From Halopiger djelfimassiliensis (GTDB lineage Archaea; Halobacteriota; Halobacteria; Halobacteriales; Natrialbaceae), in assembly GCF_000455365.1 (NCBI RefSeq), contig NZ_HG315684.1, forward strand, positions 321,789 to 385,788: a stretch of 64,000 nt of DNA, written 5' to 3'. Positions 1 to 64,000 of the stretch are shown one piece after another. The notes beneath the pieces are model-generated. The model worked only from the letters and a program-made list of their open reading frames with translations. It was not told the DNA's origin and made no database searches. The position numbers and the translations under genes are program-made. Each line of letters opens with the position of its first letter. Position 1 is the stretch's first letter.

Positions 1-592
1 GCACGGCTATCTCGCCGACCCGGCCGCGAACATCGAACTCGTGACAGGTCCGGAAATCGCGGGCGGTGACGGCTCGTCCGCACGCTTTCATCGACGACTT
101 CGAACGTTCCACGAGCGCCGGCTCCGGGTCGTGAAAGAGCCGATCCGGACCGTGCAGGAACTCGATGGCCCGGTCGAAGTCCGTCTCGAACCACGTCAGC
201 AGATCCTCGAGCACGCCGAGGCGCGCACCGGTCCCGGTCAGGACGACCGCGTCCGGATCGAACGCGCGCTCGAGGAGGACGTGTAGGACGACCGCCCCAC
301 CGAGCGAGTTGCCGGCCAGGACCCGGGCGTCGGTGGCGTCAGCGACCGCCAAGACGTCGTCGGCGTAGGCCGATAGCGCGGTATAGCCCGCGCTGGCGGT
401 GACGTCCTCGGAGTCGCCGTGGCCGCTGAGATCGACGGTGACGACGGGATTGCGGTCGGCGAGGCGGTGCTGGGAGCGCCAGACCTCGCGGGAGCCGCCG
501 CTTCCGTGGACGAAACAGATCGGCGGGCCGTCACCGCCGCGGTCGACGACGTCGTAGGCCGTGTGTCGGCCGTGGTGGGCTACCGTCTCCAT
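1..592 (-). CDS. alpha/beta hydrolase (3' end outside window)
   Basis: The protein begins METVAHHGRHTAYDVVDRGG and then shows the alpha/beta-hydrolase layout: an oxyanion strand 'ICFVHGSGGS', the segment 'VTVDLSGHGDSED' and a nucleophile elbow 'AGNSLGGAV' whose Ser is the expected catalytic residue. The acid and His of the triad lie past the left edge, so the gene is truncated by the window. The ATG at 592 is the first in-frame start and is followed directly by the domain. No signal peptide is visible, so the enzyme is probably cytoplasmic. The substrate cannot be told from sequence. It is followed on the same strand, 57 bp upstream, by the NYN gene. Confidence 0.8.
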   Translation of the reverse strand, partial: METVAHHGRHTAYDVVDRGGDGPPICFVHGSGGSREVWRSQHRLADRNPVVTVDLSGHGDSEDVTASAGYTALSAYADDVLAVADATDARVLAGNSLGGAVVLHVLLERAFDPDAVVLTGTGARLGVLEDLLTWFETDFDRAIEFLHGPDRLFHDPEPALVERSKSSMKACGRAVTARDFRTCHEFDVRGRVGEIAV

Positions 593-649
593 ACCCGTTC
601 GAACGGCCGGAATCGGTATAAAGACACGACCCGACCGACGACGAGGTCC

Positions 650-1111
650 TCAGGTGCCGAGCGTCACCGCGTCGTCGGCCGCGTTTCGGAGGGCGTCGGA
701 CCGGCCGTACGACCCGGGGGCGATGGCGACCGTCTCGACGCCGACGGTCCCCGCGTACTCGAGGACGGGTTTGAAATCCGTATCCCGCGAGGCGATGGCG
801 AGACGATCGATAGTGCCGTCGCCGGACAGGGCGGTCGCATCGACGGCGAGTTTCACGTCGACGTCGCCGCTCGTGACGATCACTTCGAACCCCCGGGCTT
901 CGGCCGCCTGAATCAGCCCGGGCGTGGCGTGCTCGTCGAGGTAGAGACGAATGACGCCGACGCGGCCGAGATCCCGCGCCGCGTCGCGCAGGTCGTCGAG
1001 GTCGACGTCGAACTCCTCCCGGAAGACGTTCGGCCCGTCGACGAACAGACCCACGGTCGACTCGGTGGACTCGGTATCGGCGGCGAGACGGGCACGAACG
1101 CGATCGAACAT
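650..1111 (-). CDS. NYN domain protein (LabA/DUF88-like putative RNase)
   Basis: This 153-aa protein has the PIN-like NYN fold. Visible motifs are 'TVGLFVDGPNVFR' near residue 20, with the conserved acidic D, 'DVDVKLAVDA' in the middle and 'IASRDTDFKPVLEYA' carrying further acidic residues of the presumed metal site. Related archaeal proteins (TIGR00288 type) are about this length. NYN proteins are predicted metal-dependent ribonucleases; no activity can be claimed here. An open frame continues upstream of the chosen ATG at 1111, but that extension lacks family similarity and 'MFDRVRARL' is the usual kind of N-terminus. Confidence 0.78.
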   Translation of the reverse strand: MFDRVRARLAADTESTESTVGLFVDGPNVFREEFDVDLDDLRDAARDLGRVGVIRLYLDEHATPGLIQAAEARGFEVIVTSGDVDVKLAVDATALSGDGTIDRLAIASRDTDFKPVLEYAGTVGVETVAIAPGSYGRSDALRNAADDAVTLGT

Positions 1112-1340
1112 ACGGACCGATAGCCGAGGCCCCGAAATAGGTGTAGCGAAACGGACTCGATCCCACCCGGTTCGGACACCCCGACGCCGTCTTGCGAAAA
1201 CGGTGTGTGTGTTTATCGCAAGGTCACTCCCCTGGTAAATCGCCACCTGCACTTGTTCGCGGTTTATATTCGAATAGTGTTGTGAATTACACTAGAAATT
1301 CGAAAATATGTCCAAATAAATAACTCAAAGTTGGCGAAGA

Positions 1341-1350
1341 TTTTAATAAT
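1341..1350 (+). promoter_or_regulatory. TATA box for the first subtilase
   Basis: The AT-rich run TTTTAATAAT lies about 30 nt before the ATG at 1376, in an otherwise GC-rich genome. The spacing predicts a transcription start at or within a few bases of the start codon, so the mRNA is probably leaderless. Confidence 0.55.
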
Positions 1351-1375
1351 TTCAGGATAACGTGACTGTCACCGT

Positions 1376-3349
1376 ATGCCACCAAATGGCTCCCCGAAGC
1401 GGAATCGGCGATCAGTGCTCAAGGCGACCGGCGCGTTCGGCGCACTCGTCGGTTCGACCGGTATCACAAGCGCAACGCCCGGCCGCGATCCGGGTCCGAA
1501 GAAATCGGAACTCCTCGTCGGCGTCTCGCCCACGGTTCCCGACGCGGAACGGACGGTTCGGTCGGCACTCTCCGGAAACGCGGAGATCGTTCACTCGAAC
1601 GAAACCATCCGATACGTCGCCATCGAGTTCCCCGCACAGACGCCGGACGAGGCGAGAGAACAGGTCAAAAAGGCGCTCGAGAACGTGGACGCGATCGAAT
1701 ACGTCGAGGAAAACGCGACGATCGAGTCGTTCGCGACGCCGAACGACCCATACTACCAGTACCAACACGCCCCACAGCAGGTCAACTGCGAGGGGGCCTG
1801 GGGGACGACCCTCGGCGATTCCGACGTAACGATCTCGATCGTCGACCAGGGCATCCAGTACGACCACGAGAACCTCGAGGAGAACCTCGACAGGCGCGTC
1901 GGAGAGGTATTCGTCGGCGGCGGAAGCGATCCGTATCCGGTCGACAGCAACGAAACTCACGGGACACAGGTCGCCGGCGTCGCCGTCGGCGGGACCGACA
2001 ACGGGACGGGACACGCCGGCATCAGTAACTGTTCGTTCGTGAGCGCGCGTGCGTTAGACGAAAGCGGCAGCGGGTCGCTGTCGGACGTCGCCGACGCGGT
2101 CCAGTGGTCGGCCGATCAGGGCGTCGACGTCATCAACCTCTCGCTTGGCAGTTCGAGCCACTGGCAAACGCTGGCCAACGCCTGCCAGTACGCCGTCGAT
2201 CAGGGATGTCTGGTCGTCGGGGCCGCGGGGAACGACGGGGGTAGCGTCTCCTACCCCGCCGCCTACGACCCCGTCGTCGCGGTCTCGGCGCTTACCTCGA
2301 GCGACAGCCTCGCGTCGTTCTCGAACCGGGGTCCGGAGATCGACCTCGCAGCGCCCGGGAGTCGAGTCGTTACGACGACGTTGAACGACGGGTATTCGCG
2401 GGCGTCGGGAACCTCGATCGCATCGCCGGTCGTCTCCGGCGTCGCCGGACTGGTGTTGTCGGCCTATCCCGAGCTTTCGCCCGAGGAGTTGCGCGACCAT
2501 CTGCAGCAGACGGCGACGGACGTCGGGCTCTCGTCGTACGCACAGGGCCACGGTCGCGTCGACGCCGACGCCGCGGTGAATACCGTCCCGGACGGCTACG
2601 ATCGAGGCGACGAGACCGACGAGGAGCCGGACGACGAGCAGGGAACCGACGACACTGAGGGTCATCTCCTCGCGTTCGTGACCGAACCCGAGGCCAGCTG
2701 GGCGAGCTACGAGTTTACCGCCGACGGTCCGGTCGAGTTTACGGATGCGCCCTACGACAGCCCCTCCGGAAACGAGATCAAAGGCGGGACCTACCACGGG
2801 GACTCGATCGAGGAAAACGACGGGACGTGGCACGCAAGCGGCGTGACCGGTGTCGGCCACGGCGATGCGTACCGCGTCGACGGAGCCGTCACGTCGATCG
2901 AAATCGACAAACCCGACGTGACGTGGGTCGAGCTCGACGGCGAGGAGATGTCCCCCGCAGCGGTCATCGAGGCGACCGGCGGGAACGCCGACGAGGACGA
3001 GGACGACGACCACGGCTGTGGCGCGGAAACCAAGTCCGCAGAGGTCGAGAGTTCCCTTCGCAGTCGCTGGTGGAGCGGAACCGACAGGTGGCGCTACTCG
3101 CTGCGGACGGCGGATCCGTGTAGTACGACCGTCACGTTGGACGGACCGTCAAACGCCGACTTCGATCTCTACGTGACCCTCGACGGGAGTCGGCCCACGC
3201 GGCAGAACTTCGACGCCTCCTCGGCGGGGAACGGCAGCGACGAATCGGTTACGGTGTCGCTCTCGGGCGACGAGACGGTCCGGATACTCGTGTACGCAAC
3301 CGACGGCAGCGGCAGTTACACCCTGACGATCGAAGAACGCGGCGCGTGA
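1376..3349 (+). CDS. exported subtilisin-like serine protease (S8, halolysin type) with PPC domain
   Basis: This 657-aa secreted protease starts with a Tat signal ('[19 protein letters not shown]', residues 8-26). An inhibitor-like propeptide follows at about 45-118 and a peptidase S8 domain at about 125-400. The triad is Asp157 in '[13 protein letters not shown]', His195 in 'ETHGTQVAG' and Ser347 in '[11 protein letters not shown]', with oxyanion Asn286 in 'AAGND'. The usual HGTHVAG is HGTQVAG here, but the catalytic His is kept. After an Asp/Glu-rich linker comes an unassigned segment of about 110 residues, then a C-terminal bacterial pre-peptidase (PPC) beta domain (about 550-657) of the kind that aids secretion and is often cleaved off. 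The gene is paralogous to its neighbour at 3752, which lacks the middle segment. Role: extracellular protein degradation. Confidence 0.93.
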
Positions 3350-3706
3350 ATCGCGTCGGGATCGAACACTGGGACGGACTCCGTGACTGCGGGTAATCGA
3401 TCGCCGTCGGTCTCGGAGACCGTTCTAACTCGAGCCGAAGTTTGAGGAATCCCGGTTCGAAACGGCTATCACCGTCCGCAATGAGGCCGGCGGTCGAAAA
3501 CATCCGTATTACTCGCTTTATCCCGAAGATAGCCCTCATTCGAGTATATCGAAGACGGGCCCCGATATTATTGGATAAATTATATGGGTGTTTATATTAG
3601 GTATAAAGAATAATTAGTCATAAATAATTTCCAATGACTATGACTCACAAGGTTTCTATCGTTTGTATCTCGCTATAATGAGTTACAGACGTTAAATTTT
3701 ACGACG
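3350..3706. other. intergenic region between the two subtilases
   Basis: The left half is GC-rich without a convincing ORF. The right half (about 3560-3706) is strongly AT-rich and holds several TATA-like runs, consistent with promoter DNA for the second protease. No RNA gene or repeat was recognised. Confidence 0.5.
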
Positions 3707-3715
3707 TTTAATAAC
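3707..3715 (+). promoter_or_regulatory. TATA box for the second subtilase
   Basis: TTTAATAAC lies about 40 nt upstream of the ATG at 3752, which would give a leader of roughly 10-15 nt. It resembles the TATA run before the paralogous protease gene at 1376. Confidence 0.45.
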
Positions 3716-3751
3716 TTTTTTAATCTGTCTACATCATTTTTGATCCGTATC

Positions 3752-5353
3752 ATGGCACGAGATGTCAATCCGGACATCGGCCGTCGATCAGTTCTGAAAT
3801 CAGTGGGTGCCTTCGGTGCCCTTCTCGGGCTCGGTGGCGTCACGAGCGCGACTCCGGGCCGAGAGCCCGGCCCGAAGAAGAACGAAATCCTGATCGGTAC
3901 GTCGTCCGACACCGTATCGACCAGCGAAGCGACGGTCCAGTCGAAGCTTCCCAGCGACGCGGAGATCGTCCACCGGAACGAGAAACTCGGCTACGTCGCG
4001 GTTGAGTTCCCCGAACGGGCGTCGATCCAGTCGAAGAAGAACTTCAAGCAGAACGTCCTTCAGGAGGACGACATCGAATACGCCGAAGACAACGTCACCT
4101 TCGAAGCGCTGGCCGTCCCGAACGATCCGGGATTCGACCAGCAGTACGCCCCACAGCAGGTGAACGCGCCGGAAGCCTGGGAGACGACGTTTGGTGATTC
4201 CGACGTGACGATTTCGATCGTCGACCAGGGCGTCCAGTACGACCACGAGAACCTGCAGGCGAACATGGACGGCAGCGTCTCCAACGGGGGGTACGACTTC
4301 GTCGACAACGACGGCGATCCGTATCCGGCAAGCCAGAACGAAAACCACGGGACACACGTCGCCGGCATCGCAGCGGGTGCGACGGACAACGGAACGGGAC
4401 ACGCCGGTATCAGCAACTGTTCGCTGCTGTCCGCCCGCGCGCTGGGCGACGGCGGCGGTGGCTCGCTGTCGGACATCGCCGACGCGATCCAGTGGTCGGC
4501 CGATCAGGGAGCCGACATTATCAACATGTCCCTCGGCGGGGGCGGCTACACTGAGACGATGGCCAGCGCCTGTGAGTACGCGTACAACCAGGGCTCGCTG
4601 CTGGTTGCGGCAGCCGGGAACGACTACGGAAGTAGCGTCTCCTATCCCGCAGCTTACGACACCGTCGTGGCTGTCTCCTCGCTCGACGAGGGCGAAACGC
4701 TCTCGAACTTCTCGAACTACGGGCCGGAGATCGAACTCGCCGCTCCCGGTGGCGACGTGCTCTCGTCGATCCCGTGGGACGACTACGACAGCTTCGACGG
4801 AACGTCGATGGCGTCGCCGGTCGTCGCCGGCGTCGCAGGGCTTACGCTCTCGGCCCATTCGAACCTCTCGAACGACGAACTCCGTCAACACCTCCAGGAG
4901 ACCGCCGTCGACATCGGGCTCTCGGAGGACAAACAGGGCTACGGCCGCGTCGACGCCGGCCAGGCCGTCAACACAGACCCCGGCGAAGGTGGCGGGGACG
5001 ACCCGGGAAATGGGGACTGCGGTGACGAGACCAACACCGAAACCGCTTCTGGCGAACTGAGCGGCGGCTGGTGGGGCAACCCAAGCGACACGTACAACTA
5101 TCGACTTACGACGACGAATCCGTGTAGCGCGACCGTGACGCTGGACGGGCCGTCCGACGCCGACTTCGACCTCTATCTGACCCTCGACGGGCGGACGCCG
5201 ACCACGTCGGACTACGACGAAGGCTCCTACGAGGCCGGCTCGAACGAGGAGGTTACCGTCGACCTCTCGGGCGACGAGGAACTGGGCATCCTCGTCAACC
5301 AGTACAACGGCAGCGGTTCCTACGAGCTGACCATCGAGGAACTCGGCAAGTAA
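3752..5353 (+). CDS. exported subtilisin-like serine protease (S8) with PPC domain
   Basis: This 533-aa paralogue of the gene at 1376 has a Tat signal ('[18 protein letters not shown]', residues 9-26), a propeptide and an S8 domain with Asp158 ('[11 protein letters not shown]'), His199 ('[10 protein letters not shown]'), Asn290 and Ser352 ('[11 protein letters not shown]'). A short glycine-rich linker leads to a C-terminal PPC domain (about 425-533). All catalytic motifs are canonical. The ATG at 3752 is preferred over a TTG 12 nt upstream because it gives the normal N-terminus '[13 protein letters not shown]'. It has the halolysin core without the extra middle segment of its neighbour, and the two probably arose by tandem duplication. 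Confidence 0.94.
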
Positions 5354-5456
5354 CGACCGGTCGCTCCGGAGATTCCCGACACACCGACGATTTTTTCAGG
5401 CCCCTAGCAATTAGCCGACGAAAAGACATTACTATCCCCGGAGTGTCACCTCGAGT

Positions 5457-6554
5457 ATGCCGCTTCAAACGCCGCCGTTGCGTGGGCTTCACGACGATCG
5501 CGGAGCGAAGTTTACGGAGTTTGGCGGCTGGGACATGCCGGTCGAGTTCGATTCGATCCGGACGGAACACGAGGCCGTTCGGGAGGACGTCGGCATCTTC
5601 GACGTCTCCCACATGGGCGAGATTCACGTCACCGGGCCGGACGCGACGACGTTGATGCAGCGACTCACCTCGAACGACGTGACTCGACTCGAGGTCGGCG
5701 ACTCCCAGTACGCCACGATCACCGACGAGGACGGGATCATCATCGACGATACCGTGATCTATCGGCTGCCCGACGAGGACGGCGATCCGACCTACCTCTT
5801 CGTGCCAAACGCCGGCACGGACGAGGCGACCCACGAGCGGTGGCTCACGCACCGCAACGAGTGGGAGCTCGAGGCGACCGTCGACAACCGGACCGACGAG
5901 TACGCGATGTTCGCCGTTCAAGGACCGAACGCGACCGAGCTCGTCGACGACGTCACGACCGAGTCGGTCGCGGAACTGAACCGATTCGAGGCGACGTACG
6001 CGACGATCGAGGGCGTCGAGTGCTGGACCGCCCGGACGGGGTACACCGGCGAGGACGGATTCGAACTGATCGTCCCCTGGAGCGAGGCTGCGGAGATCTG
6101 GTCTTGCTTCGACTGCCAGCCGTGTGGACTCGGGGCTCGAGATACCCTCCGGATCGAGGCCGGCCTCCTGCTGTCCGGGCAGGACTTCGACGCCGAATCC
6201 AACCCCCGTACTCCATACGAGGCCGGGATCGGATTTACGGTCGCGCTGGATACCGACTTCGTCGGGCGGGACGCGCTGGCACGCGTCAACGAGGCCGGCG
6301 TCGAGGAGAAGCTCGTCGGCTTCCGGCTGATCGACCGGGGCGTTCCCCGTCACGGCTACGACATCACGAACACTGACGGTCGGGTCGTCGGCACCGTTAC
6401 GAGCGGAACGATGAGTCCGACCGTCGAACAGCCGATCGGCCTCGGCTACGTCCCGATCGAGTACGCCGAACCCGGGACGACGCTGCAGGTCGTCGTTCGC
6501 GGCCAGTCGAAAAAGGCAAGAGTTGAAACCACACCGTTCATCGACACTGTATAA
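5457..6554 (+). CDS. gcvT: glycine cleavage system T protein (aminomethyltransferase)
   Basis: This 365-aa protein transfers the methylene group from the aminomethyl-lipoyl H protein to tetrahydrofolate (or the archaeal pterin) and releases ammonia. Family features are the N-terminal '[13 protein letters not shown]', the early 'DVSHMGEI' with the conserved Asp/His region, '[13 protein letters not shown]' and '[14 protein letters not shown]' in the folate-binding region, then the C-terminal GCV_T barrel. The length is normal. gcvH follows after 2 nt, so the two are co-transcribed. The P-protein genes gcvPA/gcvPB, which often follow, are not in this window. Confidence in the family is high. Confidence 0.95.
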
Positions 6555-6556
6555 TC

Positions 6557-6940
6557 ATGAGCTTCGACATTCCCGACGACAGGCAGTACATGGAATCACA
6601 CGAGTGGGCACTCGAGACCGACGGCGTCGTCCGCGTCGGCATCTCCGACTTCGCACAGGACGAACTCGGCGACGTGGTCTTCGTCGAACTTCCCGACGAG
6701 GGCGACGACGTCACCAAGGAGGAGGAGTTCGGCGTTATCGAATCGATCAAGGCCGTCTCCGATCTCTACGCGCCGGTCAGCGGTGACGTCGTCGCGGTCA
6801 ACGAAGCCCTGTTCGATGCACCCGAACTCGTCAACGACGACCCCTTCGGCGACGGCTGGATGCTCGAGATCGACCCCGACGACCCCGACGAACTCGAGGA
6901 TCTGCTTACCGCCGACGAGTACGAATCGCAGGTCGTCTGA
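6557..6940 (+). CDS. gcvH: glycine cleavage system H protein
   Basis: This 127-aa lipoyl carrier shuttles the aminomethyl group between the P, T and L proteins. The lipoylation site is the Lys in '[15 protein letters not shown]', the classic ESVKA-type motif. The N-terminal 'YMESHEWA' and C-terminal 'GDGWMLEI' are also typical. The start is fixed by the 2-nt gap after gcvT and the full-length family N-terminus. Confidence 0.96.
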
Positions 6941-6968
6941 GAGGGGCGTCCGTCTCCCGGGGAGTCGA

Positions 6969-7157
6969 TCACTCGCCGGGTCGGTCGCTTTTCCTCGTTT
7001 TCGATCGGTTGAATCGTACCAGCGCCGCCCCGGCGAGGACGGTCATCGTGACCGCCCACGCCAGCCAGAGCGCCGACTCGTCGACGACGGCGACCAGCGA
7101 CAGCGTCGCGGCGTAGCCGACGACCAGTCCGACCGTTCCGCGTTCGGTCCGATCCAT
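6969..7157 (-). CDS. small two-helix membrane protein
   Basis: This predicted 62-aa protein has two hydrophobic stretches ('VGLVVGYAATLSLVAVV' and 'LWLAWAVTMTVLAGAALV') and a basic tail. It fits between gcvH and the HTH regulator gene, transcribed with the latter's strand and 17 bp downstream of it. No family was recognised. The regular hydrophobic pattern and lack of a competing ORF favour a real gene, but the short length keeps confidence moderate. Confidence 0.5.
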   Translation of the reverse strand: MDRTERGTVGLVVGYAATLSLVAVVDESALWLAWAVTMTVLAGAALVRFNRSKTRKSDRPGE

Positions 7158-7174
7158 CGTCCCCGTCGAAGCGG

Positions 7175-7885
7175 TTACTCGAGGCTCACGAGGAGATCTA
7201 ACATCTCCTCAAGCGGCGCGTCCGTCACTGCAAGCGAGTAGCCGTCGATACGGGCTAGATCGCCGGCGTGGTCCCACAGCTCGTCCTCGTTGATCCCGTG
7301 AAGGATGACGGCGTTCGGCGTCGGATTCACGACACGCAGGGCGACAAGCGGCGACTCTCCGCGCGTGACTCCCGTAAACACCAGCACGCGGTTCGTACTC
7401 CGACCGTAGAGCCGAAAGAACTCCTCGCTGGAGAGGCGAGTGATCGCCTCGATGCTGTCGATGACGGTGTGCCCGCTGATCCGGTCGGTACTGCCCGGTG
7501 CGATTTCGGTCGCATCGATCTCCGCGTACAACTGCGAGAGCGGGATCGAGGACGCGTACTCGCGAAGGTCGTAGACGACGTCGCTGTCGAACCCCGCCGA
7601 GAGCACGCGGCCGTACTGACGGATTCGATCGCCGCCGCGGCGTTCGTCGATCCCGATCAGCCCCTCGACGAGTCGGCTGACGACGCCGATACCGGGGCTT
7701 TCCCGGCGACCGCTCTCGTAGTCGGAGATAACCGACGAGGAAACGTCGAGTTCGGCCGCGAGATCGGTCTGTGAGATGTCGAAGTCGGTTCGCCACTTGC
7801 GCAACGTGGCACCGGGGTCGTCACTCAGCGTGATCTCCCCGGCGATCTTCTCCGCGAGTTCGCGTTTCGGCCCGCGTCCGCCCAT
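7175..7885 (-). CDS. HTH (XRE-type) transcriptional regulator, haloarchaeal COG1709-like
   Basis: This 236-aa protein has an N-terminal helix-turn-helix at about residues 28-60 ('RTDFDISQTDLAAELDVSSS' followed by 'VISDYESGRRESPG'), typical of cro/cI-type DNA-binding domains. The larger C-terminal domain ('TRLSSEEFFRLYGRS', 'NRVLVFTGVTRGESPLVALR') resembles archaeal COG1709 regulators and may sense a ligand. The ATG at 7885 gives the usual N-terminus 'MGGRGPKRELAEKIAGEI'. The target genes are unknown; a divergent membrane-protein gene starts 116 bp away. Confidence 0.82.
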   Translation of the reverse strand: MGGRGPKRELAEKIAGEITLSDDPGATLRKWRTDFDISQTDLAAELDVSSSVISDYESGRRESPGIGVVSRLVEGLIGIDERRGGDRIRQYGRVLSAGFDSDVVYDLREYASSIPLSQLYAEIDATEIAPGSTDRISGHTVIDSIEAITRLSSEEFFRLYGRSTNRVLVFTGVTRGESPLVALRVVNPTPNAVILHGINEDELWDHAGDLARIDGYSLAVTDAPLEEMLDLLVSLE

Positions 7886-8001
7886 ATGCGTCGGTTGCCC
7901 GGTCGACTCAAGTAGCTACCGGAGACGACCGGCGGCCGAAGCGACGCCCGGGTGGCAGGCGAGGACAACGATGAAGCGCTCCCGGTTCGAGACGACGAAC
8001 G

Positions 8002-8658
8002 ATGCCTTCGACAGTCGTTCACGTCGCCTTCGCCGGCCTGCTGGGCGTTGCCCTGCTCGGCGATCGGTTCGATGCACACGCGATCCTCGTCGTCCTCGTG
8101 ACGACCGCGTTGATCGATCTCGATACGTTGATCGGCATCTACGTACCCGGAACCCATCGCGCGGCGCTGCACAACGTCTGGATCGTGCTCGTTCCCGGGG
8201 CACTGCTGGTGTGGGACGTCGCCGTTCGTGAGGAGTCGGTCGTTCTCGATCGATGGGGACGGTACGGCTATCGGGTTGCGTGGGTGTCCCTCGTCGCCGT
8301 GTTGTTCGCGCACATCCTGCTTGATGCGTTCTTCAACGGCGTCAACCTTTTCTGGCCGCTCCACGACCGGTTTTACGACCTCTCGGGGCGGCTTCTGGTC
8401 ACCGACCAGCGGGGCCTCGTCCAGACGTTCGTCGAGTTCGACTCGGGCACGGGCGTCGCCGAGTCGACGGCGCGCGGAACCACCGAGAATACCCACTACT
8501 CCACGGGGTTCGACCCGACCCGGGACGACCCGCCGACGGACGTCGAGCGGATCTTCCCGATCGCGGCGACCGGGGAACGGTTCGTCCTCACCGTCGTCGG
8601 ATTCGCGACGGTCCTCTTTCGACTGGTCGAAACGAGACGGTCCGAGAAAACGGCGTAG
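8002..8658 (+). CDS. membrane-bound metal-dependent hydrolase (DUF457/YdjM-like)
   Basis: This 218-aa protein has an N-terminal 'MPSTVVHVAFAGLLGVALLG' with the conserved His, then 'LIDLDTLIGIYVPGTHRAALHN' and 'FAHILLDAFFNGVNLFWPL'. These are the D/H-rich membrane motifs of the YdjM/DUF457 family (proposed metal-dependent membrane hydrolases). Four to five membrane segments are visible and a C-terminal helix follows a hydrophilic loop. The substrate is unknown. It is divergent from the HTH regulator. Confidence 0.75.
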   Translation: MPSTVVHVAFAGLLGVALLGDRFDAHAILVVLVTTALIDLDTLIGIYVPGTHRAALHNVWIVLVPGALLVWDVAVREESVVLDRWGRYGYRVAWVSLVAVLFAHILLDAFFNGVNLFWPLHDRFYDLSGRLLVTDQRGLVQTFVEFDSGTGVAESTARGTTENTHYSTGFDPTRDDPPTDVERIFPIAATGERFVLTVVGFATVLFRLVETRRSEKTA

Positions 8659-8709
8659 ATCGCAGCGCTACCACCACCCAGAGAGAAGCCGGACGAGGCG
8701 GCTGCCGGT

Positions 8710-8910
8710 TCAGGCGTTGTTCATCCGCTTGCTCTCACGGTTCCCACACCGTTGACACTCCCGTACTCGGTAGGGCTCCCGCGAGTATCGGGCGGTCTCT
8801 CCGTCGCCGCCTTCGGTTATAAGCTGCACTGACACTTCGTGCAGCGTGTCGGTTCCGCACACGTCACACGGTTCGGTCATCCCGTTTGATACACCATCTG
8901 TGGTTGCCAT
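8710..8910 (-). CDS. small zinc beta-ribbon protein (DUF7835-like)
   Basis: This 66-aa protein carries two Cys pairs, 'CDVCG' and 'CQRCG', separated by about 35 residues rich in basic and polar residues, as expected for a zinc ribbon. Many haloarchaea carry such orphan ribbons of unknown function. Two starts are possible: ATG at 8910 and ATG at 8880 ('MTEPCDVCGTD'). The shorter form would still include both Cys pairs. AT-rich promoter-like DNA lies upstream. Confidence 0.65.
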   Translation of the reverse strand: MATTDGVSNGMTEPCDVCGTDTLHEVSVQLITEGGDGETARYSREPYRVRECQRCGNRESKRMNNA

Positions 8911-9154
8911 ACCACTCCATCACACCAATACATGATATATTATCGACAGTGGCTTCGAGGACCGAGAAGAGGTATATATAGGCGTTCTCGCTGCGTGAAA
9001 ACGCCGGTGTTATATACGTTATTGCCGTTTGATACGTGTTTGCTCCTCGCATCCTTCCGGATCCAAAAACGCCGACCCGCCGAAAATGTAAGAAGTAAAT
9101 GTATTCTCGAAAACCCGGAAAACCTTTTGCTGTGAGTCTCTGTAGCAATTACAC

Positions 9155-9505
9155 ATGGATAACGAGTCCTCCATCGAAGAGATCCTCAATACGATCGGGG
9201 ACGAGCACGCGCGGACCGTCCTCGCTTCGATCAGCCGCGAACCCGGCTCGGCGAAGGAGTTGGCCGAGCGTCTGGACCTCTCTCAGCCGACGATCTATCG
9301 CCGTCTCGACGTTCTCGAGGAGAACGACCTCATCAAGCATCGAACCCTCGTCGCCGACGACGGCAACCACTACAAGGAATATACCTGCAACTTCAACAGC
9401 ACCGTTATCTCGCTCGAGGACGACGAGTACGACATCCGTATCTTCCGGGAAGAGAACCTTCCGGACCGCTTCTCTCGACTCTGGGACGAACTCGGTGTGG
9501 AGTAA
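9155..9505 (+). CDS. winged-helix (ArsR-like) transcriptional regulator
   Basis: This 116-aa protein has the winged-helix core 'EEILNTIGDEHARTVLASIS', 'SAKELAERLDLSQPTIYRRL' and 'LEENDLIKHRTLVADDGNHY', that is helix-turn-helix plus wing. It probably binds DNA as a dimer. The downstream membrane protein gene (9579) lies 73 bp away on the same strand. Such wHTH plus DUF7521 pairs recur in haloarchaea and probably form a functional unit; the signal sensed is not known. Two AT-rich elements with TATATATA character lie upstream. Confidence 0.82.
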   Translation: MDNESSIEEILNTIGDEHARTVLASISREPGSAKELAERLDLSQPTIYRRLDVLEENDLIKHRTLVADDGNHYKEYTCNFNSTVISLEDDEYDIRIFREENLPDRFSRLWDELGVE

Positions 9506-9578
9506 TCCGCGGATTTATGGCCCGAGAAGACGCTACTCACGAAACGATGTGCGTTCTACCAGCCGGGAGTGGTGACAG

Positions 9579-9851
9579 ATGAGCGTCGTCGCGGACGTCG
9601 TGTTGATGATGATGCGGATGATCGTCTTCGCGCTCGCACTCGGGCTGACGCTTATCAGCTTCCAGTCCTATCAGAAACGACAGTCGAAACGGCTCGAATC
9701 TGCCTTTATCGGGTTCGCGTTTCTCAGTATGGGGATCGGGCTCACGACGATCAACTCCCAGATTCAGGGGGTATCGACCGAGTTCTACATCGTCGAAACG
9801 ATTCCGTTTATCATCGGGTTCGGAATGCTCTACGCCTCGCTTTACAGATGA
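9579..9851 (+). CDS. DUF7521-like small membrane protein
   Basis: This 90-aa protein is almost entirely hydrophobic with three membrane segments ('MMMRMIVFALALGLTLISF', 'FIGFAFLSMGIGLTTI', 'ETIPFIIGFGMLYASLY') joined by a short basic loop 'QKRQSKRLES'. It sits just downstream of the winged-helix gene and is likely its membrane partner. The stop codon lies 6 nt from a perfect hairpin that marks the end of a decayed IS200/IS605 element on the other strand. Confidence 0.75.
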   Translation: MSVVADVVLMMMRMIVFALALGLTLISFQSYQKRQSKRLESAFIGFAFLSMGIGLTTINSQIQGVSTEFYIVETIPFIIGFGMLYASLYR

Positions 9852-9857
9852 CACCCT

Positions 9858-9877
9858 CCGCGCCGTTCACGGCGCGG
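9858..9877 (-). other. terminal hairpin of a decayed IS200/IS605 element
   Basis: CCGCGCCG-TTCA-CGGCGCGG is a perfect 8-bp stem with a 4-nt loop. It lies about 20 bp past the tnpB remnant stop codon, where IS200/IS605 elements carry their right-end hairpin and where the 3' part of the TnpB guide RNA (omega RNA) is encoded. It could also act as a terminator between the convergent units. Confidence 0.6.
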
Positions 9878-9896
9878 TTTCCCAAGCGTTGGGATA

Positions 9897-10064
9897 TTAT
9901 GGTTCGCGGGACACCTGTTCTTGTGGGCGTACTCTGCCCGTGGATTTGTCGAACAGGCACACCGCTGGCTGTGCCATCCAGCCGTTATCCCTCTCTCCCC
10001 CATCACAGGCGAGATTCGGGAGTACCGTCTGTCGGATGTTCTCATCACCGTTCACGTCGGCGTT
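9897..10064 (-). pseudogene. 3' fragment of an IS200/IS605 tnpB (OrfB)
   Basis: An open stretch of 55 codons reads 'NADVNGDENIRQTVLPNLAC', then 'DNGWMAQPAVCLFDKS' and ends 'GRVRPQEQVSREP' plus stop. It starts with the last conserved Asp motif of TnpB (the NADVNGDENI region after the zinc ribbon) and continues through the variable tail typical of haloarchaeal IS1341-type OrfB. Immediately upstream the frame is closed by a stop and no RuvC-like or Cys-rich sequence remains, so the gene is 5'-truncated. No tnpA was found. What remains is the tnpB tail plus the right-end hairpin, the part that encodes the guide RNA. Confidence 0.75.
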
Positions 10065-10268
10065 GCGCCACGGTTTTGTGACTCATCGTCCAACGTCACG
10101 TATGTTCGGTGATTCGTGGAACCGGCCGGGACACGCCGTCCTAGATGACAGGGACTGGAACCCCGACGGGACGATAGCACGCCGCGATCGAGCCGCCGTC
10201 GCGTCCGGCGACGGTATCGCGGCGTCGCGGATGAACGGACGACAGCCGAGCCCACCGCGAGGGTACCG

Positions 10269-11630
10269 ATGGTAGACGTCGCGTTCTCGCTCGGGCGACT
10301 CCTCTTTGCTCTCCTGCTGGTCTTTCTGAACGGGTTCTTCGTCGCGGCCGAGTTTGCGTTCGTTCGGATTCGCTCGAGCCGGATCGAAACGCTCGTCGAG
10401 GAAGGCCGATCGAGGGCCGGACTCGTCAAGGAGGTCGCCGACAACCTCGACGATTACCTCGCCGTCACCCAGCTCGGCATCACGATTTCCTCGCTGGGGC
10501 TTGGCTGGGTCGGCGAACCGGCCATCGCCTCGCTCATCGAACCCCTGTTGGGATCGGTGTTGCCGGCCGGGTCGATCCACATCGTCGCCATCGCGATCGG
10601 GTTCAGCGTCATCACGTTCTTGCACGTCGTGTTCGGGGAACTCGCGCCGAAAACGCTGGCCATCGCGGAGGCCGAACGGATTTCCCTGCTCGTCGCGCCG
10701 CCGATGAAGTTCTTCTACTATCTCTTTATCCCCGGTATCGTCGTGTTCAACGGGACGGCGAACTTCTTTACCCGACTCGTCGGGGTCTCGCCCGCGTCGG
10801 AACGCGACGAGAGCCACAGCGAGGAGGAGATCCTGCGCATCGTCTCGCAGTCCGGCGAACAGGGCGTCGTCGACGCGGACGAAGTCGAGATGATCGAAGC
10901 GGTGTTCGACCTCGGGGACACCGTCGCCCGCGAGGTAATGGTGCCCCGACCGGACATCGTCACCGTCGACGCCGACATGCCGCTCTCGGAACTGCGAGAG
11001 GTCGCCGCAGGCGGGAGCTACACCCGATTTCCCGTCGTCGACGAGGACGCCGACGAGCCCGTCGTCGGGTTCGTCCACGCGAAAGACGTGCTTCAGGCCA
11101 TCGAATCGACGACCGACGACGGGGCCGCCGGCCCAGCGACCGCGGAGCCGACCGCCCGCGACCTCGCTCGAGCGGCCCTCGTCGTCCCCGAAACCCGCCG
11201 CATCGACGAGATCCTCGCGGAGTTCCGCCGTCGGAACGTCCAACTGGCCGTCGTCATCGACGAGTGGGGGGCTTTCGAGGGAATCTTGACGATCGAGGAC
11301 GTCATCGAGGTGGTCGTCGGCGAGATCCGCGACGAGTTCGATGTCGCCGCGATGGAACCCTCGATCGACGAACTCCCCGACGGCCGCTATGCCATGGACG
11401 GCGGCGTCTCGCTCGCGGACGCCAACGAGGTCCTCGATACCGCGTTCGAAAGCGACGCGTTCGATACCGTCGGCGGACTGGTGTTGAGCCGCCTCGGTCG
11501 CGCCCCCGAGGTCGGCGATACGATCGCGACCGACGGCTACGAGGTAACCGTCGAGGAGGTGGAAGGAACACGAATCTCGAGCGTGATCGTCGAGAAGCAT
11601 ACACCGGCGACCGACGAATCGCTCGAGTGA
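10269..11630 (+). CDS. CNNM/CorC family (hemolysin-type) transport protein
   Basis: This 453-aa protein has an N-terminal CNNM (DUF21) membrane domain of about 190 residues ('LLVFLNGFFVAAEFAFVR', 'LGITISSLGLGWVGEP', 'HVVFGELAPKTLAI'). A CBS-domain pair follows at about 210-345 ('REVMVPRPDIVTVD', 'IDEWGAFEGILTIEDVIE') and a C-terminal CorC/HlyC domain ends the protein. Members are linked to magnesium/cobalt efflux or magnesium homeostasis, with CBS domains sensing nucleotides. All expected domains are present at normal length. Start ATG at 10269. Confidence 0.9.
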   Translation: MVDVAFSLGRLLFALLLVFLNGFFVAAEFAFVRIRSSRIETLVEEGRSRAGLVKEVADNLDDYLAVTQLGITISSLGLGWVGEPAIASLIEPLLGSVLPAGSIHIVAIAIGFSVITFLHVVFGELAPKTLAIAEAERISLLVAPPMKFFYYLFIPGIVVFNGTANFFTRLVGVSPASERDESHSEEEILRIVSQSGEQGVVDADEVEMIEAVFDLGDTVAREVMVPRPDIVTVDADMPLSELREVAAGGSYTRFPVVDEDADEPVVGFVHAKDVLQAIESTTDDGAAGPATAEPTARDLARAALVVPETRRIDEILAEFRRRNVQLAVVIDEWGAFEGILTIEDVIEVVVGEIRDEFDVAAMEPSIDELPDGRYAMDGGVSLADANEVLDTAFESDAFDTVGGLVLSRLGRAPEVGDTIATDGYEVTVEEVEGTRISSVIVEKHTPATDESLE

Positions 11631-11694
11631 TCCCGGTGTCGAACCGGCCCGGTTCTCGTCGGCCGCCGGACAGTGCCGATCCGGTCACCGACGG

Positions 11695-13104
11695 TCAGGC
11701 TCGCGCCGGGGACGGCTCCGAATCGCCGGTCGTCAGTGCGCTGACGACGAGGATAAGCAGCGCCGCGACCGGCGCGGCGACGATCACCGCATCGAGTCCG
11801 TAGGGGCTGTTGAGCGCGGTGTCCCACGTGATCGCGAGAATCGCGCCGACGATCATTCCGGCGAGGCCACCGGCCTTGGTGAGCCGGCCGCGCATCAGGA
11901 AAATCGCCAACAGTGCGGGGGTGATCGCGGCTCCGTAGGCCGTGTACGAGTACATCTGCACTTCGAGGATCGTCGGGAAGTACTGGCCGAGCACGAACGC
12001 GAACGCCCCGAAGACGACCACGCAGATCCGCGTGAGCAAGAACACCTGCGTATCGGACGCCTCGGGATTGATGAATCCCTTATAGAGATCCTGTGAGATG
12101 TTGGTACAGGCCGACAGGAGGTACGAACTCCCCGTCGTAATGATAAACGCCGACGCGGCGGCGAGCAGAATTCCGCCGACCCAGGTCGGAACGTAGGTCG
12201 TCGTCGCGATCAGCGCCATCCCCGGCTCGAGGTCGGGGAACATCGAGCGCGAGGCGAGGGCGATCAGGGGAATGAGCGTCGTCGTCGCGATGACGCCGAC
12301 GAACCAGGCGATCAGCCCCCGATTGGTCCCTTCGTCGGTCTCGCCGGCGATGATGCGCTGGTACATGTTCTGGTCCGCAAGGATCAACAGCAGCGGCGGT
12401 GCCCAGAGGGCGAAAAACTCGAGGAACGAGAGGTCCCCGAGCGCGTCGAAGTGCGTCGCGGGCACGTTCGCCGTGACGCTTTCCCACCCGCCGGCACCGG
12501 AGATGACGAACGGGAGCGCGAGGAGCAGGCCGAAAAGCATCAGGAACGCGCTGATCGCGTCGGTGTAGGCGACGGACATGAGCCCGCCCGTCGCCGCGAG
12601 GGCGATGATGAGCACGGTGCCGATGACCGTTCCCTGGGTGACCGAAACCCCCGTCGTGACGTTGAGGATGAAGCCGAATCCGGTAAACTGGTAGGAAACG
12701 ATGCCGATGTACGCGAACGCGATCACGAGCAAGCTGATGATCCGTCCCTCCTTGCCGAGTTCGGCCTCGATCATCTCTGGAATGGTCAGCTTCTCGAACC
12801 GTCTGATCCGGGGGGCAAGCGCCTTCAGGATCCCGATCCCGATCAGCGACCCGGTGCCGAGGAGCATCGCGGGCCACAGGCCGTGGTCGTACGCGATCGA
12901 GTTGCTTCCGCCCGTAACCGATCCCGATCCCATCCAGGTCGCCAGCAACGTGCCGGCGATGACGACCGTTCCGAGGCTTCGGCCGGCGACCATGAAGTCC
13001 TCGGCGGTGTTCGTTTTTCCGTACGCCCACACGCCGACGCCGAGCATGACGACGAGATAGCCGGCGACGATATACAGGAGTGTAATATCCGATTCGACTG
13101 CCAT
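11695..13104 (-). CDS. sodium:solute symporter family (SSS) transporter
   Basis: This 469-aa polytopic protein has about 12-13 membrane helices. Signatures are 'AEDFMVAGRSLGTVVIAGTL' (the TM1-2 motif of the family), 'ATWMGSGSVTGGSNSIAY' and 'GFGFILNVTTG'. The family couples uptake of sugars, amino acids, short organic acids or vitamins to sodium entry, a natural choice in a high-salt cell. The substrate cannot be assigned. It faces the CNNM gene end to end, with 64 bp between stops. Confidence 0.9.
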   Translation of the reverse strand: MAVESDITLLYIVAGYLVVMLGVGVWAYGKTNTAEDFMVAGRSLGTVVIAGTLLATWMGSGSVTGGSNSIAYDHGLWPAMLLGTGSLIGIGILKALAPRIRRFEKLTIPEMIEAELGKEGRIISLLVIAFAYIGIVSYQFTGFGFILNVTTGVSVTQGTVIGTVLIIALAATGGLMSVAYTDAISAFLMLFGLLLALPFVISGAGGWESVTANVPATHFDALGDLSFLEFFALWAPPLLLILADQNMYQRIIAGETDEGTNRGLIAWFVGVIATTTLIPLIALASRSMFPDLEPGMALIATTTYVPTWVGGILLAAASAFIITTGSSYLLSACTNISQDLYKGFINPEASDTQVFLLTRICVVVFGAFAFVLGQYFPTILEVQMYSYTAYGAAITPALLAIFLMRGRLTKAGGLAGMIVGAILAITWDTALNSPYGLDAVIVAAPVAALLILVVSALTTGDSEPSPARA

Positions 13105-13534
13105 ACTGCGTGCATACCAAACCTCCTATTTAATTCCTGCAGAATACGCCGCGTCGGTAACGAACGGCCGATCGAATTTCGGGCCGTGGAACTACAGCCA
13201 TCCGTGACGCTGTGGCTGGACGTCATGGGAAACATCCACCGGAAACGCCACCGAACGAGGATACCAAACGGTGAAACAGCGGTTTGAGTCGGTGTAGGGA
13301 GACGTTTCGTTCGGTACTGTAATCAGTCTTCAGGTGTCCCGCCGACAATTGCGATTGAATATCCTACTTAGAGAATTCTGGAGAGCCATAACCGATCGTA
13401 ACTTCGGAAATATCTACCGAATGTTACTTGGAATTTATCCGGTCGAAGGAATACGCTCTCACTGGCCGCTTCACGAATCCGCCTCGAGAAATCGACCGTA
13501 GCGGCCGACATCCACGACACCCAGTACCATAGCT
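13105..13534. other. intergenic region, no gene recognised
   Basis: About 430 bp between the symporter start and the repeat-containing gene. It holds the symporter promoter, and beyond that I see no credible coding, RNA or repeat signal. Confidence 0.4.
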
Positions 13535-13569
13535 ATGAGCGACGACATACCGAATCGCACGATTCAGCC

Positions 13570-13690
13570 GAAGAACCGATCCTCAACTGAAGAACCGATC
13601 CTCAACCGAAGAACCGATCCTCAACCGAAGAACCGATCCTCAACCGAAGAACCGATCCTCAACCGAAGAACCGATCCTCAACCGAAGAAC
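13570..13690 (+). repeat. 19-bp tandem repeat (6 copies plus 7 nt)
   Basis: The unit GAAGAACCGATCCTCAACC occurs six times in a row (13570-13683) with one T/C difference in copy 1, then a partial GAAGAAC. The unit length is not a multiple of three, so copy-number change by slippage shifts the reading frame of the surrounding gene. Three copies encode a 19-residue peptide period. Confidence 0.95.
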
Positions 13691-14114
13691 GCTGTTACGG
13701 GGTATCGGAACCGCAGGATTCATTGGGGCTCTCGGAACGGAGACCGTAGCGGCTCAACAGGAGTTACCGGGAACGCCGTGTACCTGTCCCGACGAGGCAG
13801 ACGCGTTCGGCAAATACGAATTCAGGCCCGACGACGAACCCTGTTCCTTCGATCCGACACCGGATCAGGGGCAAAACGTCGTCGAAATTCTCGACTATCG
13901 GAATAAACCCGGTGAAGAGTGTGAGCCGATCGAAGTCGATTACGCCGTCAGAGGGTCTTGGGAGGTGATAAGCATCTGTGTGTTCGGTGGTGGACAAACC
14001 GCTACGGACACCAGCCCCGCTCCGCTCACCGGAACGTTCAGCGAACCGATACCCGGTTCACCACAGCCTGCAATCAGTCACATCGTCTTTTGTGTAAGGG
14101 AAATGGTGACTGAA

Positions 14115-14222
14115 CCAGAAGAACCAGAAGAACCAGAAGAACCCGAAGAACCCGAAGAACCCGAAGAACCAGAAGAACCCGAAGAACCCGAAGAACCCGA
14201 AGAACCAGAAGAACCCGAAGGA
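14115..14222 (+). repeat. 9-bp tandem repeat encoding (Pro-Glu-Glu)n
   Basis: There are twelve consecutive 9-mers, CCAGAAGAA or CCCGAAGAA, the last ending GGA. They encode eleven PEE units plus PEG, a stiff acidic stalk. The unit is a multiple of three, so copy changes only lengthen or shorten the protein. Confidence 0.95.
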
Positions 14223-14720
14223 GAGCCTGTTACGGAACCAGAAGAGCCCGGACCACCCGAAGGAGAGCCTGTTACGGAACCTGGAGACGGCCCCGTTACC
14301 GGACCCGAGGTTGGAAAGGGAGACGGCGAGATGAAAATCGATTCTCGGATTTCCTCAGAGCTCGATCAATCCAATAAGAACGCCCAACAGGGAGCGGCAA
14401 AGAGTAGAACGATTGGCGATAGACTGAAACCGAAAGGCAAGACATCCAGTCGGAAGAAGCACAAAGACTGAAGGATTCCCGAGATTTAGCTTCAAGACCA
14501 GTCACGGGGACACTCGAACGTCGAGGGCGGCCCCTCGGCGACGGGGTTGCTTCGTTCAATCATCGGCAATTCGAAACGAGGACGTACGTCTCGGTTCCGT
14601 TCAACGTACTCCGGTAGCTACCTCCCGATCGGTGGTGATCTTGAACGAGTCGCCACGAACGCCCACTCTGGTCGATGGACATAGTGACGGAGTCATCGGT
14701 GTCGCTACGGTACCGCCATC

Positions 14721-14803
14721 ATTGGCGGGACGGTCGTCTCGAGCGACGGGTCGGACGTGGATGGTCCATCCGTCTCAGCCTGAAGACCCTCGACCACGAG
14801 TGA
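14721..14803 (+). pseudogene. decayed 3' end of a second vapC (PIN toxin) copy
   Basis: The reading 'GGTVVSSDGSDVDG' matches the C-terminal part of the intact VapC at 15256 ('NGDTIVSSDDTYDG'). After a frame change, 'LKTLDHE' plus stop matches its terminal 'LKTVDE'. The rest of the gene is missing. It directly precedes the first copy of the rfcL promoter, in the same order as the intact pair, so the junction is an older duplicate. Confidence 0.55.
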
Positions 14804-14868
14804 CGCTCCGCATCCACTAAGCGCGACTCACTCCAACCACGTCCCAATGAGCGACTGGACCGAGAAGT
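14796..14868 (+). repeat. 73-bp direct repeat, copy 1 (relic of rfcL promoter and first codons)
   Basis: This segment is about 90% identical to 15620-15692 with no gaps. It contains the end of vapC, the rfcL upstream region and the first seven rfcL codons (MSDWTEK), after which similarity stops and a stop codon follows within about ten codons. Confidence 0.9.
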
Positions 14869-14978
14869 CGGGAAAATACGATGTAGCTTCGATGTACTGA
14901 GAACGTCGAATATGCGTCGTTGGTCGTTCGTGAATGCAGAGACGAACTCCGACAAGTGAACACGGAATGGGTAGCTTC

Positions 14979-14986
14979 CATATATC
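14979..14986 (+). promoter_or_regulatory. TATA box for vapBC
   Basis: CATATATC lies about 40-45 nt before the vapB ATG (15025), placing the transcription start about 15-20 nt upstream of it. Such toxin-antitoxin promoters are usually repressed by the antitoxin; no palindromic operator was verified. Confidence 0.45.
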
Positions 14987-15024
14987 GGGGAACGTTTTTA
15001 CCTTTGCCCACCGTACACCGAGGT

Positions 15025-15255
15025 ATGTCAGACGTAGCGCTCGACGACCGCGGTCGTCTCACGCTCCCGAAGGAGGTCCGAGAGCGATACGGGGACCGAT
15101 ATCACGTCGTTCAGCTTCCCGACGGGGTCAAACTGGTTCCGGTCGCCGACAACCCGCTCGAGGCACTCAGGGACGAATTCGCGGACGTCGATAAGTCGGC
15201 CGACGAACTTCGCGAGAAGGCCCGTGACGACGCCATCGACGAGGCCGGACGATAG
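15025..15255 (+). CDS. vapB: AbrB/SpoVT-fold antitoxin (VapB type)
   Basis: This 76-aa protein has the swapped-hairpin AbrB motif at its N-terminus ('DVALDDRGRLTLPKEVRERY'), where 'GRLTLPKEVRE' is the canonical DNA-binding core, followed by a charged helical tail that would wrap the toxin. The stop codon abuts the toxin ATG with no spacer, the normal arrangement of vapBC. The ATG at 15025 is preferred over upstream starts because it begins at the domain ('MSDVALDDRG') and lies a proper distance from a TATA box. Confidence 0.88.
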   Translation: MSDVALDDRGRLTLPKEVRERYGDRYHVVQLPDGVKLVPVADNPLEALRDEFADVDKSADELREKARDDAIDEAGR

Positions 15256-15627
15256 ATGTATGCGGAGACGGATTTTCTCCTCGCGCTCATCAAGGACGAG
15301 GACTGGCTTGGGGATGCTGCTGAAACGGTATACCGGGAACACCGTGACGAGTTGTGGACGTCCCAGTTCACGCTCATCGAACTCCTGATGGTCGCCTACC
15401 GGGAGGAACGTGATACCGAACGCGTCGTTTCGAACGCCGCCAACCTCGTCGAGGTACGCGGTGACGTGGAGACGGTCGTGACGGCGGCGACGTACGTGGA
15501 AGACCGCGGATTCACCCCGTTCGACGCACTTCACCTCGTCGAATCTAACGGCGATACCATCGTCTCGAGCGACGATACGTACGATGGAGTAGCCTCCCGT
15601 CTCGACCTGAAAACGGTCGACGAGTGA
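15256..15627 (+). CDS. vapC: PIN-domain toxin (VapC type ribonuclease)
   Basis: This 123-aa PIN protein carries the acidic metal-binding set: Asp6 in 'MYAETDFLLALIK', Glu in 'SQFTLIELLMV', Asp in 'FTPFDALHLVES' and Asp in 'TIVSSDDTYDG'. VapC toxins cleave tRNA or rRNA when freed from VapB. All key residues are present, so the toxin looks functional. The last codons and stop fall inside the 73-bp repeat shared with an upstream relic, and rfcL begins 43 bp downstream, so vapBC transcription may run into rfcL. Confidence 0.9.
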   Translation: MYAETDFLLALIKDEDWLGDAAETVYREHRDELWTSQFTLIELLMVAYREERDTERVVSNAANLVEVRGDVETVVTAATYVEDRGFTPFDALHLVESNGDTIVSSDDTYDGVASRLDLKTVDE

Positions 15628-15692
15628 CGCTCCGCAACCACTAAACGCGGCTCGCACCAATCACGTCCCAATGAGCGACTGGACCGAGAAGT
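15620..15692 (+). repeat. 73-bp direct repeat, copy 2 (working rfcL promoter and start)
   Basis: This intact copy of the repeat at 14796 spans the last codons of vapC, a TATA-like ACCACTAAAC about 30 nt before the rfcL ATG, and the first rfcL codons. The spacing suggests a leaderless rfcL transcript. Conservation of the same box in the relic copy supports its being the native rfcL promoter. Confidence 0.8.
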
Positions 15693-17161
15693 ACCGCCCG
15701 ACGACGCTGTCGGAGGTACGCGGAAACAACAAGGCCCGCGACCAGTTGCAGGAGTGGGCGGAGACGTGGGACGACCACCGGGACGCGGTGATCGTCCACG
15801 GCAGCCCCGGCATCGGGAAGACCTCCGCCGCCCACGCGCTTGCCAACGACATGGGCTGGCCAGTGATGGAACTCAACGCAAGCGACAACCGCGGGGCCGA
15901 CGTCATCGAACGCATCGCCGGCGAGGCCTCGAAAAGCGGCACGCTCACCGGCGGCGAAGCGGGCCGTCGGCTCGTCATCATGGACGAGGCGGACAACTTC
16001 CACGGCAACGCCGACTACGGCGGTTCCCGAGAGGTCACCCGCGTCGTCAAGGACGCCAACCAGCCGATCGTCCTCGTGGCAAACGAGTTCTACGACATGA
16101 GCCAGTCGCTGCGCAACGCCTGCGAGACCATCGAGTTCCGCGACGTCTCGAAGCGCTCGATCGTCCCCGTCCTGCGGGACATCTGCCGCCGTGAGGACAT
16201 CGAGTTCGAGGAGGAAGCCCTCGAGAAGATCGCGGAGGCGACGAGCGGCGACCTGCGGTCGGCGGTCAACGACCTGCAGGCCGTCGCCGAGGAAACCGAG
16301 CGCCTGACCGTCGAGGACGTGGTCACGAGCGAGCGCGACACCACCGAAGGGATCTTCGACTACCTCGATACGCTCATCAAGGAGACGGACGCCGAAGGGG
16401 CGCTGCGGGCGTCCTACGACGTCGACGAGAACCCGGACGACCTGCTCAACTGGATCGAGGACAACGTCCCGAAGGATTACGAGGGGGCGGAACTGGCCGA
16501 CGCCTACGAGTTCCTCTCGAACGCCGACCGGTGGCTCGGGCGGGTGCGCTCGACCCAGAACTACTCCTACTGGCGGTACGCGACGGACAACATGACCGCC
16601 GGCGTCGCCGCCTCCCGCCGCGAAGACAAGGGCGGCTGGACCCGCTACGGTCCCCCGAGTTACTGGTCGAAGCTCGGCCGCACGAAAGGGACGCGAAACA
16701 CCCGGGACGGGATCGCGGAACGCATCGCCGAACGCGAAGGGACGAGCGTCGCAACCGCACGCCGGGAAATCCTCCCGTACCTCTCGGCGATGACCCACCA
16801 CTGCAAGAACCGGGAGCTTACCGTCAGCATGGCCGCCGCCTACGAACTCGACGAGGCCGACGTCTCGTTCGTCACCGGCAGCGGCAAAACCACGAACAAG
16901 GTCCAGTCGATCGTCGAGGACGCCGAGGACCTGCGGACCGAGGAAACCGTCGAGCACTCGGGGACAGCGTTTTTCGCCCCCGACGACGCGGGTTCGGAAA
17001 CGGCCGCCGACGAGGGGGAATCCGCCGATTCCGACGACCGTGACCAGCAGACGCTCACGGCCTCGAGCGACGAATCGAACGCGGAAACGACGGAATCGGA
17101 CTCGAGCGCCGAGACCCAACAGCCGGACGACGACCAGTCCGGACTCAACGACTTCCTGTAG
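15671..17161 (+). CDS. rfcL: replication factor C large subunit
   Basis: This 496-aa AAA+ clamp-loader subunit loads PCNA at primer ends with RfcS. Walker A is 'GSPGIGKTSA' (about 44-53) and Walker B 'LVIMDEADNF' (101-110). Sensor and lid regions follow ('ATSGDLRSAVNDLQ'), then the large-subunit collar domain. After an acidic disordered tail the protein ends 'QSGLNDFL', a PIP-box-like motif for PCNA binding. Length and features are normal for haloarchaea. Upstream DNA has been rearranged by vapBC insertion (73-bp repeats), but the coding sequence is intact. Confidence 0.96.
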   Translation: MSDWTEKYRPTTLSEVRGNNKARDQLQEWAETWDDHRDAVIVHGSPGIGKTSAAHALANDMGWPVMELNASDNRGADVIERIAGEASKSGTLTGGEAGRRLVIMDEADNFHGNADYGGSREVTRVVKDANQPIVLVANEFYDMSQSLRNACETIEFRDVSKRSIVPVLRDICRREDIEFEEEALEKIAEATSGDLRSAVNDLQAVAEETERLTVEDVVTSERDTTEGIFDYLDTLIKETDAEGALRASYDVDENPDDLLNWIEDNVPKDYEGAELADAYEFLSNADRWLGRVRSTQNYSYWRYATDNMTAGVAASRREDKGGWTRYGPPSYWSKLGRTKGTRNTRDGIAERIAEREGTSVATARREILPYLSAMTHHCKNRELTVSMAAAYELDEADVSFVTGSGKTTNKVQSIVEDAEDLRTEETVEHSGTAFFAPDDAGSETAADEGESADSDDRDQQTLTASSDESNAETTESDSSAETQQPDDDQSGLNDFL

Positions 17162-17289
17162 GTGTTTTCGGCTCGCTCCCGCGTGGCGTCCCGACCCGCG
17201 CCCGGCCCGAATACGCCTCTCAACACGAACATATCTAGTTGTAGAACGATCGACAGTATTACGTCGGTGAACGTCGACAGTGGACACCG

Positions 17290-17502
17290 ATGAACGGGCC
17301 ACCGACCGACCACCACGACTGTCCGCTCTGTACGGACACATACGACGAACGGATCGACCTCCGGGTCCACCTCGAGGTCGAACACCGGAAGTCGGAGATC
17401 GTCGCCTCCTTCGTCGAGACGCTGGAGGACGTCCCCGAGCCGTCCGTAGACGGCGATGCTGCGGCCGTCAACGGAGGCCCACCGACGCCGTCCGCGGACT
17501 GA
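17290..17502 (+). CDS. small C2H2-like zinc finger protein
   Basis: This 70-aa protein contains 'CPLCTDTYDERIDLRVHLEV' followed by EH. The spacing Cys-x2-Cys-x12-His-x4-His matches a classical C2H2 finger. The rest is an acidic, low-complexity C-terminal tail. Small proteins with one such finger are common in haloarchaea and may bind DNA, RNA or proteins; no role is assigned. Confidence 0.65.
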   Translation: MNGPPTDHHDCPLCTDTYDERIDLRVHLEVEHRKSEIVASFVETLEDVPEPSVDGDAAAVNGGPPTPSAD

Positions 17503-17519
17503 TTCTCGAAGCGGTCCGG

Positions 17520-18215
17520 TCAGCGCTCGGTTCCGACCGGCAACTGCTCCAGAAACGCCGCGGAGAGAGCGTCCGCCACTCCGTCGGCGAGTTCAGGCGG
17601 CGCTTCGCCCTCGAGCCGCGGCACTGTCTCGATGGGATAGCCGGTCATCCGTTCGAGTTCGGCCGGGTTCGTCCGTTCGGCGACCGTCTTCCCCTCGTAC
17701 TCGTTACAGACGACGCCGAGGACGTCGACGCCGCGGCGCTCGAGCGCGTCGATCGACAGCGCGGTGTGGTTGAGCGTTCCCAGCCCCGAGAGCGTGACCA
17801 CGACCGCCGTCGCCTCGAGATCGGCGACGAGGTCGATCACCTCGCGGTCGCCGGCCAGCGGGACCCGAAGCCCGCCGATCCCCTCGACCAGCGGAACGGT
17901 GGTTCGCTCGAGTTCGCGCTTGCAGGCCGTCAGGATCGACTCGTAGGTGAGCTTCTCGTCGGCCTCCTCGGCGGCAACGCGTGGCGCGAGTGCGGGCTCG
18001 AGGTATCTTGGACAGACCGCGGCGTCGGGATCGGCACAGGCTTCGGCGACGAATCCAGCGTCGTCGTCCGGCGGCCAGCCGGTCTGGGCGGGTTTGATCG
18101 CTCGCGCGTCGTGTCCCGCCGAGCGGAGCCAACGGGTAAGCCCGGCCGTGACGACGGTCTTGCCGACGCCGGTTCCGGTCCCGACGACGGCGATCGGTCG
18201 CGTTTCGGCGGTCAT
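17520..18215 (-). CDS. bioD: dethiobiotin synthase
   Basis: This 231-aa ATP-dependent enzyme closes the ureido ring of dethiobiotin from 7,8-diaminopelargonate and CO2. It shows the P-loop 'VVGTGTGVGKTVVTAGL' (about 9-25), the substrate-binding 'AIKPAQTGW' and 'VPLVEGIGGLRVPL'. It overlaps bioF by 4 bp (ATGA), so translation is coupled, and it is the last gene of the leftward biotin operon. Confidence 0.94.
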   Translation of the reverse strand: MTAETRPIAVVGTGTGVGKTVVTAGLTRWLRSAGHDARAIKPAQTGWPPDDDAGFVAEACADPDAAVCPRYLEPALAPRVAAEEADEKLTYESILTACKRELERTTVPLVEGIGGLRVPLAGDREVIDLVADLEATAVVVTLSGLGTLNHTALSIDALERRGVDVLGVVCNEYEGKTVAERTNPAELERMTGYPIETVPRLEGEAPPELADGVADALSAAFLEQLPVGTER

Positions 18216-19426
18216 AGGAGTCCGACCTCCTCGCCCGCGGCCTGAAACGCCTCGAGACAGGCGACGATGTCGTCCTGTTCGTGGGTCGCCATCGGGGCGA
18301 CCCGGATTCGACTGGTTCCCTCCGGTACCGTCGGCGGTCTGATCGCCGGCGCGATGACGCCTCGGTCCCGAAGCCCGTCGGCGAGTGCGAGGGCATCACG
18401 TCGGTCCCCGACGAGGACGGGGAGGATCTGTGACTCCCCGGCGATTTCGAATCCAAGCGATTCGAGTCCGTCCCGGAGGTGGGCGACGTTCTCCCAGAGC
18501 CGTTCGCGGGCATCGCTGTGCCGGGCGAGATGCAGCGCTTCGCTGGCGGCCGCGGCCGCCGGCGGCGTCAGCCCCGTCGAGAAGACGAACGACCGCGCGT
18601 CGTTGACCAGACACTCGACCAACGCGGCGCTACCGGCGACGTAGCCGCCCTGACTCGCAAGCGCCTTCGAGAGCGTCCCCATCTGGACGTGGATCCGATC
18701 CTCGAGTCCCTCCGCCTGAACGACGCCGCCGCCGGTAGCGTAGAGGCCAGTCGCGTGGGCTTCGTCGACCATCACCCACGCGCCGAACTCCTCGGCGGCA
18801 TCGCAGATAGCGCCGAGGGGCGCGACCGTCCCGTCCATGCTGAACACCGAGTCCGTGACGAGCAGCCACGACTCGTCCTCGTCGGTCGAATCCGACCGGG
18901 CGGCTCGCGTTTCCAGCTTCGACCGCAGGCTCGCCGCGTCGCAGTGATCGTATACGACGATTTCGGCACCCGAGAGCCGACAGCCGTCGACGATGCTCGC
19001 GTGGTTCAGTTCGTCCGAGAAGACGACGTCCGGCTCGAGCGCAGCGATCGTCCCGACGTTCGCGGCGTAGCCCGAAGAAAACGTCAGGGCTCGCTCGGTC
19101 CCTTTGGTCTCGGCCAGCAGTCGCTCGAGGTCCCGATGGGCCAGCGTGTCCCCGGTGACCAGCCGGCTCGCACCCGCGCCCGTTCCGACGGTCGCGGCGG
19201 CCTGTCGGGCCGCGTTCTGGACGCGCTGATCGGCGGTCAACCCCAGGTAGTTGTTCGAGGCAAACACCAGCACCTCGTCGGATTCGAGCACCGGGAGGTC
19301 ACCGCCCGAGGGAGCCGCAAAATATCCTCGCTCCGCGACCCGGTCGACGGGCGAGAGCGATCGTTTCAGTTCGTTCTCCTCGAGCGTCCCGAGCCGGGCC
19401 CCGAGGTCGAACCCGCGGTCTTCCAT
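18212..19426 (-). CDS. bioF: 8-amino-7-oxononanoate (KAPA) synthase
   Basis: This 404-aa PLP enzyme condenses alanine with pimeloyl thioester. Motifs are 'NNYLGLTADQRVQNAA', 'LTFSSGYAANVG', 'VMVDEAHATGLYA' and the PLP-lysine segment 'MGTLSKALASQGGYV'. The ATG at 19426 gives 'MEDRGFDLGARLGT', close to the family N-terminus; a longer frame upstream has no family similarity. It overlaps bioD by 4 bp. About 190 bp separate it from bioU upstream, the largest gap in the operon. Confidence 0.93.
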   Translation of the reverse strand: MEDRGFDLGARLGTLEENELKRSLSPVDRVAERGYFAAPSGGDLPVLESDEVLVFASNNYLGLTADQRVQNAARQAAATVGTGAGASRLVTGDTLAHRDLERLLAETKGTERALTFSSGYAANVGTIAALEPDVVFSDELNHASIVDGCRLSGAEIVVYDHCDAASLRSKLETRAARSDSTDEDESWLLVTDSVFSMDGTVAPLGAICDAAEEFGAWVMVDEAHATGLYATGGGVVQAEGLEDRIHVQMGTLSKALASQGGYVAGSAALVECLVNDARSFVFSTGLTPPAAAAASEALHLARHSDARERLWENVAHLRDGLESLGFEIAGESQILPVLVGDRRDALALADGLRDRGVIAPAIRPPTVPEGTSRIRVAPMATHEQDDIVACLEAFQAAGEEVGLL

Positions 19427-19615
19427 TGAAGTAAAGGGTGTCGTTGCCGTGGTTTCACTTTCACGGTTCCGATCAGGACGGATCAGCCGCCGGTGGACGG
19501 CCACAGCAGCCGCTGCCGTCCGTGGTCGTCTCGTGTCCGGACGGGGCCAGTATCGTCCTGCACGTCGTCCGATCGCCCGGGCCCGAAACCGCCTCGAGCC
19601 GCGGTGGCGTCGCTC

Positions 19616-20668
19616 TCAGAAACCGGGCATCAGTTCCGCCGGCCCGAAAACGCCGTATTCGCCGGCACGGTTCCGCCGGACGCCGGCTTTCAGGTAGCCA
19701 AGCGCCGGGCCGTTGACGTTTGCCTCCATACTCGTCTCGTCGCCGAGTTGGAACGTGTTCGTCGCTGTCTCGCCGTCGAAGGTCCGACCCGTGACCCGCA
19801 CCGTGGTCGTCGTGGGCTTCTCGTCGCTGCGCACGTCGAGGATTCCGCCGACCTCGACGTCCTCGGCGTCGCAGATCCCGGCGCGCTCTAACAGGACGTC
19901 GTCGGCGTGTTCCATGTCCTCGAACTCGATGACGCCGTCGTGGTCGTCGATGATCGCCTCGATCTCTTCGTCCGAAAGCTCGCGTGCGGTTTCGATGTCG
20001 TAGTCGGGCAGGTGGGCGATGTCCTCGCGGACGGTGCCGCGGTTGTCCTCGTAGCCGGACTTGAGACCGACGCCCCACCAGATGTCGACGGCCTCGATCT
20101 CGACGAACGACTGGGCGGCCAGCGCCGCTGCGCCGGTGAGCAGCCCCGGCGTTGCGCCCGCGCCACAGATGAAGGTGATGCCGGCGTCGTCGAACGCATC
20201 GGCGCGTTCGTCGAGCATGTCGATCACGCGCGAGCGTTTGAGTACGTCGATCATCACTCCCGAGTAGCCGCCCTCGACGAAGCGGTCGGCGGTCCGCGGG
20301 ATGAAGTCGTGTTCGTAGTTCGGCAACGCGAGCAGGACGGCGTCGATCCCGTCACCGCGGTCGATGATCTCCTGAATGGGGTCCTCGCTCGTTCGCGCCT
20401 GCTCGGAGGCGACGACGCCTCGGTTCTCGCCGTGCTGTTTGACGCCGCCGCCGGCAGCCGTCGCGCCGCCGTCCGTGGCCACTTCGTTGTCGATGTTCCC
20501 CTCCGTCGCGGCCAGCAGTTCCTCGACGTCGAGGCCGTCGAAGTCGACGGCGACGCCGTGGCGGTCACACGCCGCGACGGGCGTAAGCGCGTCCTTGTGC
20601 TGGCTGACCTCGAGCGCTCGTCGGCCGATACCTCCGGTTCCGAGTACTGCAAACGTAACGTCGTCCAT
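19616..20668 (-). CDS. bioU: BioU-type KAPA-to-DAPA enzyme (saccharopine dehydrogenase-like)
   Basis: This 350-aa protein has a Rossmann N-terminus ('VTFAVLGTGGIGRRALEVSQ') and an overall saccharopine-dehydrogenase-like build. It sits between bioB and bioF in an operon with no bioA aminotransferase. Cyanobacterial BioU and its haloarchaeal relatives have this annotation history and make diaminopelargonate by donating the amino group of an active-site Lys, being consumed in one turnover. Lys144 in 'VMIDVLKRSRVIDML' is my candidate for that Lys. A Gly/Ala-rich insert of about 20-30 residues lies near 65-95. ATG 20668 matches the Rossmann start. The BioU call rests on recalled family knowledge and context. 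Confidence 0.82.
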   Translation of the reverse strand: MDDVTFAVLGTGGIGRRALEVSQHKDALTPVAACDRHGVAVDFDGLDVEELLAATEGNIDNEVATDGGATAAGGGVKQHGENRGVVASEQARTSEDPIQEIIDRGDGIDAVLLALPNYEHDFIPRTADRFVEGGYSGVMIDVLKRSRVIDMLDERADAFDDAGITFICGAGATPGLLTGAAALAAQSFVEIEAVDIWWGVGLKSGYEDNRGTVREDIAHLPDYDIETARELSDEEIEAIIDDHDGVIEFEDMEHADDVLLERAGICDAEDVEVGGILDVRSDEKPTTTTVRVTGRTFDGETATNTFQLGDETSMEANVNGPALGYLKAGVRRNRAGEYGVFGPAELMPGF

Positions 20669-20712
20669 GTCTGGTGATCGTCGGTTGTCGTCGTCGGTTC
20701 GCAATCGATACG

Positions 20713-21816
20713 TCAATCGTCGCCCGGTTCGGTGCCGGTCTTTGCCGTCTCGGTGGTCGATCCCGTCGACGCGCCGTGGCGAGCCTTGACCGCCTCCGGA
20801 TCGAAGTCGTTGGTCTCCCGGTTCGGCTCGAGGCCCGCGCGTTCGATGATCTCGATGTCGTCACCGGGCGACTGCCCCTCCGTGGTGAGGTAATCGCCCG
20901 TGAGCAGGCCGTCGGCACCGGCCTCGAGGGGAAGGTGTTGTTCCTCGGGCGCGAGGTTCGCCTCGCGGCCGCCGGTGAGTCGAACCCGCGAACGGGGATG
21001 GAGCAGTTTGTACACCGCGACCGTCTTGACGATCTCCTCGGTCGTGATGTCGACGCCTCGCTCGGCCATCGGCGTCCCCGGTACCGGGTTCAACACGTTC
21101 ACCGGCAGCGAGGAGATGCCGATCTCTTGCAACGCGATTGCGGCCTCGACCCGGTCGGTTGGAGTCTCGCCCATCCCGAGGATGACGCCCGCACAGAGGT
21201 CCATCCCGGCCGCCTTGGCCACCTCGAGGGTCCGAACCCGATCCTCGAAGTCGTGCGTGTCGACGACTTCGGGGAAGTACCGCGGGGACGTCTCGATGTT
21301 GTGATTGTAGTGGTTGATCCCCTCCGCCGCGAGGATTTCGGCTTCCGCTTCGGTCAGAATGCCCAGCGAGGCGTCGATCTCGAGATCGCACTCGTCGCGG
21401 ACGAGGCGGATCGCCTCGATGACCTCCGCCCACTCCTCGGGGCGGTGTTCCTTCGAGACGCCCTTCTCCGCGACGACGATGCCGAACCGCTGTGCGCCGT
21501 CGCGTTCGGCGCGCTTCGCGGCTTCGAGGACCTTCTCGGGGCCGAGAAAGCCGTAGGTATCGATGCCGGTATCGAAGTGTACCGACTGCGCACAGAACCC
21601 ACAGTCCTCGGCGCAGTTGCCCGCCTTCGCGTTGACGATCGAGCAGGCGTCGACCGTCCCATCGCCGAAGTGATCCCGAACGGCCGCGCCGGCTTCCGCG
21701 AGCGACTCGACCGGCTGGGCCATCAACGCCAGCCCGTCGGTCCGATCGAGTCGCTCGCCGGCAAGCACCCGCTCGAGTGCGTCGTCGACCGTCTCGTTTC
21801 CTATCTCGTAAACCAC
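20713..21816 (-). CDS. bioB: biotin synthase
   Basis: This 367-aa radical SAM enzyme inserts sulfur into dethiobiotin. The [4Fe-4S] Cys triad is Cys68, Cys72 and Cys75 in 'NAKAGNCAEDCGFCAQS'. Further family motifs are 'EGINHYNHNIETSPRYFPEV', 'CAGVILGMGET' and 'PVNVLNPVPGTPM'. The start is GTG at 21816 ('VVYEIGNETVDDAL'), with no in-frame ATG that fits. It is the first gene of the operon bioB-bioU-bioF-bioD. A Thr/Gly/Glu-rich tail of about 20 residues extends the C-terminus. Confidence 0.95.
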   Translation of the reverse strand: MVYEIGNETVDDALERVLAGERLDRTDGLALMAQPVESLAEAGAAVRDHFGDGTVDACSIVNAKAGNCAEDCGFCAQSVHFDTGIDTYGFLGPEKVLEAAKRAERDGAQRFGIVVAEKGVSKEHRPEEWAEVIEAIRLVRDECDLEIDASLGILTEAEAEILAAEGINHYNHNIETSPRYFPEVVDTHDFEDRVRTLEVAKAAGMDLCAGVILGMGETPTDRVEAAIALQEIGISSLPVNVLNPVPGTPMAERGVDITTEEIVKTVAVYKLLHPRSRVRLTGGREANLAPEEQHLPLEAGADGLLTGDYLTTEGQSPGDDIEIIERAGLEPNRETNDFDPEAVKARHGASTGSTTETAKTGTEPGDD

Positions 21817-21907
21817 AGTTTCGACATCGGTTAACGAGACTATAATGATTGTGGATCGTCACGACGGTTGCGACGCGGCGGTGTCGGCGGGTACGGGATC
21901 GAGGTGG

Positions 21908-22359
21908 TCAGGAGTCAGTATCGTCCCCGGGGTCAGGCCTCGAAATCGCGTCGGTGTCGCCGTCGTACACGTAGTGGCGGTCCGTGCGATCGCCGAGATC
22001 CAAGTACGTGGGGCCGTACTCCTCCAATCGAACCCGATCGGCGTCGTGCTCGCGCGCGAGTGCGATGAGGCCCGGCGGTGATCGGTCCGCAGAAGCGTTT
22101 CGGTGATCACCGGTGTGGCGTCGACATCGTCGTCCGTTCTACCGAGTTCGTAGGTCTCGAGTCTCGTCGAGTCGGCCGTATCGTCGGTGTCGTCCGTCGA
22201 CGGATCGGACGTCGAATCGAGACACCCGGCGGTCGCGATCCCACCGACGGTAGCGAGGAGAACGCGACGGGTCGGGCGGGGCAGACGATCACCTGTTCGC
22301 CGAACTGGTAAGTATCTTGTCGTGATCGCGACTGTGCCTAGATATCGCGGCGTCTCCAT
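21908..22359 (-). pseudogene. frameshifted lipoprotein gene
   Basis: The 5' part encodes a Tat-type lipoprotein signal, 'RPTRRVLLATVGGIATAGC', where the final Cys is the lipobox residue, then an acidic linker and 'TPVITETLLRTDH'. The reading then continues only in another frame as 'PGLIALAREHDADRVRLEEY' and 'YGPTYLDLGDRTDRHYVYDG', ending '...DDTDS'. A one-base loss near 22075-22083 explains the break. A sequencing error is the other explanation. The start is uncertain: ATG 22359 gives a long n-region before the signal. No function recognised. Confidence 0.55.
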
Positions 22360-22484
22360 GAGTTTTCGGGGCCGCCGCCAGAACATCCATCGGCCGCGGT
22401 GTGGTTCCCTCCGACAGCGGCAACGATCGGGACGTTTATTCCCGTTCCGTAACGCTTGAATAGAGGTGTGTGGTGTCAACGTTC

Positions 22485-23384
22485 ATGGTCATCAGTCCCC
22501 CGGCGGAGCGATTCGAGGACGTCCCGAACTTCGACTACGAACCCCAGTACGTCGACGTCGGCGGACTGGAGATGGCGTACGTCGAAACCGGCGGCAGTGC
22601 GGACGAAAGCGGAGACGAGGAGACGTTTCTCTGTCTACACGGCGAGCCCTCGTGGTCGTTCCTCTATCGAAAAATGATGCCTATCCTGGCCGAACGCGGC
22701 CGCGTCGTCGTCCCCGATCTGATCGGCTGTGGCCGTTCCGACCGATACGAGGACCGAGACGAGTACACCGTTGAGATGCACTACGACGCCGTGCGAACGT
22801 TCGTCGAGGCCCTCGAGTTGACGAACATCACGCTCGTGTGCCAGGACTGGGGCGGACTGTTGGGACTCCCGCTGGCGGCCAGCCAGCCCGAGCGGTTCGC
22901 CCGACTGGTTCCGATGAACACCGGGCTTCCGGACGGCACACAGGAGATGGCCGAGACCTGGCACGCGTTCGCGGACGTGATCGCAACCGCCGAGGACCTC
23001 GATATCGGCGAGATCGTCCAAAACGGCTGTTACCGCGATCTCCCGGCGGACGTGGTCGACGCCTACCGCGCACCGTTTCCCGACGAGCGGTACATGGCCG
23101 GTGTCCGAACGTTTCCCGACCTCGTCCCGCAGTCGCCCGACGACCCCGGCGCGGAACTGTTCGCCGACGCGCGGGAGCGCCTCGCCGAGTGGGAAAACCC
23201 TGCGTTCGTCCTCTTCGCAAAGCACGACCCGATTACGGCCGATACTCGAGATCCCCTCCGTAACCACATTCCGACCGCGAGCGAACAGCCGGACGTCTGG
23301 ATCGACGAGGCTGCACACTTCCTTCAGGAAGACGCCGGCGAGGAGATCGCCGAGCACATCGTCGACTTCGTCGATCGCACCTGA
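22485..23384 (+). CDS. haloalkane dehalogenase-like alpha/beta hydrolase
   Basis: This 299-aa protein resembles haloalkane dehalogenases, which hydrolyse carbon-halogen bonds to alcohols. The nucleophile is Asp121 in 'LVCQDWGGLLGLPLA' (Asp, not Ser, at the elbow). The halide-binding region 'LHGEPSWSFLYRKM' has Trp57 and oxyanion Glu54, and Trp122 follows the nucleophile. The catalytic His is about 278 in 'WIDEAAHFLQED' and the acid lies in 'VLFAKHDPIT'. The N-terminus 'PPAERFEDVPNFDYEPQYV' is family-typical, favouring ATG 22485 over a GTG at 22470. Activity on real substrates is untested. Confidence 0.88.
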   Translation: MVISPPAERFEDVPNFDYEPQYVDVGGLEMAYVETGGSADESGDEETFLCLHGEPSWSFLYRKMMPILAERGRVVVPDLIGCGRSDRYEDRDEYTVEMHYDAVRTFVEALELTNITLVCQDWGGLLGLPLAASQPERFARLVPMNTGLPDGTQEMAETWHAFADVIATAEDLDIGEIVQNGCYRDLPADVVDAYRAPFPDERYMAGVRTFPDLVPQSPDDPGAELFADARERLAEWENPAFVLFAKHDPITADTRDPLRNHIPTASEQPDVWIDEAAHFLQEDAGEEIAEHIVDFVDRT

Positions 23385-23590
23385 CTCGGCGCGCCGGAAA
23401 CGCCTCTCGCAGTGTTTCCGCGTCCTACTTCTCGAACGCCGTCGTCTCACGGCGAGCGAACACTGACCGATCGGTCACCCGAAGCCGATCGTCGGCCATT
23501 ACACTAATATATCACTTCTCTCATCAGTCGCTGATGGAAAAATTCCGAACGTTGATTACGTATTATTAGCTAATTGAGTATCGTGAATGC

Positions 23591-24730
23591 ATGACCGATA
23601 GTACGATCGGGAGCGAATCGGGTGAGGGCGGGGTCGATGTCGGTTCGAGTGTCGACGAACTGTTCGATGAGCTGGCGGAGGAATCGCCCCGGGGGGAGGC
23701 GATCGACCGGGAAGCACAATGCGAACGGGACGACGGCCGGACCGAGTCCAGCGAGACGCCGTCGGATGCGGACGATATCGAGGATCAGACGGCGGCAGCC
23801 GTCTTCGGCCAACTCAAAGACGACGTCGACGACACCGCAACTGACGAGCTCCTCTCGGAGGACAGTCCCGAGGACATCATCGCGAGCGCGGACGAACCGG
23901 ACCCGGAGCACGAATCGCCGGTCGACGACGATCTGCTCGTCGACGAGGACGAACTCGAGGAACTCCTGCTTACCGGCCGGCGAAAGGAACAGGAGTTCCT
24001 CTGGATCGATCCCGACGACTCGACGGCAACCGATTCCGACGGCGAAGCGGAATCCGAGAGTTTCGAACGCGACACCGCCGGGAGCGACCGCGAGCAGGCG
24101 GCCACCGAAACCGAGCGGGACGAGCCCGCCGGCACGGAGACGGACGACCGGGCGACCGTCGAACTCGAGGACGAGACGGAACCCGAAGACGACGAGCCAC
24201 AGGTCAAACTCGTCGCAGACACGACAGAGACCGACGACGGGGAAGAGACCGGGGCCGAGCCGCAGATCGAGGACGAGGCGGACCCCGATTCCCTCGGAGG
24301 GACGCCGGGAGTCGAACCCGACGCCGCCGACGTCGAGTCCGGAGCTTCGAACGCGAGCGACGGTTCGTCCCCACGGTCCGACGACCCTGCCTCGAGCGAA
24401 ACCGACAGCGGCCCCGACGGCGACGCCGAATCCGCGGCGGAACGAGCGGACAGTTCCGCCGGCGTACCGCTGTCCGGGGAAACAGGCCCGATCGGCGGCG
24501 CTGCCGACGCCGACGTGTTCGAAGCGATAGCGGCCGACTCCGCCGACAAGAGCCGAGCCGACGGTCCCGCCGACGAGGAGAGCAGCGCGGACGACGGTCG
24601 GACGGACGGCCGAGCCCCGGAGACGATCGACACGGCGGCTACCCCCGACAACGACGGCCCGATCGACGACAGCGACGACCCGGACGGAGTCGTCGGTCGC
24701 CTTCGATCGAAGCTCACGGGGCTCTTCTAG
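23591..24730 (+). CDS. large acidic, mostly disordered haloarchaeal protein
   Basis: The 379-aa protein is dominated by Asp, Glu, Ser, Thr and Ala and looks intrinsically disordered. Only three patches look structured: 'SSVDELFDELAEES' near the N-terminus, 'TAAAVFGQLKDD' with 'LLVDEDELEELLLTGRRKEQ' and 'EFLWIDPDD' around 70-145, and the extreme C-terminus 'GVVGRLRSKLTGLF', a likely amphipathic anchor helix. No catalytic motif was found. Proteins of this build recur in haloarchaea and may be membrane-tethered scaffolds; this is inference. AT-rich DNA precedes the ATG at 23591. Confidence 0.7.
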   Translation: MTDSTIGSESGEGGVDVGSSVDELFDELAEESPRGEAIDREAQCERDDGRTESSETPSDADDIEDQTAAAVFGQLKDDVDDTATDELLSEDSPEDIIASADEPDPEHESPVDDDLLVDEDELEELLLTGRRKEQEFLWIDPDDSTATDSDGEAESESFERDTAGSDREQAATETERDEPAGTETDDRATVELEDETEPEDDEPQVKLVADTTETDDGEETGAEPQIEDEADPDSLGGTPGVEPDAADVESGASNASDGSSPRSDDPASSETDSGPDGDAESAAERADSSAGVPLSGETGPIGGAADADVFEAIAADSADKSRADGPADEESSADDGRTDGRAPETIDTAATPDNDGPIDDSDDPDGVVGRLRSKLTGLF

Positions 24731-24767
24731 GGACGGTTCGCCGACGCCGTCCGATACGGACGAAACC

Positions 24768-25075
24768 GTGCCCGAGACGGGTTCCGACATCGAGTCGGAA
24801 CTCGAGCGAATCCACGAACGAAAACGCCGCGGAGCAGGACAGTGCCGGTGTGGACACGCCCGACGACCCGATTCACGCCGATCGTCCCGCGGCTCATCAC
24901 CTCGTGCTGATCGCTTCTCAGCCGACTGGTGTGGCCCGTGTCGGATGCTCGCACCGCTTCTCGACGACCTCGCTGGCGAGTTTCGTCAGCGATCGGGAAA
25001 AACCGACACCGCCGCCCAGTCGGGGCTCACACAGCAGGACGACGGACGGGTTGTAAGACGAACCGACTCTCCGGC
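24768..25075 (+). pseudogene. thioredoxin pseudogene
   Basis: Pieces of a haloarchaeal thioredoxin follow in order but in different frames: the N-terminal helix 'SDIESELERIHERKRR', a linker, 'HHLVLI', then after a one-base loss 'FSADWCGPCRMLAPLLDDLA' with the redox CGPC motif, and 'KTDTAAQSGLTQQDDGR' matching the following helix. The C-terminal half (cis-Pro loop and last strand) is gone. At least two frameshifts and the truncation make this non-functional. Confidence 0.7.
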
Positions 25076-25135
25076 AGGCGATCGACCGCCGCGCGGGATC
25101 GACGTCCCACCGTCCGTCGGCCCGAGCACGACCGG

Positions 25136-25291
25136 TTACGGCTCGGGGTGCCACTCGAGGCCGTTGCGGGCGACGGTGAAGGGCCGCGCACCGCAGTTCG
25201 GGCAGACGGTTCCGGCGGCTTCGGGATCGCTCGCACGGTCGGGGATCGTGTGTGCGTCGCCACAGGCGTCACACTCGATGTGTACCGGCAC
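25136..25291 (-). CDS. 51-aa zinc-ribbon protein
   Basis: A GTG-initiated 51-codon frame reads 'VPVHIECDACGDAHTIPDRA', then 'GTVCPNCGARPFTVARNG' and ends 'LEWHPEP'. Two CxxC pairs (CDAC, CPNC) about 20 residues apart form a compact zinc ribbon. The clean spacing and lack of an overlapping gene argue for a real small gene. Function unknown. Confidence 0.65.
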   Translation of the reverse strand: MPVHIECDACGDAHTIPDRASDPEAAGTVCPNCGARPFTVARNGLEWHPEP

Positions 25292-25447
25292 GGGGAACGA
25301 TCACGGGCAGCTCACCCATGGTTGTTGTGCCGGGTATCGACGGCCGCCCGAGCACGACCGTGGCGAGTCAGGGGCGTAACTGCGAACGGTTGAGTTCTAG
25401 GGTTATCACCAGTCATAGCTTTGTCACTGCGACGAGGCCATGCGAAC

Positions 25448-25735
25448 ATGGGGCACACCTATCGAACCGAGCCGGACCCGCCGGAAGAACCGACGGAGCA
25501 AAGCGACGCGGACGCCCGGGAAACGGCTGAGGCGCTTCGAAACGGAGCGTGGATCGCAATCTCCTCGGTGTTCGGGCTCGCGCTGTTCGTCGTCGCGTTG
25601 ATTCAACTTACCCGAGTGTTGACGCCGTCGTCGCCGTACGGAAGCACGACGCTCATCGACTGGTTACTGCTCGGCGTCATCGCGCTCGCGTTCGTCGTCG
25701 TCCTGACGATCGGACGGTGGGAACGAGCCGATTGA
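25448..25735 (+). CDS. small two-helix membrane protein
   Basis: This 95-aa protein has an acidic, Pro-rich N-terminus ('[20 protein letters not shown]') and two membrane segments ('[20 protein letters not shown]' and '[18 protein letters not shown]'). ATG 25448 is chosen because upstream extension codons look unrelated. No family name recognised. It ends about 90 bp from the convergent sucD. Confidence 0.65.
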
Positions 25736-25824
25736 CGTCCTCCCACAGGTAACGACATCGAAGCGCCGGAATCGATCGCCCCTCGGGTGGCGAGCAGGGA
25801 ACGGGACCGCAGTCGTCCCGGGTC

Positions 25825-26697
25825 TCAGGCGAGGAACTCCTCGATGTGGTCCGCGACCTCTTCGGGCGTATCGCCGACGGGGACGCCGGCGTCGTTGAGC
25901 GCCGAAATCTTGCTCTCTGCGGTGCCGGTGCCCGAGCCGGAGACGATCGCGCCGGCGTGGCCCATGCGTTTTCCCGGCGGGGCCGTACGGCCGGCGATGA
26001 AGCCGGCGACGGGCGTGTCGACGTGCTCGTCGATGTATGCGGCGGCTTCCTCTTCGTCTTCGCCGCCGATCTCACCGCACATGACGATCGCGTCGGTCTC
26101 GGGGTCGTTCTCGAACAGCTCGAGCGCGTCGACGAAGTCGGTGCCGATGATCGGGTCGCCGCCGATGCCGATGGCGGTGGTCTGGCCGATGCCGCGGTTG
26201 GTCAGGCTGTCGACGACCTGGTAGGTCAGGGTACCGGATCGCGAGACGAGACCGACGTTCCCCTCGGCGAAGATGTTGCCGGGGAGAATGCCGAGTTTGG
26301 CCTCTCCCGGCGTGATGAGGCCGGGACAGTTCGGCCCGATGAGTCGCGTGTCGGTCTCCGAGAGGCGCTTGTTGACCCGGGCCATGTCCTGCGTCGGGAT
26401 GCCCTCCGTGATCGCGACCGCGAGGTCGAGATCCGAGTCGAGCGATTCGAAGATCGCGTCGCCGGCAAAGGCCGGCGGGACGAAGATGACCGAGGTGTCG
26501 GCGTTCTCTTCGTCGACCGCTTCGTGGACCGTATCGTAGACGGGGACGCCCTCGACTTCCTGACCGCCCTTGCCGGGGACCGCGCCGGCAACGACGTTGG
26601 TGCCGTACTCCATCATCTGCTTGGCGTGGAACTTCCCTTCCCCGCCGGTGATGCCCTGTACCACGACGCGCGTGTCGTCGTCGACTAGTACGCTCAT
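25825..26697 (-). CDS. sucD: succinate-CoA ligase, alpha subunit
   Basis: This 290-aa subunit of the TCA-cycle enzyme interconverts succinyl-CoA and succinate with ADP/GDP phosphorylation. It shows the CoA-binding Rossmann start '[18 protein letters not shown]', '[19 protein letters not shown]' and the active-site His in '[19 protein letters not shown]', which carries the phosphohistidine. It overlaps sucC by 4 bp (ATGA) and is its downstream partner. Confidence 0.96.
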
Positions 26698-27845
26698 TGT
26701 TCGTTCACCTCCCCAGCGTACTCGACGGCACGCTGGACCGCGTCCTCTAAGGTCTGTTCGACCGTCACGAGGTCCTCGTTGAGAATCTCCATGCCTTCCT
26801 CCCAGTTCGTCCCGGCCAGTCGGACGACGACCGGCTTGGGGATTTCGTCGAACTGCTCGAGCGCTTCGTTGATCCCCCGGGCGACCTCGTCGCCGCGGGT
26901 GATCCCGCCGAAGATGTTGAAGACGACGCTGTCGACGTTGTCGTCCGAGAAGACCATATCGAGCGCGTTCGCGATGCGCTGGGCCTTGGCACCGCCGCCG
27001 ACGTCGAGGAAGTTGGCGGGCTGGCCGCCGTAGTGGTCGACCAGATCGAGCGTCGTCATGACGAGGCCGGCACCGTTGCCGATGATCCCGACGTTGCCGG
27101 ACAGCCGGACGTAGTCGAAGTCGTACTCGTCGGCCTTTTGCTCGAGTTCGTCGCCGCCGGCCGCCTCGTCTTCCATCTCGGCGAGTTCGGGCTGGCGAAA
27201 CAGCGCGTCCTCGTCGATGTTCATCACGGCGTCGGCCGCGATGACCTCGTCGTCGCTTGTGACCATCAGCGGGTTGATCTCGGCGTCGGAGCCGTCGCGG
27301 CTCTCCCAGAGATCGTACAGCGTCATGAGAACGTTCGAGACGTCACGCGCGACGGCCTGATCGACGCCGGCGTCGTAGACGGCTTTGCGGGCCTGATAGG
27401 GATGCATTCCGAAGGACGGATCGACGTGTTCGCGGGCGATCGCGTCGGGGTCCTCCGCGGCGACCTCCTCGATGTTGACGCCGCCTTTGGTCGAGACCAT
27501 GGCGACGGGTTTGCCCTCGCCGCGGTCCATCGTGATCCCGACGTAGAGTTCGTTCGTGAAATCGACCGCCTCCTCGACGAGGACGCGGTCGACGTGGTAG
27601 CCTTTGAGGTCCATCCCGAGGATCGAGTCCGCGGCCTCGCGGGCCTCGTCCTCGTTTTCGACGAGTTCGATCCCGCCGGCTTTTCCCCGGCCGCCGACCT
27701 GTACCTGTGCTTTGACTGCGACTGGATACCCGATCTCCTCGGCCGCGGTGACGACACCGTCGACGTCGGAGGCGAGTGTCGATTCCGGCGTCGGAATGCC
27801 GGCGTCGGCGAAGACCTGCTTCGCCTGGTACTCGTGCAGTTTCAT
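26694..27845 (-). CDS. sucC: succinate-CoA ligase, beta subunit
   Basis: This 383-aa ATP-grasp subunit binds nucleotide and succinate. Motifs are '[20 protein letters not shown]' at the N-terminus, '[19 protein letters not shown]' in the ATP-grasp domain and '[13 protein letters not shown]' with '[14 protein letters not shown]' in the CoA-ligase domain. ATG 27845 matches the family start; another ATG 6 nt upstream would add two residues. First gene of the sucCD pair. Confidence 0.96.
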
Positions 27846-28098
27846 GCCCATTCGAACGGGCGTCCCGACCTTGCTTAAATCCTGTTAGATTCCACTCGCG
27901 GCGGGAATCCATCGACGACTATCGACTCCAGAGAATCCGAAGTCGGCCATCGTTTCGCTCCCGTCCGCTTTCGCGTGAGATCCCGGCTACCGGTTCGACA
28001 TCGCCGCCCTCGTGTCGAAAACGGCGGCATTCGTCCCCGCGACCCAGCATTGAAACGTCTCCCGGCCAATCCCTTTCTAGGGGGGTTGCCGAATCGAC

Positions 28099-28971
28099 GT
28101 GACGAACCCGACCGCGACACACCGGCCACGACGGTGGCTGTCGTCTGTCACCGGCGCGCTCAGGTTTCTCGTCCATAGCAACCTCTTTATCTCGCTGGCG
28201 ACGGTGAGCGTCGTCGTCACGACGGTCGTCCTGGCGGGACTGCCACTCGATCCGCTGCCGTTTTTCATCGTCTTCGCGGTCACGATGTTCGTCTACACCG
28301 TCAACCGGTTTACCGACATCGAGGAGGACGAGCGAAACGTTCCACGGCGGGCGGCGTTTACGCGGCGGTACGGCCGACTCTGGCTGGCGGCCGGCGTCGT
28401 CCTGTATCTCGGTTCGATCGCGCTCGCGGTCGCACTCGGCGTCCCGGGAGCCGGGTATCTGGTACTGCCGCTGGTCGTCGCCCTTCTGTACTCGACGGGC
28501 GGTCTCAAGCGCGTCTTTCTCGTGAAAAACCTCGTCGTCGGGGCCGCGTGGGGGCTGCTTCCGCTTGGCGTCGGCTACTACTACCAGCAGCTTTGGACGA
28601 TAGAGGTGCTGTTTCTGGCCGGCTACGTCACCGCCATGATCACCATCGCCGCGGTGATCTTCGACGTCAAGGATATCGAAGGCGACCGGGAGGAAGGAAT
28701 CGCTACGGTCCCGAACACGCTCGGTCTGCGGTGGACGCGGCTCCTCTCGCAGGCGGCGAACGTCGTCGTCGCCGCGGCCGTCGTCGCGCTCGTCCGGACC
28801 GGCGTCGTCTCTGTCGACTTCCTCGTCGTGCTCGCGATGAACGGATACGTCGGCGCTTACATCCCCTTCGCGACACCCGACCGCGGCCCGCTGTTCTACG
28901 GGTTCATCGTCGACGGGGAACACGTCTTTCTCGCCGCGCTCGTGGTCGCACTCGAGGTCGCGGTCTGGTAA
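28099..28971 (+). CDS. UbiA-family prenyltransferase
   Basis: This 290-aa integral membrane protein has about eight to nine helices and the two Asp-rich motifs of UbiA enzymes: 'VNRFTDIEEDERN' (first, magnesium/diphosphate) and 'FDVKDIEGDREEG' (second). Family members attach isoprenyl chains to aromatic or polar acceptors such as quinone or lipid precursors. The acceptor is not predictable. The start is GTG 28099 ('VTNPTATHRPRRW'). Confidence 0.85.
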   Translation: MTNPTATHRPRRWLSSVTGALRFLVHSNLFISLATVSVVVTTVVLAGLPLDPLPFFIVFAVTMFVYTVNRFTDIEEDERNVPRRAAFTRRYGRLWLAAGVVLYLGSIALAVALGVPGAGYLVLPLVVALLYSTGGLKRVFLVKNLVVGAAWGLLPLGVGYYYQQLWTIEVLFLAGYVTAMITIAAVIFDVKDIEGDREEGIATVPNTLGLRWTRLLSQAANVVVAAAVVALVRTGVVSVDFLVVLAMNGYVGAYIPFATPDRGPLFYGFIVDGEHVFLAALVVALEVAVW

Positions 28972-29026
28972 CCGAGCGGCGATCGGCCCCGCGGACGGCC
29001 CACGGAAGCCGGCCGCCGCCGGCAGG

Positions 29027-29860
29027 TTAGGGCAATCGTTTGACGGTCTCGAAAAGCCGGTCCCGAACAGCCGTCGGGACGAGGCTGCCAAGCCACAGCT
29101 GGTACTTCCACGGCCCGACGACATAGCGCGCGTCAGGGTTTTTCGCGTGAACTGCGTCGACGATGACGTCCGCGACCCGCTCGGGCTGGATGTAGCCGAC
29201 CGCCTTGTCGAGGAACCGTCGATCGTACCGGTCCTCGTCGAAGAGCCGGTAGAACCAGTCGTAGGCACCCGTCTCCTCGAGTCGGTCCGTCTCGGCGAGT
29301 GCCCGGTTCCCGAAGTTCGTCTCGACGGGACCGGGTTCGATCAGGACGACGTCGATGCCGTGGTCCGACACCTCCACGCGCAACGCGTCGCTCAGCCCCT
29401 CGATGGCCCACTTCGACGCCGTGTACGCGCCCTGTCCGGGAAAGAACGTCCGGCCGTAGACGCTCGAGATGTTGACGATCCGGCCGTGTCCCTGGCGGCG
29501 CATGATCGGCAACGCCGCCCTGATGAGTCGGTGTTGGCCGAAGGTGTTGACGTCGAACTGCCGTTCGACGGCCTCAGTCGGAACCTCCTCTACGGGGCCG
29601 ATCTGTCCGTACCCGGCGTTGTTGACCAGACAGTCGAGCCGCCCGGTCTCGTCGTCGATTCGCTCGACGACAGTGTCGACCTGCTCGGCGTCGGTGACGT
29701 CGAGCGTGGCGGTTTCACAGCCCAGTTCGGCGAGTGCCTCGAGATCGTCGCGATCCGGGTCGGTTGCGTACACCGTCCAACCGCGCTCGTCGAACGCGCG
29801 GGCGGTTTCGGTTCCGATACCCGAAGCACAGCCCGTGATCAGGACCGTCGGCGAACGCAT
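29027..29860 (-). CDS. short-chain dehydrogenase/reductase (SDR)
   Basis: This 277-aa classical-type SDR has the cofactor motif 'VLITGCASGIGTETARAF' (TGxxxGIG), the NNAG motif 'CLVNNAGYGQIG' and the catalytic set Ser in 'IVNISSVYG', Tyr and Lys in 'AYTASKWAIEGL' (YxxxK). 'ATDPDRDDL' after beta2 suggests NAD or NADP use, not resolved here. The substrate is unknown. ATG 29860 is preferred over GTG 29866. Confidence 0.87.
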   Translation of the reverse strand: MRSPTVLITGCASGIGTETARAFDERGWTVYATDPDRDDLEALAELGCETATLDVTDAEQVDTVVERIDDETGRLDCLVNNAGYGQIGPVEEVPTEAVERQFDVNTFGQHRLIRAALPIMRRQGHGRIVNISSVYGRTFFPGQGAYTASKWAIEGLSDALRVEVSDHGIDVVLIEPGPVETNFGNRALAETDRLEETGAYDWFYRLFDEDRYDRRFLDKAVGYIQPERVADVIVDAVHAKNPDARYVVGPWKYQLWLGSLVPTAVRDRLFETVKRLP

Positions 29861-29951
29861 AGCCACAGTTCACGCGTCAACTGGATAATCCTTCGACGCG
29901 CAACTGTCGGCACTCGAGCGGCTCCGGGTGCCGAAACGCGACCGTTCCCGA

Positions 29952-30179
29952 TCAGTCCCGGTCGGTCTCGCTCCAGTCACAGTCCTGGCACTTCCGGCCC
30001 GTCACGAACTCGGTGACCGACGGCATGTAGCCGACTTCAAGAACGTTGCCCCCGCAGTCGGGACACTCCCTGTCGGCTTCCTCGATCGATTCGGCTTCCA
30101 TCACCGATTCGCCCTCGATCAGTTCCGCGAGCGCTTCGGCCGTAACCATTCGCCCCTGAACGACGCGATTCTCGCTCAC
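29952..30179 (-). CDS. DUF5795-like small zinc protein
   Basis: This 75-aa protein has a short N-terminal helical part ('RMVTAEALAELIEGES') and a zinc ribbon with 'CPDCGGNVLEVGY' and 'GRKCQDCDWSETD', two CxxC pairs. GTG at 30179 gives 'VSENRVVQGRMVTAEAL', the usual beginning of this haloarchaeal family. Function unknown. Confidence 0.72.
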   Translation of the reverse strand: MSENRVVQGRMVTAEALAELIEGESVMEAESIEEADRECPDCGGNVLEVGYMPSVTEFVTGRKCQDCDWSETDRD

Positions 30180-30335
30180 ACTCGAGCTACCGGGCGCGAC
30201 CCCCTAAGCGTTTTCAGTGCTCCCTCGGTGAGCTGGCCGTGACGGCCGGCTCCGACTCCGGGGAACCGGTTCAGGAGTAAGCGGCCTGTAGCTGCGGGCA
30301 CAACGGTATAGGGGACGACGCGCCAACGCCGGTGT

Positions 30336-30653
30336 ATGGAGACACGATGGGTGACCGTCGACGGTGTGCACCTGCAACTGCCCGAAGACTGCACCGTCGA
30401 ACGGCTTCGAGACGCCCTCCACAAACCGTCGGACGCGGTCCTGATTGCGGTGACGGGCGACCTCGTCTCCGTCGTTCACGAGGACGAGCGACCGCTCTCC
30501 GAGATGGTCGCGGGCTGTGCGGACACCTACTACTTCAGGCGGGACGACGAACCGGACCGAAACGAAATTCTGGCGGCCGCCGAGATCGAGGCGGCGCTTG
30601 CGGATCCAACGACCGACGAGACCACCTTCCAGCGGCCGGGGATCGATCACTGA
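30336..30653 (+). CDS. conserved haloarchaeal hypothetical protein
   Basis: This 105-aa acidic soluble protein begins 'METRWVTVDGVHLQLPEDCT' and has a small alpha/beta look ('AVLIAVTGDLVSVVHEDE'). No enzyme motif or membrane segment is visible. The first part could adopt a ubiquitin-like or ThiS-like fold, but that is only an impression. Confidence 0.6.
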   Translation: METRWVTVDGVHLQLPEDCTVERLRDALHKPSDAVLIAVTGDLVSVVHEDERPLSEMVAGCADTYYFRRDDEPDRNEILAAAEIEAALADPTTDETTFQRPGIDH

Positions 30654-30910
30654 TACGACGCCTCCGCCGGTCCACTGGAGATCACGGACGTCGTCGACGA
30701 TCCGTCGGTGGGCCGATACCGGTTCGAGCCTCCCGCTCGAACGACGCGGCCGAATCGGCGGGAAAGAACGTATTACCGACCGACAAATCCGCCTTGTTCC
30801 ATCGCCGATCGGACAAGTCGAGGTTAGCGGAGCAACGATGGCGGCGGTTTATGACCGGACGGGGAGACGCCGAGACGTGGCGTTCCGACCGCTGTCAGTA
30901 GGGGTACACA

Positions 30911-32782
30911 ATGCGCGACAGTGAACGTATTCCGGTATCGAGACGCATCGTTTTGCAATCGGCTGCGGCGACGTCCATCGCGGGGCTGGGCGCGACTGCG
31001 ACGGCACAGGAGGACGAACCGGACGCGGATATCGAGCTCGGCGGACGGGTGAGCAACTGGGTCGGGGTCGCGCCCGACGAGATCGCGGACGAACGGAACC
31101 CGACCCTCGAGTTGGTCGCGGGCGAGGAGTACACGCTCGTCTGGGAGAATCTGGACGGGGCACCACACAACTTCGTCATCGTCGACGAGAACGACGAGCG
31201 ATTCGTCGAGAGCGAGATCGTCTCCACCTCGGGGGAGACACAGACCGTCGAGTTCACCGCCGAGGAGGGAATGGTCGAATACTTCTGTGGGCCGCATCGC
31301 TCCTCGATGAACGGCGAGATCGAACTCGTCGCCGAGGGCGACGGGGACGAGACACAGACAGACCTCGTCGGCGAGGGACCGACCGTCGGCCTCGAGACCG
31401 TCGCCGAAGGATTGACCGCGCCCGTCGAGTTCAAGATCGCCGACGAGGAGCGCGACCGGCGCTTTATCGTCGATCAGACGGGCGGGATATACGTCCACGG
31501 CGAAGACGGCCTCGAGGAGGAACCGTTTCTCGACGTCTCGGACCGCCTCGTCGACCTTCGGGAGGAGTTCGACGAACGTGGATTGCTCGGCCTCGCGTTC
31601 CATCCCGACTTCGCGGAGAACGGGCGGTTCTTCGTCCGCTACAGCGCGCCGCCGCGGGAGGGAACGCCAGAGGAGTACGATCACACGTTCGTCCTCGCGG
31701 AATTCCAGGCGACGGACGACGGCGAGGCCGCCGACCCGGACTCCGAGCGGACGATCCTCGAGGTTCCGGAGCCACAGTTCAACCACAATGCCGGGCCGAT
31801 CGCGTTCGGGCCGGACGGCTACCTCTACGTCGCCACCGGCGACGGCGGCGGCGCAAACGACGTGGGCGACGGCCACGTCGAGGACTGGTACGACGAAAAC
31901 GAGGGCGGGAACGGACAGGATACCGAGGAGAACCTGCTGGGCGGCATGCTCCGGCTCGACGTCGATACCGAGTCGGACGACCGCGCCTACGGCGTTCCGG
32001 ACGATAACCCCCTCGTCGACGAGGAGGATCACCTCGACGAATACTACGCGTGGGGGATGCGCAACCCGTGGGGGATGAGCTTCACCGAAGCGGGCGCGCT
32101 TCTGGCGTCCGATGTCGGACAGGAACTGTTCGAGAGCGTCAACCACGTCGAACAGGGCGGAAACTACGCCTGGAACGTCAAGGAAGGGACCCACTGTTTC
32201 AGCACGGACTCCCCGACGGAGCCGCCAGAGGAGTGTCCGCAGGAGACCCCCGACTCGGTTCGCGGCGGCGAACCGCTGTTGGACCCGGTGATCGAGTATC
32301 CGCAGGAGATCGATCGCGAGCCGTTCGGGACGGCCGTGGTCGGGGGCTACGTGTACGAGAGCGACGAGATCGGCGACCTCACGGGAACGTACGTCTTCGG
32401 GGACTGGAGCCGGAACGGCGACGGGCCCGGACGGTTGCTCCTCGCGCGCCCGCCGACGGAGTGGATGGACGAGAACGCTGCGATCGAAGCCGAGGACGAC
32501 GCGGAGGAAGACGACTTCTTCATCGACCCGCCGGAGGAAGACGACGAAGCTCCGCAGCCCGACGACGGGCTGTGGCCGATCGAGGAACTGACCGTCGAAG
32601 CCGTCGGCGAGGACGACGACACCGACGACATCGTCCGGGACGGCGACCTCAACCGGCTCGTATACGGATTCGGCCGGGACGCCGACGGCGAACTCTACGT
32701 TCTCACCTCGACGACGCCGTCCGTCACCGACGGCGACGGATCCGTCCACCGGATCGTCCCGCAGGAGCGGTACGAACACTGA
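30911..32782 (+). CDS. exported cupredoxin-fused glucose/sorbosone dehydrogenase (PQQ-type)
   Basis: This 623-aa protein has a Tat-like signal ('VSRRIVLQSAAATSIAGLG'), then a plastocyanin-like domain at about 40-140. Copper ligands are visible as His in 'GAPHNFVIVDE' and Cys-His-Met in 'YFCGPHRSSMNGE'. A GSDH beta-propeller (about 155-620) follows, with 'ERGLLGLAFHPDFAENGRFF', 'GPDGYLYVATGDGGGANDV', 'GMRNPWGMSF' and 'QGGNYAWNVKEG'. Such soluble quinoproteins oxidise sugars using PQQ, and the fused copper domain probably accepts the electrons. The ATG at 30911 places the RR motif normally. A PQQ-type dehydrogenase lies convergently downstream. Confidence 0.9.
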   Translation: MRDSERIPVSRRIVLQSAAATSIAGLGATATAQEDEPDADIELGGRVSNWVGVAPDEIADERNPTLELVAGEEYTLVWENLDGAPHNFVIVDENDERFVESEIVSTSGETQTVEFTAEEGMVEYFCGPHRSSMNGEIELVAEGDGDETQTDLVGEGPTVGLETVAEGLTAPVEFKIADEERDRRFIVDQTGGIYVHGEDGLEEEPFLDVSDRLVDLREEFDERGLLGLAFHPDFAENGRFFVRYSAPPREGTPEEYDHTFVLAEFQATDDGEAADPDSERTILEVPEPQFNHNAGPIAFGPDGYLYVATGDGGGANDVGDGHVEDWYDENEGGNGQDTEENLLGGMLRLDVDTESDDRAYGVPDDNPLVDEEDHLDEYYAWGMRNPWGMSFTEAGALLASDVGQELFESVNHVEQGGNYAWNVKEGTHCFSTDSPTEPPEECPQETPDSVRGGEPLLDPVIEYPQEIDREPFGTAVVGGYVYESDEIGDLTGTYVFGDWSRNGDGPGRLLLARPPTEWMDENAAIEAEDDAEEDDFFIDPPEEDDEAPQPDDGLWPIEELTVEAVGEDDDTDDIVRDGDLNRLVYGFGRDADGELYVLTSTTPSVTDGDGSVHRIVPQERYEH

Positions 32783-32824
32783 TCGCCCCGGGGCGACCGA
32801 CGCTTCGAAAAACGGGGAACGCCG

Positions 32825-34780
32825 TCAGATCTCGAGCGAGTAGACGGCGAGCGTGGTTCCCAGTTCGACGTCGGTGTGGTGGCCGCCGCCGGCCGGCATC
32901 GCGATGTACTGTTTCTCTTCGTGGGGATCGACCCAGGTAATCGGCGCGCCGTCGACCCCGTGGTCGGCCACCTCGTACTCGGCGAGTCGGTCGCCCGTCT
33001 CGACGTCGTAGGCGACCATCAGGCCGTTTGGCGTCCCCGCAAAGACGAGTCCGGTCGGCGTCGTGAACGACCCGCCACGGGGAGCGTAGTTGGTCCAGTC
33101 GTACCACTCCTGCCACTTCACGTCGCCGGAGTAGGGATCGATGCCGGCGATCACGCCGGTCGCGCCGTTCCACTCCCGGGGGTAGTTGGGTCGTCCCTCG
33201 CCGACGACGGGTCCCTCGTCCTCGTCTTCGTCCGCCGCGCCCTCCGTGTCTCCGTCCCGTGCCTCCTCGACGTCTTCGCCCTCCGGTTCTTCTCCCTCGT
33301 CGACCTCCGCCTCGAGGTGGGGGTCTTCCTCCTCGGCGACCTCCTCGGCGTCGAGGGTCGGATCGTCCGGCTCCTCGGCCTCCTCGGGCGGTTCGGCGGT
33401 GGCGATGTCCATCCCCATGTACCGTTCGCCGGCCTCGTATTCGGTTTCGTACCACGACAGCGCCATCGGCGTGTTGGTCCCTTTCACGACCATCGTCCGC
33501 GTGTTGGGGTCGTACGAACTGGGTTGTGGATTGGTTCCGCCGGAGAGGTGTGGCATCATCCACGGGGCGTTCTCGAGGTCCTCGTACGGCGGCAGCGTGA
33601 ACGTGTTCACGTGCTGGACGTACTCCTCGCTGCGCTGGTGGAGCTGTCCGGTCTCCATGTTGACCGTAAAGACCCAGCCGGTCTTGGAGGGCCACGCGGC
33701 GAACTTCGTCGGCTCGCCGTCGTGTTCCTCTTCGAAGACCAGCGGCGGCGGCGAGGAGTCGTAATCCCACCAGTCGTGGGGGATGTCCTGATAGTGCCAC
33801 TCGTACTCGCCCGTCTCGATGTCGATCCCGACCTTACCGCACGTGAAGGGGTTGAACCCGGGGCGAACGGTGCCGTACCACGGGCCGGGGTTGGCACACG
33901 GGACGACGACCGTTCCCTCCTCGGGTTCGATCGCGCCCGACGGCCACGCGGTGCCGCCGCCGTGTCGCCAGGATTCGCCGACCCACTCGTGGGTGGGCGT
34001 CATGTTGAACCGCCACTGGGGGTTGCCCTCGAGATCGATCGCGTCGAAGAAGCCACTGACGCCGAACTCGCCGCCGAAGCTGCCTTTCATCAGCGTTCCG
34101 TCGTAGATCAGCGGCGGGAACGAGGAGGTCGACCCCCGCTCGCGTTCCCACTGGAGTTCCTCGTGCATGAGGTCGTCGGCGACTTCGCCGCGATAGGCCG
34201 CGGCCCCGTTGAAGTACCACTCCTCCTCGCCGGTGTAGCGATCGATCGCGATGACGCCCAGATCGAGCGTGCTCTTGTAGACGGTATCGCCGAGGACGGC
34301 CGGACCACGCTCGGCCGGCGGCGCGTCCTCCGAGTAGCCGACGGCCGGTTCGTAGAAGTGTTCCCAGAGCTTCTCGCCGGTCCGTGCGTTCAGCGCGTAG
34401 AGCTGGTCGGCACCGACCGTCGTGTACATGATCGGCGGATCGCCGTGGACGACCAGTGGCGACCCCTGAAACTCGTGGCTCGGGTTCTCCTCGAGGACCT
34501 GCGGCGGAGCCAGATCGATCCGCCACTCGAGTTCGATCTCCTCGAGGGTCTCGGGTGTGATGTGTTCGGCCGTGGTGTAGCGCTGGTTCTCGTAGGCACC
34601 GCCGAAAAGCAGCCAGTTGGTCTCCTCCTCTTTCGTCTGCCGGAGGTCCTCCTCCGTGACGTCGACTTCCGGAATCGCGTCGGTATTGCCCTGTGCGACG
34701 TGGGATTCGCCCGGTTTTTCGTGCCACGGTGCGTCGTCCGGGAGAGCGATGTGCTCCGTTTCGGGGGTTTCGTAGGTCAT
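32825..34780 (-). CDS. PQQ-type quinoprotein dehydrogenase (eight-bladed propeller)
   Basis: This 651-aa protein has the tryptophan-docking propeller repeats of quinoprotein alcohol/glucose dehydrogenases ('LYALNARTGEKLWEH', 'VIAIDRYTGEEEWYF', 'VGIDIETGEYEWHYQ') and the family motif 'DIPHDWWDYDSSPPPL' near the cofactor. It begins 'MTYETPETEHIALPDD' with no signal peptide, unusual because the enzymes normally work outside the membrane. An acidic insert of about 80 residues (near 470-545) interrupts the last third. It shares a TAATG junction (1-bp overlap) with the upstream gene for a Tat-signal protein, its likely partner subunit. Substrate unknown. Confidence 0.88.
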   Translation of the reverse strand: MTYETPETEHIALPDDAPWHEKPGESHVAQGNTDAIPEVDVTEEDLRQTKEEETNWLLFGGAYENQRYTTAEHITPETLEEIELEWRIDLAPPQVLEENPSHEFQGSPLVVHGDPPIMYTTVGADQLYALNARTGEKLWEHFYEPAVGYSEDAPPAERGPAVLGDTVYKSTLDLGVIAIDRYTGEEEWYFNGAAAYRGEVADDLMHEELQWERERGSTSSFPPLIYDGTLMKGSFGGEFGVSGFFDAIDLEGNPQWRFNMTPTHEWVGESWRHGGGTAWPSGAIEPEEGTVVVPCANPGPWYGTVRPGFNPFTCGKVGIDIETGEYEWHYQDIPHDWWDYDSSPPPLVFEEEHDGEPTKFAAWPSKTGWVFTVNMETGQLHQRSEEYVQHVNTFTLPPYEDLENAPWMMPHLSGGTNPQPSSYDPNTRTMVVKGTNTPMALSWYETEYEAGERYMGMDIATAEPPEEAEEPDDPTLDAEEVAEEEDPHLEAEVDEGEEPEGEDVEEARDGDTEGAADEDEDEGPVVGEGRPNYPREWNGATGVIAGIDPYSGDVKWQEWYDWTNYAPRGGSFTTPTGLVFAGTPNGLMVAYDVETGDRLAEYEVADHGVDGAPITWVDPHEEKQYIAMPAGGGHHTDVELGTTLAVYSLEI

Positions 34781-35715
34781 TAGCGGCTCACCTCCAGGGG
34801 AGCGCGCATGTCGTCGGTAATTTGGATCACGTCGTTGCGGAGGAACTCCTGTCCGATGATCATGATCGCGGTGCTGCCGCTCGTCAGCGCCGAGAGGTGC
34901 TCGTCGGTGATCTCACTGGTCGCGAGATCGTGTGCGGCCGAGCCCAGCAGGTAGTAGCCGCCGAGCATCGACTTGACGTCCCAGAGTCCGTTATCGATCA
35001 TCTCCTCGGTGAGCAACACGTCGTTTTGCCAGAGGAAGTGATCGAGCCCGTCGATCCACAGGAGCGCCCCCTCCGCCGCGCGCTGGTGCAACGGCGCGAC
35101 GTACTCGTGGACGACGCCGTCGTCGACGGCGTCCGCCGGCGGATAGTCCGGCGTCGCCATCCACCACGACAGTTGCTCGCGTACGTTGACGATGTTGACG
35201 ACGAGCGCCGTCTGCTCCTGTTCCGCAAAGCCGACCTCCGAGAGCGTCGCCGGAAGCGAGTCGATGTGCAGGAGCTGTCGCGTCGTCTCCTCGATGTGTT
35301 CCGGCGTAAACGCCGGCAGGTTCTCCTCCGCGCTCGCGAAGAAGCCGACCTCGGACAGGTGGTCGTTGATCGTCCAGGCGGGGCCGGTCAGCGATTGGTA
35401 CGCGCTGGCCCCCGCGTCCGGGACGCCCATCGCGGCGATCTCGGGCAAGCGGTCGAAGGATTCGGTCAGTGCCGTAAGCTCTTCGCTCAACAGCGTGGCG
35501 TCGAGCGTGCCTGTAAGCCCGTCCTGCACCGCTTTCCCCATCTCCGCCAGTCCGCCCGCGGCACCGCTCGAGACTTCGCTTCGGAGGTCACGGAGCGTCG
35601 CACCGGCAACGCCGCCACCCACGATGATCCCGAGTGCCTTCAGAAACTCCCGTCGATCCTGGTCGCTTACTTCACCGTAGCTATACCTGCGCTCTGGATT
35701 GGTACCGTATGCCAT
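34780..35715 (-). CDS. Tat-signal partner protein of the quinoprotein dehydrogenase
   Basis: This 311-aa protein has a Tat signal ('DQDRREFLKALGIIVGGGVA', near residue 20) followed by a largely helical domain with no family I can name. It contains 'WTINDHLSEVGFFASAEENL' and 'EGALLWIDGLDHFLWQNDVL'. No redox Cys or heme motif is visible. Translational coupling (TAATG) with the dehydrogenase suggests a small subunit that may carry the folded large subunit through the Tat pore. ATG 35715 is chosen over an upstream ATG that adds four residues. Confidence 0.75.
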   Translation of the reverse strand: MAYGTNPERRYSYGEVSDQDRREFLKALGIIVGGGVAGATLRDLRSEVSSGAAGGLAEMGKAVQDGLTGTLDATLLSEELTALTESFDRLPEIAAMGVPDAGASAYQSLTGPAWTINDHLSEVGFFASAEENLPAFTPEHIEETTRQLLHIDSLPATLSEVGFAEQEQTALVVNIVNVREQLSWWMATPDYPPADAVDDGVVHEYVAPLHQRAAEGALLWIDGLDHFLWQNDVLLTEEMIDNGLWDVKSMLGGYYLLGSAAHDLATSEITDEHLSALTSGSTAIMIIGQEFLRNDVIQITDDMRAPLEVSR

Positions 35716-36119
35716 GGCACATAACAACAGACAATATCTCGTTCATTAGTCGTTGTCACGGTTTCGCCGGTTGTCATCTGTTTATTCGTAGCTGGATATC
35801 AAAATACTTGTTCAGTATTGGGCGGAAATGATTTAGGAATCGACAACGACGCATTGGTCGGAGCCGATCCGAAACGCCGTGGCCGACGCTCGGTTCAGTG
35901 CCGACCCACGAAAGGGGCCGGGGAGCGGGCGTTTCCGCCAAAAACAGCTAATTACTATAGTTCATCACCAATTATGTCGGTGGGTGTTCAAAAGAATCCA
36001 AGAATACCCGAAAAACCTCATACCCACCGGCGAGCCGTGTCCGCCGGTCGTTCGAACGGGACCGAACCCGGCTTGTCGTCGGCCTCGAAACGAGGGGGCG
36101 TTCTCGAGGCGGTCCTCGG
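35716..36119. other. intergenic region, promoter of the dehydrogenase operon
   Basis: About 400 bp. The part next to 35715 is AT-rich and should hold the leftward promoter. The rest has no credible gene, RNA or repeat. Confidence 0.45.
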
Positions 36120-37376
36120 TTAGAGGATGGTCACGATCGTCTCGTAGAGCGACTGAACCGTAAGGAGGCTCCCGACAAGCAGGACGAACCCGGCGGCGAG
36201 AAATCCCACGTTCTCGTACCACTCGACATCGTCGTAGGTGTTGACGGCACCGATGAGCGCGAAGACGGTCACGGGCAGTCCGATCGCACCGTTGACGGCC
36301 GGCATGATGATCGCCATCTCGACGGGACCGAAGCCCGTAGAGACGAGCAACGGAAGGGCAACGATCGCCGAGAGGACGATAAGGGCGATGACCGTCCGTC
36401 TGAACCCGCGATCGCCGAAGACCGTCGGCTGGCCGATCGACTGTGGAATCATGAACCCGGCCCCGAACAGCGTCCCGGTCGCCGACGTAATGCTCGCCAG
36501 AAACGCCGCGAGGACGAACACGATCAGTGCGTATTCGCCGAGAATCGCCGCAAGCGGTTCTCCGGGACCTGTCAGCGTCATCTCGCCTTCCGAGAGGGTA
36601 ACGGCGGAGACGATCATCACGAAACTACCGATAGTGAGCGTCGTGGCGATACCGAAGGCGTTGTCCCGCCTGTACCGCCAGATGTCGGTCCACTCCTTGG
36701 TCGGCTTGATGCTCGACTGGATGAAGAAGTTCGGCCAGTAGACGGTCGTCCCCAGCAGGGCGATGACCGCGGTGAGATAGCCGATCTCGTTTTGGATCGC
36801 CGGTTGCAGTCCGGCGGCGACCGATTGCCACGGCACGTCTAGCCCGACGAGGAGCAACCCGTACGAGCCGAACACGGCGAACACGGCGGCTGCGATCGCC
36901 GCTTCGACGCGATCGTAGACTTTGAGCTGAACGATCGCGACGCCGCCGCCGCCGGCGAGAACGATGCCGACGACCACGTTGTCGAGTCCCGGCAGGAGCC
37001 ACGCCAGCGCCGCTCCCGCGACCGCGTAGTTCGAGACGGCCCACAGCGCCGACAGCAGTGAAATCGACACGACGAGCGTCGTGCCACCGATCGGGAGCGT
37101 ATCGACGAGATACTCCGCGAGTGGCTCGTCAGCGACCGCGAGGCGGGCGCTCATGTCGTGGAGCGCGATATCGATGAGGAACGCGAGCGGGAGGACCCAC
37201 AGGAGCGAGAACGCGAAGTTCGCCCCCGTGTCGGCGAGGATATACACTGATCCCGCGCCGAAGACGTTCGCGGCGAACAGGATACCCAACCCGTATCTGT
37301 AAAGCGCACCGTGGATCGTCTCACCGCCGGGAACCGTTTTGACCAGTTCCGAAGCCGATGCTGGTTTTTCGCTCAT
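36120..37376 (-). CDS. NRAMP-fold transporter with altered metal-site motifs
   Basis: This 418-aa protein has about 11 membrane helices in NRAMP order. TM1 reads 'FGAGSVYILADTGANFAFSL' and continues LLWVL. Aligning with the family consensus puts GAGS where DPGN normally coordinates the metal. TM6 reads 'GTTVYWPNFFIQSS', where the consensus has MPH at the YWP position. Both metal-binding motifs are therefore replaced while the scaffold ('YSLLWVL'-like end, 'HSS'-like end) is kept, so the substrate may not be a transition metal. No partner gene is adjacent. Confidence 0.78.
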   Translation of the reverse strand: MSEKPASASELVKTVPGGETIHGALYRYGLGILFAANVFGAGSVYILADTGANFAFSLLWVLPLAFLIDIALHDMSARLAVADEPLAEYLVDTLPIGGTTLVVSISLLSALWAVSNYAVAGAALAWLLPGLDNVVVGIVLAGGGGVAIVQLKVYDRVEAAIAAAVFAVFGSYGLLLVGLDVPWQSVAAGLQPAIQNEIGYLTAVIALLGTTVYWPNFFIQSSIKPTKEWTDIWRYRRDNAFGIATTLTIGSFVMIVSAVTLSEGEMTLTGPGEPLAAILGEYALIVFVLAAFLASITSATGTLFGAGFMIPQSIGQPTVFGDRGFRRTVIALIVLSAIVALPLLVSTGFGPVEMAIIMPAVNGAIGLPVTVFALIGAVNTYDDVEWYENVGFLAAGFVLLVGSLLTVQSLYETIVTIL

Positions 37377-37890
37377 CCGCGATCACCCCGCAGAGTGAGT
37401 CCGACACTGCTCTCGATGGTGAGTCCCCCCCACTCGAATACGGTGGACCCTCGATCGATCGACGGATCGACCTGCCGTGAACGAAAGGGGAGAGTCCTCG
37501 ATACTGTCGTGTTCGGATGACCGGATACGCTGTTACGTTTCATGTGTACGAACCCCCGAGACGAACGCTATCATTCTCGACGGGGATACCGCCCGCTTCG
37601 GTCGGTGACTGATTCGCCTCACGCATTTTGGCGTCCGTAACGGGGAGAGTCCGAGGCCGGAGTGTGAAAGCAGTCTATCAATTTCCGGCAACAGAATCCA
37701 TGCAGGAACATTACATACTTCACTGATAGTGTTTCAACACCTCATCGGACTCATCTGGGCCCGTACCGACGGAGACCCACTTACAACACCCATCAAAAAT
37801 ATGATGTGATCTGCACTTCTGTTACCGTTGACGGGACGTCGGTCCGTTTCGAAAAATCGTGAACCCCGTGTAGCGATGGCGCTGTCCGGC
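37377..37890. other. non-coding region upstream of the transporter gene
   Basis: More than 500 bp with weak AT-rich patches and no credible ORF. It is the outer part of the relic zone that ends at tRNA-Glu. Confidence 0.4.
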
Positions 37891-37936
37891 TGCTCCGTCC
37901 GGGATTCGAACGTCGCTCATCGGCCCGAAAGGCCCG
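37891..37936 (-). pseudogene. partial, diverged copy of the tRNA-Glu 3' half
   Basis: The first 21 nt, beginning TGCTCCGTCCGGGATT, match the tRNA-Glu end with two C/T differences. Similarity resumes through the anticodon arm (TCATCGGCCCGAAAGGCC). The 5' half is missing, so this is a tRNA-end duplicate of the kind left at integration sites. Confidence 0.6.
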
Positions 37937-38157
37937 GTTCCGTTACGCTTCGGTGATCGTGATCGGGAGGCGACTCAAACGAGGGGATCGCCGTCGAAGC
38001 CGATTTCTCGACGGCTCGAGAAGGAACCGCGGTGAAACGTCTCGGTCTCGGCCGGCACACCCCTTCGATCAACGTACACCGGTAACCGACAGTTCGTCGA
38101 ACAGGGCTGTAACGCGATCCGCGTAGGTGTGTCGCTCATGTACCAGTGTCGCGTCGG

Positions 38158-38440
38158 TCAACCGGCTTCCGAGACGGTTGTTCCGGTCGGATCGCCGATC
38201 CGTCCCGTCTCGGGCACGTCCCGATCGAACGCACGCTGGAAGTACAGCACGACGTAGACGAGTGCGAGCGAGACCGGGATTCGATGAGCGGGCCGACCAC
38301 GATCGCGAACGCGACGCCGAACACCGCAACCGAGACGGCGATCGCCAGCCCGAAGGTATTCGAGGCCGCCGTGAACCCGAGCGCCGCCGAGACCGTGGGT
38401 TCTGCTCGCGAACATCGGTCACCGAAAACTGCCCCGACAG
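38158..38440 (-). pseudogene. C-terminal fragment of an ACR3-family arsenite efflux pump
   Basis: One frame reads 'SAALGFTAASNTFGLAIAVS' and 'VFGVAFAIVVGPLIE', the last transmembrane part of ACR3 pumps. After a frameshift a second frame continues 'IPVSLALVYVVLYFQRAFDR' and ends 'PTGTTVSEAG'. The N-terminal eight or so helices are absent. It lies among tRNA-Glu fragments and is probably cargo of a decayed integrated element. Confidence 0.65.
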
Positions 38441-38537
38441 GAGTCGAACCACGCGAAACGCCCGCTTCGCTCGCGGTTCTCCGATCCAAATCCCATCCGT
38501 GTACGCTTCGCTCACTCGTAAAACTCGTTCAGAAGAA

Positions 38538-38560
38538 TGCTCCGTCTGGGATTTGAACCC
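38538..38560 (-). repeat. 23-bp copy of the tRNA-Glu 3' end
   Basis: TGCTCCGTCTGGGATTTGAA plus CCC is identical to the start of the complement of tRNA-Glu at 38640. Length and position, 102 bp away from the intact tRNA, fit an attachment-site duplicate. Confidence 0.75.
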
Positions 38561-38639
38561 GATGCAAATTCTCGCTTCGCTCGGATTTCCGTGTTTCAAA
38601 TCCCATCCGTGCGCGCTTCGCTCACTGCGTTCGCTGTAG

Positions 38640-38714
38640 TGCTCCGTCTGGGATTTGAACCCAGGTCATCGGCTCGAAAGGCCGAAATGATTGGCCGGAC
38701 TACACCAACGGAGC
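38640..38714 (-). tRNA. tRNA-Glu (anticodon UUC)
   Basis: The transcript begins GCTCCGTTGGTGTAGTCCGG. Acceptor stem GCTCCGT/ACGGAGC, anticodon stem TCGGC/GCCGA around the loop CTTTCGA (anticodon TTC) and T stem CTGGG/CCCAG all pair. Discriminator base A; CCA is not encoded. There is no intron. It serves as the intact anchor for the partial copies at 37891 and 38538. Confidence 0.93.
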
Positions 38715-38846
38715 GTGCGCACTCATTGCTTGCCGAGGCCTAGTAAAAAGCGTTCCGTTCCGAGTCCGTAGTGCCATGTGGTCACGTACTCAGCTCAGCG
38801 TCACGTCCTCCCGGCTTCGTCGGGACTCGAGACGCCGCCGACGGAT

Positions 38847-40241
38847 TCACTCGCTCCGTTCGGCCGCCGCCGAAAGCGGGAGCGAGAGGTCGTCCTCGAG
38901 GCCGAGCAACGTCACGAGCGCCGGCGTGACGGCCGTCGCATCGAGCGGCTTGGCCAACTCGACGTCGGGTGCCGCCGGACCGCCGAGCCCGAAACAGCCG
39001 TCGGCCGACTCGTCGACGCGACCGTGGGAGCCACTGACGTTCGTCGGGTCGAGCGACACCAGTCCATCGTCGCCGAAAAACAGCTCACAGGGGTCGAACC
39101 CGGGTTTTGCGTGAATGTCCATCGCCGTCGCGTACGGCGGCGCGTCCGCGCGATCCGACCACCAGTAGTACTGGAACCACGCGTTCCGATCCGCGACGAG
39201 GACGAGGTCGCCCGCGTTCGGGTGATCGACCCCGCGCGCGGCCGCGTCCGCCCCCTCGAGCACCGCGTCGATGCCCCCGAGCCCGTCGATGGCGGCGCGG
39301 GCCTCCGCGAGCGCGCCCTCGTCGGCGTAGACGTGGGCGATCTGATGATCCACCATGGCGAACGCGTCCGATCGCGGCAGGTCGACGTCGCCGTCGGCGT
39401 CCGTCTCGAGCAGGCCGGCCTCGCGGAGCGCGCGGTTGGGAAACACCGGCCGATCCACGTCGTGAAAGCCGTACTCGCTGAGGAGGGCGACGGCGGTTCC
39501 GTCCCAGCGGTCGGTCGTCGACAGGAACGAGAGAAAGTCACCGAGCAGGTCGTCGACGGCCTCGAGTTCCGCGTCGAACGCGTCCGAACTCGGGCCGTCG
39601 CTCTGGCCGACGTAGTCCAGATGCGGAACGTACACCCACAGCAGGTCGGGGTCGAACCGCTCGACCGTCTCGCGCGCGGCCGTGAGAATCCACTCGGAAC
39701 TCTCCGCGCTCGCGCCGGGTCCCCAGTAGCTGTGCAACGGAAAGTGGCCGTGGGTCTTCCGGAGGTCGTCGTAGAACCCGTCGGGGTTCGTCCAGCAGTT
39801 CATCTCGAGGATCTCGTTGTGCTCGTCCTCGATCGGCGAGGGCGTAACCGCGACGTCGGCGCTCGTGCCGATCAGGTGCTGGAAGAACAGGGCACCGGTC
39901 GTGAGTCCGGCGTCCTCGCTGGCCGCTTCCCAGAGACGGGTGCGGTTCCCGCGGTCGCGCTCCCAGAACGCGGCACTGTCCTGCTCGCGGTCGTACTCGC
40001 CGCTCGAGACGTCGCCGTGTTCGCTCGGTTCCCGACCGCTCGCCAGCGTCGTCTGGACGGGCACCGTCACCGCGGGAAACGGCGGCCGGAGGTCGGTCAC
40101 GCGTTCGTCGCCGACGAGCGAGCGAAGTCTCGGCGTCCGATCGGTATCCAGATGATCCCGCTGCAAGCCGACGACGTCGAGGACGATCACGCGGTCAGCA
40201 GTTTCGATGCGGGCCGTCTCCGGGGCGGTAAACGCTGTCAT
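38847..40241 (-). CDS. alkaline-phosphatase-superfamily protein (nucleotide pyrophosphatase-like, EboF-like)
   Basis: This 464-aa protein of the AP superfamily has 'RVIVLDVVGLQRDHLDTDRT' at the N-terminus (metal-binding Asp), nucleophile region 'FPAVTVPVQTTLASGREP', 'LLWVYVPHLDYVGQSDG' and 'GSHGRVDESADGCFG' near the C-terminus, the usual metal ligands of type I phosphodiesterase/nucleotide pyrophosphatases. No signal peptide is seen, so it is probably cytoplasmic. It ends the leftward pair whose first gene is the inositol-phosphate-synthase-like gene 19 bp upstream. In the bacterial Ebo cluster the EboF protein has this fold. The substrate is unknown. Confidence 0.8.
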   Translation of the reverse strand: MTAFTAPETARIETADRVIVLDVVGLQRDHLDTDRTPRLRSLVGDERVTDLRPPFPAVTVPVQTTLASGREPSEHGDVSSGEYDREQDSAAFWERDRGNRTRLWEAASEDAGLTTGALFFQHLIGTSADVAVTPSPIEDEHNEILEMNCWTNPDGFYDDLRKTHGHFPLHSYWGPGASAESSEWILTAARETVERFDPDLLWVYVPHLDYVGQSDGPSSDAFDAELEAVDDLLGDFLSFLSTTDRWDGTAVALLSEYGFHDVDRPVFPNRALREAGLLETDADGDVDLPRSDAFAMVDHQIAHVYADEGALAEARAAIDGLGGIDAVLEGADAAARGVDHPNAGDLVLVADRNAWFQYYWWSDRADAPPYATAMDIHAKPGFDPCELFFGDDGLVSLDPTNVSGSHGRVDESADGCFGLGGPAAPDVELAKPLDATAVTPALVTLLGLEDDLSLPLSAAAERSE

Positions 40242-40260
40242 GTGAATCGTCGATAGGCGG

Positions 40261-41481
40261 TTAGCTGTGGCGGGTGGCGTACTCGTATAGCCGATGCAGT
40301 TGCCGGGAGAAATCGTGTTCGTCGACACCGAGCGGGGCCTTGAAAAACGACGCGAGGTGGGGCTGAAGCCCGCCTTCGCCGTGGTCGTCCGCGTGGGCGA
40401 TCAACCGAACCAGATCCAACACCAGCGGGGCGGCGAGCGCCGAGTCCGACCCCTCCCAGGTGAACTGCATCGTCATTTCCGTTCCGAGAAACCCCTCGAA
40501 GTGGATGTAATCCCACGCCGTCTTCCAGTCCGCAAGCGACGGCGTGTAGTCGATCCGAACCCGGTTGTGGCCGATGTCCGGCAGGATCGCCTCGAGGACG
40601 TCCCCCTTGCTCGAGAGCTTCCCCGCCGCGTTCGCCTCGTCCTCGAGCACGAGTCCGTCCTGATTGCCGAGGATGTTGTGGCCCTCCCAGCTTAACACAC
40701 CCAGGTTGCGACCGGCGAACATCGGCGCGAGCGCCGATTTGACGAGCGTCTCTCCGGTCTTTGCGTCCCGCCCCATGTGTGGAACGCCGTTCTCGGCGGC
40801 CAGTTCCCGCAGGCCGCCGGGGGCGTTGCCCGCGCTCGGGGTGAAATTGATGTAGGGATGGCCGTCGACGAGCGCTGCGTACGCATAACAGACGCTCGCC
40901 GGCAGCTCCCGGTCGTTCCCGTCGATGGCGTCCTCGAGCGTGTCGCGTGTCGCGTAGGCCTCGGGCGTCTCGAGTTCCGGTTCCGTCGAGGCGACGTTGA
41001 CGACCACGAGCCGGTCGAGGTCGTGTCGCTCGCGGAACGTCCCGTAGTCGTCGCGGATCTGACCGACGACGTCCCGGATCGACAGGGAGGGATCCAACTG
41101 ATCGCTCTCGTCGCCGACGGCGGCACCGCAGTTGATCGCCGTGCCGACCTCGATCCGCTCGTCGATCGCCGCGAGGTCGTCGCGGACGGCCGCGAGCGTC
41201 TCTCCGTCCGGGACGCCGTTCCGTTCGTGCTGGCGCTCGGCCCGATCGACGAGCGACTCCGTCGTGATGTCGTGGCCGCCGAAGACGAATCCCTCGACGG
41301 GCGGCAATGCGAGCTGCGAGACGGGGTCGCGTTCCGTGACCATCCCGGCGGTTCCCGCCTGTCCGTCGGCGATGGCGCGAGCGCCGACGATCGAGAGGGT
41401 TGCGACGTTTCCGCGCGCGCCGATCAGCCAGACGCCCGTTCGGTCGTCGGTAGCCGCGCCCGTTGGTGTCTCCGTGCTCAT
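40261..41481 (-). CDS. myo-inositol-1-phosphate synthase-like protein
   Basis: This 406-aa protein has the NAD-binding start 'GVWLIGARGNVATLSIVGAR' and the family core 'PYINFTPSAGNAPGGL', 'HMGRDAKTGETLVKSALAP', 'LSWEGHNILGNQDGLVLED' and 'SALAAPLVLDLVRL'. The catalytic Lys positions of inositol-phosphate synthases are kept in 'DAKTGETLVKS'. True enzymes cyclise glucose-6-phosphate to inositol-1-phosphate, but the context with AP phosphatase, TatD, TIM-barrel and UbiA genes suggests a specialised cyclase. It is divergent from the TatD gene across a 286-bp promoter region. Confidence 0.82.
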   Translation of the reverse strand: MSTETPTGAATDDRTGVWLIGARGNVATLSIVGARAIADGQAGTAGMVTERDPVSQLALPPVEGFVFGGHDITTESLVDRAERQHERNGVPDGETLAAVRDDLAAIDERIEVGTAINCGAAVGDESDQLDPSLSIRDVVGQIRDDYGTFRERHDLDRLVVVNVASTEPELETPEAYATRDTLEDAIDGNDRELPASVCYAYAALVDGHPYINFTPSAGNAPGGLRELAAENGVPHMGRDAKTGETLVKSALAPMFAGRNLGVLSWEGHNILGNQDGLVLEDEANAAGKLSSKGDVLEAILPDIGHNRVRIDYTPSLADWKTAWDYIHFEGFLGTEMTMQFTWEGSDSALAAPLVLDLVRLIAHADDHGEGGLQPHLASFFKAPLGVDEHDFSRQLHRLYEYATRHS

Positions 41482-41767
41482 TGTCGCTTCCGTTCCCGTG
41501 TCGACGAACGTGCCCCCTCGATACCGCTCGGCTCGAGGGGAGACGAACTCGAACGCGATGCCGCCGACGGTCGCTCGAGACCTTTCATTCCGAGTCCACT
41601 CGGGACCGGACGGGTTTTGTTATGACCGCCGTAGCGAGGGTAAAGCCCGGTTGTGAGCGGGTAATCACGGGTTCTGCGTCCGGTGTCGGGTCGCCGTCGG
41701 CTCACAATCGGGGGTTTCCGATCGAACGAACGGCATCCCCAAGTCAGCCACCCGTTGTACAGCGGTT

Positions 41768-42568
41768 ATGCGAATCATCGATCCGCACATGCATATGGTC
41801 TCGCGCTCCGCCGACGACTACGAGCGGGCGCGGCGGGCGGGCATCGAGTGTTGTATCGAACCCGCGTTCTGGAGCGGCCAGGACAAACGCCACGCGGGAT
41901 CGTTCTTCGATTACTTCGAGCAGATCATCGACCACGAGACCGATCGCGCCGAGCGTGCGGCCGGAATGGACCACTACGTCACGATCGGCCTCGAACCGAA
42001 GGAGGCAAACTACCGCGAGATGGCCGAGACGGTCGTCGACCGCGTTCCCGAGTACCTCGATCGCGACCCCGTCGTCGGCGTCGGCGAGATCGGCTTCGAC
42101 GGGATGACCGACGACGAGGAATGGGCGTTTCGCGAACAGCTCGAGATCGCTGAGGATCGGGAGGTGCCCGTGATCGTCCATACGCCACACACGGACAAAC
42201 CCGAGGGGACCGAACTGATCGTCGACATCATCGAGGAGATGGGCGTCACACAGGAACGGATCGTCATCGACCACAACACCGAGAACACGATCGACATCTC
42301 GACGCGGACGGACTGCTGGATCGGCTTTACGCTCTACCCCGGCAAGATCGAGGCCCAATCCGCGATCGAGTTGCTCGAGGAGTACGGGACCGACAGGATG
42401 ATCTTCAACAGCGCCGCCGACTGGGATCCGTCGGACCCGCTTGCGGTCCCGAAAGCCCGCGACATGATGCTCGATCGCGGCTGGGATCGCGAGGACGTCC
42501 GCACGGTCGTCTTCGAGAACCCCTACGAGTTCTTCGACCAGTCGCCGAACTTCGATTACGAGCCCTGA
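41768..42568 (+). CDS. TatD-like metal-dependent hydrolase (EboB-like)
   Basis: This 266-aa amidohydrolase-fold protein begins 'MRIIDPHMHMVSRSADDYER', with the HxH metal motif on strand 1. It continues with 'VVGVGEIGFDGMTDDEEWAF' (Glu ligand), 'REVPVIVHTPHTDKPEGTE' (His) and 'IVIDHNTENTIDISTRTDCW' (His). It differs from housekeeping TatD DNases in the C-terminal third. A TIM-barrel isomerase gene follows after 3 bp and a UbiA gene after that, forming one rightward operon. Confidence 0.83.
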   Translation: MRIIDPHMHMVSRSADDYERARRAGIECCIEPAFWSGQDKRHAGSFFDYFEQIIDHETDRAERAAGMDHYVTIGLEPKEANYREMAETVVDRVPEYLDRDPVVGVGEIGFDGMTDDEEWAFREQLEIAEDREVPVIVHTPHTDKPEGTELIVDIIEEMGVTQERIVIDHNTENTIDISTRTDCWIGFTLYPGKIEAQSAIELLEEYGTDRMIFNSAADWDPSDPLAVPKARDMMLDRGWDREDVRTVVFENPYEFFDQSPNFDYEP

Positions 42569-42571
42569 GGC

Positions 42572-43402
42572 ATGCAGTTCGGGTTCTCCACCAACGCCTT
42601 CCGGGAGTATCGGCTCGAGGACGCGATCGAATCGATCGCGAACGCGGGCTACGACGGCGTCGAGCTCCTGCTCGATGACCCCCACCTGTACCCGCCGACC
42701 GCGACCGCCGCGGCGGTCGATCGCGTTGCGGACGCCCTCGATACCCACGACGTCGCCGTCAGCAACGGCAACGCGTTCATGCTCACGGCGATCGAGGACT
42801 TCCATCACCCGTCGTTTATCGAACCGGACGCGGATTATCGCCGCCGTCGGATCGATTACACGCTCGCGGCGCTCGAGACGGCGGCCGACCTCGATATCCC
42901 GCATATTTCGATCGAACCGGGCGGACCGGTGCCCGACGAGAAGTCCCGCGAGTGGGCGATGGAGACGTTCGTCGAGGGACTCGAGGAGGTCGCCGAGCGG
43001 GCCGCCATCGTCGGCGTCGACGTGCTCGTCGAACCCGAACCGGACCTGTTGATCGAGACCAGCGACGAGTTCCGCGACCTGCTCGAGCGGATCGATGCGG
43101 TGCGCGTGGGATGTAACTTCGACGCAGGGCACTTCTACTGCGTCGGCGAGGAGCCGGCCGAACTCGTCGACCAGCTGTGGGAGTATACGAACCACTACCA
43201 CCTCGAAGACATCCCCGCGGATCGGTCCCACGAACACACTCAGCTCGGCGAGGGTGCAATGGACGTCGACGCCTTCCTCGGCGCGCTCGAGGACCGCGGC
43301 TACGACGGGTTCGTCACGGTCGAGCTTTATCCCTACGAGGAAACGCCCGTCGAGACGGCCCGCGAGGCGATGGCGTATCTCGAGGAGCACGGGTGGGCGT
43401 AG
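42572..43402 (+). CDS. xylose-isomerase-like TIM barrel protein (EboE-like)
   Basis: This 276-aa sugar-phosphate isomerase/epimerase-type barrel begins 'MQFGFSTNAFREYRLEDAIE', with 'AGYDGVELLLDDPHLY', metal-ligand regions 'ISIEPGGPVPDEKS', 'DVLVEPEPDLLIET' and 'NFDAGHFYCVGEEPA', and 'YHLEDIPADRSHEH'. The reaction is unknown. A paralogue lies at 46937. It is coupled to the TatD gene (3-bp gap) and to the UbiA gene (1-bp gap). Confidence 0.85.
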   Translation: MQFGFSTNAFREYRLEDAIESIANAGYDGVELLLDDPHLYPPTATAAAVDRVADALDTHDVAVSNGNAFMLTAIEDFHHPSFIEPDADYRRRRIDYTLAALETAADLDIPHISIEPGGPVPDEKSREWAMETFVEGLEEVAERAAIVGVDVLVEPEPDLLIETSDEFRDLLERIDAVRVGCNFDAGHFYCVGEEPAELVDQLWEYTNHYHLEDIPADRSHEHTQLGEGAMDVDAFLGALEDRGYDGFVTVELYPYEETPVETAREAMAYLEEHGWA

Positions 43403-43403
43403 G

Positions 43404-44390
43404 GTGGCCGACGGTCGCGGAAACGAGGACGCCGACCGCGGCACCGGGATCGGTTCGAACGGGATCGCGACGGACGGCCGCAAGCGGCGGCTCCTCGCGT
43501 ACGCGGAACTGGTCCGCCTTCCGAACCTCGTTACCGCCCCGCCGGACGTGATCCTCGGGGCGGCGCTGGTCGCGGCCGCCGGCGGCCGGCCGTCGATCGC
43601 TTCTATCGGCGGTCTCGCGGTCGTCTCGGTTCTGCTGTACGCCGGCGGAACGACGCTCAACGACGCGTTCGATGCACCCGTCGATGCCCGCGAACGCCCC
43701 GACCGCCCCGTTCCGTCGGGCCGGGTTCCCAGACGAACCGCGTTCGGGCTCGGGTTCGGCCTGTTGCTCGTGGCCGTCGTCGCCGCGTTCGGCGGTGTCG
43801 GCCGTCCGGGCGGCGTCGTCGCCGGCCTGCTTGCGGTCGCTATCGTCGCATACGACGGCCTCCTCAAGGGGACCGCGGCCGGCTTCCTCGCGATGGGGGC
43901 GACCCGGGGACTGAACGTCGTGTTGGGAACGACTGCCGTCGGCGACAGCGCCGTCGCCGTCCTCGAGTCACAGCCAGTGGCGCTTGCCGTTCCGGCCCTC
44001 GTCGTCGGCTACGTCGCTGCCGTCACGTTCATGGCCGATCGAGAGACGGCGGGCGGCACCCGAACCGCCGTCGCCGTCGCCGCCGCGGGCGCGGCCACGG
44101 CGGTGCTCGGCTTCGGCTGGTATCTCGCCGTCGTCGGTCCGTCCGGCTTCGAGACCGCGGTAGCCGTCGGGTTTGCGGGCGCGTTCTGCTGGTGGATCGG
44201 CCGTCCGCTCCGGGATGCGTACGCCGATCCGACGCCGGACACCATCGGCCCGGCGGTCGGAGCCTGCGTCCTCGGACTCGTCCTGCTCGATGCGGCCTTC
44301 GCCGCGGCGGCCGGGGTCGGCTGGGGGATCGCCGCAGGCGTCTTCCTCGGGCCGGCGGTTGCCCTCTCGCGAGTCGCCGACGTGACATAG
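43404..44390 (+). CDS. UbiA-family prenyltransferase (EboC-like)
   Basis: This 328-aa protein has about nine membrane helices. The first Asp-rich motif is 'TTLNDAFDAPVDARERPDRP' (NDxxDxxxD) and the second region 'VTFMADRETAGG'. GTG at 43404 is the start, 1 bp after the preceding stop, giving a hydrophilic N-terminal tail of about 30 residues. In the bacterial Ebo cluster a UbiA enzyme (EboC) is thought to prenylate or membrane-anchor the pathway product. The acceptor here is unknown. Confidence 0.85.
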   Translation: MADGRGNEDADRGTGIGSNGIATDGRKRRLLAYAELVRLPNLVTAPPDVILGAALVAAAGGRPSIASIGGLAVVSVLLYAGGTTLNDAFDAPVDARERPDRPVPSGRVPRRTAFGLGFGLLLVAVVAAFGGVGRPGGVVAGLLAVAIVAYDGLLKGTAAGFLAMGATRGLNVVLGTTAVGDSAVAVLESQPVALAVPALVVGYVAAVTFMADRETAGGTRTAVAVAAAGAATAVLGFGWYLAVVGPSGFETAVAVGFAGAFCWWIGRPLRDAYADPTPDTIGPAVGACVLGLVLLDAAFAAAAGVGWGIAAGVFLGPAVALSRVADVT

Positions 44391-44426
44391 TGGGACGGGG
44401 CCGCCGCGCTCGAACGCGGTTCGAAC

Positions 44427-46601
44427 TCAGCCGTCGACGGGATCGGTCGCGTTCTCGCCGTCGCCGCCGTCCGTTGTGGCGTTTCCGTTGTCCTCGTCCT
44501 GAGGAAACGCCTCGTCGTCATCGTCGCGATCGTCCGGTCGTTCCTCCTCTGGGGACTCTTCGTCCGGCGCTTCGCCACGGTCCCCGTCGCCGATGACGTG
44601 TGGGGCCTCGGGTTCGGGGATCTCCTCGCCGTCCTCGGCGGGGACGATCCTGTAGACCTCTCCCGTTTCGGGTTCGGGCCGGAAGTCGGTGTTCGCGAGA
44701 ACGTACAGTTCGCCCGCTTCGTCGCGCTCGACCGAGTAGACGTACCGGTTGAGCGATTCGCCGGCGGCCCCCTCGAACTGCAGTTCCGCGAGCGACCAGC
44801 GCTCGTCGACACCGACGAGGTCGTCGTTCCCGCCCGCATCGCCGGTCTCGGGTTCGACGGCCGTGAGCACCTCGCCGTCGGCCTCGGCGACGCCCTGACT
44901 GCTCCAGTTACCGAACACGAACGCGCCCTCGAGTTCGGGTATCGCGTCTCCCGCGTAACGGTGACCGCCGGTGACGACCGAGCTGTCGATGAACGCCTCG
45001 GAGATCCGCGTGTGTTGGTACTCGGCGATCGGGTCCCGGAGCGGTTCGCCGGCTCTTGCCTCGCCGGCTCCTTCGCCGACCTGATCGGGACACGTTTCCG
45101 GCGGCTCGAGCGGGGAAGCGGGGCTGAAACAGAACGACCCCTCCTTGACGTTCCAGCTGTAGTTGCCCCCTTCCTCGACGGCGTAGACGGACTCGACGCG
45201 ATGCTGGCCGGCGTCGGCGACGAACAGTTGCCCGTCGTCGTCGATGGACATACCCCACGGGTTGCGAAAGCCCCACGCGTAGTATTCGTCGAGATCGGCC
45301 GCCGAGTCGACGAGCGGATTGTCGTCGGGGATTCCGTACTCGCCGAACGCCGCGTCGTCCTCGCTGTCGACGTCGATGCGGTGAATCCCGCCCAACAGGG
45401 TATCACTCGTGTTCTGTCCGTTGCCACCTTCGTTGTCGTCGTACCAGTCGTCACCGTGACCGATCCCGATGTCGTGGACGTTGCCGCCGTCCCCGAGTGA
45501 CGTGTAGAGGTAGCCGTCCGGACCGAAGGCGATCCGACCGCCGTTGTGGTTGTCCTGTGGTTGCTGTACTTCCATGACGGTCCGCTCGGAGTCGGGGTCG
45601 GCGGTCAGGTCGTCGTCGACCCGAAACTCCGCGAGGACGTCGGTGTGATCGTACCCGAGCCCTTCCCGTTCCGGGGCGCTGTACCGGACGAAAAACCGGC
45701 CGTTTTCCGCGAAGTCGGGGTGGAACGCAAGCCCGAGCAGGCCGCGTTCGTCGTAGCCGCCGAGTTCGCCGATCCCGAGGCTGACGAGCCGATCCTCGAT
45801 ATCGAGAAACAGCTCCATTCCGTCGGGCGTCAGGACATCCTCGTCGACCTCGTCGTCCGGTTGCGCCGGCTCGTCGTCGGGGTCCGTGACCTGAATTCGA
45901 CCCGACATGGTGCCCGGATGAACCTCGCAGACGTATCGGTCCATCTCCTCGGTCGCTTCGAACTCGAGGGTCTGGGTTTCGCCCAGTTCCCGGACGATCT
46001 CCGTTCGCTCGACAATGGAATCCGTCTCGTCGAGGATGACGACGTTGTGTGGCTGTCCGTCGCCGTTCTCCCAGGTGAACCGATAGGTTTCGCCCGCGGT
46101 CAACTCGAGCGTCGGGTTCTCCCGCCCGTCGATCTCGTCCGGTTCCAGCCCGAGCCAGCCGGGAACGACCCCGTTGAAGACGAACTCGGAGGGACCGTCG
46201 TCTCGGTCGGAGGGTGTTTCTTCGTCGGCGTCTTCCGCCGGGTCCGTAGAGGCGTCGGTCTCGCCGTCGGCCGCCCCGTCAGCGAGGTTCGTGACGTATA
46301 TCTGGCCGGTCTGCGTGGCGAGGAAGTGACGTACCTCGCCGTCGAGTTCGACGAACTCGAGGTCGGTCGGTGCGGGAAGGTTCGCCGCGACCCGCTGCAG
46401 GCCGACCGTCTCGCCTTCGGGAAAGTCGCCGGCGACGGGGATACCGTCCCCGTTCTCGGCCGTTTCGTCCTCCTGTGCGCTTACGCCGCCGAGCGCGGCC
46501 ACAACCCCCGATGTCGCGAGTGCCTGCAGGATCGCCCGTCGTGATCGTGCTCCGATACGGGACGTCGCCGCGTCGAGTTCGGGTTCGTTGGTCGGATTCA
46601 T
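44427..46601 (-). CDS. exported glucose/sorbosone dehydrogenase with inserted cupredoxin domain
   Basis: This 724-aa protein starts with a Tat-like signal ('GARSRRAILQALATSGVVAA'). The GSDH propeller begins at about 65 ('LPAPTDLEFVELDGEVRHFL'), then is interrupted at about 105-250 by an acidic linker and a plastocyanin-like domain with copper ligands in 'GQPHNVVILDE' and 'YVCEVHPGTMSGR'. It resumes with 'ERGLLGLAFHPDFAENGRFF', 'GPDGYLYTSLGDGGNVHDI' and 'GFRNPWGMSI'. An Asp/Glu-rich tail of about 60 residues ends it. The paralogue at 30911 has the copper domain before the propeller instead. ATG 46601 is the start nearest the signal. Role: extracellular sugar or polyol oxidation. Confidence 0.9.
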   Translation of the reverse strand: MNPTNEPELDAATSRIGARSRRAILQALATSGVVAALGGVSAQEDETAENGDGIPVAGDFPEGETVGLQRVAANLPAPTDLEFVELDGEVRHFLATQTGQIYVTNLADGAADGETDASTDPAEDADEETPSDRDDGPSEFVFNGVVPGWLGLEPDEIDGRENPTLELTAGETYRFTWENGDGQPHNVVILDETDSIVERTEIVRELGETQTLEFEATEEMDRYVCEVHPGTMSGRIQVTDPDDEPAQPDDEVDEDVLTPDGMELFLDIEDRLVSLGIGELGGYDERGLLGLAFHPDFAENGRFFVRYSAPEREGLGYDHTDVLAEFRVDDDLTADPDSERTVMEVQQPQDNHNGGRIAFGPDGYLYTSLGDGGNVHDIGIGHGDDWYDDNEGGNGQNTSDTLLGGIHRIDVDSEDDAAFGEYGIPDDNPLVDSAADLDEYYAWGFRNPWGMSIDDDGQLFVADAGQHRVESVYAVEEGGNYSWNVKEGSFCFSPASPLEPPETCPDQVGEGAGEARAGEPLRDPIAEYQHTRISEAFIDSSVVTGGHRYAGDAIPELEGAFVFGNWSSQGVAEADGEVLTAVEPETGDAGGNDDLVGVDERWSLAELQFEGAAGESLNRYVYSVERDEAGELYVLANTDFRPEPETGEVYRIVPAEDGEEIPEPEAPHVIGDGDRGEAPDEESPEEERPDDRDDDDEAFPQDEDNGNATTDGGDGENATDPVDG

Positions 46602-46936
46602 TGATATCGCTCGGACGATGCTCGAGCGAACACGCCGTCCGGTCGCGGGACCGCTCGGATCTTTCGAGACGCTCGCGCTCTCATCGGCCAGCCCGGATCC
46701 ACGGCGCGTCCGCGTGACTCGCCCTATCCCGGTTCCATCCATCGCGGTATTAAATCGAAAGAACCGTTCCGAGAGGAATCGATCCCTTGTCGTCCGTTTC
46801 AGCCGCCAACGCTTGGTTAGGGACGTGGCGTCACCGAGACCCCATCTCGAGTCGAGGACGGCGTCCGACCGTCCCACTGACGAGGACGACCGCGACCGTG
46901 GCAAACCGCTTAGTGGCGGGTCGGTGTACGCACGCC
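46602..46936. other. divergent promoter region
   Basis: This 335-bp region between two divergent genes must carry promoters for the cupredoxin/dehydrogenase and the TIM-barrel protein. No further gene or repeat was recognised. Confidence 0.45.
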
Positions 46937-47785
46937 ATGGTCGACCTCGCCTTCTCGACGAACGCGTACACGCGCCACTCGCTTCCGGAGGCGGTGTCCC
47001 GAATCGGGGATCACGGTTACGCCGGCGTCGAACTGCTGGGTGACAGCCCCCACGCGTACTTCCCCGAGTTCGACGATGCGGATCGGGCCGCGCTTTGTGA
47101 GACCCTCGAAGAGACCGGCCTCGAGGTGTCGAATATCAACGCCAACACGGCGATGGGGTACTACGACGACGCGCCGCCGTCGGCGTTTTTCGAGCCGAGC
47201 GTCATCCGGGCCGACGACGACGCCCGCGAGTGGCGGATCGAGTACACGAAGTCGGCGATCGATCTCGCCGAGACCGTCGACGCGCCGGCGGTCTGTCTCG
47301 CCAGCGGCCGACCGCTTCCGGGAACGCCGCCCGGTGACGCCCGCCGGTATCTCCACGACTCACTCCACGAAATTCTCGACTACGCCACACCCCGCGGGAT
47401 CGACGTCGGGATCGAGTTCGAGCCCGAACTGCTGGTCGAAAACACCGACGAGGTTCTCGCGGTGATCGACGAGATCGATCGGGACGCGCTCGGCGTAAAC
47501 CTCGACGTCGGCCACGCGGCCGTCTACGGCGAGGACGTGGCGACGAGCATCCGTTGCAGCGCCGGTTCGATCACCGGCGTCCACCTCGAGGACATCGTCG
47601 GCGGTCGCCGCGGGAAACACTACCACCGGATCCCCGGCGAGGGCGACCTCGATTTCAGGGCGATCTTCGACGCGCTCGACGACATCGGCTACGACGGGTT
47701 CGCGACCCTCGAGTTGTACACCTATCCGGACGAACCGGATCGGGCAGCGCGGACGGCCTACGACGAACTCGCGGCGTACGTCTGA
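46937..47785 (+). CDS. xylose-isomerase-like TIM barrel protein (paralogue)
   Basis: This 282-aa barrel protein begins 'MVDLAFSTNAYTRHSLPEAV' and shares 'GYAGVELLGDSPHAYFPE', 'DVGIEFEPELLVENTDEV', 'NLDVGHAAVYGEDV' and 'VHLEDIVGGRRGKHYHRIPG' with the protein at 42572. It probably acts on a related sugar-like or cyclitol substrate. ATG 46937 gives a family N-terminus. An FAH-family hydrolase gene follows 71 bp downstream. Confidence 0.85.
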   Translation: MVDLAFSTNAYTRHSLPEAVSRIGDHGYAGVELLGDSPHAYFPEFDDADRAALCETLEETGLEVSNINANTAMGYYDDAPPSAFFEPSVIRADDDAREWRIEYTKSAIDLAETVDAPAVCLASGRPLPGTPPGDARRYLHDSLHEILDYATPRGIDVGIEFEPELLVENTDEVLAVIDEIDRDALGVNLDVGHAAVYGEDVATSIRCSAGSITGVHLEDIVGGRRGKHYHRIPGEGDLDFRAIFDALDDIGYDGFATLELYTYPDEPDRAARTAYDELAAYV

Positions 47786-47856
47786 ACGAGGGTTCGGAGC
47801 CAACGAACGCCGCCGCCATCTCAACGTTTTTCCCCTCCGGAGACGACCCCTCTCCC

Positions 47857-48594
47857 ATGAAATACGTTCGCTTCCGCGATCCGGCCGGTGCGGTTCGCCG
47901 CGGCGAGTTCGAGAACGGAGACGTCCGCTTCGGGAACGAGAGTTACAGCCTCGAGGACGAGGCGATCGACGTCCTCCCGCCGTGCGAGCCCTCGAAGATC
48001 GTCTGTATCGGGCGCAACTACGCCGATCACGCCGACGAGATGGATTCGGACGTTCCGGACCGGCCGTTGCTGTTTCTGAAGCCGCCAAACGCCGTCGCGG
48101 CCCACGGCGACACCGTCACCGCCCCTGCCGGCAAAGAGCGGATCGACTACGAGGCCGAACTCGGCGTCGTCATCGGGACGCAGTGTCGCCACGTCCCCGA
48201 AGCCGAGGCGATGGACGTCGTCGAAGGGTTCACCTGCGTCAACGACCTGTCCAACCGCGACGACCAGCGACAGGAACAGAACTGGGTCCGCGGGAAAGCC
48301 TTCGACGGTGCCGCGCCCATCGGTCCCGTTCTCGCCACGCCCGCGGAGGTCCCCGCCGACGCGTCGGTCCGCTCGCGGGTCAACGGCGATCGCAGACAGG
48401 ACGGCTCCCGGAACCAGCTCATTTTCTCGATCCCCGAACTGATCGCCGAGATCACCACCTATCTCACGCTCGAGCCCGGCGACGTCATCGCCACCGGAAC
48501 GCCCGAGGGCGTCGGGCCGCTCTCGGACGGCGATCGAGTCGAGATCGAGGTCGAAGGGGTCGGCACGCTCGAGCACACCGTTCGAATGCCATAA
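47857..48594 (+). CDS. fumarylacetoacetate hydrolase family protein
   Basis: This 245-aa FAH-fold protein has 'IVCIGRNYADHADEMDS', 'RPLLFLKPPNAVAAHGDTV', 'IDYEAELGVVIGTQCRHV' (metal-binding Glu residues), 'FTCVNDLSNRDDQ' and 'PGDVIATGTPEGVGPLSDGD'. The family includes acylpyruvases, oxaloacetate decarboxylases and ring-cleavage product hydrolases. The substrate cannot be resolved. Length and motifs are complete. Confidence 0.9.
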   Translation: MKYVRFRDPAGAVRRGEFENGDVRFGNESYSLEDEAIDVLPPCEPSKIVCIGRNYADHADEMDSDVPDRPLLFLKPPNAVAAHGDTVTAPAGKERIDYEAELGVVIGTQCRHVPEAEAMDVVEGFTCVNDLSNRDDQRQEQNWVRGKAFDGAAPIGPVLATPAEVPADASVRSRVNGDRRQDGSRNQLIFSIPELIAEITTYLTLEPGDVIATGTPEGVGPLSDGDRVEIEVEGVGTLEHTVRMP

Positions 48595-48687
48595 GAGGTC
48601 CCGTTGAGCTCCTCGTCCAGTGGTAGCTTTTTCAATAGGGACGTTGCGAGGATGCACTTATCGGTGCAGGCGGCGTATCGTCTCCGT

Positions 48688-48975
48688 ATGCCCGAAGAAG
48701 TCCTGTTCGAATCGGAGAGCGACCAGACTCGAGAAGAAATCGCATCGTACCTTCGCACTGTCGCCGAGAAGCTCGAACGCGGAGATGCGGTCACGCTCAA
48801 ATCCGGTTCCGAGTCCGTGACGATGGAGCCCCCTGCCCGCCCGACGTTCGAGGTCAAAGCCGAACGCGAGGGGCCGGTGGACGGGGCCGGCGAATTGAGT
48901 ATCGAGTTCGAACTCGAGTGGGACGAGGACGACGGTACGGGAGACGGCGGGAGCGGCCGGCTAGAAATCGAGTGA
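48688..48975 (+). CDS. amphi-Trp domain protein
   Basis: This 95-aa haloarchaeal protein begins 'MPEEVLFESESDQTREEIAS' and continues with 'YLRTVAEKLERGDAVTLKSG' and 'SIEFELEWDEDDG', the pattern of the amphi-Trp domain. The end is acidic and glycine-rich. The role is unknown. A short AT-containing region precedes ATG 48688. Confidence 0.82.
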   Translation: MPEEVLFESESDQTREEIASYLRTVAEKLERGDAVTLKSGSESVTMEPPARPTFEVKAEREGPVDGAGELSIEFELEWDEDDGTGDGGSGRLEIE

Positions 48976-49716
48976 GCAAATAACGCGCCCGCTGGACGGT
49001 TATCTCACGATTCTCCCCGCCCGCTCTCAACGGCTATGCAGAGGGGTTCAGTGAACGTCCCGAACCACCGTGGAGTCGACCGAGAGGACGACGCTATCCG
49101 GTGGTCAGAGAGCCGTAGCCATCGGCGAGGCACACAACCTCGGAACGATCGTGTTCTCGATGAGTCGAACGCAGGCACGACAAACAGGCTACGAAAGCTG
49201 AACCGCTCGATAGCTGGCGGCACCTCCATCCCGATGGCGGCGTGGATCCGGAACCGGTTGCCGTCGCTCGAGACCGATTTCATCGACCGGACCCGCGATG
49301 ACTCTATCGCCCGTGAAAACCATCGCTTGCTGATTGGCGACACGAACGTTCCGTTTCCGTGAACGTCGGCGGATGGGTATCCCGTCAGTTAGCCGTTCTC
49401 TCTACCGACTGTTCCTCCCTCGACAGATGTCCGTCAAGCAGGCCGAAAACGTGGCTCCGATCACTGTGGCTGGTCGATCGGTTCCTCGAGACTAATCTAT
49501 TGTGATTCAATCCCATACTAATTATCCGTGAACGGTGGTGGGATCCCGATATTCGGCTGTTCGGACGGATACCGATCACGGTTCCGCTTGCGATAGCGTC
49601 CGAACGGCTGCAGCCAGCATCCGACAGCCGGCCGATTGCTCGTCCAGCGATCGGAGTTCCGATGAGCCGAGACGAACTGTACCGTGTGGGCCCGGGACCG
49701 CCGGCAGCGAAGCGAG
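48976..49716. other. long non-coding region, nothing recognised
   Basis: About 740 bp between an amphi-Trp gene and a DUF357 gene. Open frames exist (for example 49036-49362), but none shows a family motif or haloarchaeal acidic composition. An AT-rich stretch sits at about 49497-49530. It may be remnant DNA. Confidence 0.4.
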
Positions 49717-50004
49717 TCACTCGACGGTGAAGAGATGTCCTTCCGTCGGCACGTCGAACAATCCTACGCGCGCGCCCGCGTCGAGCCATGCGTGGCCGTA
49801 GGAAAACGACGCCAGTGCGTTGACCGGATCGTCGTTCTCGCGGAAGTGTCTCCCGTCCTCGAGATACGACGCGGCCATCTCGTAACACTCCGCGGCGGCG
49901 TCGGCCATCGGCGTCCCCGCCGGCGGCGCGACCGTCGCCGCCTCGAGCGCTTCCGCGAGCAGTTCCCCGTAGCGGTCCGTTTTCTCCTCGAGATCGGCGG
50001 CCAT
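49717..50004 (-). CDS. DUF357 domain protein
   Basis: This 95-aa helical protein reads 'MAADLEEKTDRYGELLAEAL', 'AAAECYEMAASYLEDGRHF' and 'VNALASFSYGHAWLDAGARV'. The two-helix pattern with 'YxxDxxxFxxxxDxVNALASFSYGxAWLD' spacing is that of DUF357, known from archaea and of unknown function. ATG 50004 starts at the domain; an upstream extension has no similarity. It is divergent from the redox fusion gene at 50151. Confidence 0.8.
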   Translation of the reverse strand: MAADLEEKTDRYGELLAEALEAATVAPPAGTPMADAAAECYEMAASYLEDGRHFRENDDPVNALASFSYGHAWLDAGARVGLFDVPTEGHLFTVE

Positions 50005-50150
50005 ACCGGTGCTGTCGAGACTTGCGGCCGTAAACCCGTCGACACCGATGGGACTGTCGAGCCGACGAGCGACGGCACCACCTCTCGGTGACCAAATACG
50101 ATTCTGCAGGGAACGCAAGTCGTATACACGCCGTTTCCCTATACGGGGAC

Positions 50151-51524
50151 ATGAGCGACCAGCCACGCGTCGAGATTTATACGAAGGCGGACTGTCCCTA
50201 CTGTGAGAAGGCCAAAGACCTCTTCGACAGCAAGGACATCGACTACGTGGAGTACAACGTTACCGGCGACGAGGAGCGGTTCGAGGAGATGATCGAACGC
50301 GCCGACGGCCGCAAGACCGCCCCCGAGGTGTTCATCGACGACGAACTCATCGGCGGCTGGGACGACACTAGCGCGCTCGAGGAAACCGGCGAACTCGATG
50401 CAAAACTCGGTATCGCGGACGACACGGAGGACGAAGTCGTCGAACACCGCAAACTGATCATCGCGGGGACCGGCATCGCCGGACTCACGGCTGCCATCTA
50501 CGCGGGCCGTGCGAACAACGATCCGCTGGTCATCGAGGGCGACGAACCCGGCGGCCAGCTAACCTTGACGACCGACGTGGCGAACTATCCGGGCTTCCCG
50601 GAGGGAATCGGCGGGCCGGAGCTGGTAAACAACATGAAAGAACAGGCCAAGCAGTTCGGGGCCGACCTGAAAAACGGCATCATCGACTCCGTCGAACGCC
50701 TCGAACAGGGGTCACCGCTGCTCGAAAACGGGCCGGGGGCCGGTACTGACGACACCCGGCCGTTCCGCGTCGAACTGACAAACGGCGACGTCTACACGGC
50801 CGATGCGCTCATCGCCGCCTCGGGTGCCAGCGCCCGGACGCTCGGCATCCCCGGGGAAGACGAACTCATGGGATACGGCCTCTCGACCTGTGCGACCTGC
50901 GACGGCGCGTTCTTCCGCGGCGAGGACATGCTCGTCGTCGGCGGCGGCGACGCCGCCATGGAGGAGGCCACGTTCCTCACGAAGTTCGCAGATACCGTCT
51001 ACATCGCCCACCGGCGCGAGGAGTTCCGCGCCGAGGACTACTGGATCGACCGCGTCGAAGAGAAGGTCGAAGACGGCGACATCGAGATCATGAAAAACAC
51101 GGAACTCGTCGAGGTCCACGGCTCTCAGGAGGCGGGTGTCGATCACGTCACTCTCGTGCGTAACGAGAAGGGCCACCCAACGGACCGGCTCGACGACCCC
51201 GAAACCGAGGAGTTCGACTTCGACGTCGGTGCCGTCTTCCTCGCCATCGGCCACACGCCCAACACCGAGTATCTCGAGGGAACCGGCGTGAAGATGGACG
51301 ACGAGGGCTACCTCCGAACCATGGGCGGTGCTGGCGGCGGGCAGACCGAAACCGATGTTCCCGGCATCTTCGGAGCCGGTGACGTCGTCGACTACCACTA
51401 CCAGCAAGCGGTTACCGCGGCGGGCATGGGTTCGAAAGCCGCACTCGACGCCGACGAATACCTCGAAGACCTCGAGCGCGCACAGTCGGCCGGCGAAGCG
51501 GAAGCAGCCGCGGCCGACGACTGA
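50151..51524 (+). CDS. glutaredoxin-thioredoxin reductase fusion
   Basis: This 457-aa protein has an N-terminal glutaredoxin domain (1-90) with CPYC at Cys15-Cys18 ('IYTKADCPYCEKAKDLF') and a GSH-like site 'TAPEVFIDDELIGGWDD'. A thioredoxin-reductase domain (about 100-445) follows, with FAD motif 'IIAGTGIAGLTAAIYAGRA', the redox pair CATC at 247-250 ('STCATCDGAFFRGEDM'), the NAD(P) motif 'VVGGGDAAMEEATFL' and 'IFGAGDVVDYHYQQAVTAAG'. It probably passes electrons from NAD(P)H through FAD and CATC to the attached glutaredoxin. ATG 50151 follows an AT-containing leader. Confidence 0.92.
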   Translation: MSDQPRVEIYTKADCPYCEKAKDLFDSKDIDYVEYNVTGDEERFEEMIERADGRKTAPEVFIDDELIGGWDDTSALEETGELDAKLGIADDTEDEVVEHRKLIIAGTGIAGLTAAIYAGRANNDPLVIEGDEPGGQLTLTTDVANYPGFPEGIGGPELVNNMKEQAKQFGADLKNGIIDSVERLEQGSPLLENGPGAGTDDTRPFRVELTNGDVYTADALIAASGASARTLGIPGEDELMGYGLSTCATCDGAFFRGEDMLVVGGGDAAMEEATFLTKFADTVYIAHRREEFRAEDYWIDRVEEKVEDGDIEIMKNTELVEVHGSQEAGVDHVTLVRNEKGHPTDRLDDPETEEFDFDVGAVFLAIGHTPNTEYLEGTGVKMDDEGYLRTMGGAGGGQTETDVPGIFGAGDVVDYHYQQAVTAAGMGSKAALDADEYLEDLERAQSAGEAEAAAADD

Positions 51525-51584
51525 ACGGCATCCGGTACTCCCCGGTTGCTAACGGTCGACTCGAGGACGAGAAGCGCAGTCGAG

Positions 51585-54173
51585 TTATCGCCGGCGTGCA
51601 AGCAACGCGACGGCCAGCAGCGAACCCAACGCAATACCGATCCCGAACCCGGGCGTCCCGTCGTCCGAGCTGGGTGACCCGTCGGTTTCGTCCGTTTCGT
51701 CGGGTTTAGTGCTGTTCTCCAGTTCGTCCGCATCAGTACCGTCGTCGGCGTGTTCCGGCGTGCTGTTGTTTGTGGCGTCACCACCACGGTCGCTTGCGTC
51801 GTCATCGGCGTCGACGGCTTCGACGAACGTTCCGGTCACCGTGGTTATCGTGTGCCCATCGACGCGGTACTCGAGGTCCGCGTGATCCCCGGCCTGCAGG
51901 GCGCTGAAATCGACCGGCTCCGACGTGGAGAACCGCCCGGAGGCATCGATTTCGACGGTTGGCGACGTCCGGAAACTCGCGGCCTCACCGACGCTCGTGA
52001 CCCGAATCGAGACATCCGAGCCGGGTGCGACGGTAGTCTCACCGGTGATCGCTACCTGCTCGTCGGCCTCGAGACGGACGGTTCCGCTGGCGTCCCGGTT
52101 ATCGAATTCGACTGCGGGTTCGACGAGCGTCATAGCGGTCGTAACCGCCCGGTCCGATCCGGGTCCGAAGTAGGGGTATGCGGGGTCACCGGACCCTTTC
52201 GCGCCGTCAGCAGCGAGGGAGTAGCGTTCGTCCTCGTGGGTCTCGTATGCCAGTTCGACGGTGAAGTCGTCGTCGGGGGTTGGCGTGCCGTCCCAGGCGC
52301 TGTTGGAGCCGGTGTCGACGACGATATAGAGCCCGCCGTCGTCGGTATCGGGGAAGACGAAGACGTCCTCATCGGCGGCGTTTGCGAGGTCCAGCGTAAC
52401 GGGATCCTGATTGCCGACGCCGGACTCGGCGACGACCTCGAAGTCGATCCCCTCCCCGGTCATCCCGTCGATAAGTTCGTGGAGGTCCTCGCTCCCGTAG
52501 CCGTCCTCGAGTCCGTCCCAGCCCGTGCCGGACTCGCGGACGGACGCCGCCATGAGCGCCCCGTGGAGCCCGGTCGCCTCGGCGTCGATAATCAGTCGAT
52601 CATCGATCGCGATCTCCGTCCGTTCGGAGAGAGAGCCGGCCTCCCGGAGCGCTTCGGGATCGTCCGCGTCGGCATCACCGGCGGGGGCGACGAAGGTCCG
52701 TATCGAATCGAGTTCCGGTTCGTGAAGCGCGATCGTTGCTCTTGCGAGTTCGCCCTCGAGCTCCGACTCGTCGGTCTCGCTGACGCTGAACTCGGGGGAA
52801 CTGGTGACCGCAATCGGATACTCGGTCGGTTGCAGCGGTCGATCGAGTTGGCCGAGCGGATCGCCGTCGGTGATCCCGAGTTCGCTGACGTACCAGTCGA
52901 AGCCGGCCCAGCCGTCGTTGACGAACGCGTCCGCATCGGAGAATCGGACCGTCCGGAGTTCCGTGGGGAAGTTGCCGGTCGGCCCGTCGTAGCTGCTGGT
53001 CATACTCTCGACGACGTCGTCGGTGGCGGCGTAGGCCGCGTCGTGACCGGTGCCGGCGAGTCGGGTGTTGATCATGAAGGTGACGTCGCCGCTTCCGTCG
53101 TCGTCCTCGATATAGAGGACATCGACGAAGGGGGCGTCTTCGTCACCGAACTGAACGTACGCGTGATCGGTCTCCTCGAGTTCGACGGTCACTTCGACGA
53201 TGTCGCCGGCGGATTCGGTATAGACTCCCGCGTCGAACGACGCGTCGACGGCATACTCGCTTGCAGTCACCGTCTTCGAGGCCGTCGCCGACGAATCGAC
53301 CGATTCGAAGGCGATGTCGTACTCGTCCTCGTCGACTCCGGCGAAGTCGATTTCGCCCGCAGGATCCATGCTGTCGACGAGAACGATCTTCTCGTCGGCT
53401 CCTGTCTGTTCGTCGTCGTAAATCGCGACGTCGAACGCGCCGTGCGTATCCCACGGGGACGTTGCAGCGTCGAGGTGGCCGTCTTCGACGGCGTGGCCGT
53501 TCTCTCTGAGATACTCGAAGACGTCCGTGGAGTCGATAGCTTTGGCATCGGGGTAGGCGTCGTCGGCGGCGATGGCGTCGATAACGGCCGGGTCGACGTC
53601 GTCGACATCGACGAAGATCGCAAACAGCGTCTCGGCGTCGAGGTCGCCGCCGGCAGTGACGTTCAAACTGTAGACGTCGCGGTTCGACTCGATATCGAGT
53701 TCCGTCGTCGACGGCGGCCCGTCGACGGTCACTTCCCTGTCGAGTTCGACGTCGAGGGTCTGTTCGGACACTTCGAAGGAGTTCTGTCGGGTTTCCGGAA
53801 TACCGTCCCCTCGAAGGAAGTAGCTACCCGGCTCGAGGTCGTCGGTAGCGAACGTAGCGACGAGGTCGTCCCCGTCCGTTTCGACGACGACCTCCTCGAG
53901 GAACGTACTGGACTCGATACCGGAGCCACTGTAGGAGTCGACAGCGCGGAGTTCGAGCGTCTCTCCCGCTGTACTATCGGTATCGTCCAAGGTCGCGGTA
54001 ACGGGTTGCCCCCGATAGACCACCGAGTCGGGGTCGTACGTTATCTCGTGATCAGCCGCCGCCGCTGTGTCCACGATCGGGACGGACACGACGACGAGGG
54101 AGAGTAGCAGTATCGCAGTCAGGAACAATGGTCGTCCCCGCGTGCGATTCTTGGCAGCAGTGTTCTGTCTCAT
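51585..54173 (-). CDS. surface glycoprotein, PGF-CTERM (S-layer-type)
   Basis: This 862-aa exported protein starts with a signal of the haloarchaeal surface-glycoprotein type ('RTRGRPLFLTAILLLSLVVV' with a basic n-region). Long beta-rich, acidic domains follow ('ITYDPDSVVYRGQPVTATLD' and others) with scattered N-x-S/T sites, then a Thr/Asp/Glu-rich stalk and a PGF-CTERM sorting end, 'GTPGFGIGIALGSLLAVALL' plus ARRR. Archaeosortase (ArtA) would cut at PGF and attach a lipid. It aligns along most of its length with the paralogue at 54560 and shares its promoter core. ATG 54173 begins 'MRQNTAAKNRTRG'. Confidence 0.9.
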   Translation of the reverse strand: MRQNTAAKNRTRGRPLFLTAILLLSLVVVSVPIVDTAAAADHEITYDPDSVVYRGQPVTATLDDTDSTAGETLELRAVDSYSGSGIESSTFLEEVVVETDGDDLVATFATDDLEPGSYFLRGDGIPETRQNSFEVSEQTLDVELDREVTVDGPPSTTELDIESNRDVYSLNVTAGGDLDAETLFAIFVDVDDVDPAVIDAIAADDAYPDAKAIDSTDVFEYLRENGHAVEDGHLDAATSPWDTHGAFDVAIYDDEQTGADEKIVLVDSMDPAGEIDFAGVDEDEYDIAFESVDSSATASKTVTASEYAVDASFDAGVYTESAGDIVEVTVELEETDHAYVQFGDEDAPFVDVLYIEDDDGSGDVTFMINTRLAGTGHDAAYAATDDVVESMTSSYDGPTGNFPTELRTVRFSDADAFVNDGWAGFDWYVSELGITDGDPLGQLDRPLQPTEYPIAVTSSPEFSVSETDESELEGELARATIALHEPELDSIRTFVAPAGDADADDPEALREAGSLSERTEIAIDDRLIIDAEATGLHGALMAASVRESGTGWDGLEDGYGSEDLHELIDGMTGEGIDFEVVAESGVGNQDPVTLDLANAADEDVFVFPDTDDGGLYIVVDTGSNSAWDGTPTPDDDFTVELAYETHEDERYSLAADGAKGSGDPAYPYFGPGSDRAVTTAMTLVEPAVEFDNRDASGTVRLEADEQVAITGETTVAPGSDVSIRVTSVGEAASFRTSPTVEIDASGRFSTSEPVDFSALQAGDHADLEYRVDGHTITTVTGTFVEAVDADDDASDRGGDATNNSTPEHADDGTDADELENSTKPDETDETDGSPSSDDGTPGFGIGIALGSLLAVALLARRR

Positions 54174-54559
54174 ACGATAGTAATTCCCGTATTCTGGATC
54201 GGTCGGCTCCGAGTGCAAGGAGCAAGCGCCAGTCCTGATCGAGACTCGTCCGTCGGCCTGCCCCCCGCGAGGGTTATCGATCCTTTCCAACAGGCCCGTA
54301 ATAAGCTTTCTGAGACAACTATCACCGGAATGTGAATATCGCGAGGCCGTCCGTTCGTCTCGGGGACTCGCTGGACGAGATCCGAAAGAACCCGGACCCA
54401 GACAGGTGATCGAACCAGTATCGCTCGTTCAGGACGCCGTCCGTGTCGCTTCGGGATCAACGAGCGATGCCGTCCGCGATTACTAAAACGACTGATAGCG
54501 TCGCTGGATGGGTACGTCAAATAATGAAAATCGAAGTGGTCGGGTCGAGCGGTTACCGG
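54174..54559. other. leader and promoter region of the upstream surface glycoprotein gene
   Basis: About 390 bp between the two surface glycoprotein genes. It contains the 25-nt promoter core at 54288-54312 and a leader of about 115 nt before ATG 54173. No gene or RNA was recognised in the rest. Confidence 0.6.
54288..54312 (-). promoter_or_regulatory. 25-nt promoter core shared by the two surface glycoprotein genes (copy 1)
   Basis: The plus-strand sequence CAACAGGCCCGTAATAAGCT followed by TTCTG recurs before the paralogue with one mismatch, at a similar distance from its start. On the transcribed strand it contains a TATA-like CTTATTA. The long leader (about 115 nt) between it and ATG 54173 fits S-layer genes in haloarchaea. 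Confidence 0.6.
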
Positions 54560-57115
54560 TTACTCCTGACGGCGCAGTGCCAGCATGGCAGCTGCGAGGA
54601 GTGCAACGAGCGCGACAGCGACGCCGAAGCCGGGCGTTCCGTCGTCGCCTTCGTCTTCGCCGCCGTTTTCGTCGCCGTTCTCGGCACCGTTTTCGTCGCC
54701 GTTTTCGTCGCCGTTTTCGTCGCCGTTCTCGGCACCGTTCTCGTCGCCGTTCTCGGCACCGTTCTCCTCACCGTTCTCGACGCCGTTCTCCTCACCGTTC
54801 TCGTCGCCGTTCTCGGCGACCTCTTCGGTGAAGACGGTGTCGATGGAGTCGATGCCGCTACTGAGAGCACGGAAGGTCGTCTCAGCAGTGTCACCTTCGG
54901 ACTGGTCACTGTAGTCTGCGGTCAGCGACCAGGAGCCGTCGCTTTCGATCTCGACGTCCTCGTGGGTGTCGAAGAAGGACGGCGAGACGCCGCTGTCGGA
55001 GGCCATGCGGACGCTGCTGTCCGTACCGGGTGCGACGTTAGTCATCCCGGCGACTTCGGCCTCTTCGGAGGCAACGACGACGAGTTCGTCGTTCTCGTTG
55101 AGGTTGTCGAACGTCACTTCGGGTTCGACGATGGTGAAGTCCGTCGCGATGGACTCGGTCGAGTCAGCGCCGAAGTACGGGTAGGCCGCACCGTCAGCGC
55201 CTTCGCTACTGTCGAAGTGGTAGCGTTCACTGTCGTCGGTTTCGTATTCGAGGTCGGCAGTGAACTCGGTACCGGTTTCGAGGCTTCCGTCCCAGGCACT
55301 GGTCGAGCTGGTGTCGACGACCACGTAGAGTGCGCCCTCGTCGTTGTCGACGAAGACGTAGACATCGCCCGCGTCAGCGCCTGCCAGATCGAGTGTCGTC
55401 GGGTCCTGGTTGCCGACTGCGTCGTCGGCCGCGACCTCGAAGTTGATCCCTTCGCTTTCCCACGAGTTGCTGTTCACGAGCGTATCGAGGGCGCTGGCTT
55501 TGACACCGTCTTCGAGGATGTCGACGCCGTCGCCGGAGGCGGCACCGAGTGCGCCGATGAAGCCGCTCGCCTCGGCCTCGATGACCAGGCGGTCGCCTTC
55601 GGCGATGTCGGTGCGCTCGGTCAGCGTAACCTCGTCACCGAGGAGCTCTGCAAGGTCGTCTTCGTCGGCAGGATCCGACGGAGCGACGTGGGTTTCGATG
55701 GCGCCGAGTTCGGGTTCGACCAGATCGATCGTCGCCTGGTCGATCTCGTTTGCGGCTTCGGATTCGCCGTCGGCGTTGACGACGAACGTCCCGTCCGCGT
55801 CGGCGGTCATCGTGTAGTCAGTCGGCTGCAGCGGACGGACGAGCTGGAACTCCTCGTCGCTGGTTCCGTCCTGCCAGTTGCCCGCGTTGTTGATCAGGCC
55901 GAGCTCTTCGAGGTAGTCCCCGAAGTCGGTCCCGGCACCGGCGAGCAGTTCGCCGTCCTCGTTTTCGAATCGGACGGCGTCCGCGTTGAGCGAGTTGTGG
56001 ACGATGCTTGCGACGTCGTCCTCGTCGGAGTGGTACACGTCCTCGGCGCTGTTCGCGTAGTCGCGGTCGCCGAGGGTGCGGGTGTTGATCCAGAAGTTCA
56101 CTTCGTCGTCGTCGTTGCCGTCTTCGACGTGGAGCACGTCGACGAAGCCGGAGTCTTCGTCACCGAACTGGATGTACGCCTCGCTCGTGTCCTCCATCTC
56201 GAGGTTGACCTCGAGGTAGTCACCGGCGGTCTGCGTGTAGACGCCTTCGGAGAAGGAGCCGCTGACGTCGAGTTCAGCGACTTCGATGTTCGCGGTCGCT
56301 TCGGCGTCCGTGTCAATCGTTTCGAAGTCGAGGGTGTACTCGCCTTCGTCGATGTCCTCGAAGTCGAGGGCCGTCTCGATGTCAGTGACGCCGACGAGCA
56401 CGATCTTCGTGTCGGCGTCGTCCTCGTCCGCGTGGTAGAGCTTGGCGTTGAACTCGCCAGCACCGTCGGCGGCAGCGCCGAGGTTGTCAGCTTCGACCAC
56501 GTGCTGGTCGCTCAGGTTCGTCCGGTCCTCGGGGAGCGCTTCGTCGGTGAAGATACTCCAGAGTTCGTCGTACTCGAGGTCGCCGTCAGCACTCACGTTC
56601 AGCGTGTAGGTGCCGCGGTTGGAGTCGACCTCGAGATCGACTTCCGTGTTCCCTTCGTTGTTGACCGAGTCCTCGGCGAACTCGGCGGTGAGCGTCTGCA
56701 CACCGACTTCGAAGGTGTCCTCGACGGACGGGTTGTAATCGAAGTCGCCACCGCGGACGAAGTAATCGCCTTCGTCGAAGCCGCTGGTGGAGATCAGGAA
56801 GCCGTTGTTATCGTCGGTCAGGTCGTCTGCGGTGAGGTCTTCGACGTGCGTGCTGTCGGTAACGTTACCGTCGGACGTCGAGGTCACCATCCGGACCTGG
56901 TAGTTCTCGGAGTCGGCGTCGGTGATCTCAGCACCAGGGGATGCGTTGACCGTTTCGCCCTGGTAGGCGAAACTCGGTGAGTATTCGATACTAGATTCCG
57001 CCGTTGCCGCGCCCGCAAAGGCTGCGGACATAGCGACGACGGAAAGGACCATCATCACGGTCAGGAACAGGGCACGTCCCTTGTCGCGAAGAGTGGGTGT
57101 AGTATTGCGTGTCAT
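54560..57115 (-). CDS. S-layer-type surface glycoprotein, PGF-CTERM
   Basis: This 851-aa protein begins 'MTRNTTPTLRDKGRALFLTV' and 'MMVLSVVAMSAAFAGAATAE', a full haloarchaeal S-layer signal, then 'SSIEYSPSFAYQGETVNASP', the start of the mature glycoprotein. Beta-rich domains with N-glycosylation sequons ('NVSADGD', 'NLSDQH', 'NVTDST') follow, then thirteen XENG repeats and the anchor 'GTPGFGVAVALVALLAAAML' plus ALRRQE. It is the better candidate for the main S-layer protein, because its composition and signal match known cell-surface glycoproteins and it has a strong-looking promoter. The paralogue at 51585 lies downstream. Confidence 0.9.
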   Translation of the reverse strand: MTRNTTPTLRDKGRALFLTVMMVLSVVAMSAAFAGAATAESSIEYSPSFAYQGETVNASPGAEITDADSENYQVRMVTSTSDGNVTDSTHVEDLTADDLTDDNNGFLISTSGFDEGDYFVRGGDFDYNPSVEDTFEVGVQTLTAEFAEDSVNNEGNTEVDLEVDSNRGTYTLNVSADGDLEYDELWSIFTDEALPEDRTNLSDQHVVEADNLGAAADGAGEFNAKLYHADEDDADTKIVLVGVTDIETALDFEDIDEGEYTLDFETIDTDAEATANIEVAELDVSGSFSEGVYTQTAGDYLEVNLEMEDTSEAYIQFGDEDSGFVDVLHVEDGNDDDEVNFWINTRTLGDRDYANSAEDVYHSDEDDVASIVHNSLNADAVRFENEDGELLAGAGTDFGDYLEELGLINNAGNWQDGTSDEEFQLVRPLQPTDYTMTADADGTFVVNADGESEAANEIDQATIDLVEPELGAIETHVAPSDPADEDDLAELLGDEVTLTERTDIAEGDRLVIEAEASGFIGALGAASGDGVDILEDGVKASALDTLVNSNSWESEGINFEVAADDAVGNQDPTTLDLAGADAGDVYVFVDNDEGALYVVVDTSSTSAWDGSLETGTEFTADLEYETDDSERYHFDSSEGADGAAYPYFGADSTESIATDFTIVEPEVTFDNLNENDELVVVASEEAEVAGMTNVAPGTDSSVRMASDSGVSPSFFDTHEDVEIESDGSWSLTADYSDQSEGDTAETTFRALSSGIDSIDTVFTEEVAENGDENGEENGVENGEENGAENGDENGAENGDENGDENGDENGAENGDENGGEDEGDDGTPGFGVAVALVALLAAAMLALRRQE
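54661..54816 (-). repeat. 12-bp tandem repeat encoding (X-Glu-Asn-Gly)n stalk
   Basis: Thirteen consecutive 12-nt units of the type CCGTTCTCGTCG (plus strand) encode AENG, DENG, EENG or VENG on the coding strand, just before the PGF-CTERM anchor. The unit is a multiple of three, so length can vary without frameshift. It takes the place of the Thr-rich stalk of other surface glycoproteins. Confidence 0.93.
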
Positions 57116-57238
57116 GTGTTGTTGTAAGCTCGTATTTCGCTTGGTAGCGAGCGATTCACCGGGGGTGGGTCTCCAGTACCGAACCCCCGAACGGAGGGCA
57201 CTGGATTTCAGCTCCCGGGAAGGGGTGTCAGCCTCTTT

Positions 57239-57263
57239 CAACAGACCCGTAATAAGCTTTCTG
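57239..57263 (-). promoter_or_regulatory. 25-nt promoter core shared by the two surface glycoprotein genes (copy 2)
   Basis: The plus-strand sequence CAACAGACCCGTAATAAGCT followed by TTCTG matches 54288-54312 except for one base. It is about 125-150 nt upstream of ATG 57115 and is flanked by a very AT-rich region on its far side. It probably carries the TATA box and upstream activator of the S-layer gene. Confidence 0.65.
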
Positions 57264-57718
57264 TAATACATATAGGACTTGAGATATGTATAGTAATATT
57301 ATATTACTGTCGGAACTTGGTTTCCAATACCCCATTACTGCCGCTAAAATACTCTAATAGAGTACTTTCTAGACTCTATGTAATAGTTTGTTTCTAATAT
57401 AATACATACTAGTTCAAGAAATGATCTATATTTTTATGTATATGATGTATGGATAGCAATATGTCTATGATGCTCCAGTGCTGCGAGCGAAAGCGGTACC
57501 AATTCGAGACCCGCCACGGGTTGGTTCTCCGTCCGTCGGTTGCGTTCGATCCCGACGCTGCGATCCTGTTGGTAACAATTAAAGTGCTGCTGGCTGTCAG
57601 CAGTAGCTGTGGGTGAAAACCCACGTGCGTGTCACTGTGTCGTGCCGGGGACGCTCTCGGGAAGGAGCCGATTGCTCCGGCACGTTTGGGACGCTCCCGC
57701 CAGCGACACCGACCAGTA
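57264..57718. other. AT-rich upstream region of the S-layer gene
   Basis: About 57265-57460 is markedly AT-rich, unlike the rest of the window, and could enhance transcription of the surface glycoprotein gene. The right part is GC-rich and holds only the downstream flank of tetR. No ORF or RNA gene was recognised. Confidence 0.5.
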
Positions 57719-58321
57719 CTACGAGCGATAGACCCGTTCTTGGAGATACTCGTCGATCTCGGCGCGAACTGCCAGTGCCCACTCCCCGTGATCGGTCGTC
57801 GCCTGACGGACGAACCCGCCGGTAAGAAGCGTAAAGAGCGTCGCTGCGACTTGCTCGGCATCACACTCCTGAAAGACGTCTTCCGCGATTCCAGCACGAA
57901 TAATCGCCGCGATCCGGTCCTGAAACAGTTGATCGCTCCGGACGAAGTGTTCCCGGTAGCTCGGATCGAAGCCTGCCTGGACGCGCAACTCAAGCAACGC
58001 GCGTGCAAACTCCGTTCGGTCGGGATCCTCTTCGACCGGCACGGCCCCTTCCAGAAACGCTTCGAGCGATCGGCGCGGATCGTCGATCCCGTCGGTCGTC
58101 ATCTCCGACTCGAACTGCTCGAGCATGAACTCGAGACAGGCGACCAGCAGGTCGTCTTTGTTCTCGTAGTGGTGATAGACGAGCGAGGGACTCTTCTCGA
58201 GTTCGTCGCCGATCTTCTGGATCGTGAGGTCCGCGTATCCGTGTGTCCGAAGCGCCCGGTAGGCTGCCGCCAGGATTTCCTCACGCGTGGTTTCCGGGTC
58301 CTCGAAGTAGGGGACTGTCAT
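57719..58321 (-). CDS. TetR/AcrR family transcriptional regulator
   Basis: This 200-aa repressor has the N-terminal HTH 'TREEILAAAYRALRTHGYAD', 'LTIQKIGDELEKSPSLVYHH' and 'YENKDDLLVACLEFML', typical of TetR, and a helical ligand-binding C-terminal domain. It is divergent from an exporter operon (COG1361 protein plus RND permease) across about 300 bp, so it probably represses that operon and itself until a ligand binds. ATG 58321 gives 'MTVPYFEDPETTREEI'. Confidence 0.9.
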   Translation of the reverse strand: MTVPYFEDPETTREEILAAAYRALRTHGYADLTIQKIGDELEKSPSLVYHHYENKDDLLVACLEFMLEQFESEMTTDGIDDPRRSLEAFLEGAVPVEEDPDRTEFARALLELRVQAGFDPSYREHFVRSDQLFQDRIAAIIRAGIAEDVFQECDAEQVAATLFTLLTGGFVRQATTDHGEWALAVRAEIDEYLQERVYRS

Positions 58322-58624
58322 CTGGTGGTCTCCGACGTCCGTTCGCGATCGATCGCCGATTCGTCGACGCGAAACGTCGCCGGGTGGACTCGCTTACCGA
58401 CGTCGTCGAGACAGTACAGGGAAAGCGCCATTGCCTTCTCGGTTGGGACCCGCCTCCATAAGCCGTTTGATTGAACGATCAATCAAAAGGTATATGTTCC
58501 GATGCTGAAATTACTGGGCAATGAACGATACCGGAGCAACCCGGTTTTTCGACGGTACCAACGTTCGATTCGGGGATAGCAGACGCCCCAAATCCAGCGG
58601 TCTCGCACCAGCGGGGTGGGATCC

Positions 58625-60214
58625 GTGATCTCGAGTCGACGACTGTCCGCCGGCCTCGTCGTCCTGTTGCTCGTGGTCGCCGGAACGGGAGTGCCGGCAA
58701 GCGTGGCCGCACTCGATCGAGGCGAACCGAACATCACCGTCTACCTCCCGGAAAACGAGGTGGCCGCCGGGAGCGAAGCGACCCTCGAGTTACAGCTTCA
58801 AAACGACGCTGAACTCCTGTCCGGGGCCGGTCACGAGGTGCGGACGGCCCGGGGCGTGAGCGTCGAACTCGAGGACGCCGGCCCGTTCGAGCCGAAATCC
58901 GGCGAGCAGGCGCTCGGACAGATCGCCGACGGCCAGATCACCACGGCGACACAGCGGATCGAAGTGCCCGAGGACATCGACCCCGGTGAGTACGACGTCA
59001 CCGTCCGTGTCCGGTACGCCTACACCAACAGCCACTCCGAACGGTCCGGCCACTCCCAGCGGTTGACCGAAAGCGAAACCCACGACGTCACCGTCGTCGT
59101 CCCCGAGGAGGCCCGGTTCGATATCACGGACGTGACGAGCGACGTCGAGCCCGGAGCGGACGGCCCGGCGACGCTCGAGATAACGAACGTCGGATCCGAG
59201 ACGGCGCGCCAGGCCCGCGCGACGATTTCCGGCATCGGGGGAGTGACCGTCGACAGCGGGACCGCAGAGGAGGTCCTCGGCGATCTCGAACCCCGTGACT
59301 CCCGGAACGTCACCGTCGACGTCGACATCGCCGAGACGGTCAGCCAGGGACACAAACCGATCGAGGTCGCCGTGACCTACCAGAACAGCGCCGGCATCGA
59401 GCGCAAGGCGGGTCCGGAGACAGCACGCCTCTCCCCCGCGGCCGAGCAAACGTTTTCGATTACCGGTCTCGAGGACACCCTCTCGGTCGGCTACGACGGC
59501 GAGGTGACCGGCGAACTCACGAACGACGGGCCGCGGACGGTCGACGACGCCGTCCTGATCGTCGAACCGATGAGCGACTCGCTGTTCGTCGAGGACACCC
59601 GCTATGCGCTCCCGGAACTCGAGCCGGGCGAAACCACGTCGTTTAGCTATCCGATGGACGTCAGCGGGCAGGCCGATCCGGGACCGCGACAGCTTCGATT
59701 TACCGTCGAGTACACCGCCGGAGACCGCTCGACGCTCGAGGACGGCCCGATCACCGAACGCGTCGTCGTCGATCCCCAGGAAGACGAGTTCTCGCTCGAG
59801 GGCGTCGAGACGACGCTTCGACAGGGCGAGACGAACGATCTCGTCATCGAGATCACGAACGAGCGACCGGAGACGCTCTCGAACGTCGACGTGCGGATCT
59901 ACACCGACGACCCGCTCAGTGCGACCGACGACGAGGCGTTCGTCCCGGAACTCGAGCCGGGCGAATCCGCCGAAATTTCGTTCGGCGTCGCCGCAGCGAG
60001 CAGCGCGCCCGCGAAGACGCATCCGGTCGAACTCGACTTCCAGTACGAGACCGACCGCGGGGAGACGATCGTCTCGGACCACTACCAGTTCCCGGTCGAC
60101 GTCGAAGCCGTCGAGGACGAGGGTGGGATCGGCTTCGTGGGACTGCTCGTCCGCGGGATGGCCGTCCTCTCGATCGCCGGCCTCTGTGTCGGACTCTGGT
60201 GGCGACGACGGTAA
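58625..60214 (+). CDS. exported COG1361-type (CARDB/S-layer-like) protein partnered with RND pump
   Basis: This 529-aa protein has an N-terminal signal ('RRLSAGLVVLLLVVAGTGVP'), several tandem immunoglobulin-like beta domains with the NPCBM/CARDB-like pattern ('GSEATLELQLQNDAELLSGA', 'DGPATLEITNVGSETARQAR', 'LRQGETNDLVIEITNERPET'), and a C-terminal membrane helix followed by WWRRR. It would be anchored outside the cell. GTG 58625, with a nearby GGTGGGA, is preferred to GTG 58616. The RND permease gene starts 9 bp downstream, so the two form one export system. Confidence 0.82.
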   Translation: MISSRRLSAGLVVLLLVVAGTGVPASVAALDRGEPNITVYLPENEVAAGSEATLELQLQNDAELLSGAGHEVRTARGVSVELEDAGPFEPKSGEQALGQIADGQITTATQRIEVPEDIDPGEYDVTVRVRYAYTNSHSERSGHSQRLTESETHDVTVVVPEEARFDITDVTSDVEPGADGPATLEITNVGSETARQARATISGIGGVTVDSGTAEEVLGDLEPRDSRNVTVDVDIAETVSQGHKPIEVAVTYQNSAGIERKAGPETARLSPAAEQTFSITGLEDTLSVGYDGEVTGELTNDGPRTVDDAVLIVEPMSDSLFVEDTRYALPELEPGETTSFSYPMDVSGQADPGPRQLRFTVEYTAGDRSTLEDGPITERVVVDPQEDEFSLEGVETTLRQGETNDLVIEITNERPETLSNVDVRIYTDDPLSATDDEAFVPELEPGESAEISFGVAAASSAPAKTHPVELDFQYETDRGETIVSDHYQFPVDVEAVEDEGGIGFVGLLVRGMAVLSIAGLCVGLWWRRR

Positions 60215-60223
60215 TCACGACCG

Positions 60224-62833
60224 ATGACCGACCTCGACCACACCGACGAGCGAGACGGCGATGGGGACTCGAGCGACGGAACCGATCGCTCGAGCGAAGA
60301 CGACGGCGACGGACGGTTCGAACGCAGTCGCATCGGCCGTCTGCTGGGAGGTGGCGGCGACGGGGCCGATGACGGTGACGACCCGTTTACTCGCCGCGTC
60401 AATCCGCTGATCACGAATCGCCCGTGGACCGTCGTCGTCGTATTCCTCCTGTTGACGGCCGTGTTTCTGGGCGGCGCGGCGCTCGGTGGCAGCGGACAGG
60501 AGGCCGGCTCCGACCAGTTCACCGAGGGAACCGAGGCACAGGAGGCCTTCGAAGAGATGCAGGAGGACTTTCGGGCGAACGGCCGCGAAAGCGGCAGCGA
60601 CGTCGCTCAGCTGTTCGTCGAAGACGAGCGCAACGTCCTCTCGAAGCAGAACCTGCTGCGGATGCTCGAGTTCCAGGATCGAATCGAGACTAACGACGAA
60701 CTCCGGGTCAACTCCTCGACGAGTCCGGCGTCGCTGATCGCGATGCAACTCGATCCGGAGGCCGAAACCGCCGAGGAACAGTACCGGGCAGTCGAACGGG
60801 CCTCGCCGCGACAGCTTGAAGCCGCCATCGCCGACGCCGACGAAGCGGCCGGACTGCCGGTGAGTACCGACTTCACCCGGGAGTCGGCGTCGGCGGACGT
60901 CGCCCAGATCGCCATCACGTACGACGTCCCGCCGAACATGGACGATCCTGCCCTCGCACAGCTTCAGCTCGACACCCAAGACGTCGCGGACGACGTCGAG
61001 GGCTTCGAGGCGAACGACAACGTCATCATCTTCGGTCAGGCGCTCGTCCAGCAACAGCAGCTCCAATTGCTGGGGGATACGGCGACCGTCGTCTTCCCGG
61101 CGGCGATGGTTCTCATCCTGTTTTTCCTGCTCGTTGCCTACCGTGATCCGATCGACCTCGGACTCGGGCTCGTCGCGCTCGTGATGACGATGATCTGGAC
61201 GTTCGGCTTCATGGGATTCGCGAACATTCCGTTCTCGGACTCGTTGATCACCGTCTTCCCGCTGTTGCTCGCCGTCGGGATCGACTTCGGCATTCACATC
61301 ATCAACCGCTATCGCGAGGAACGGGCCAAGGAGGTCCCGATCGGCGAGGCGATGGGGATCACGTCCCGACAGCTCACGACCGCCCTGTTGATCGTCACCG
61401 GGACGACCGTCTTCGGCTTCGCGGCGAACCTCCTGAGCGAGTTGACCCGCGACTTCGGGATCGTCGCCTCCGCCGGCATCGTCTTTACGTTCCTCATCTT
61501 CGGGGTCTTTCTGCCCGCGGGGAAGGTCGGCCTCGATCGGCTTCGAGAGGGGACGCGCTTCCCGCAGTTCGGGACGGATCCGATCGGAAGCGAGGACTCC
61601 ATGCTGGGCCGTGTGCTCCCCATCGGCGTCGGGATCGCACGCGTTGCCCCCGTGATCTTTCTCGTTTCGATGCTCGTGCTCGGAGCCGGCACGGCGGCGT
61701 ACGGCACCGGCGTCGACACCGAGTTCGACGACGAAGCGTTCTTCCCCGACGAGGACCGGATCGAGCAGTACGAAGCCCTCCCCGGCCCGTTCCAGCCGGG
61801 TGAGTACACGTTCATGCAGTTTCTCGACTACATGGAGGAGGACTTCGATCAGGGCTTTCAGGGAACGGTGACGGTCTACGTCGACGACAGGGACCTCCGG
61901 GCGGACGATGCCCTCCAGGAGATCGACCGATCGCTCGAGGATCCGCCGGACGCCTTCAAGACCGACGGGCGGCAGGCCGACGCCGATTCGATCCTTGACG
62001 TGATCGAGTCGGGGGCCGAATCCGATCCCGAGTTCGCCGGCACCGTCCAGCGGTACGACTCAAACGGCGACGACGTCCCGGATCGGAACGTCGAGGCGGT
62101 CTACGACGACCTGTTCGACTCCGAGGTCGGCGACGAGGCCGCCGAGCGGATGACGACGGATCGGACCGCGACCCGCATCGACGTCGAGGTCGACGTCGAC
62201 GCCGAACAGGACGAAGCCGTCGCCGCCGCCAGAACCCTCGCGTCGGACCTCCGGTTGGACGCGACCGCGACCGGCCAACTCGTCATCTTCCAGTCCGTGA
62301 TCGACGAGATCAGCGACTCGGCGATCACCAGCCTGTTCGCCGCCTTCATCCTCACCACGATCTTTCTCGTCTTCGCGTACTGGTGGCTCGAGGGACGGGC
62401 GATATACGGCGTTCTCAACCTCGTGCCGGTGCTGTTGTCCGTCGCGTTGCTGGCGGCGTCGATGCGGTACTTCGACGTCCCGCTCAGCCCGATCAACGCG
62501 CCGATCCTCTCGGTCTCGATCGGCCTCGGCGTCGACTACACGGTGCATTTCATGCACCGGTTCGTCGACGAGTACGAGGGCGACAAGGACGTCTACGAGG
62601 CGTTGCTCGTGACCGTCCGCGGTACCGGCGGCGCGTTGACCGGCAGCATGCTCACGACGGTCTGTGGGCTGGGCGTGTTGTACCTCGCGCTGATTCCGCT
62701 GATCATGGAGTTCGGACTGCTGCTCGCACTGGGCGTCTTCTACGCCTGGCTCACGTCCCTGCTCGTGTTGCCGTCGACGATCGTCGTCTGGGATCGCCTC
62801 GACCGTGCGGGCGAGGGACTGTCCTGGAACTGA
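60224..62833 (+). CDS. RND superfamily (MMPL/HAE3-type) exporter
   Basis: This 869-aa permease has two repeats of about six helices. After a long acidic N-terminal tail, TM1 'PWTVVVVFLLLTAVFLGGAA' leads to a large external loop, then the first bundle 'PAAMVLILFFLLVAYRDPID', 'LLAVGIDFGIHIINRYREER' (motif GIDFGIH) and 'GTTVFGFAANLLSEL'. The second half repeats the layout with 'SIGLGVDYTVHFMHRFVDE' and 'LTTVCGLGVLYLALIPL'. Such pumps export lipids, pigments or drugs using the ion gradient. The preceding COG1361 protein and the divergent TetR regulator form the cassette. Confidence 0.92.
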   Translation: MTDLDHTDERDGDGDSSDGTDRSSEDDGDGRFERSRIGRLLGGGGDGADDGDDPFTRRVNPLITNRPWTVVVVFLLLTAVFLGGAALGGSGQEAGSDQFTEGTEAQEAFEEMQEDFRANGRESGSDVAQLFVEDERNVLSKQNLLRMLEFQDRIETNDELRVNSSTSPASLIAMQLDPEAETAEEQYRAVERASPRQLEAAIADADEAAGLPVSTDFTRESASADVAQIAITYDVPPNMDDPALAQLQLDTQDVADDVEGFEANDNVIIFGQALVQQQQLQLLGDTATVVFPAAMVLILFFLLVAYRDPIDLGLGLVALVMTMIWTFGFMGFANIPFSDSLITVFPLLLAVGIDFGIHIINRYREERAKEVPIGEAMGITSRQLTTALLIVTGTTVFGFAANLLSELTRDFGIVASAGIVFTFLIFGVFLPAGKVGLDRLREGTRFPQFGTDPIGSEDSMLGRVLPIGVGIARVAPVIFLVSMLVLGAGTAAYGTGVDTEFDDEAFFPDEDRIEQYEALPGPFQPGEYTFMQFLDYMEEDFDQGFQGTVTVYVDDRDLRADDALQEIDRSLEDPPDAFKTDGRQADADSILDVIESGAESDPEFAGTVQRYDSNGDDVPDRNVEAVYDDLFDSEVGDEAAERMTTDRTATRIDVEVDVDAEQDEAVAAARTLASDLRLDATATGQLVIFQSVIDEISDSAITSLFAAFILTTIFLVFAYWWLEGRAIYGVLNLVPVLLSVALLAASMRYFDVPLSPINAPILSVSIGLGVDYTVHFMHRFVDEYEGDKDVYEALLVTVRGTGGALTGSMLTTVCGLGVLYLALIPLIMEFGLLLALGVFYAWLTSLLVLPSTIVVWDRLDRAGEGLSWN

Positions 62834-62908
62834 TCGACGCTTCGACCGACTGTTCGAGCGGTCGATTCCACCGAAAACGCGGTCGAGATGCCGATCGGGC
62901 GCTCGATA

Positions 62909-63697
62909 CTAGAAGGGGAACAGCGACTCCGCGTCGGGGTCGCGCTCGAGCAGTTCGATCTCGTGGCCGTCCTGGTCTTCCGTGAACGCGTACATGTTGT
63001 CGTTGCTCTTGGGGTCGCGGTAGTCGGGTGCTTCCCGCTCCATGAGTCGGTCCCAGTCCTCCTGAAGGTCGTCGACGCGGACACAGAGGTGCCCCCAAGC
63101 GTCGCCCATGTCGTAGGTACGGCCGTCGTAGTTGTAGGTGAGTTCGACCGACATCGCCTCCTCGGGAGCGTCCCGGGGTTCGACGAAGTAGTTCGCGAAG
63201 GTGTCGGCTTCCCAGCGACGGGTCTGTTCGTACTCGAACTTGCGGGTCCAGAAGCCAAGCGCCTCGTCGGCGTCCTCGACCCGGATCATGGTGTGATCGA
63301 GCGACCACAGCGCGCCCGATTCCCGCTGGACGATTTCGATCTCGTGACCGTCGGGATCCTTGACGAACGCGTAGCGGCCGCCACAGGATTCGGGATCGCG
63401 GTAGTCCTCGACGCCCTCGTCCATCAGTTGCTGGTAGTAGTCCTCGAGTTCGCCCTCTGGAACGCGGACCGCGATGTGGCCCCAGGCGTCACCCAGTTCG
63501 GGCGTTTCGCCTTCGTTATGGGTGATCTCGAGCATCGCCCCGTCCTCGTGCATCTCCTCCGGGCCGAGATAGACGATGGTAAACCCGTCGCCCTCGTGGC
63601 GGTCTTTCTCCTCGTAGTCGAGGTGGGTCCGGTACCAGTCGAGGGATTCCTCGAGATCGGCGACGCGAATCATCGTGTGGTCGAGCGTTCCGTCCAT
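62909..63697 (-). CDS. two-domain VOC (glyoxalase-like) metalloenzyme
   Basis: This 262-aa protein has two tandem VOC modules. The first begins 'LDHTMIRVADLEESLDWYRT' and continues 'GAMLEITHNEGETPELGDAW' and 'GHIAVRVPEG'. The second begins 'SLDHTMIRVEDADEALGFWT' with 'MSVELTYNYDGRTYDMGDAW' and 'GHLCVRVDDL'. His and Glu metal ligands appear in each module. Glyoxalase I or a related lyase is the most likely activity; the exact substrate is not given by sequence. ATG 63697 is taken; an ATG further upstream has no family support. Confidence 0.86.
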   Translation of the reverse strand: MDGTLDHTMIRVADLEESLDWYRTHLDYEEKDRHEGDGFTIVYLGPEEMHEDGAMLEITHNEGETPELGDAWGHIAVRVPEGELEDYYQQLMDEGVEDYRDPESCGGRYAFVKDPDGHEIEIVQRESGALWSLDHTMIRVEDADEALGFWTRKFEYEQTRRWEADTFANYFVEPRDAPEEAMSVELTYNYDGRTYDMGDAWGHLCVRVDDLQEDWDRLMEREAPDYRDPKSNDNMYAFTEDQDGHEIELLERDPDAESLFPF

Positions 63698-63744
63698 AGG
63701 CGAGTGGTCCGTCGCGGCGAGCAAAAGGATGACGAAGCCGCGAT

Positions 63745-64000
63745 TCAGTCGACGTCTTCCGGGGCAGGCCCGGTATCCGGTCCCGTGTCCGGCTCTCGAT
63801 CGCCGAGGTCGACCTCGACGGAGGACGCCTTCGGAGCGACGCCTTTCCTGGCGGCGTCGAATTCGGAGAGTCCGTAGACGAGTCCGATCAACAGGACGAC
63901 CCCCAGCGGGAGAAAGAGGATCGGCGGGACGCCCAGAAAGCCATAGAGGGCATAGCAGACGATGACGACGAACATGACGGTCCCGGCGTAGTACAGTTGC
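63745..64000 (-). CDS. small membrane protein (start outside window)
   Basis: The frame reads 'QLYYAGTVMFVVIVCYALYG', then 'FLGVPPILFLPLGVVLLIGL' and a hydrophilic, acidic tail ending 'GPAPEDVD'. Two membrane helices are visible. The open frame runs off the right edge, and an internal ATG at 63975 is unlikely to be the start because the helix begins before it. Function unknown. Its stop is 47 bp from the VOC gene start. Confidence 0.6.
   Translation of the reverse strand, partial: QLYYAGTVMFVVIVCYALYGFLGVPPILFLPLGVVLLIGLVYGLSEFDAARKGVAPKASSVEVDLGDREPDTGPDTGPAPEDVD

Follow-up and report, generated by a model that had tools for sequence, protein, structure and literature searches.

Phase variation by repeat slippage is known mainly from bacteria, and a passage of a 2025 review anticipates that phase-variation surveys will be extended to archaea in future (PMC11868660). 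The locus at 13535-14471 of the window, by which we mean the whole 64,000-nucleotide stretch of Halopiger djelfimassiliensis DNA analysed here, raises the question of whether a cellular archaeal gene might be switched in this way. No demonstrated repeat-slippage switch of such a gene was found in the literature titles and abstracts searched, which are weak evidence on the point.

A 19-bp array separates a start codon from a Tat signal peptide

The features of the locus, all on the forward (+) strand, are as follows.

13430..13439, +, GGAATTTATC, a possible archaeal TATA/BRE-like element, picked out by eye only
13535..13537, +, ATG, the sole usable start upstream of the Tat signal, phase 2
13535..13906, +, OFF-frame product as assembled, 123 aa, Arg-rich, with no family match above cut-off
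13564..13690, +, 19-bp tandem array of six full units plus 13 nt
13680..13754, +, Tat signal peptide NRRTLLRGIGTAGFIGALGTETVAA, phase 0, aligning with the I-N/D-RR-x-x-L of homologs
13755..14111, +, mature Cys-containing domain, a predicted eight-strand beta-sandwich (pLDDT 84)
13965..13967, +, first GTG of the Tat frame, within the conserved domain
14112..14320, +, repetitive Glu/Pro stalk, a 9-bp in-frame repeat x12 and then imperfect copies
14393..14471, +, Lys-rich C-terminal tail and stop codon

TRF delimited the array at 13564-13690 with 6.7 copies, 97% match and a score of 240, the highest among the arrays of the 64-kb window. Unit 1 begins TCAGCC, unit 2 begins TCAACT, and units 3-6 are all TCAACCGAAGAACCGATCC; the 13-nt partial copy that follows them contains the RR motif of the Tat signal. 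TRF and the listing of units thus agree with the initial annotation, which had counted six copies between the ATG at 13535 and the Tat signal.

The ATG reads in phase 2 (mod 3); the Tat frame, which ends at the TGA at 14469-14471, reads in phase 0. Upstream entry into phase 0 is impossible because of its stops at 13530 (TAG) and 13536 (TGA). The phase is open from 13539, and before the GTG at 13965 it contains no ATG, GTG or TTG, only CTG at 13587 and at 13692. Other in-frame starts for the Tat frame were rejected on this ground, and the GTG at 13965 is unlikely to be a genuine start because it lies inside the conserved domain. The earlier claims that the ATG at 13535 is the only good start, and that the Tat frame has no start of its own before 13965, therefore hold, the second of them for ATG, GTG and TTG.

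Synthesis of the protein regardless of the array, either from a non-canonical phase-0 start at one of the two CTG codons or by frameshifting within the repeats, would be allowed by the open frame but is highly improbable: CTG 13692 is downstream of the RR motif, CTG 13587 is owed solely to the variant sequence of unit 2, no slippery heptamer is apparent, and the homologs start at ATG or GTG.

The distance from the ATG to the codon at 13683 is 148 nt (3x49+1), as had been calculated from the sequence. Since 19 = 1 (mod 3), the frame moves with every single unit added or removed, and a change in unit number other than a multiple of three must alter it. When copy numbers from 1 to 9 were built in silico, the full protein was obtained only at n=2, 5 and 8 (286, 305 and 324 aa, respectively), and n=1, 3, 4, 6, 7 and 9 were OFF. 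As assembled (n=6), translation gives 123 aa of an unrelated frame ending at 13906; loss of one unit or gain of two would restore the ON protein, in line with the original prediction. Like a contingency locus, then, this one has a non-triplet tandem repeat within the coding region near its 5' end, whose gain or loss of units moves the gene, in silico, between continuous ON and OFF frames, and an intact, genuine gene lies downstream of the array.

The downstream frame is a member of a conserved haloarchaeal family

The sequence of the downstream frame is that of a real gene from a conserved, unnamed haloarchaeal family. The stop-free run in the Tat frame is 263 codons long, and a stretch equal to its last 258 codons is stop-free in 0.04% of sequences drawn from a first-order Markov model of matching composition. 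The window protein matched the A1 family profile, in which it is itself included, at E=1.9e-68, and in a 22-member alignment it keeps the Tat, FGG and terminal AISN-x-x-FC (AISxxxFC) motifs, as well as KYEF. It therefore has the layout by which membership was judged, namely a twin-arginine signal and, after it, the conserved domain (FGG ... AISN/H-x-x-FC). An in-frame start for the signal peptide, absent from the assembled window gene and present in the homologs whose start was checked, was treated as a property of an expressed member and not as a criterion of descent. An intact family member in the OFF frame implies that any inactivation is recent or intermittent.

The family was found in about 20 other genomes. 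By single-sequence search, five other genomes in the host's taxonomic family had a match, which in four of them spanned the whole domain, so that the distribution by this search is patchy (6/125 genomes); a profile search added further members across the order. The relatives named by a homolog query are Halolamina, Halorubrum, Natronosalvus, Natronomonas and Salinibaculum, all haloarchaea, which fits the archaeal host deduced at the outset. The window protein found no close relative in the genome contigs or plasmids scanned, and a homolog query found none in the viral contigs scanned.

Members consist of a Tat signal, the domain, and a low-complexity stalk (PEE, GDG, E/D runs) or other C-terminal region. 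Several end in a basic tail, K-rich in homologs L003, L006, L018 and L023, and some, e.g. L018 and L023, have a lipobox-like Tat signal. Homolog alignment and translation confirmed the Tat signal, the secreted Cys-containing domain and the in-frame (PEE)n stalk described in the initial annotation, and this architecture suggests a secreted or surface role. The Pfam TAT_signal model matched eight members of the family alignment weakly, and a Pfam/NCBIfam search of the domain gave no family beyond this weak signal; a sequence search of the PDB gave marginal matches only (E of 0.046 or worse). AlphaFold produced a confident eight-strand beta-sandwich, for which Foldseek returned no match at E <= 0.001; the top VIA-align score was Z 5.0, too low to identify a relative.

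The array is an outlier in its genome and family

A genome search for the 19-bp unit gave only one match outside the array, with 3 mismatches. Direct repeats spaced by up to 60 were surveyed over ~2.85 Mb of 3.78 Mb (about 75%), which yielded roughly two dozen short-period arrays, among which only the 19-bp array and one 28-bp intergenic array had a period or spacing not divisible by 3; a second coding array with a non-triplet period was not found in this portion of the genome. The coding arrays of this genome evidently keep to steps of three, a rule that the 19-bp locus breaks. The array is a real outlier, not a product of chance, and is capable of acting as a slippage switch. That its unit is free of stops in all three frames was considered as a sign of selection or design and rejected, as 51% of shuffled units are likewise stop-free.

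Two other kinds of array were seen in passing. The 28-bp array (about 3 copies; L182:16178-16272, G000 C3:496178-496272) is situated just past the stop codon of a gene for a protein with a Tat signal (15214-16158). A 12-bp in-frame array (CCGTTCTCGTCG...) occupies 54615-54842 of the window; L126:592-816 and L126:4136-4315 hold arrays closely resembling it, and L070/L071 a roughly complementary one; the 12-bp arrays of the window and L126 appear to mark a family of stalked secreted proteins.

It had been proposed that the repeat be counted in related genomes; in 21/21 homologs the matching 5' region contains no repeat. Conservation of the array in orthologs, or the presence of several such loci in the genome, would support a contingency locus without defining one, and neither was found among the 21 homologs and in the surveyed 75% of the genome. 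The phase-variation reading as a whole stood in part: the array, the frames, the gene family and the rarity of the repeat favor it, and the lack of an array in homologs and of a genome-wide set of such loci weighs against it.

A rival explanation is recent loss of function, in which chance expansion of the array knocked out a dispensable gene whose frame has yet to decay, with no selected switching. Frames are broken in three other members of the family, none of which has an array. In Halolamina rubra CBA1107, which carries another family copy (L185), the second copy has a single frameshift before AISNLQFC and no repeat nearby (L192:2760-2830, NZ_BBJN01000005.1). In the metagenome-assembled genome QS_4_69_31 (PXRP01000055.1) the frame is broken at a G7 tract (L190:2772-2778), by error or homopolymer slippage, and in Halorubrum yunnanense Q85 the frame changes several times between Tat signal and domain (L191:2340-2510/L019), a mark of either a decayed gene or poor draft sequence. 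The family is thus dispensable or error-prone, and decay is a serious rival. The patchy distribution of the family and the codon usage of the Tat-frame gene, which is atypical for the genome, point the same way. By the criteria of GeneTack, a frame break confined to one genome is more often an indel or a sequencing error (PMC3711429), and the copy number of the 19-bp array is known from a single genome, with no congener among those compared. Loss of function nevertheless has to accommodate a Tat frame without stops and with every family motif kept, four identical units, which suggest ongoing expansion rather than a single indel, and the lack of a non-triplet array in any other surveyed coding sequence of the genome. 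We regard it as a fair possibility, less likely than not and second to a slippage switch.

Proposed origin of the array

A gene whose product is a predicted surface protein with a Tat export signal, a beta-sandwich domain and a stalk may have acquired a slippage-prone 19-bp minisatellite in the n-region of its signal peptide. The conserved Tat codons CTCAACCGAAGAACG (L-N-R-R-T) lie in the partial copy, and a near copy of them, TTCAGCCGAAGAACC, in unit 1; the starting point was probably an imperfect 19-nt-spaced repeat already holding these 'LNRRT' codons. The two-unit form is in frame and has 23 residues before NRR; the n-regions of homologs are close to this in length but somewhat shorter, most having about 6 to 18 residues when counted from the nearest ATG, and homologs with a checked start open in frame with a short n-region. 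Of the possible ancestors, the two-unit form would be the most natural. Growth from two units to six probably occurred by replication slippage or unequal recombination, and the identity of units 3-6 implies that the expansion was recent. The gradient among the units suggests a stepwise path; growth by single units would have passed through OFF (3), OFF (4), ON (5) and OFF (6), the gene surviving throughout.

A slippage switch as the leading explanation

A working slippage switch is the leading single explanation of the locus, to which we assign a probability of roughly 0.4. The locus would act mechanistically like a phase-variation (contingency) switch; slippage in vivo, its reversibility, the surface location of the product and the origin of the array are the parts of this account that we infer. 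Archaeal replicative polymerases slip in vitro on direct repeats in a template with a hairpin (PMC4134008). A DNA hairpin as an aid to slippage was rejected for the 19-bp array, whose single strand folds worse than shuffled sequences (z = +2.5), so that there is no hairpin to help.

The assembled copy number itself bears on the explanation. The exactly periodic tract inside the array covers 102 nt (13589-13690), and array k-mers are repeated up to k=83, so that a short-read assembly with common k cannot fix the count, which may be wrong. The array could then be real but mis-sized, with a true count of 5 or 8 and the gene simply ON. That the genome was assembled as six contigs and that the majority of homologs have an intact, in-frame gene would suit such an error. 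The variant 5' units, however, show no blind collapse, and the count would be reliable if derived from long reads or from k of 84 or more. We consider mis-sizing unlikely.

The slippage switch would also have to operate in a cell that is probably polyploid. Studied haloarchaea are polyploid, and gene conversion equalises their genome copies (PMC4056108). Under these circumstances the turning of a single copy from ON to OFF would be masked, whereas a turn from OFF to ON would show at once; the latter would be dominant and immediate and the former dependent on gene conversion. Polyploidy, which the initial annotation had not taken into account, would thereby make ON/OFF switching in haloarchaea less clean. 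The fuller proposal, of a selected, reversible archaeal switch that has the Tat export motif encoded within its repeat unit and controls a secreted surface protein in a polyploid cell, is rather doubtful. The locus offers a concrete test of copy-number variation with one amplicon, and, if the array varies, it would allow study of how stochastic switching operates in cells that may each carry many genome copies equalised by gene conversion.

Comparison with known switches

An example of a bacterial contingency locus is mod of Haemophilus influenzae, with AGTC repeats in its coding region (PMC3711429). The window locus resembles such loci in having a non-triplet coding repeat whose gain or loss of units sets ON and OFF, and in its predicted product, since those of bacterial contingency loci are often secreted or surface exposed. 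It differs in that its unit is a 19-bp minisatellite and not a few bases, that the unit encodes the twin-arginine motif itself, and that the host is an archaeon, probably polyploid, and the switch a predicted one. Homopolymeric tracts at the 5' ends of prokaryotic genes, for which reversible inactivation was proposed, were surveyed in genomes that included 18 archaea (PMC2831843). The window array is likewise 5'-located and putatively mutable, but it is a 19-bp repeat, and that work offered genome-wide statistics on homopolymers and no demonstrated archaeal switch.

ON/OFF changes do exist in haloarchaeal systems, and in the two cases compared here they work by other means than repeat number. 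The heritable on/off gas-vesicle variants of Halobacterium arise via insertion elements, and phase variation in the haloarchaeal virus phiCh1 works via site-specific DNA inversion rather than repeat slippage. The phiCh1 case, phase variation of an adhesion protein as PMC8371274 cites it from Klein et al. 2012, shares with the window locus a haloarchaeal setting, but its gene is viral.

Neighboring genes

Two observations concern the surroundings of the gene. A bioF-like gene lies near the Tat-secreted gene both in the window (18212-19504) and in the genome of one homolog (G081, L003:2351-3415), in different relative orientation, and is treated as weak synteny. Downstream of the gene, at 15026-15627, inspection by eye suggests a probable AbrB/VapB-like antitoxin (from ~15026) followed by a PIN-like toxin (15256-15627).
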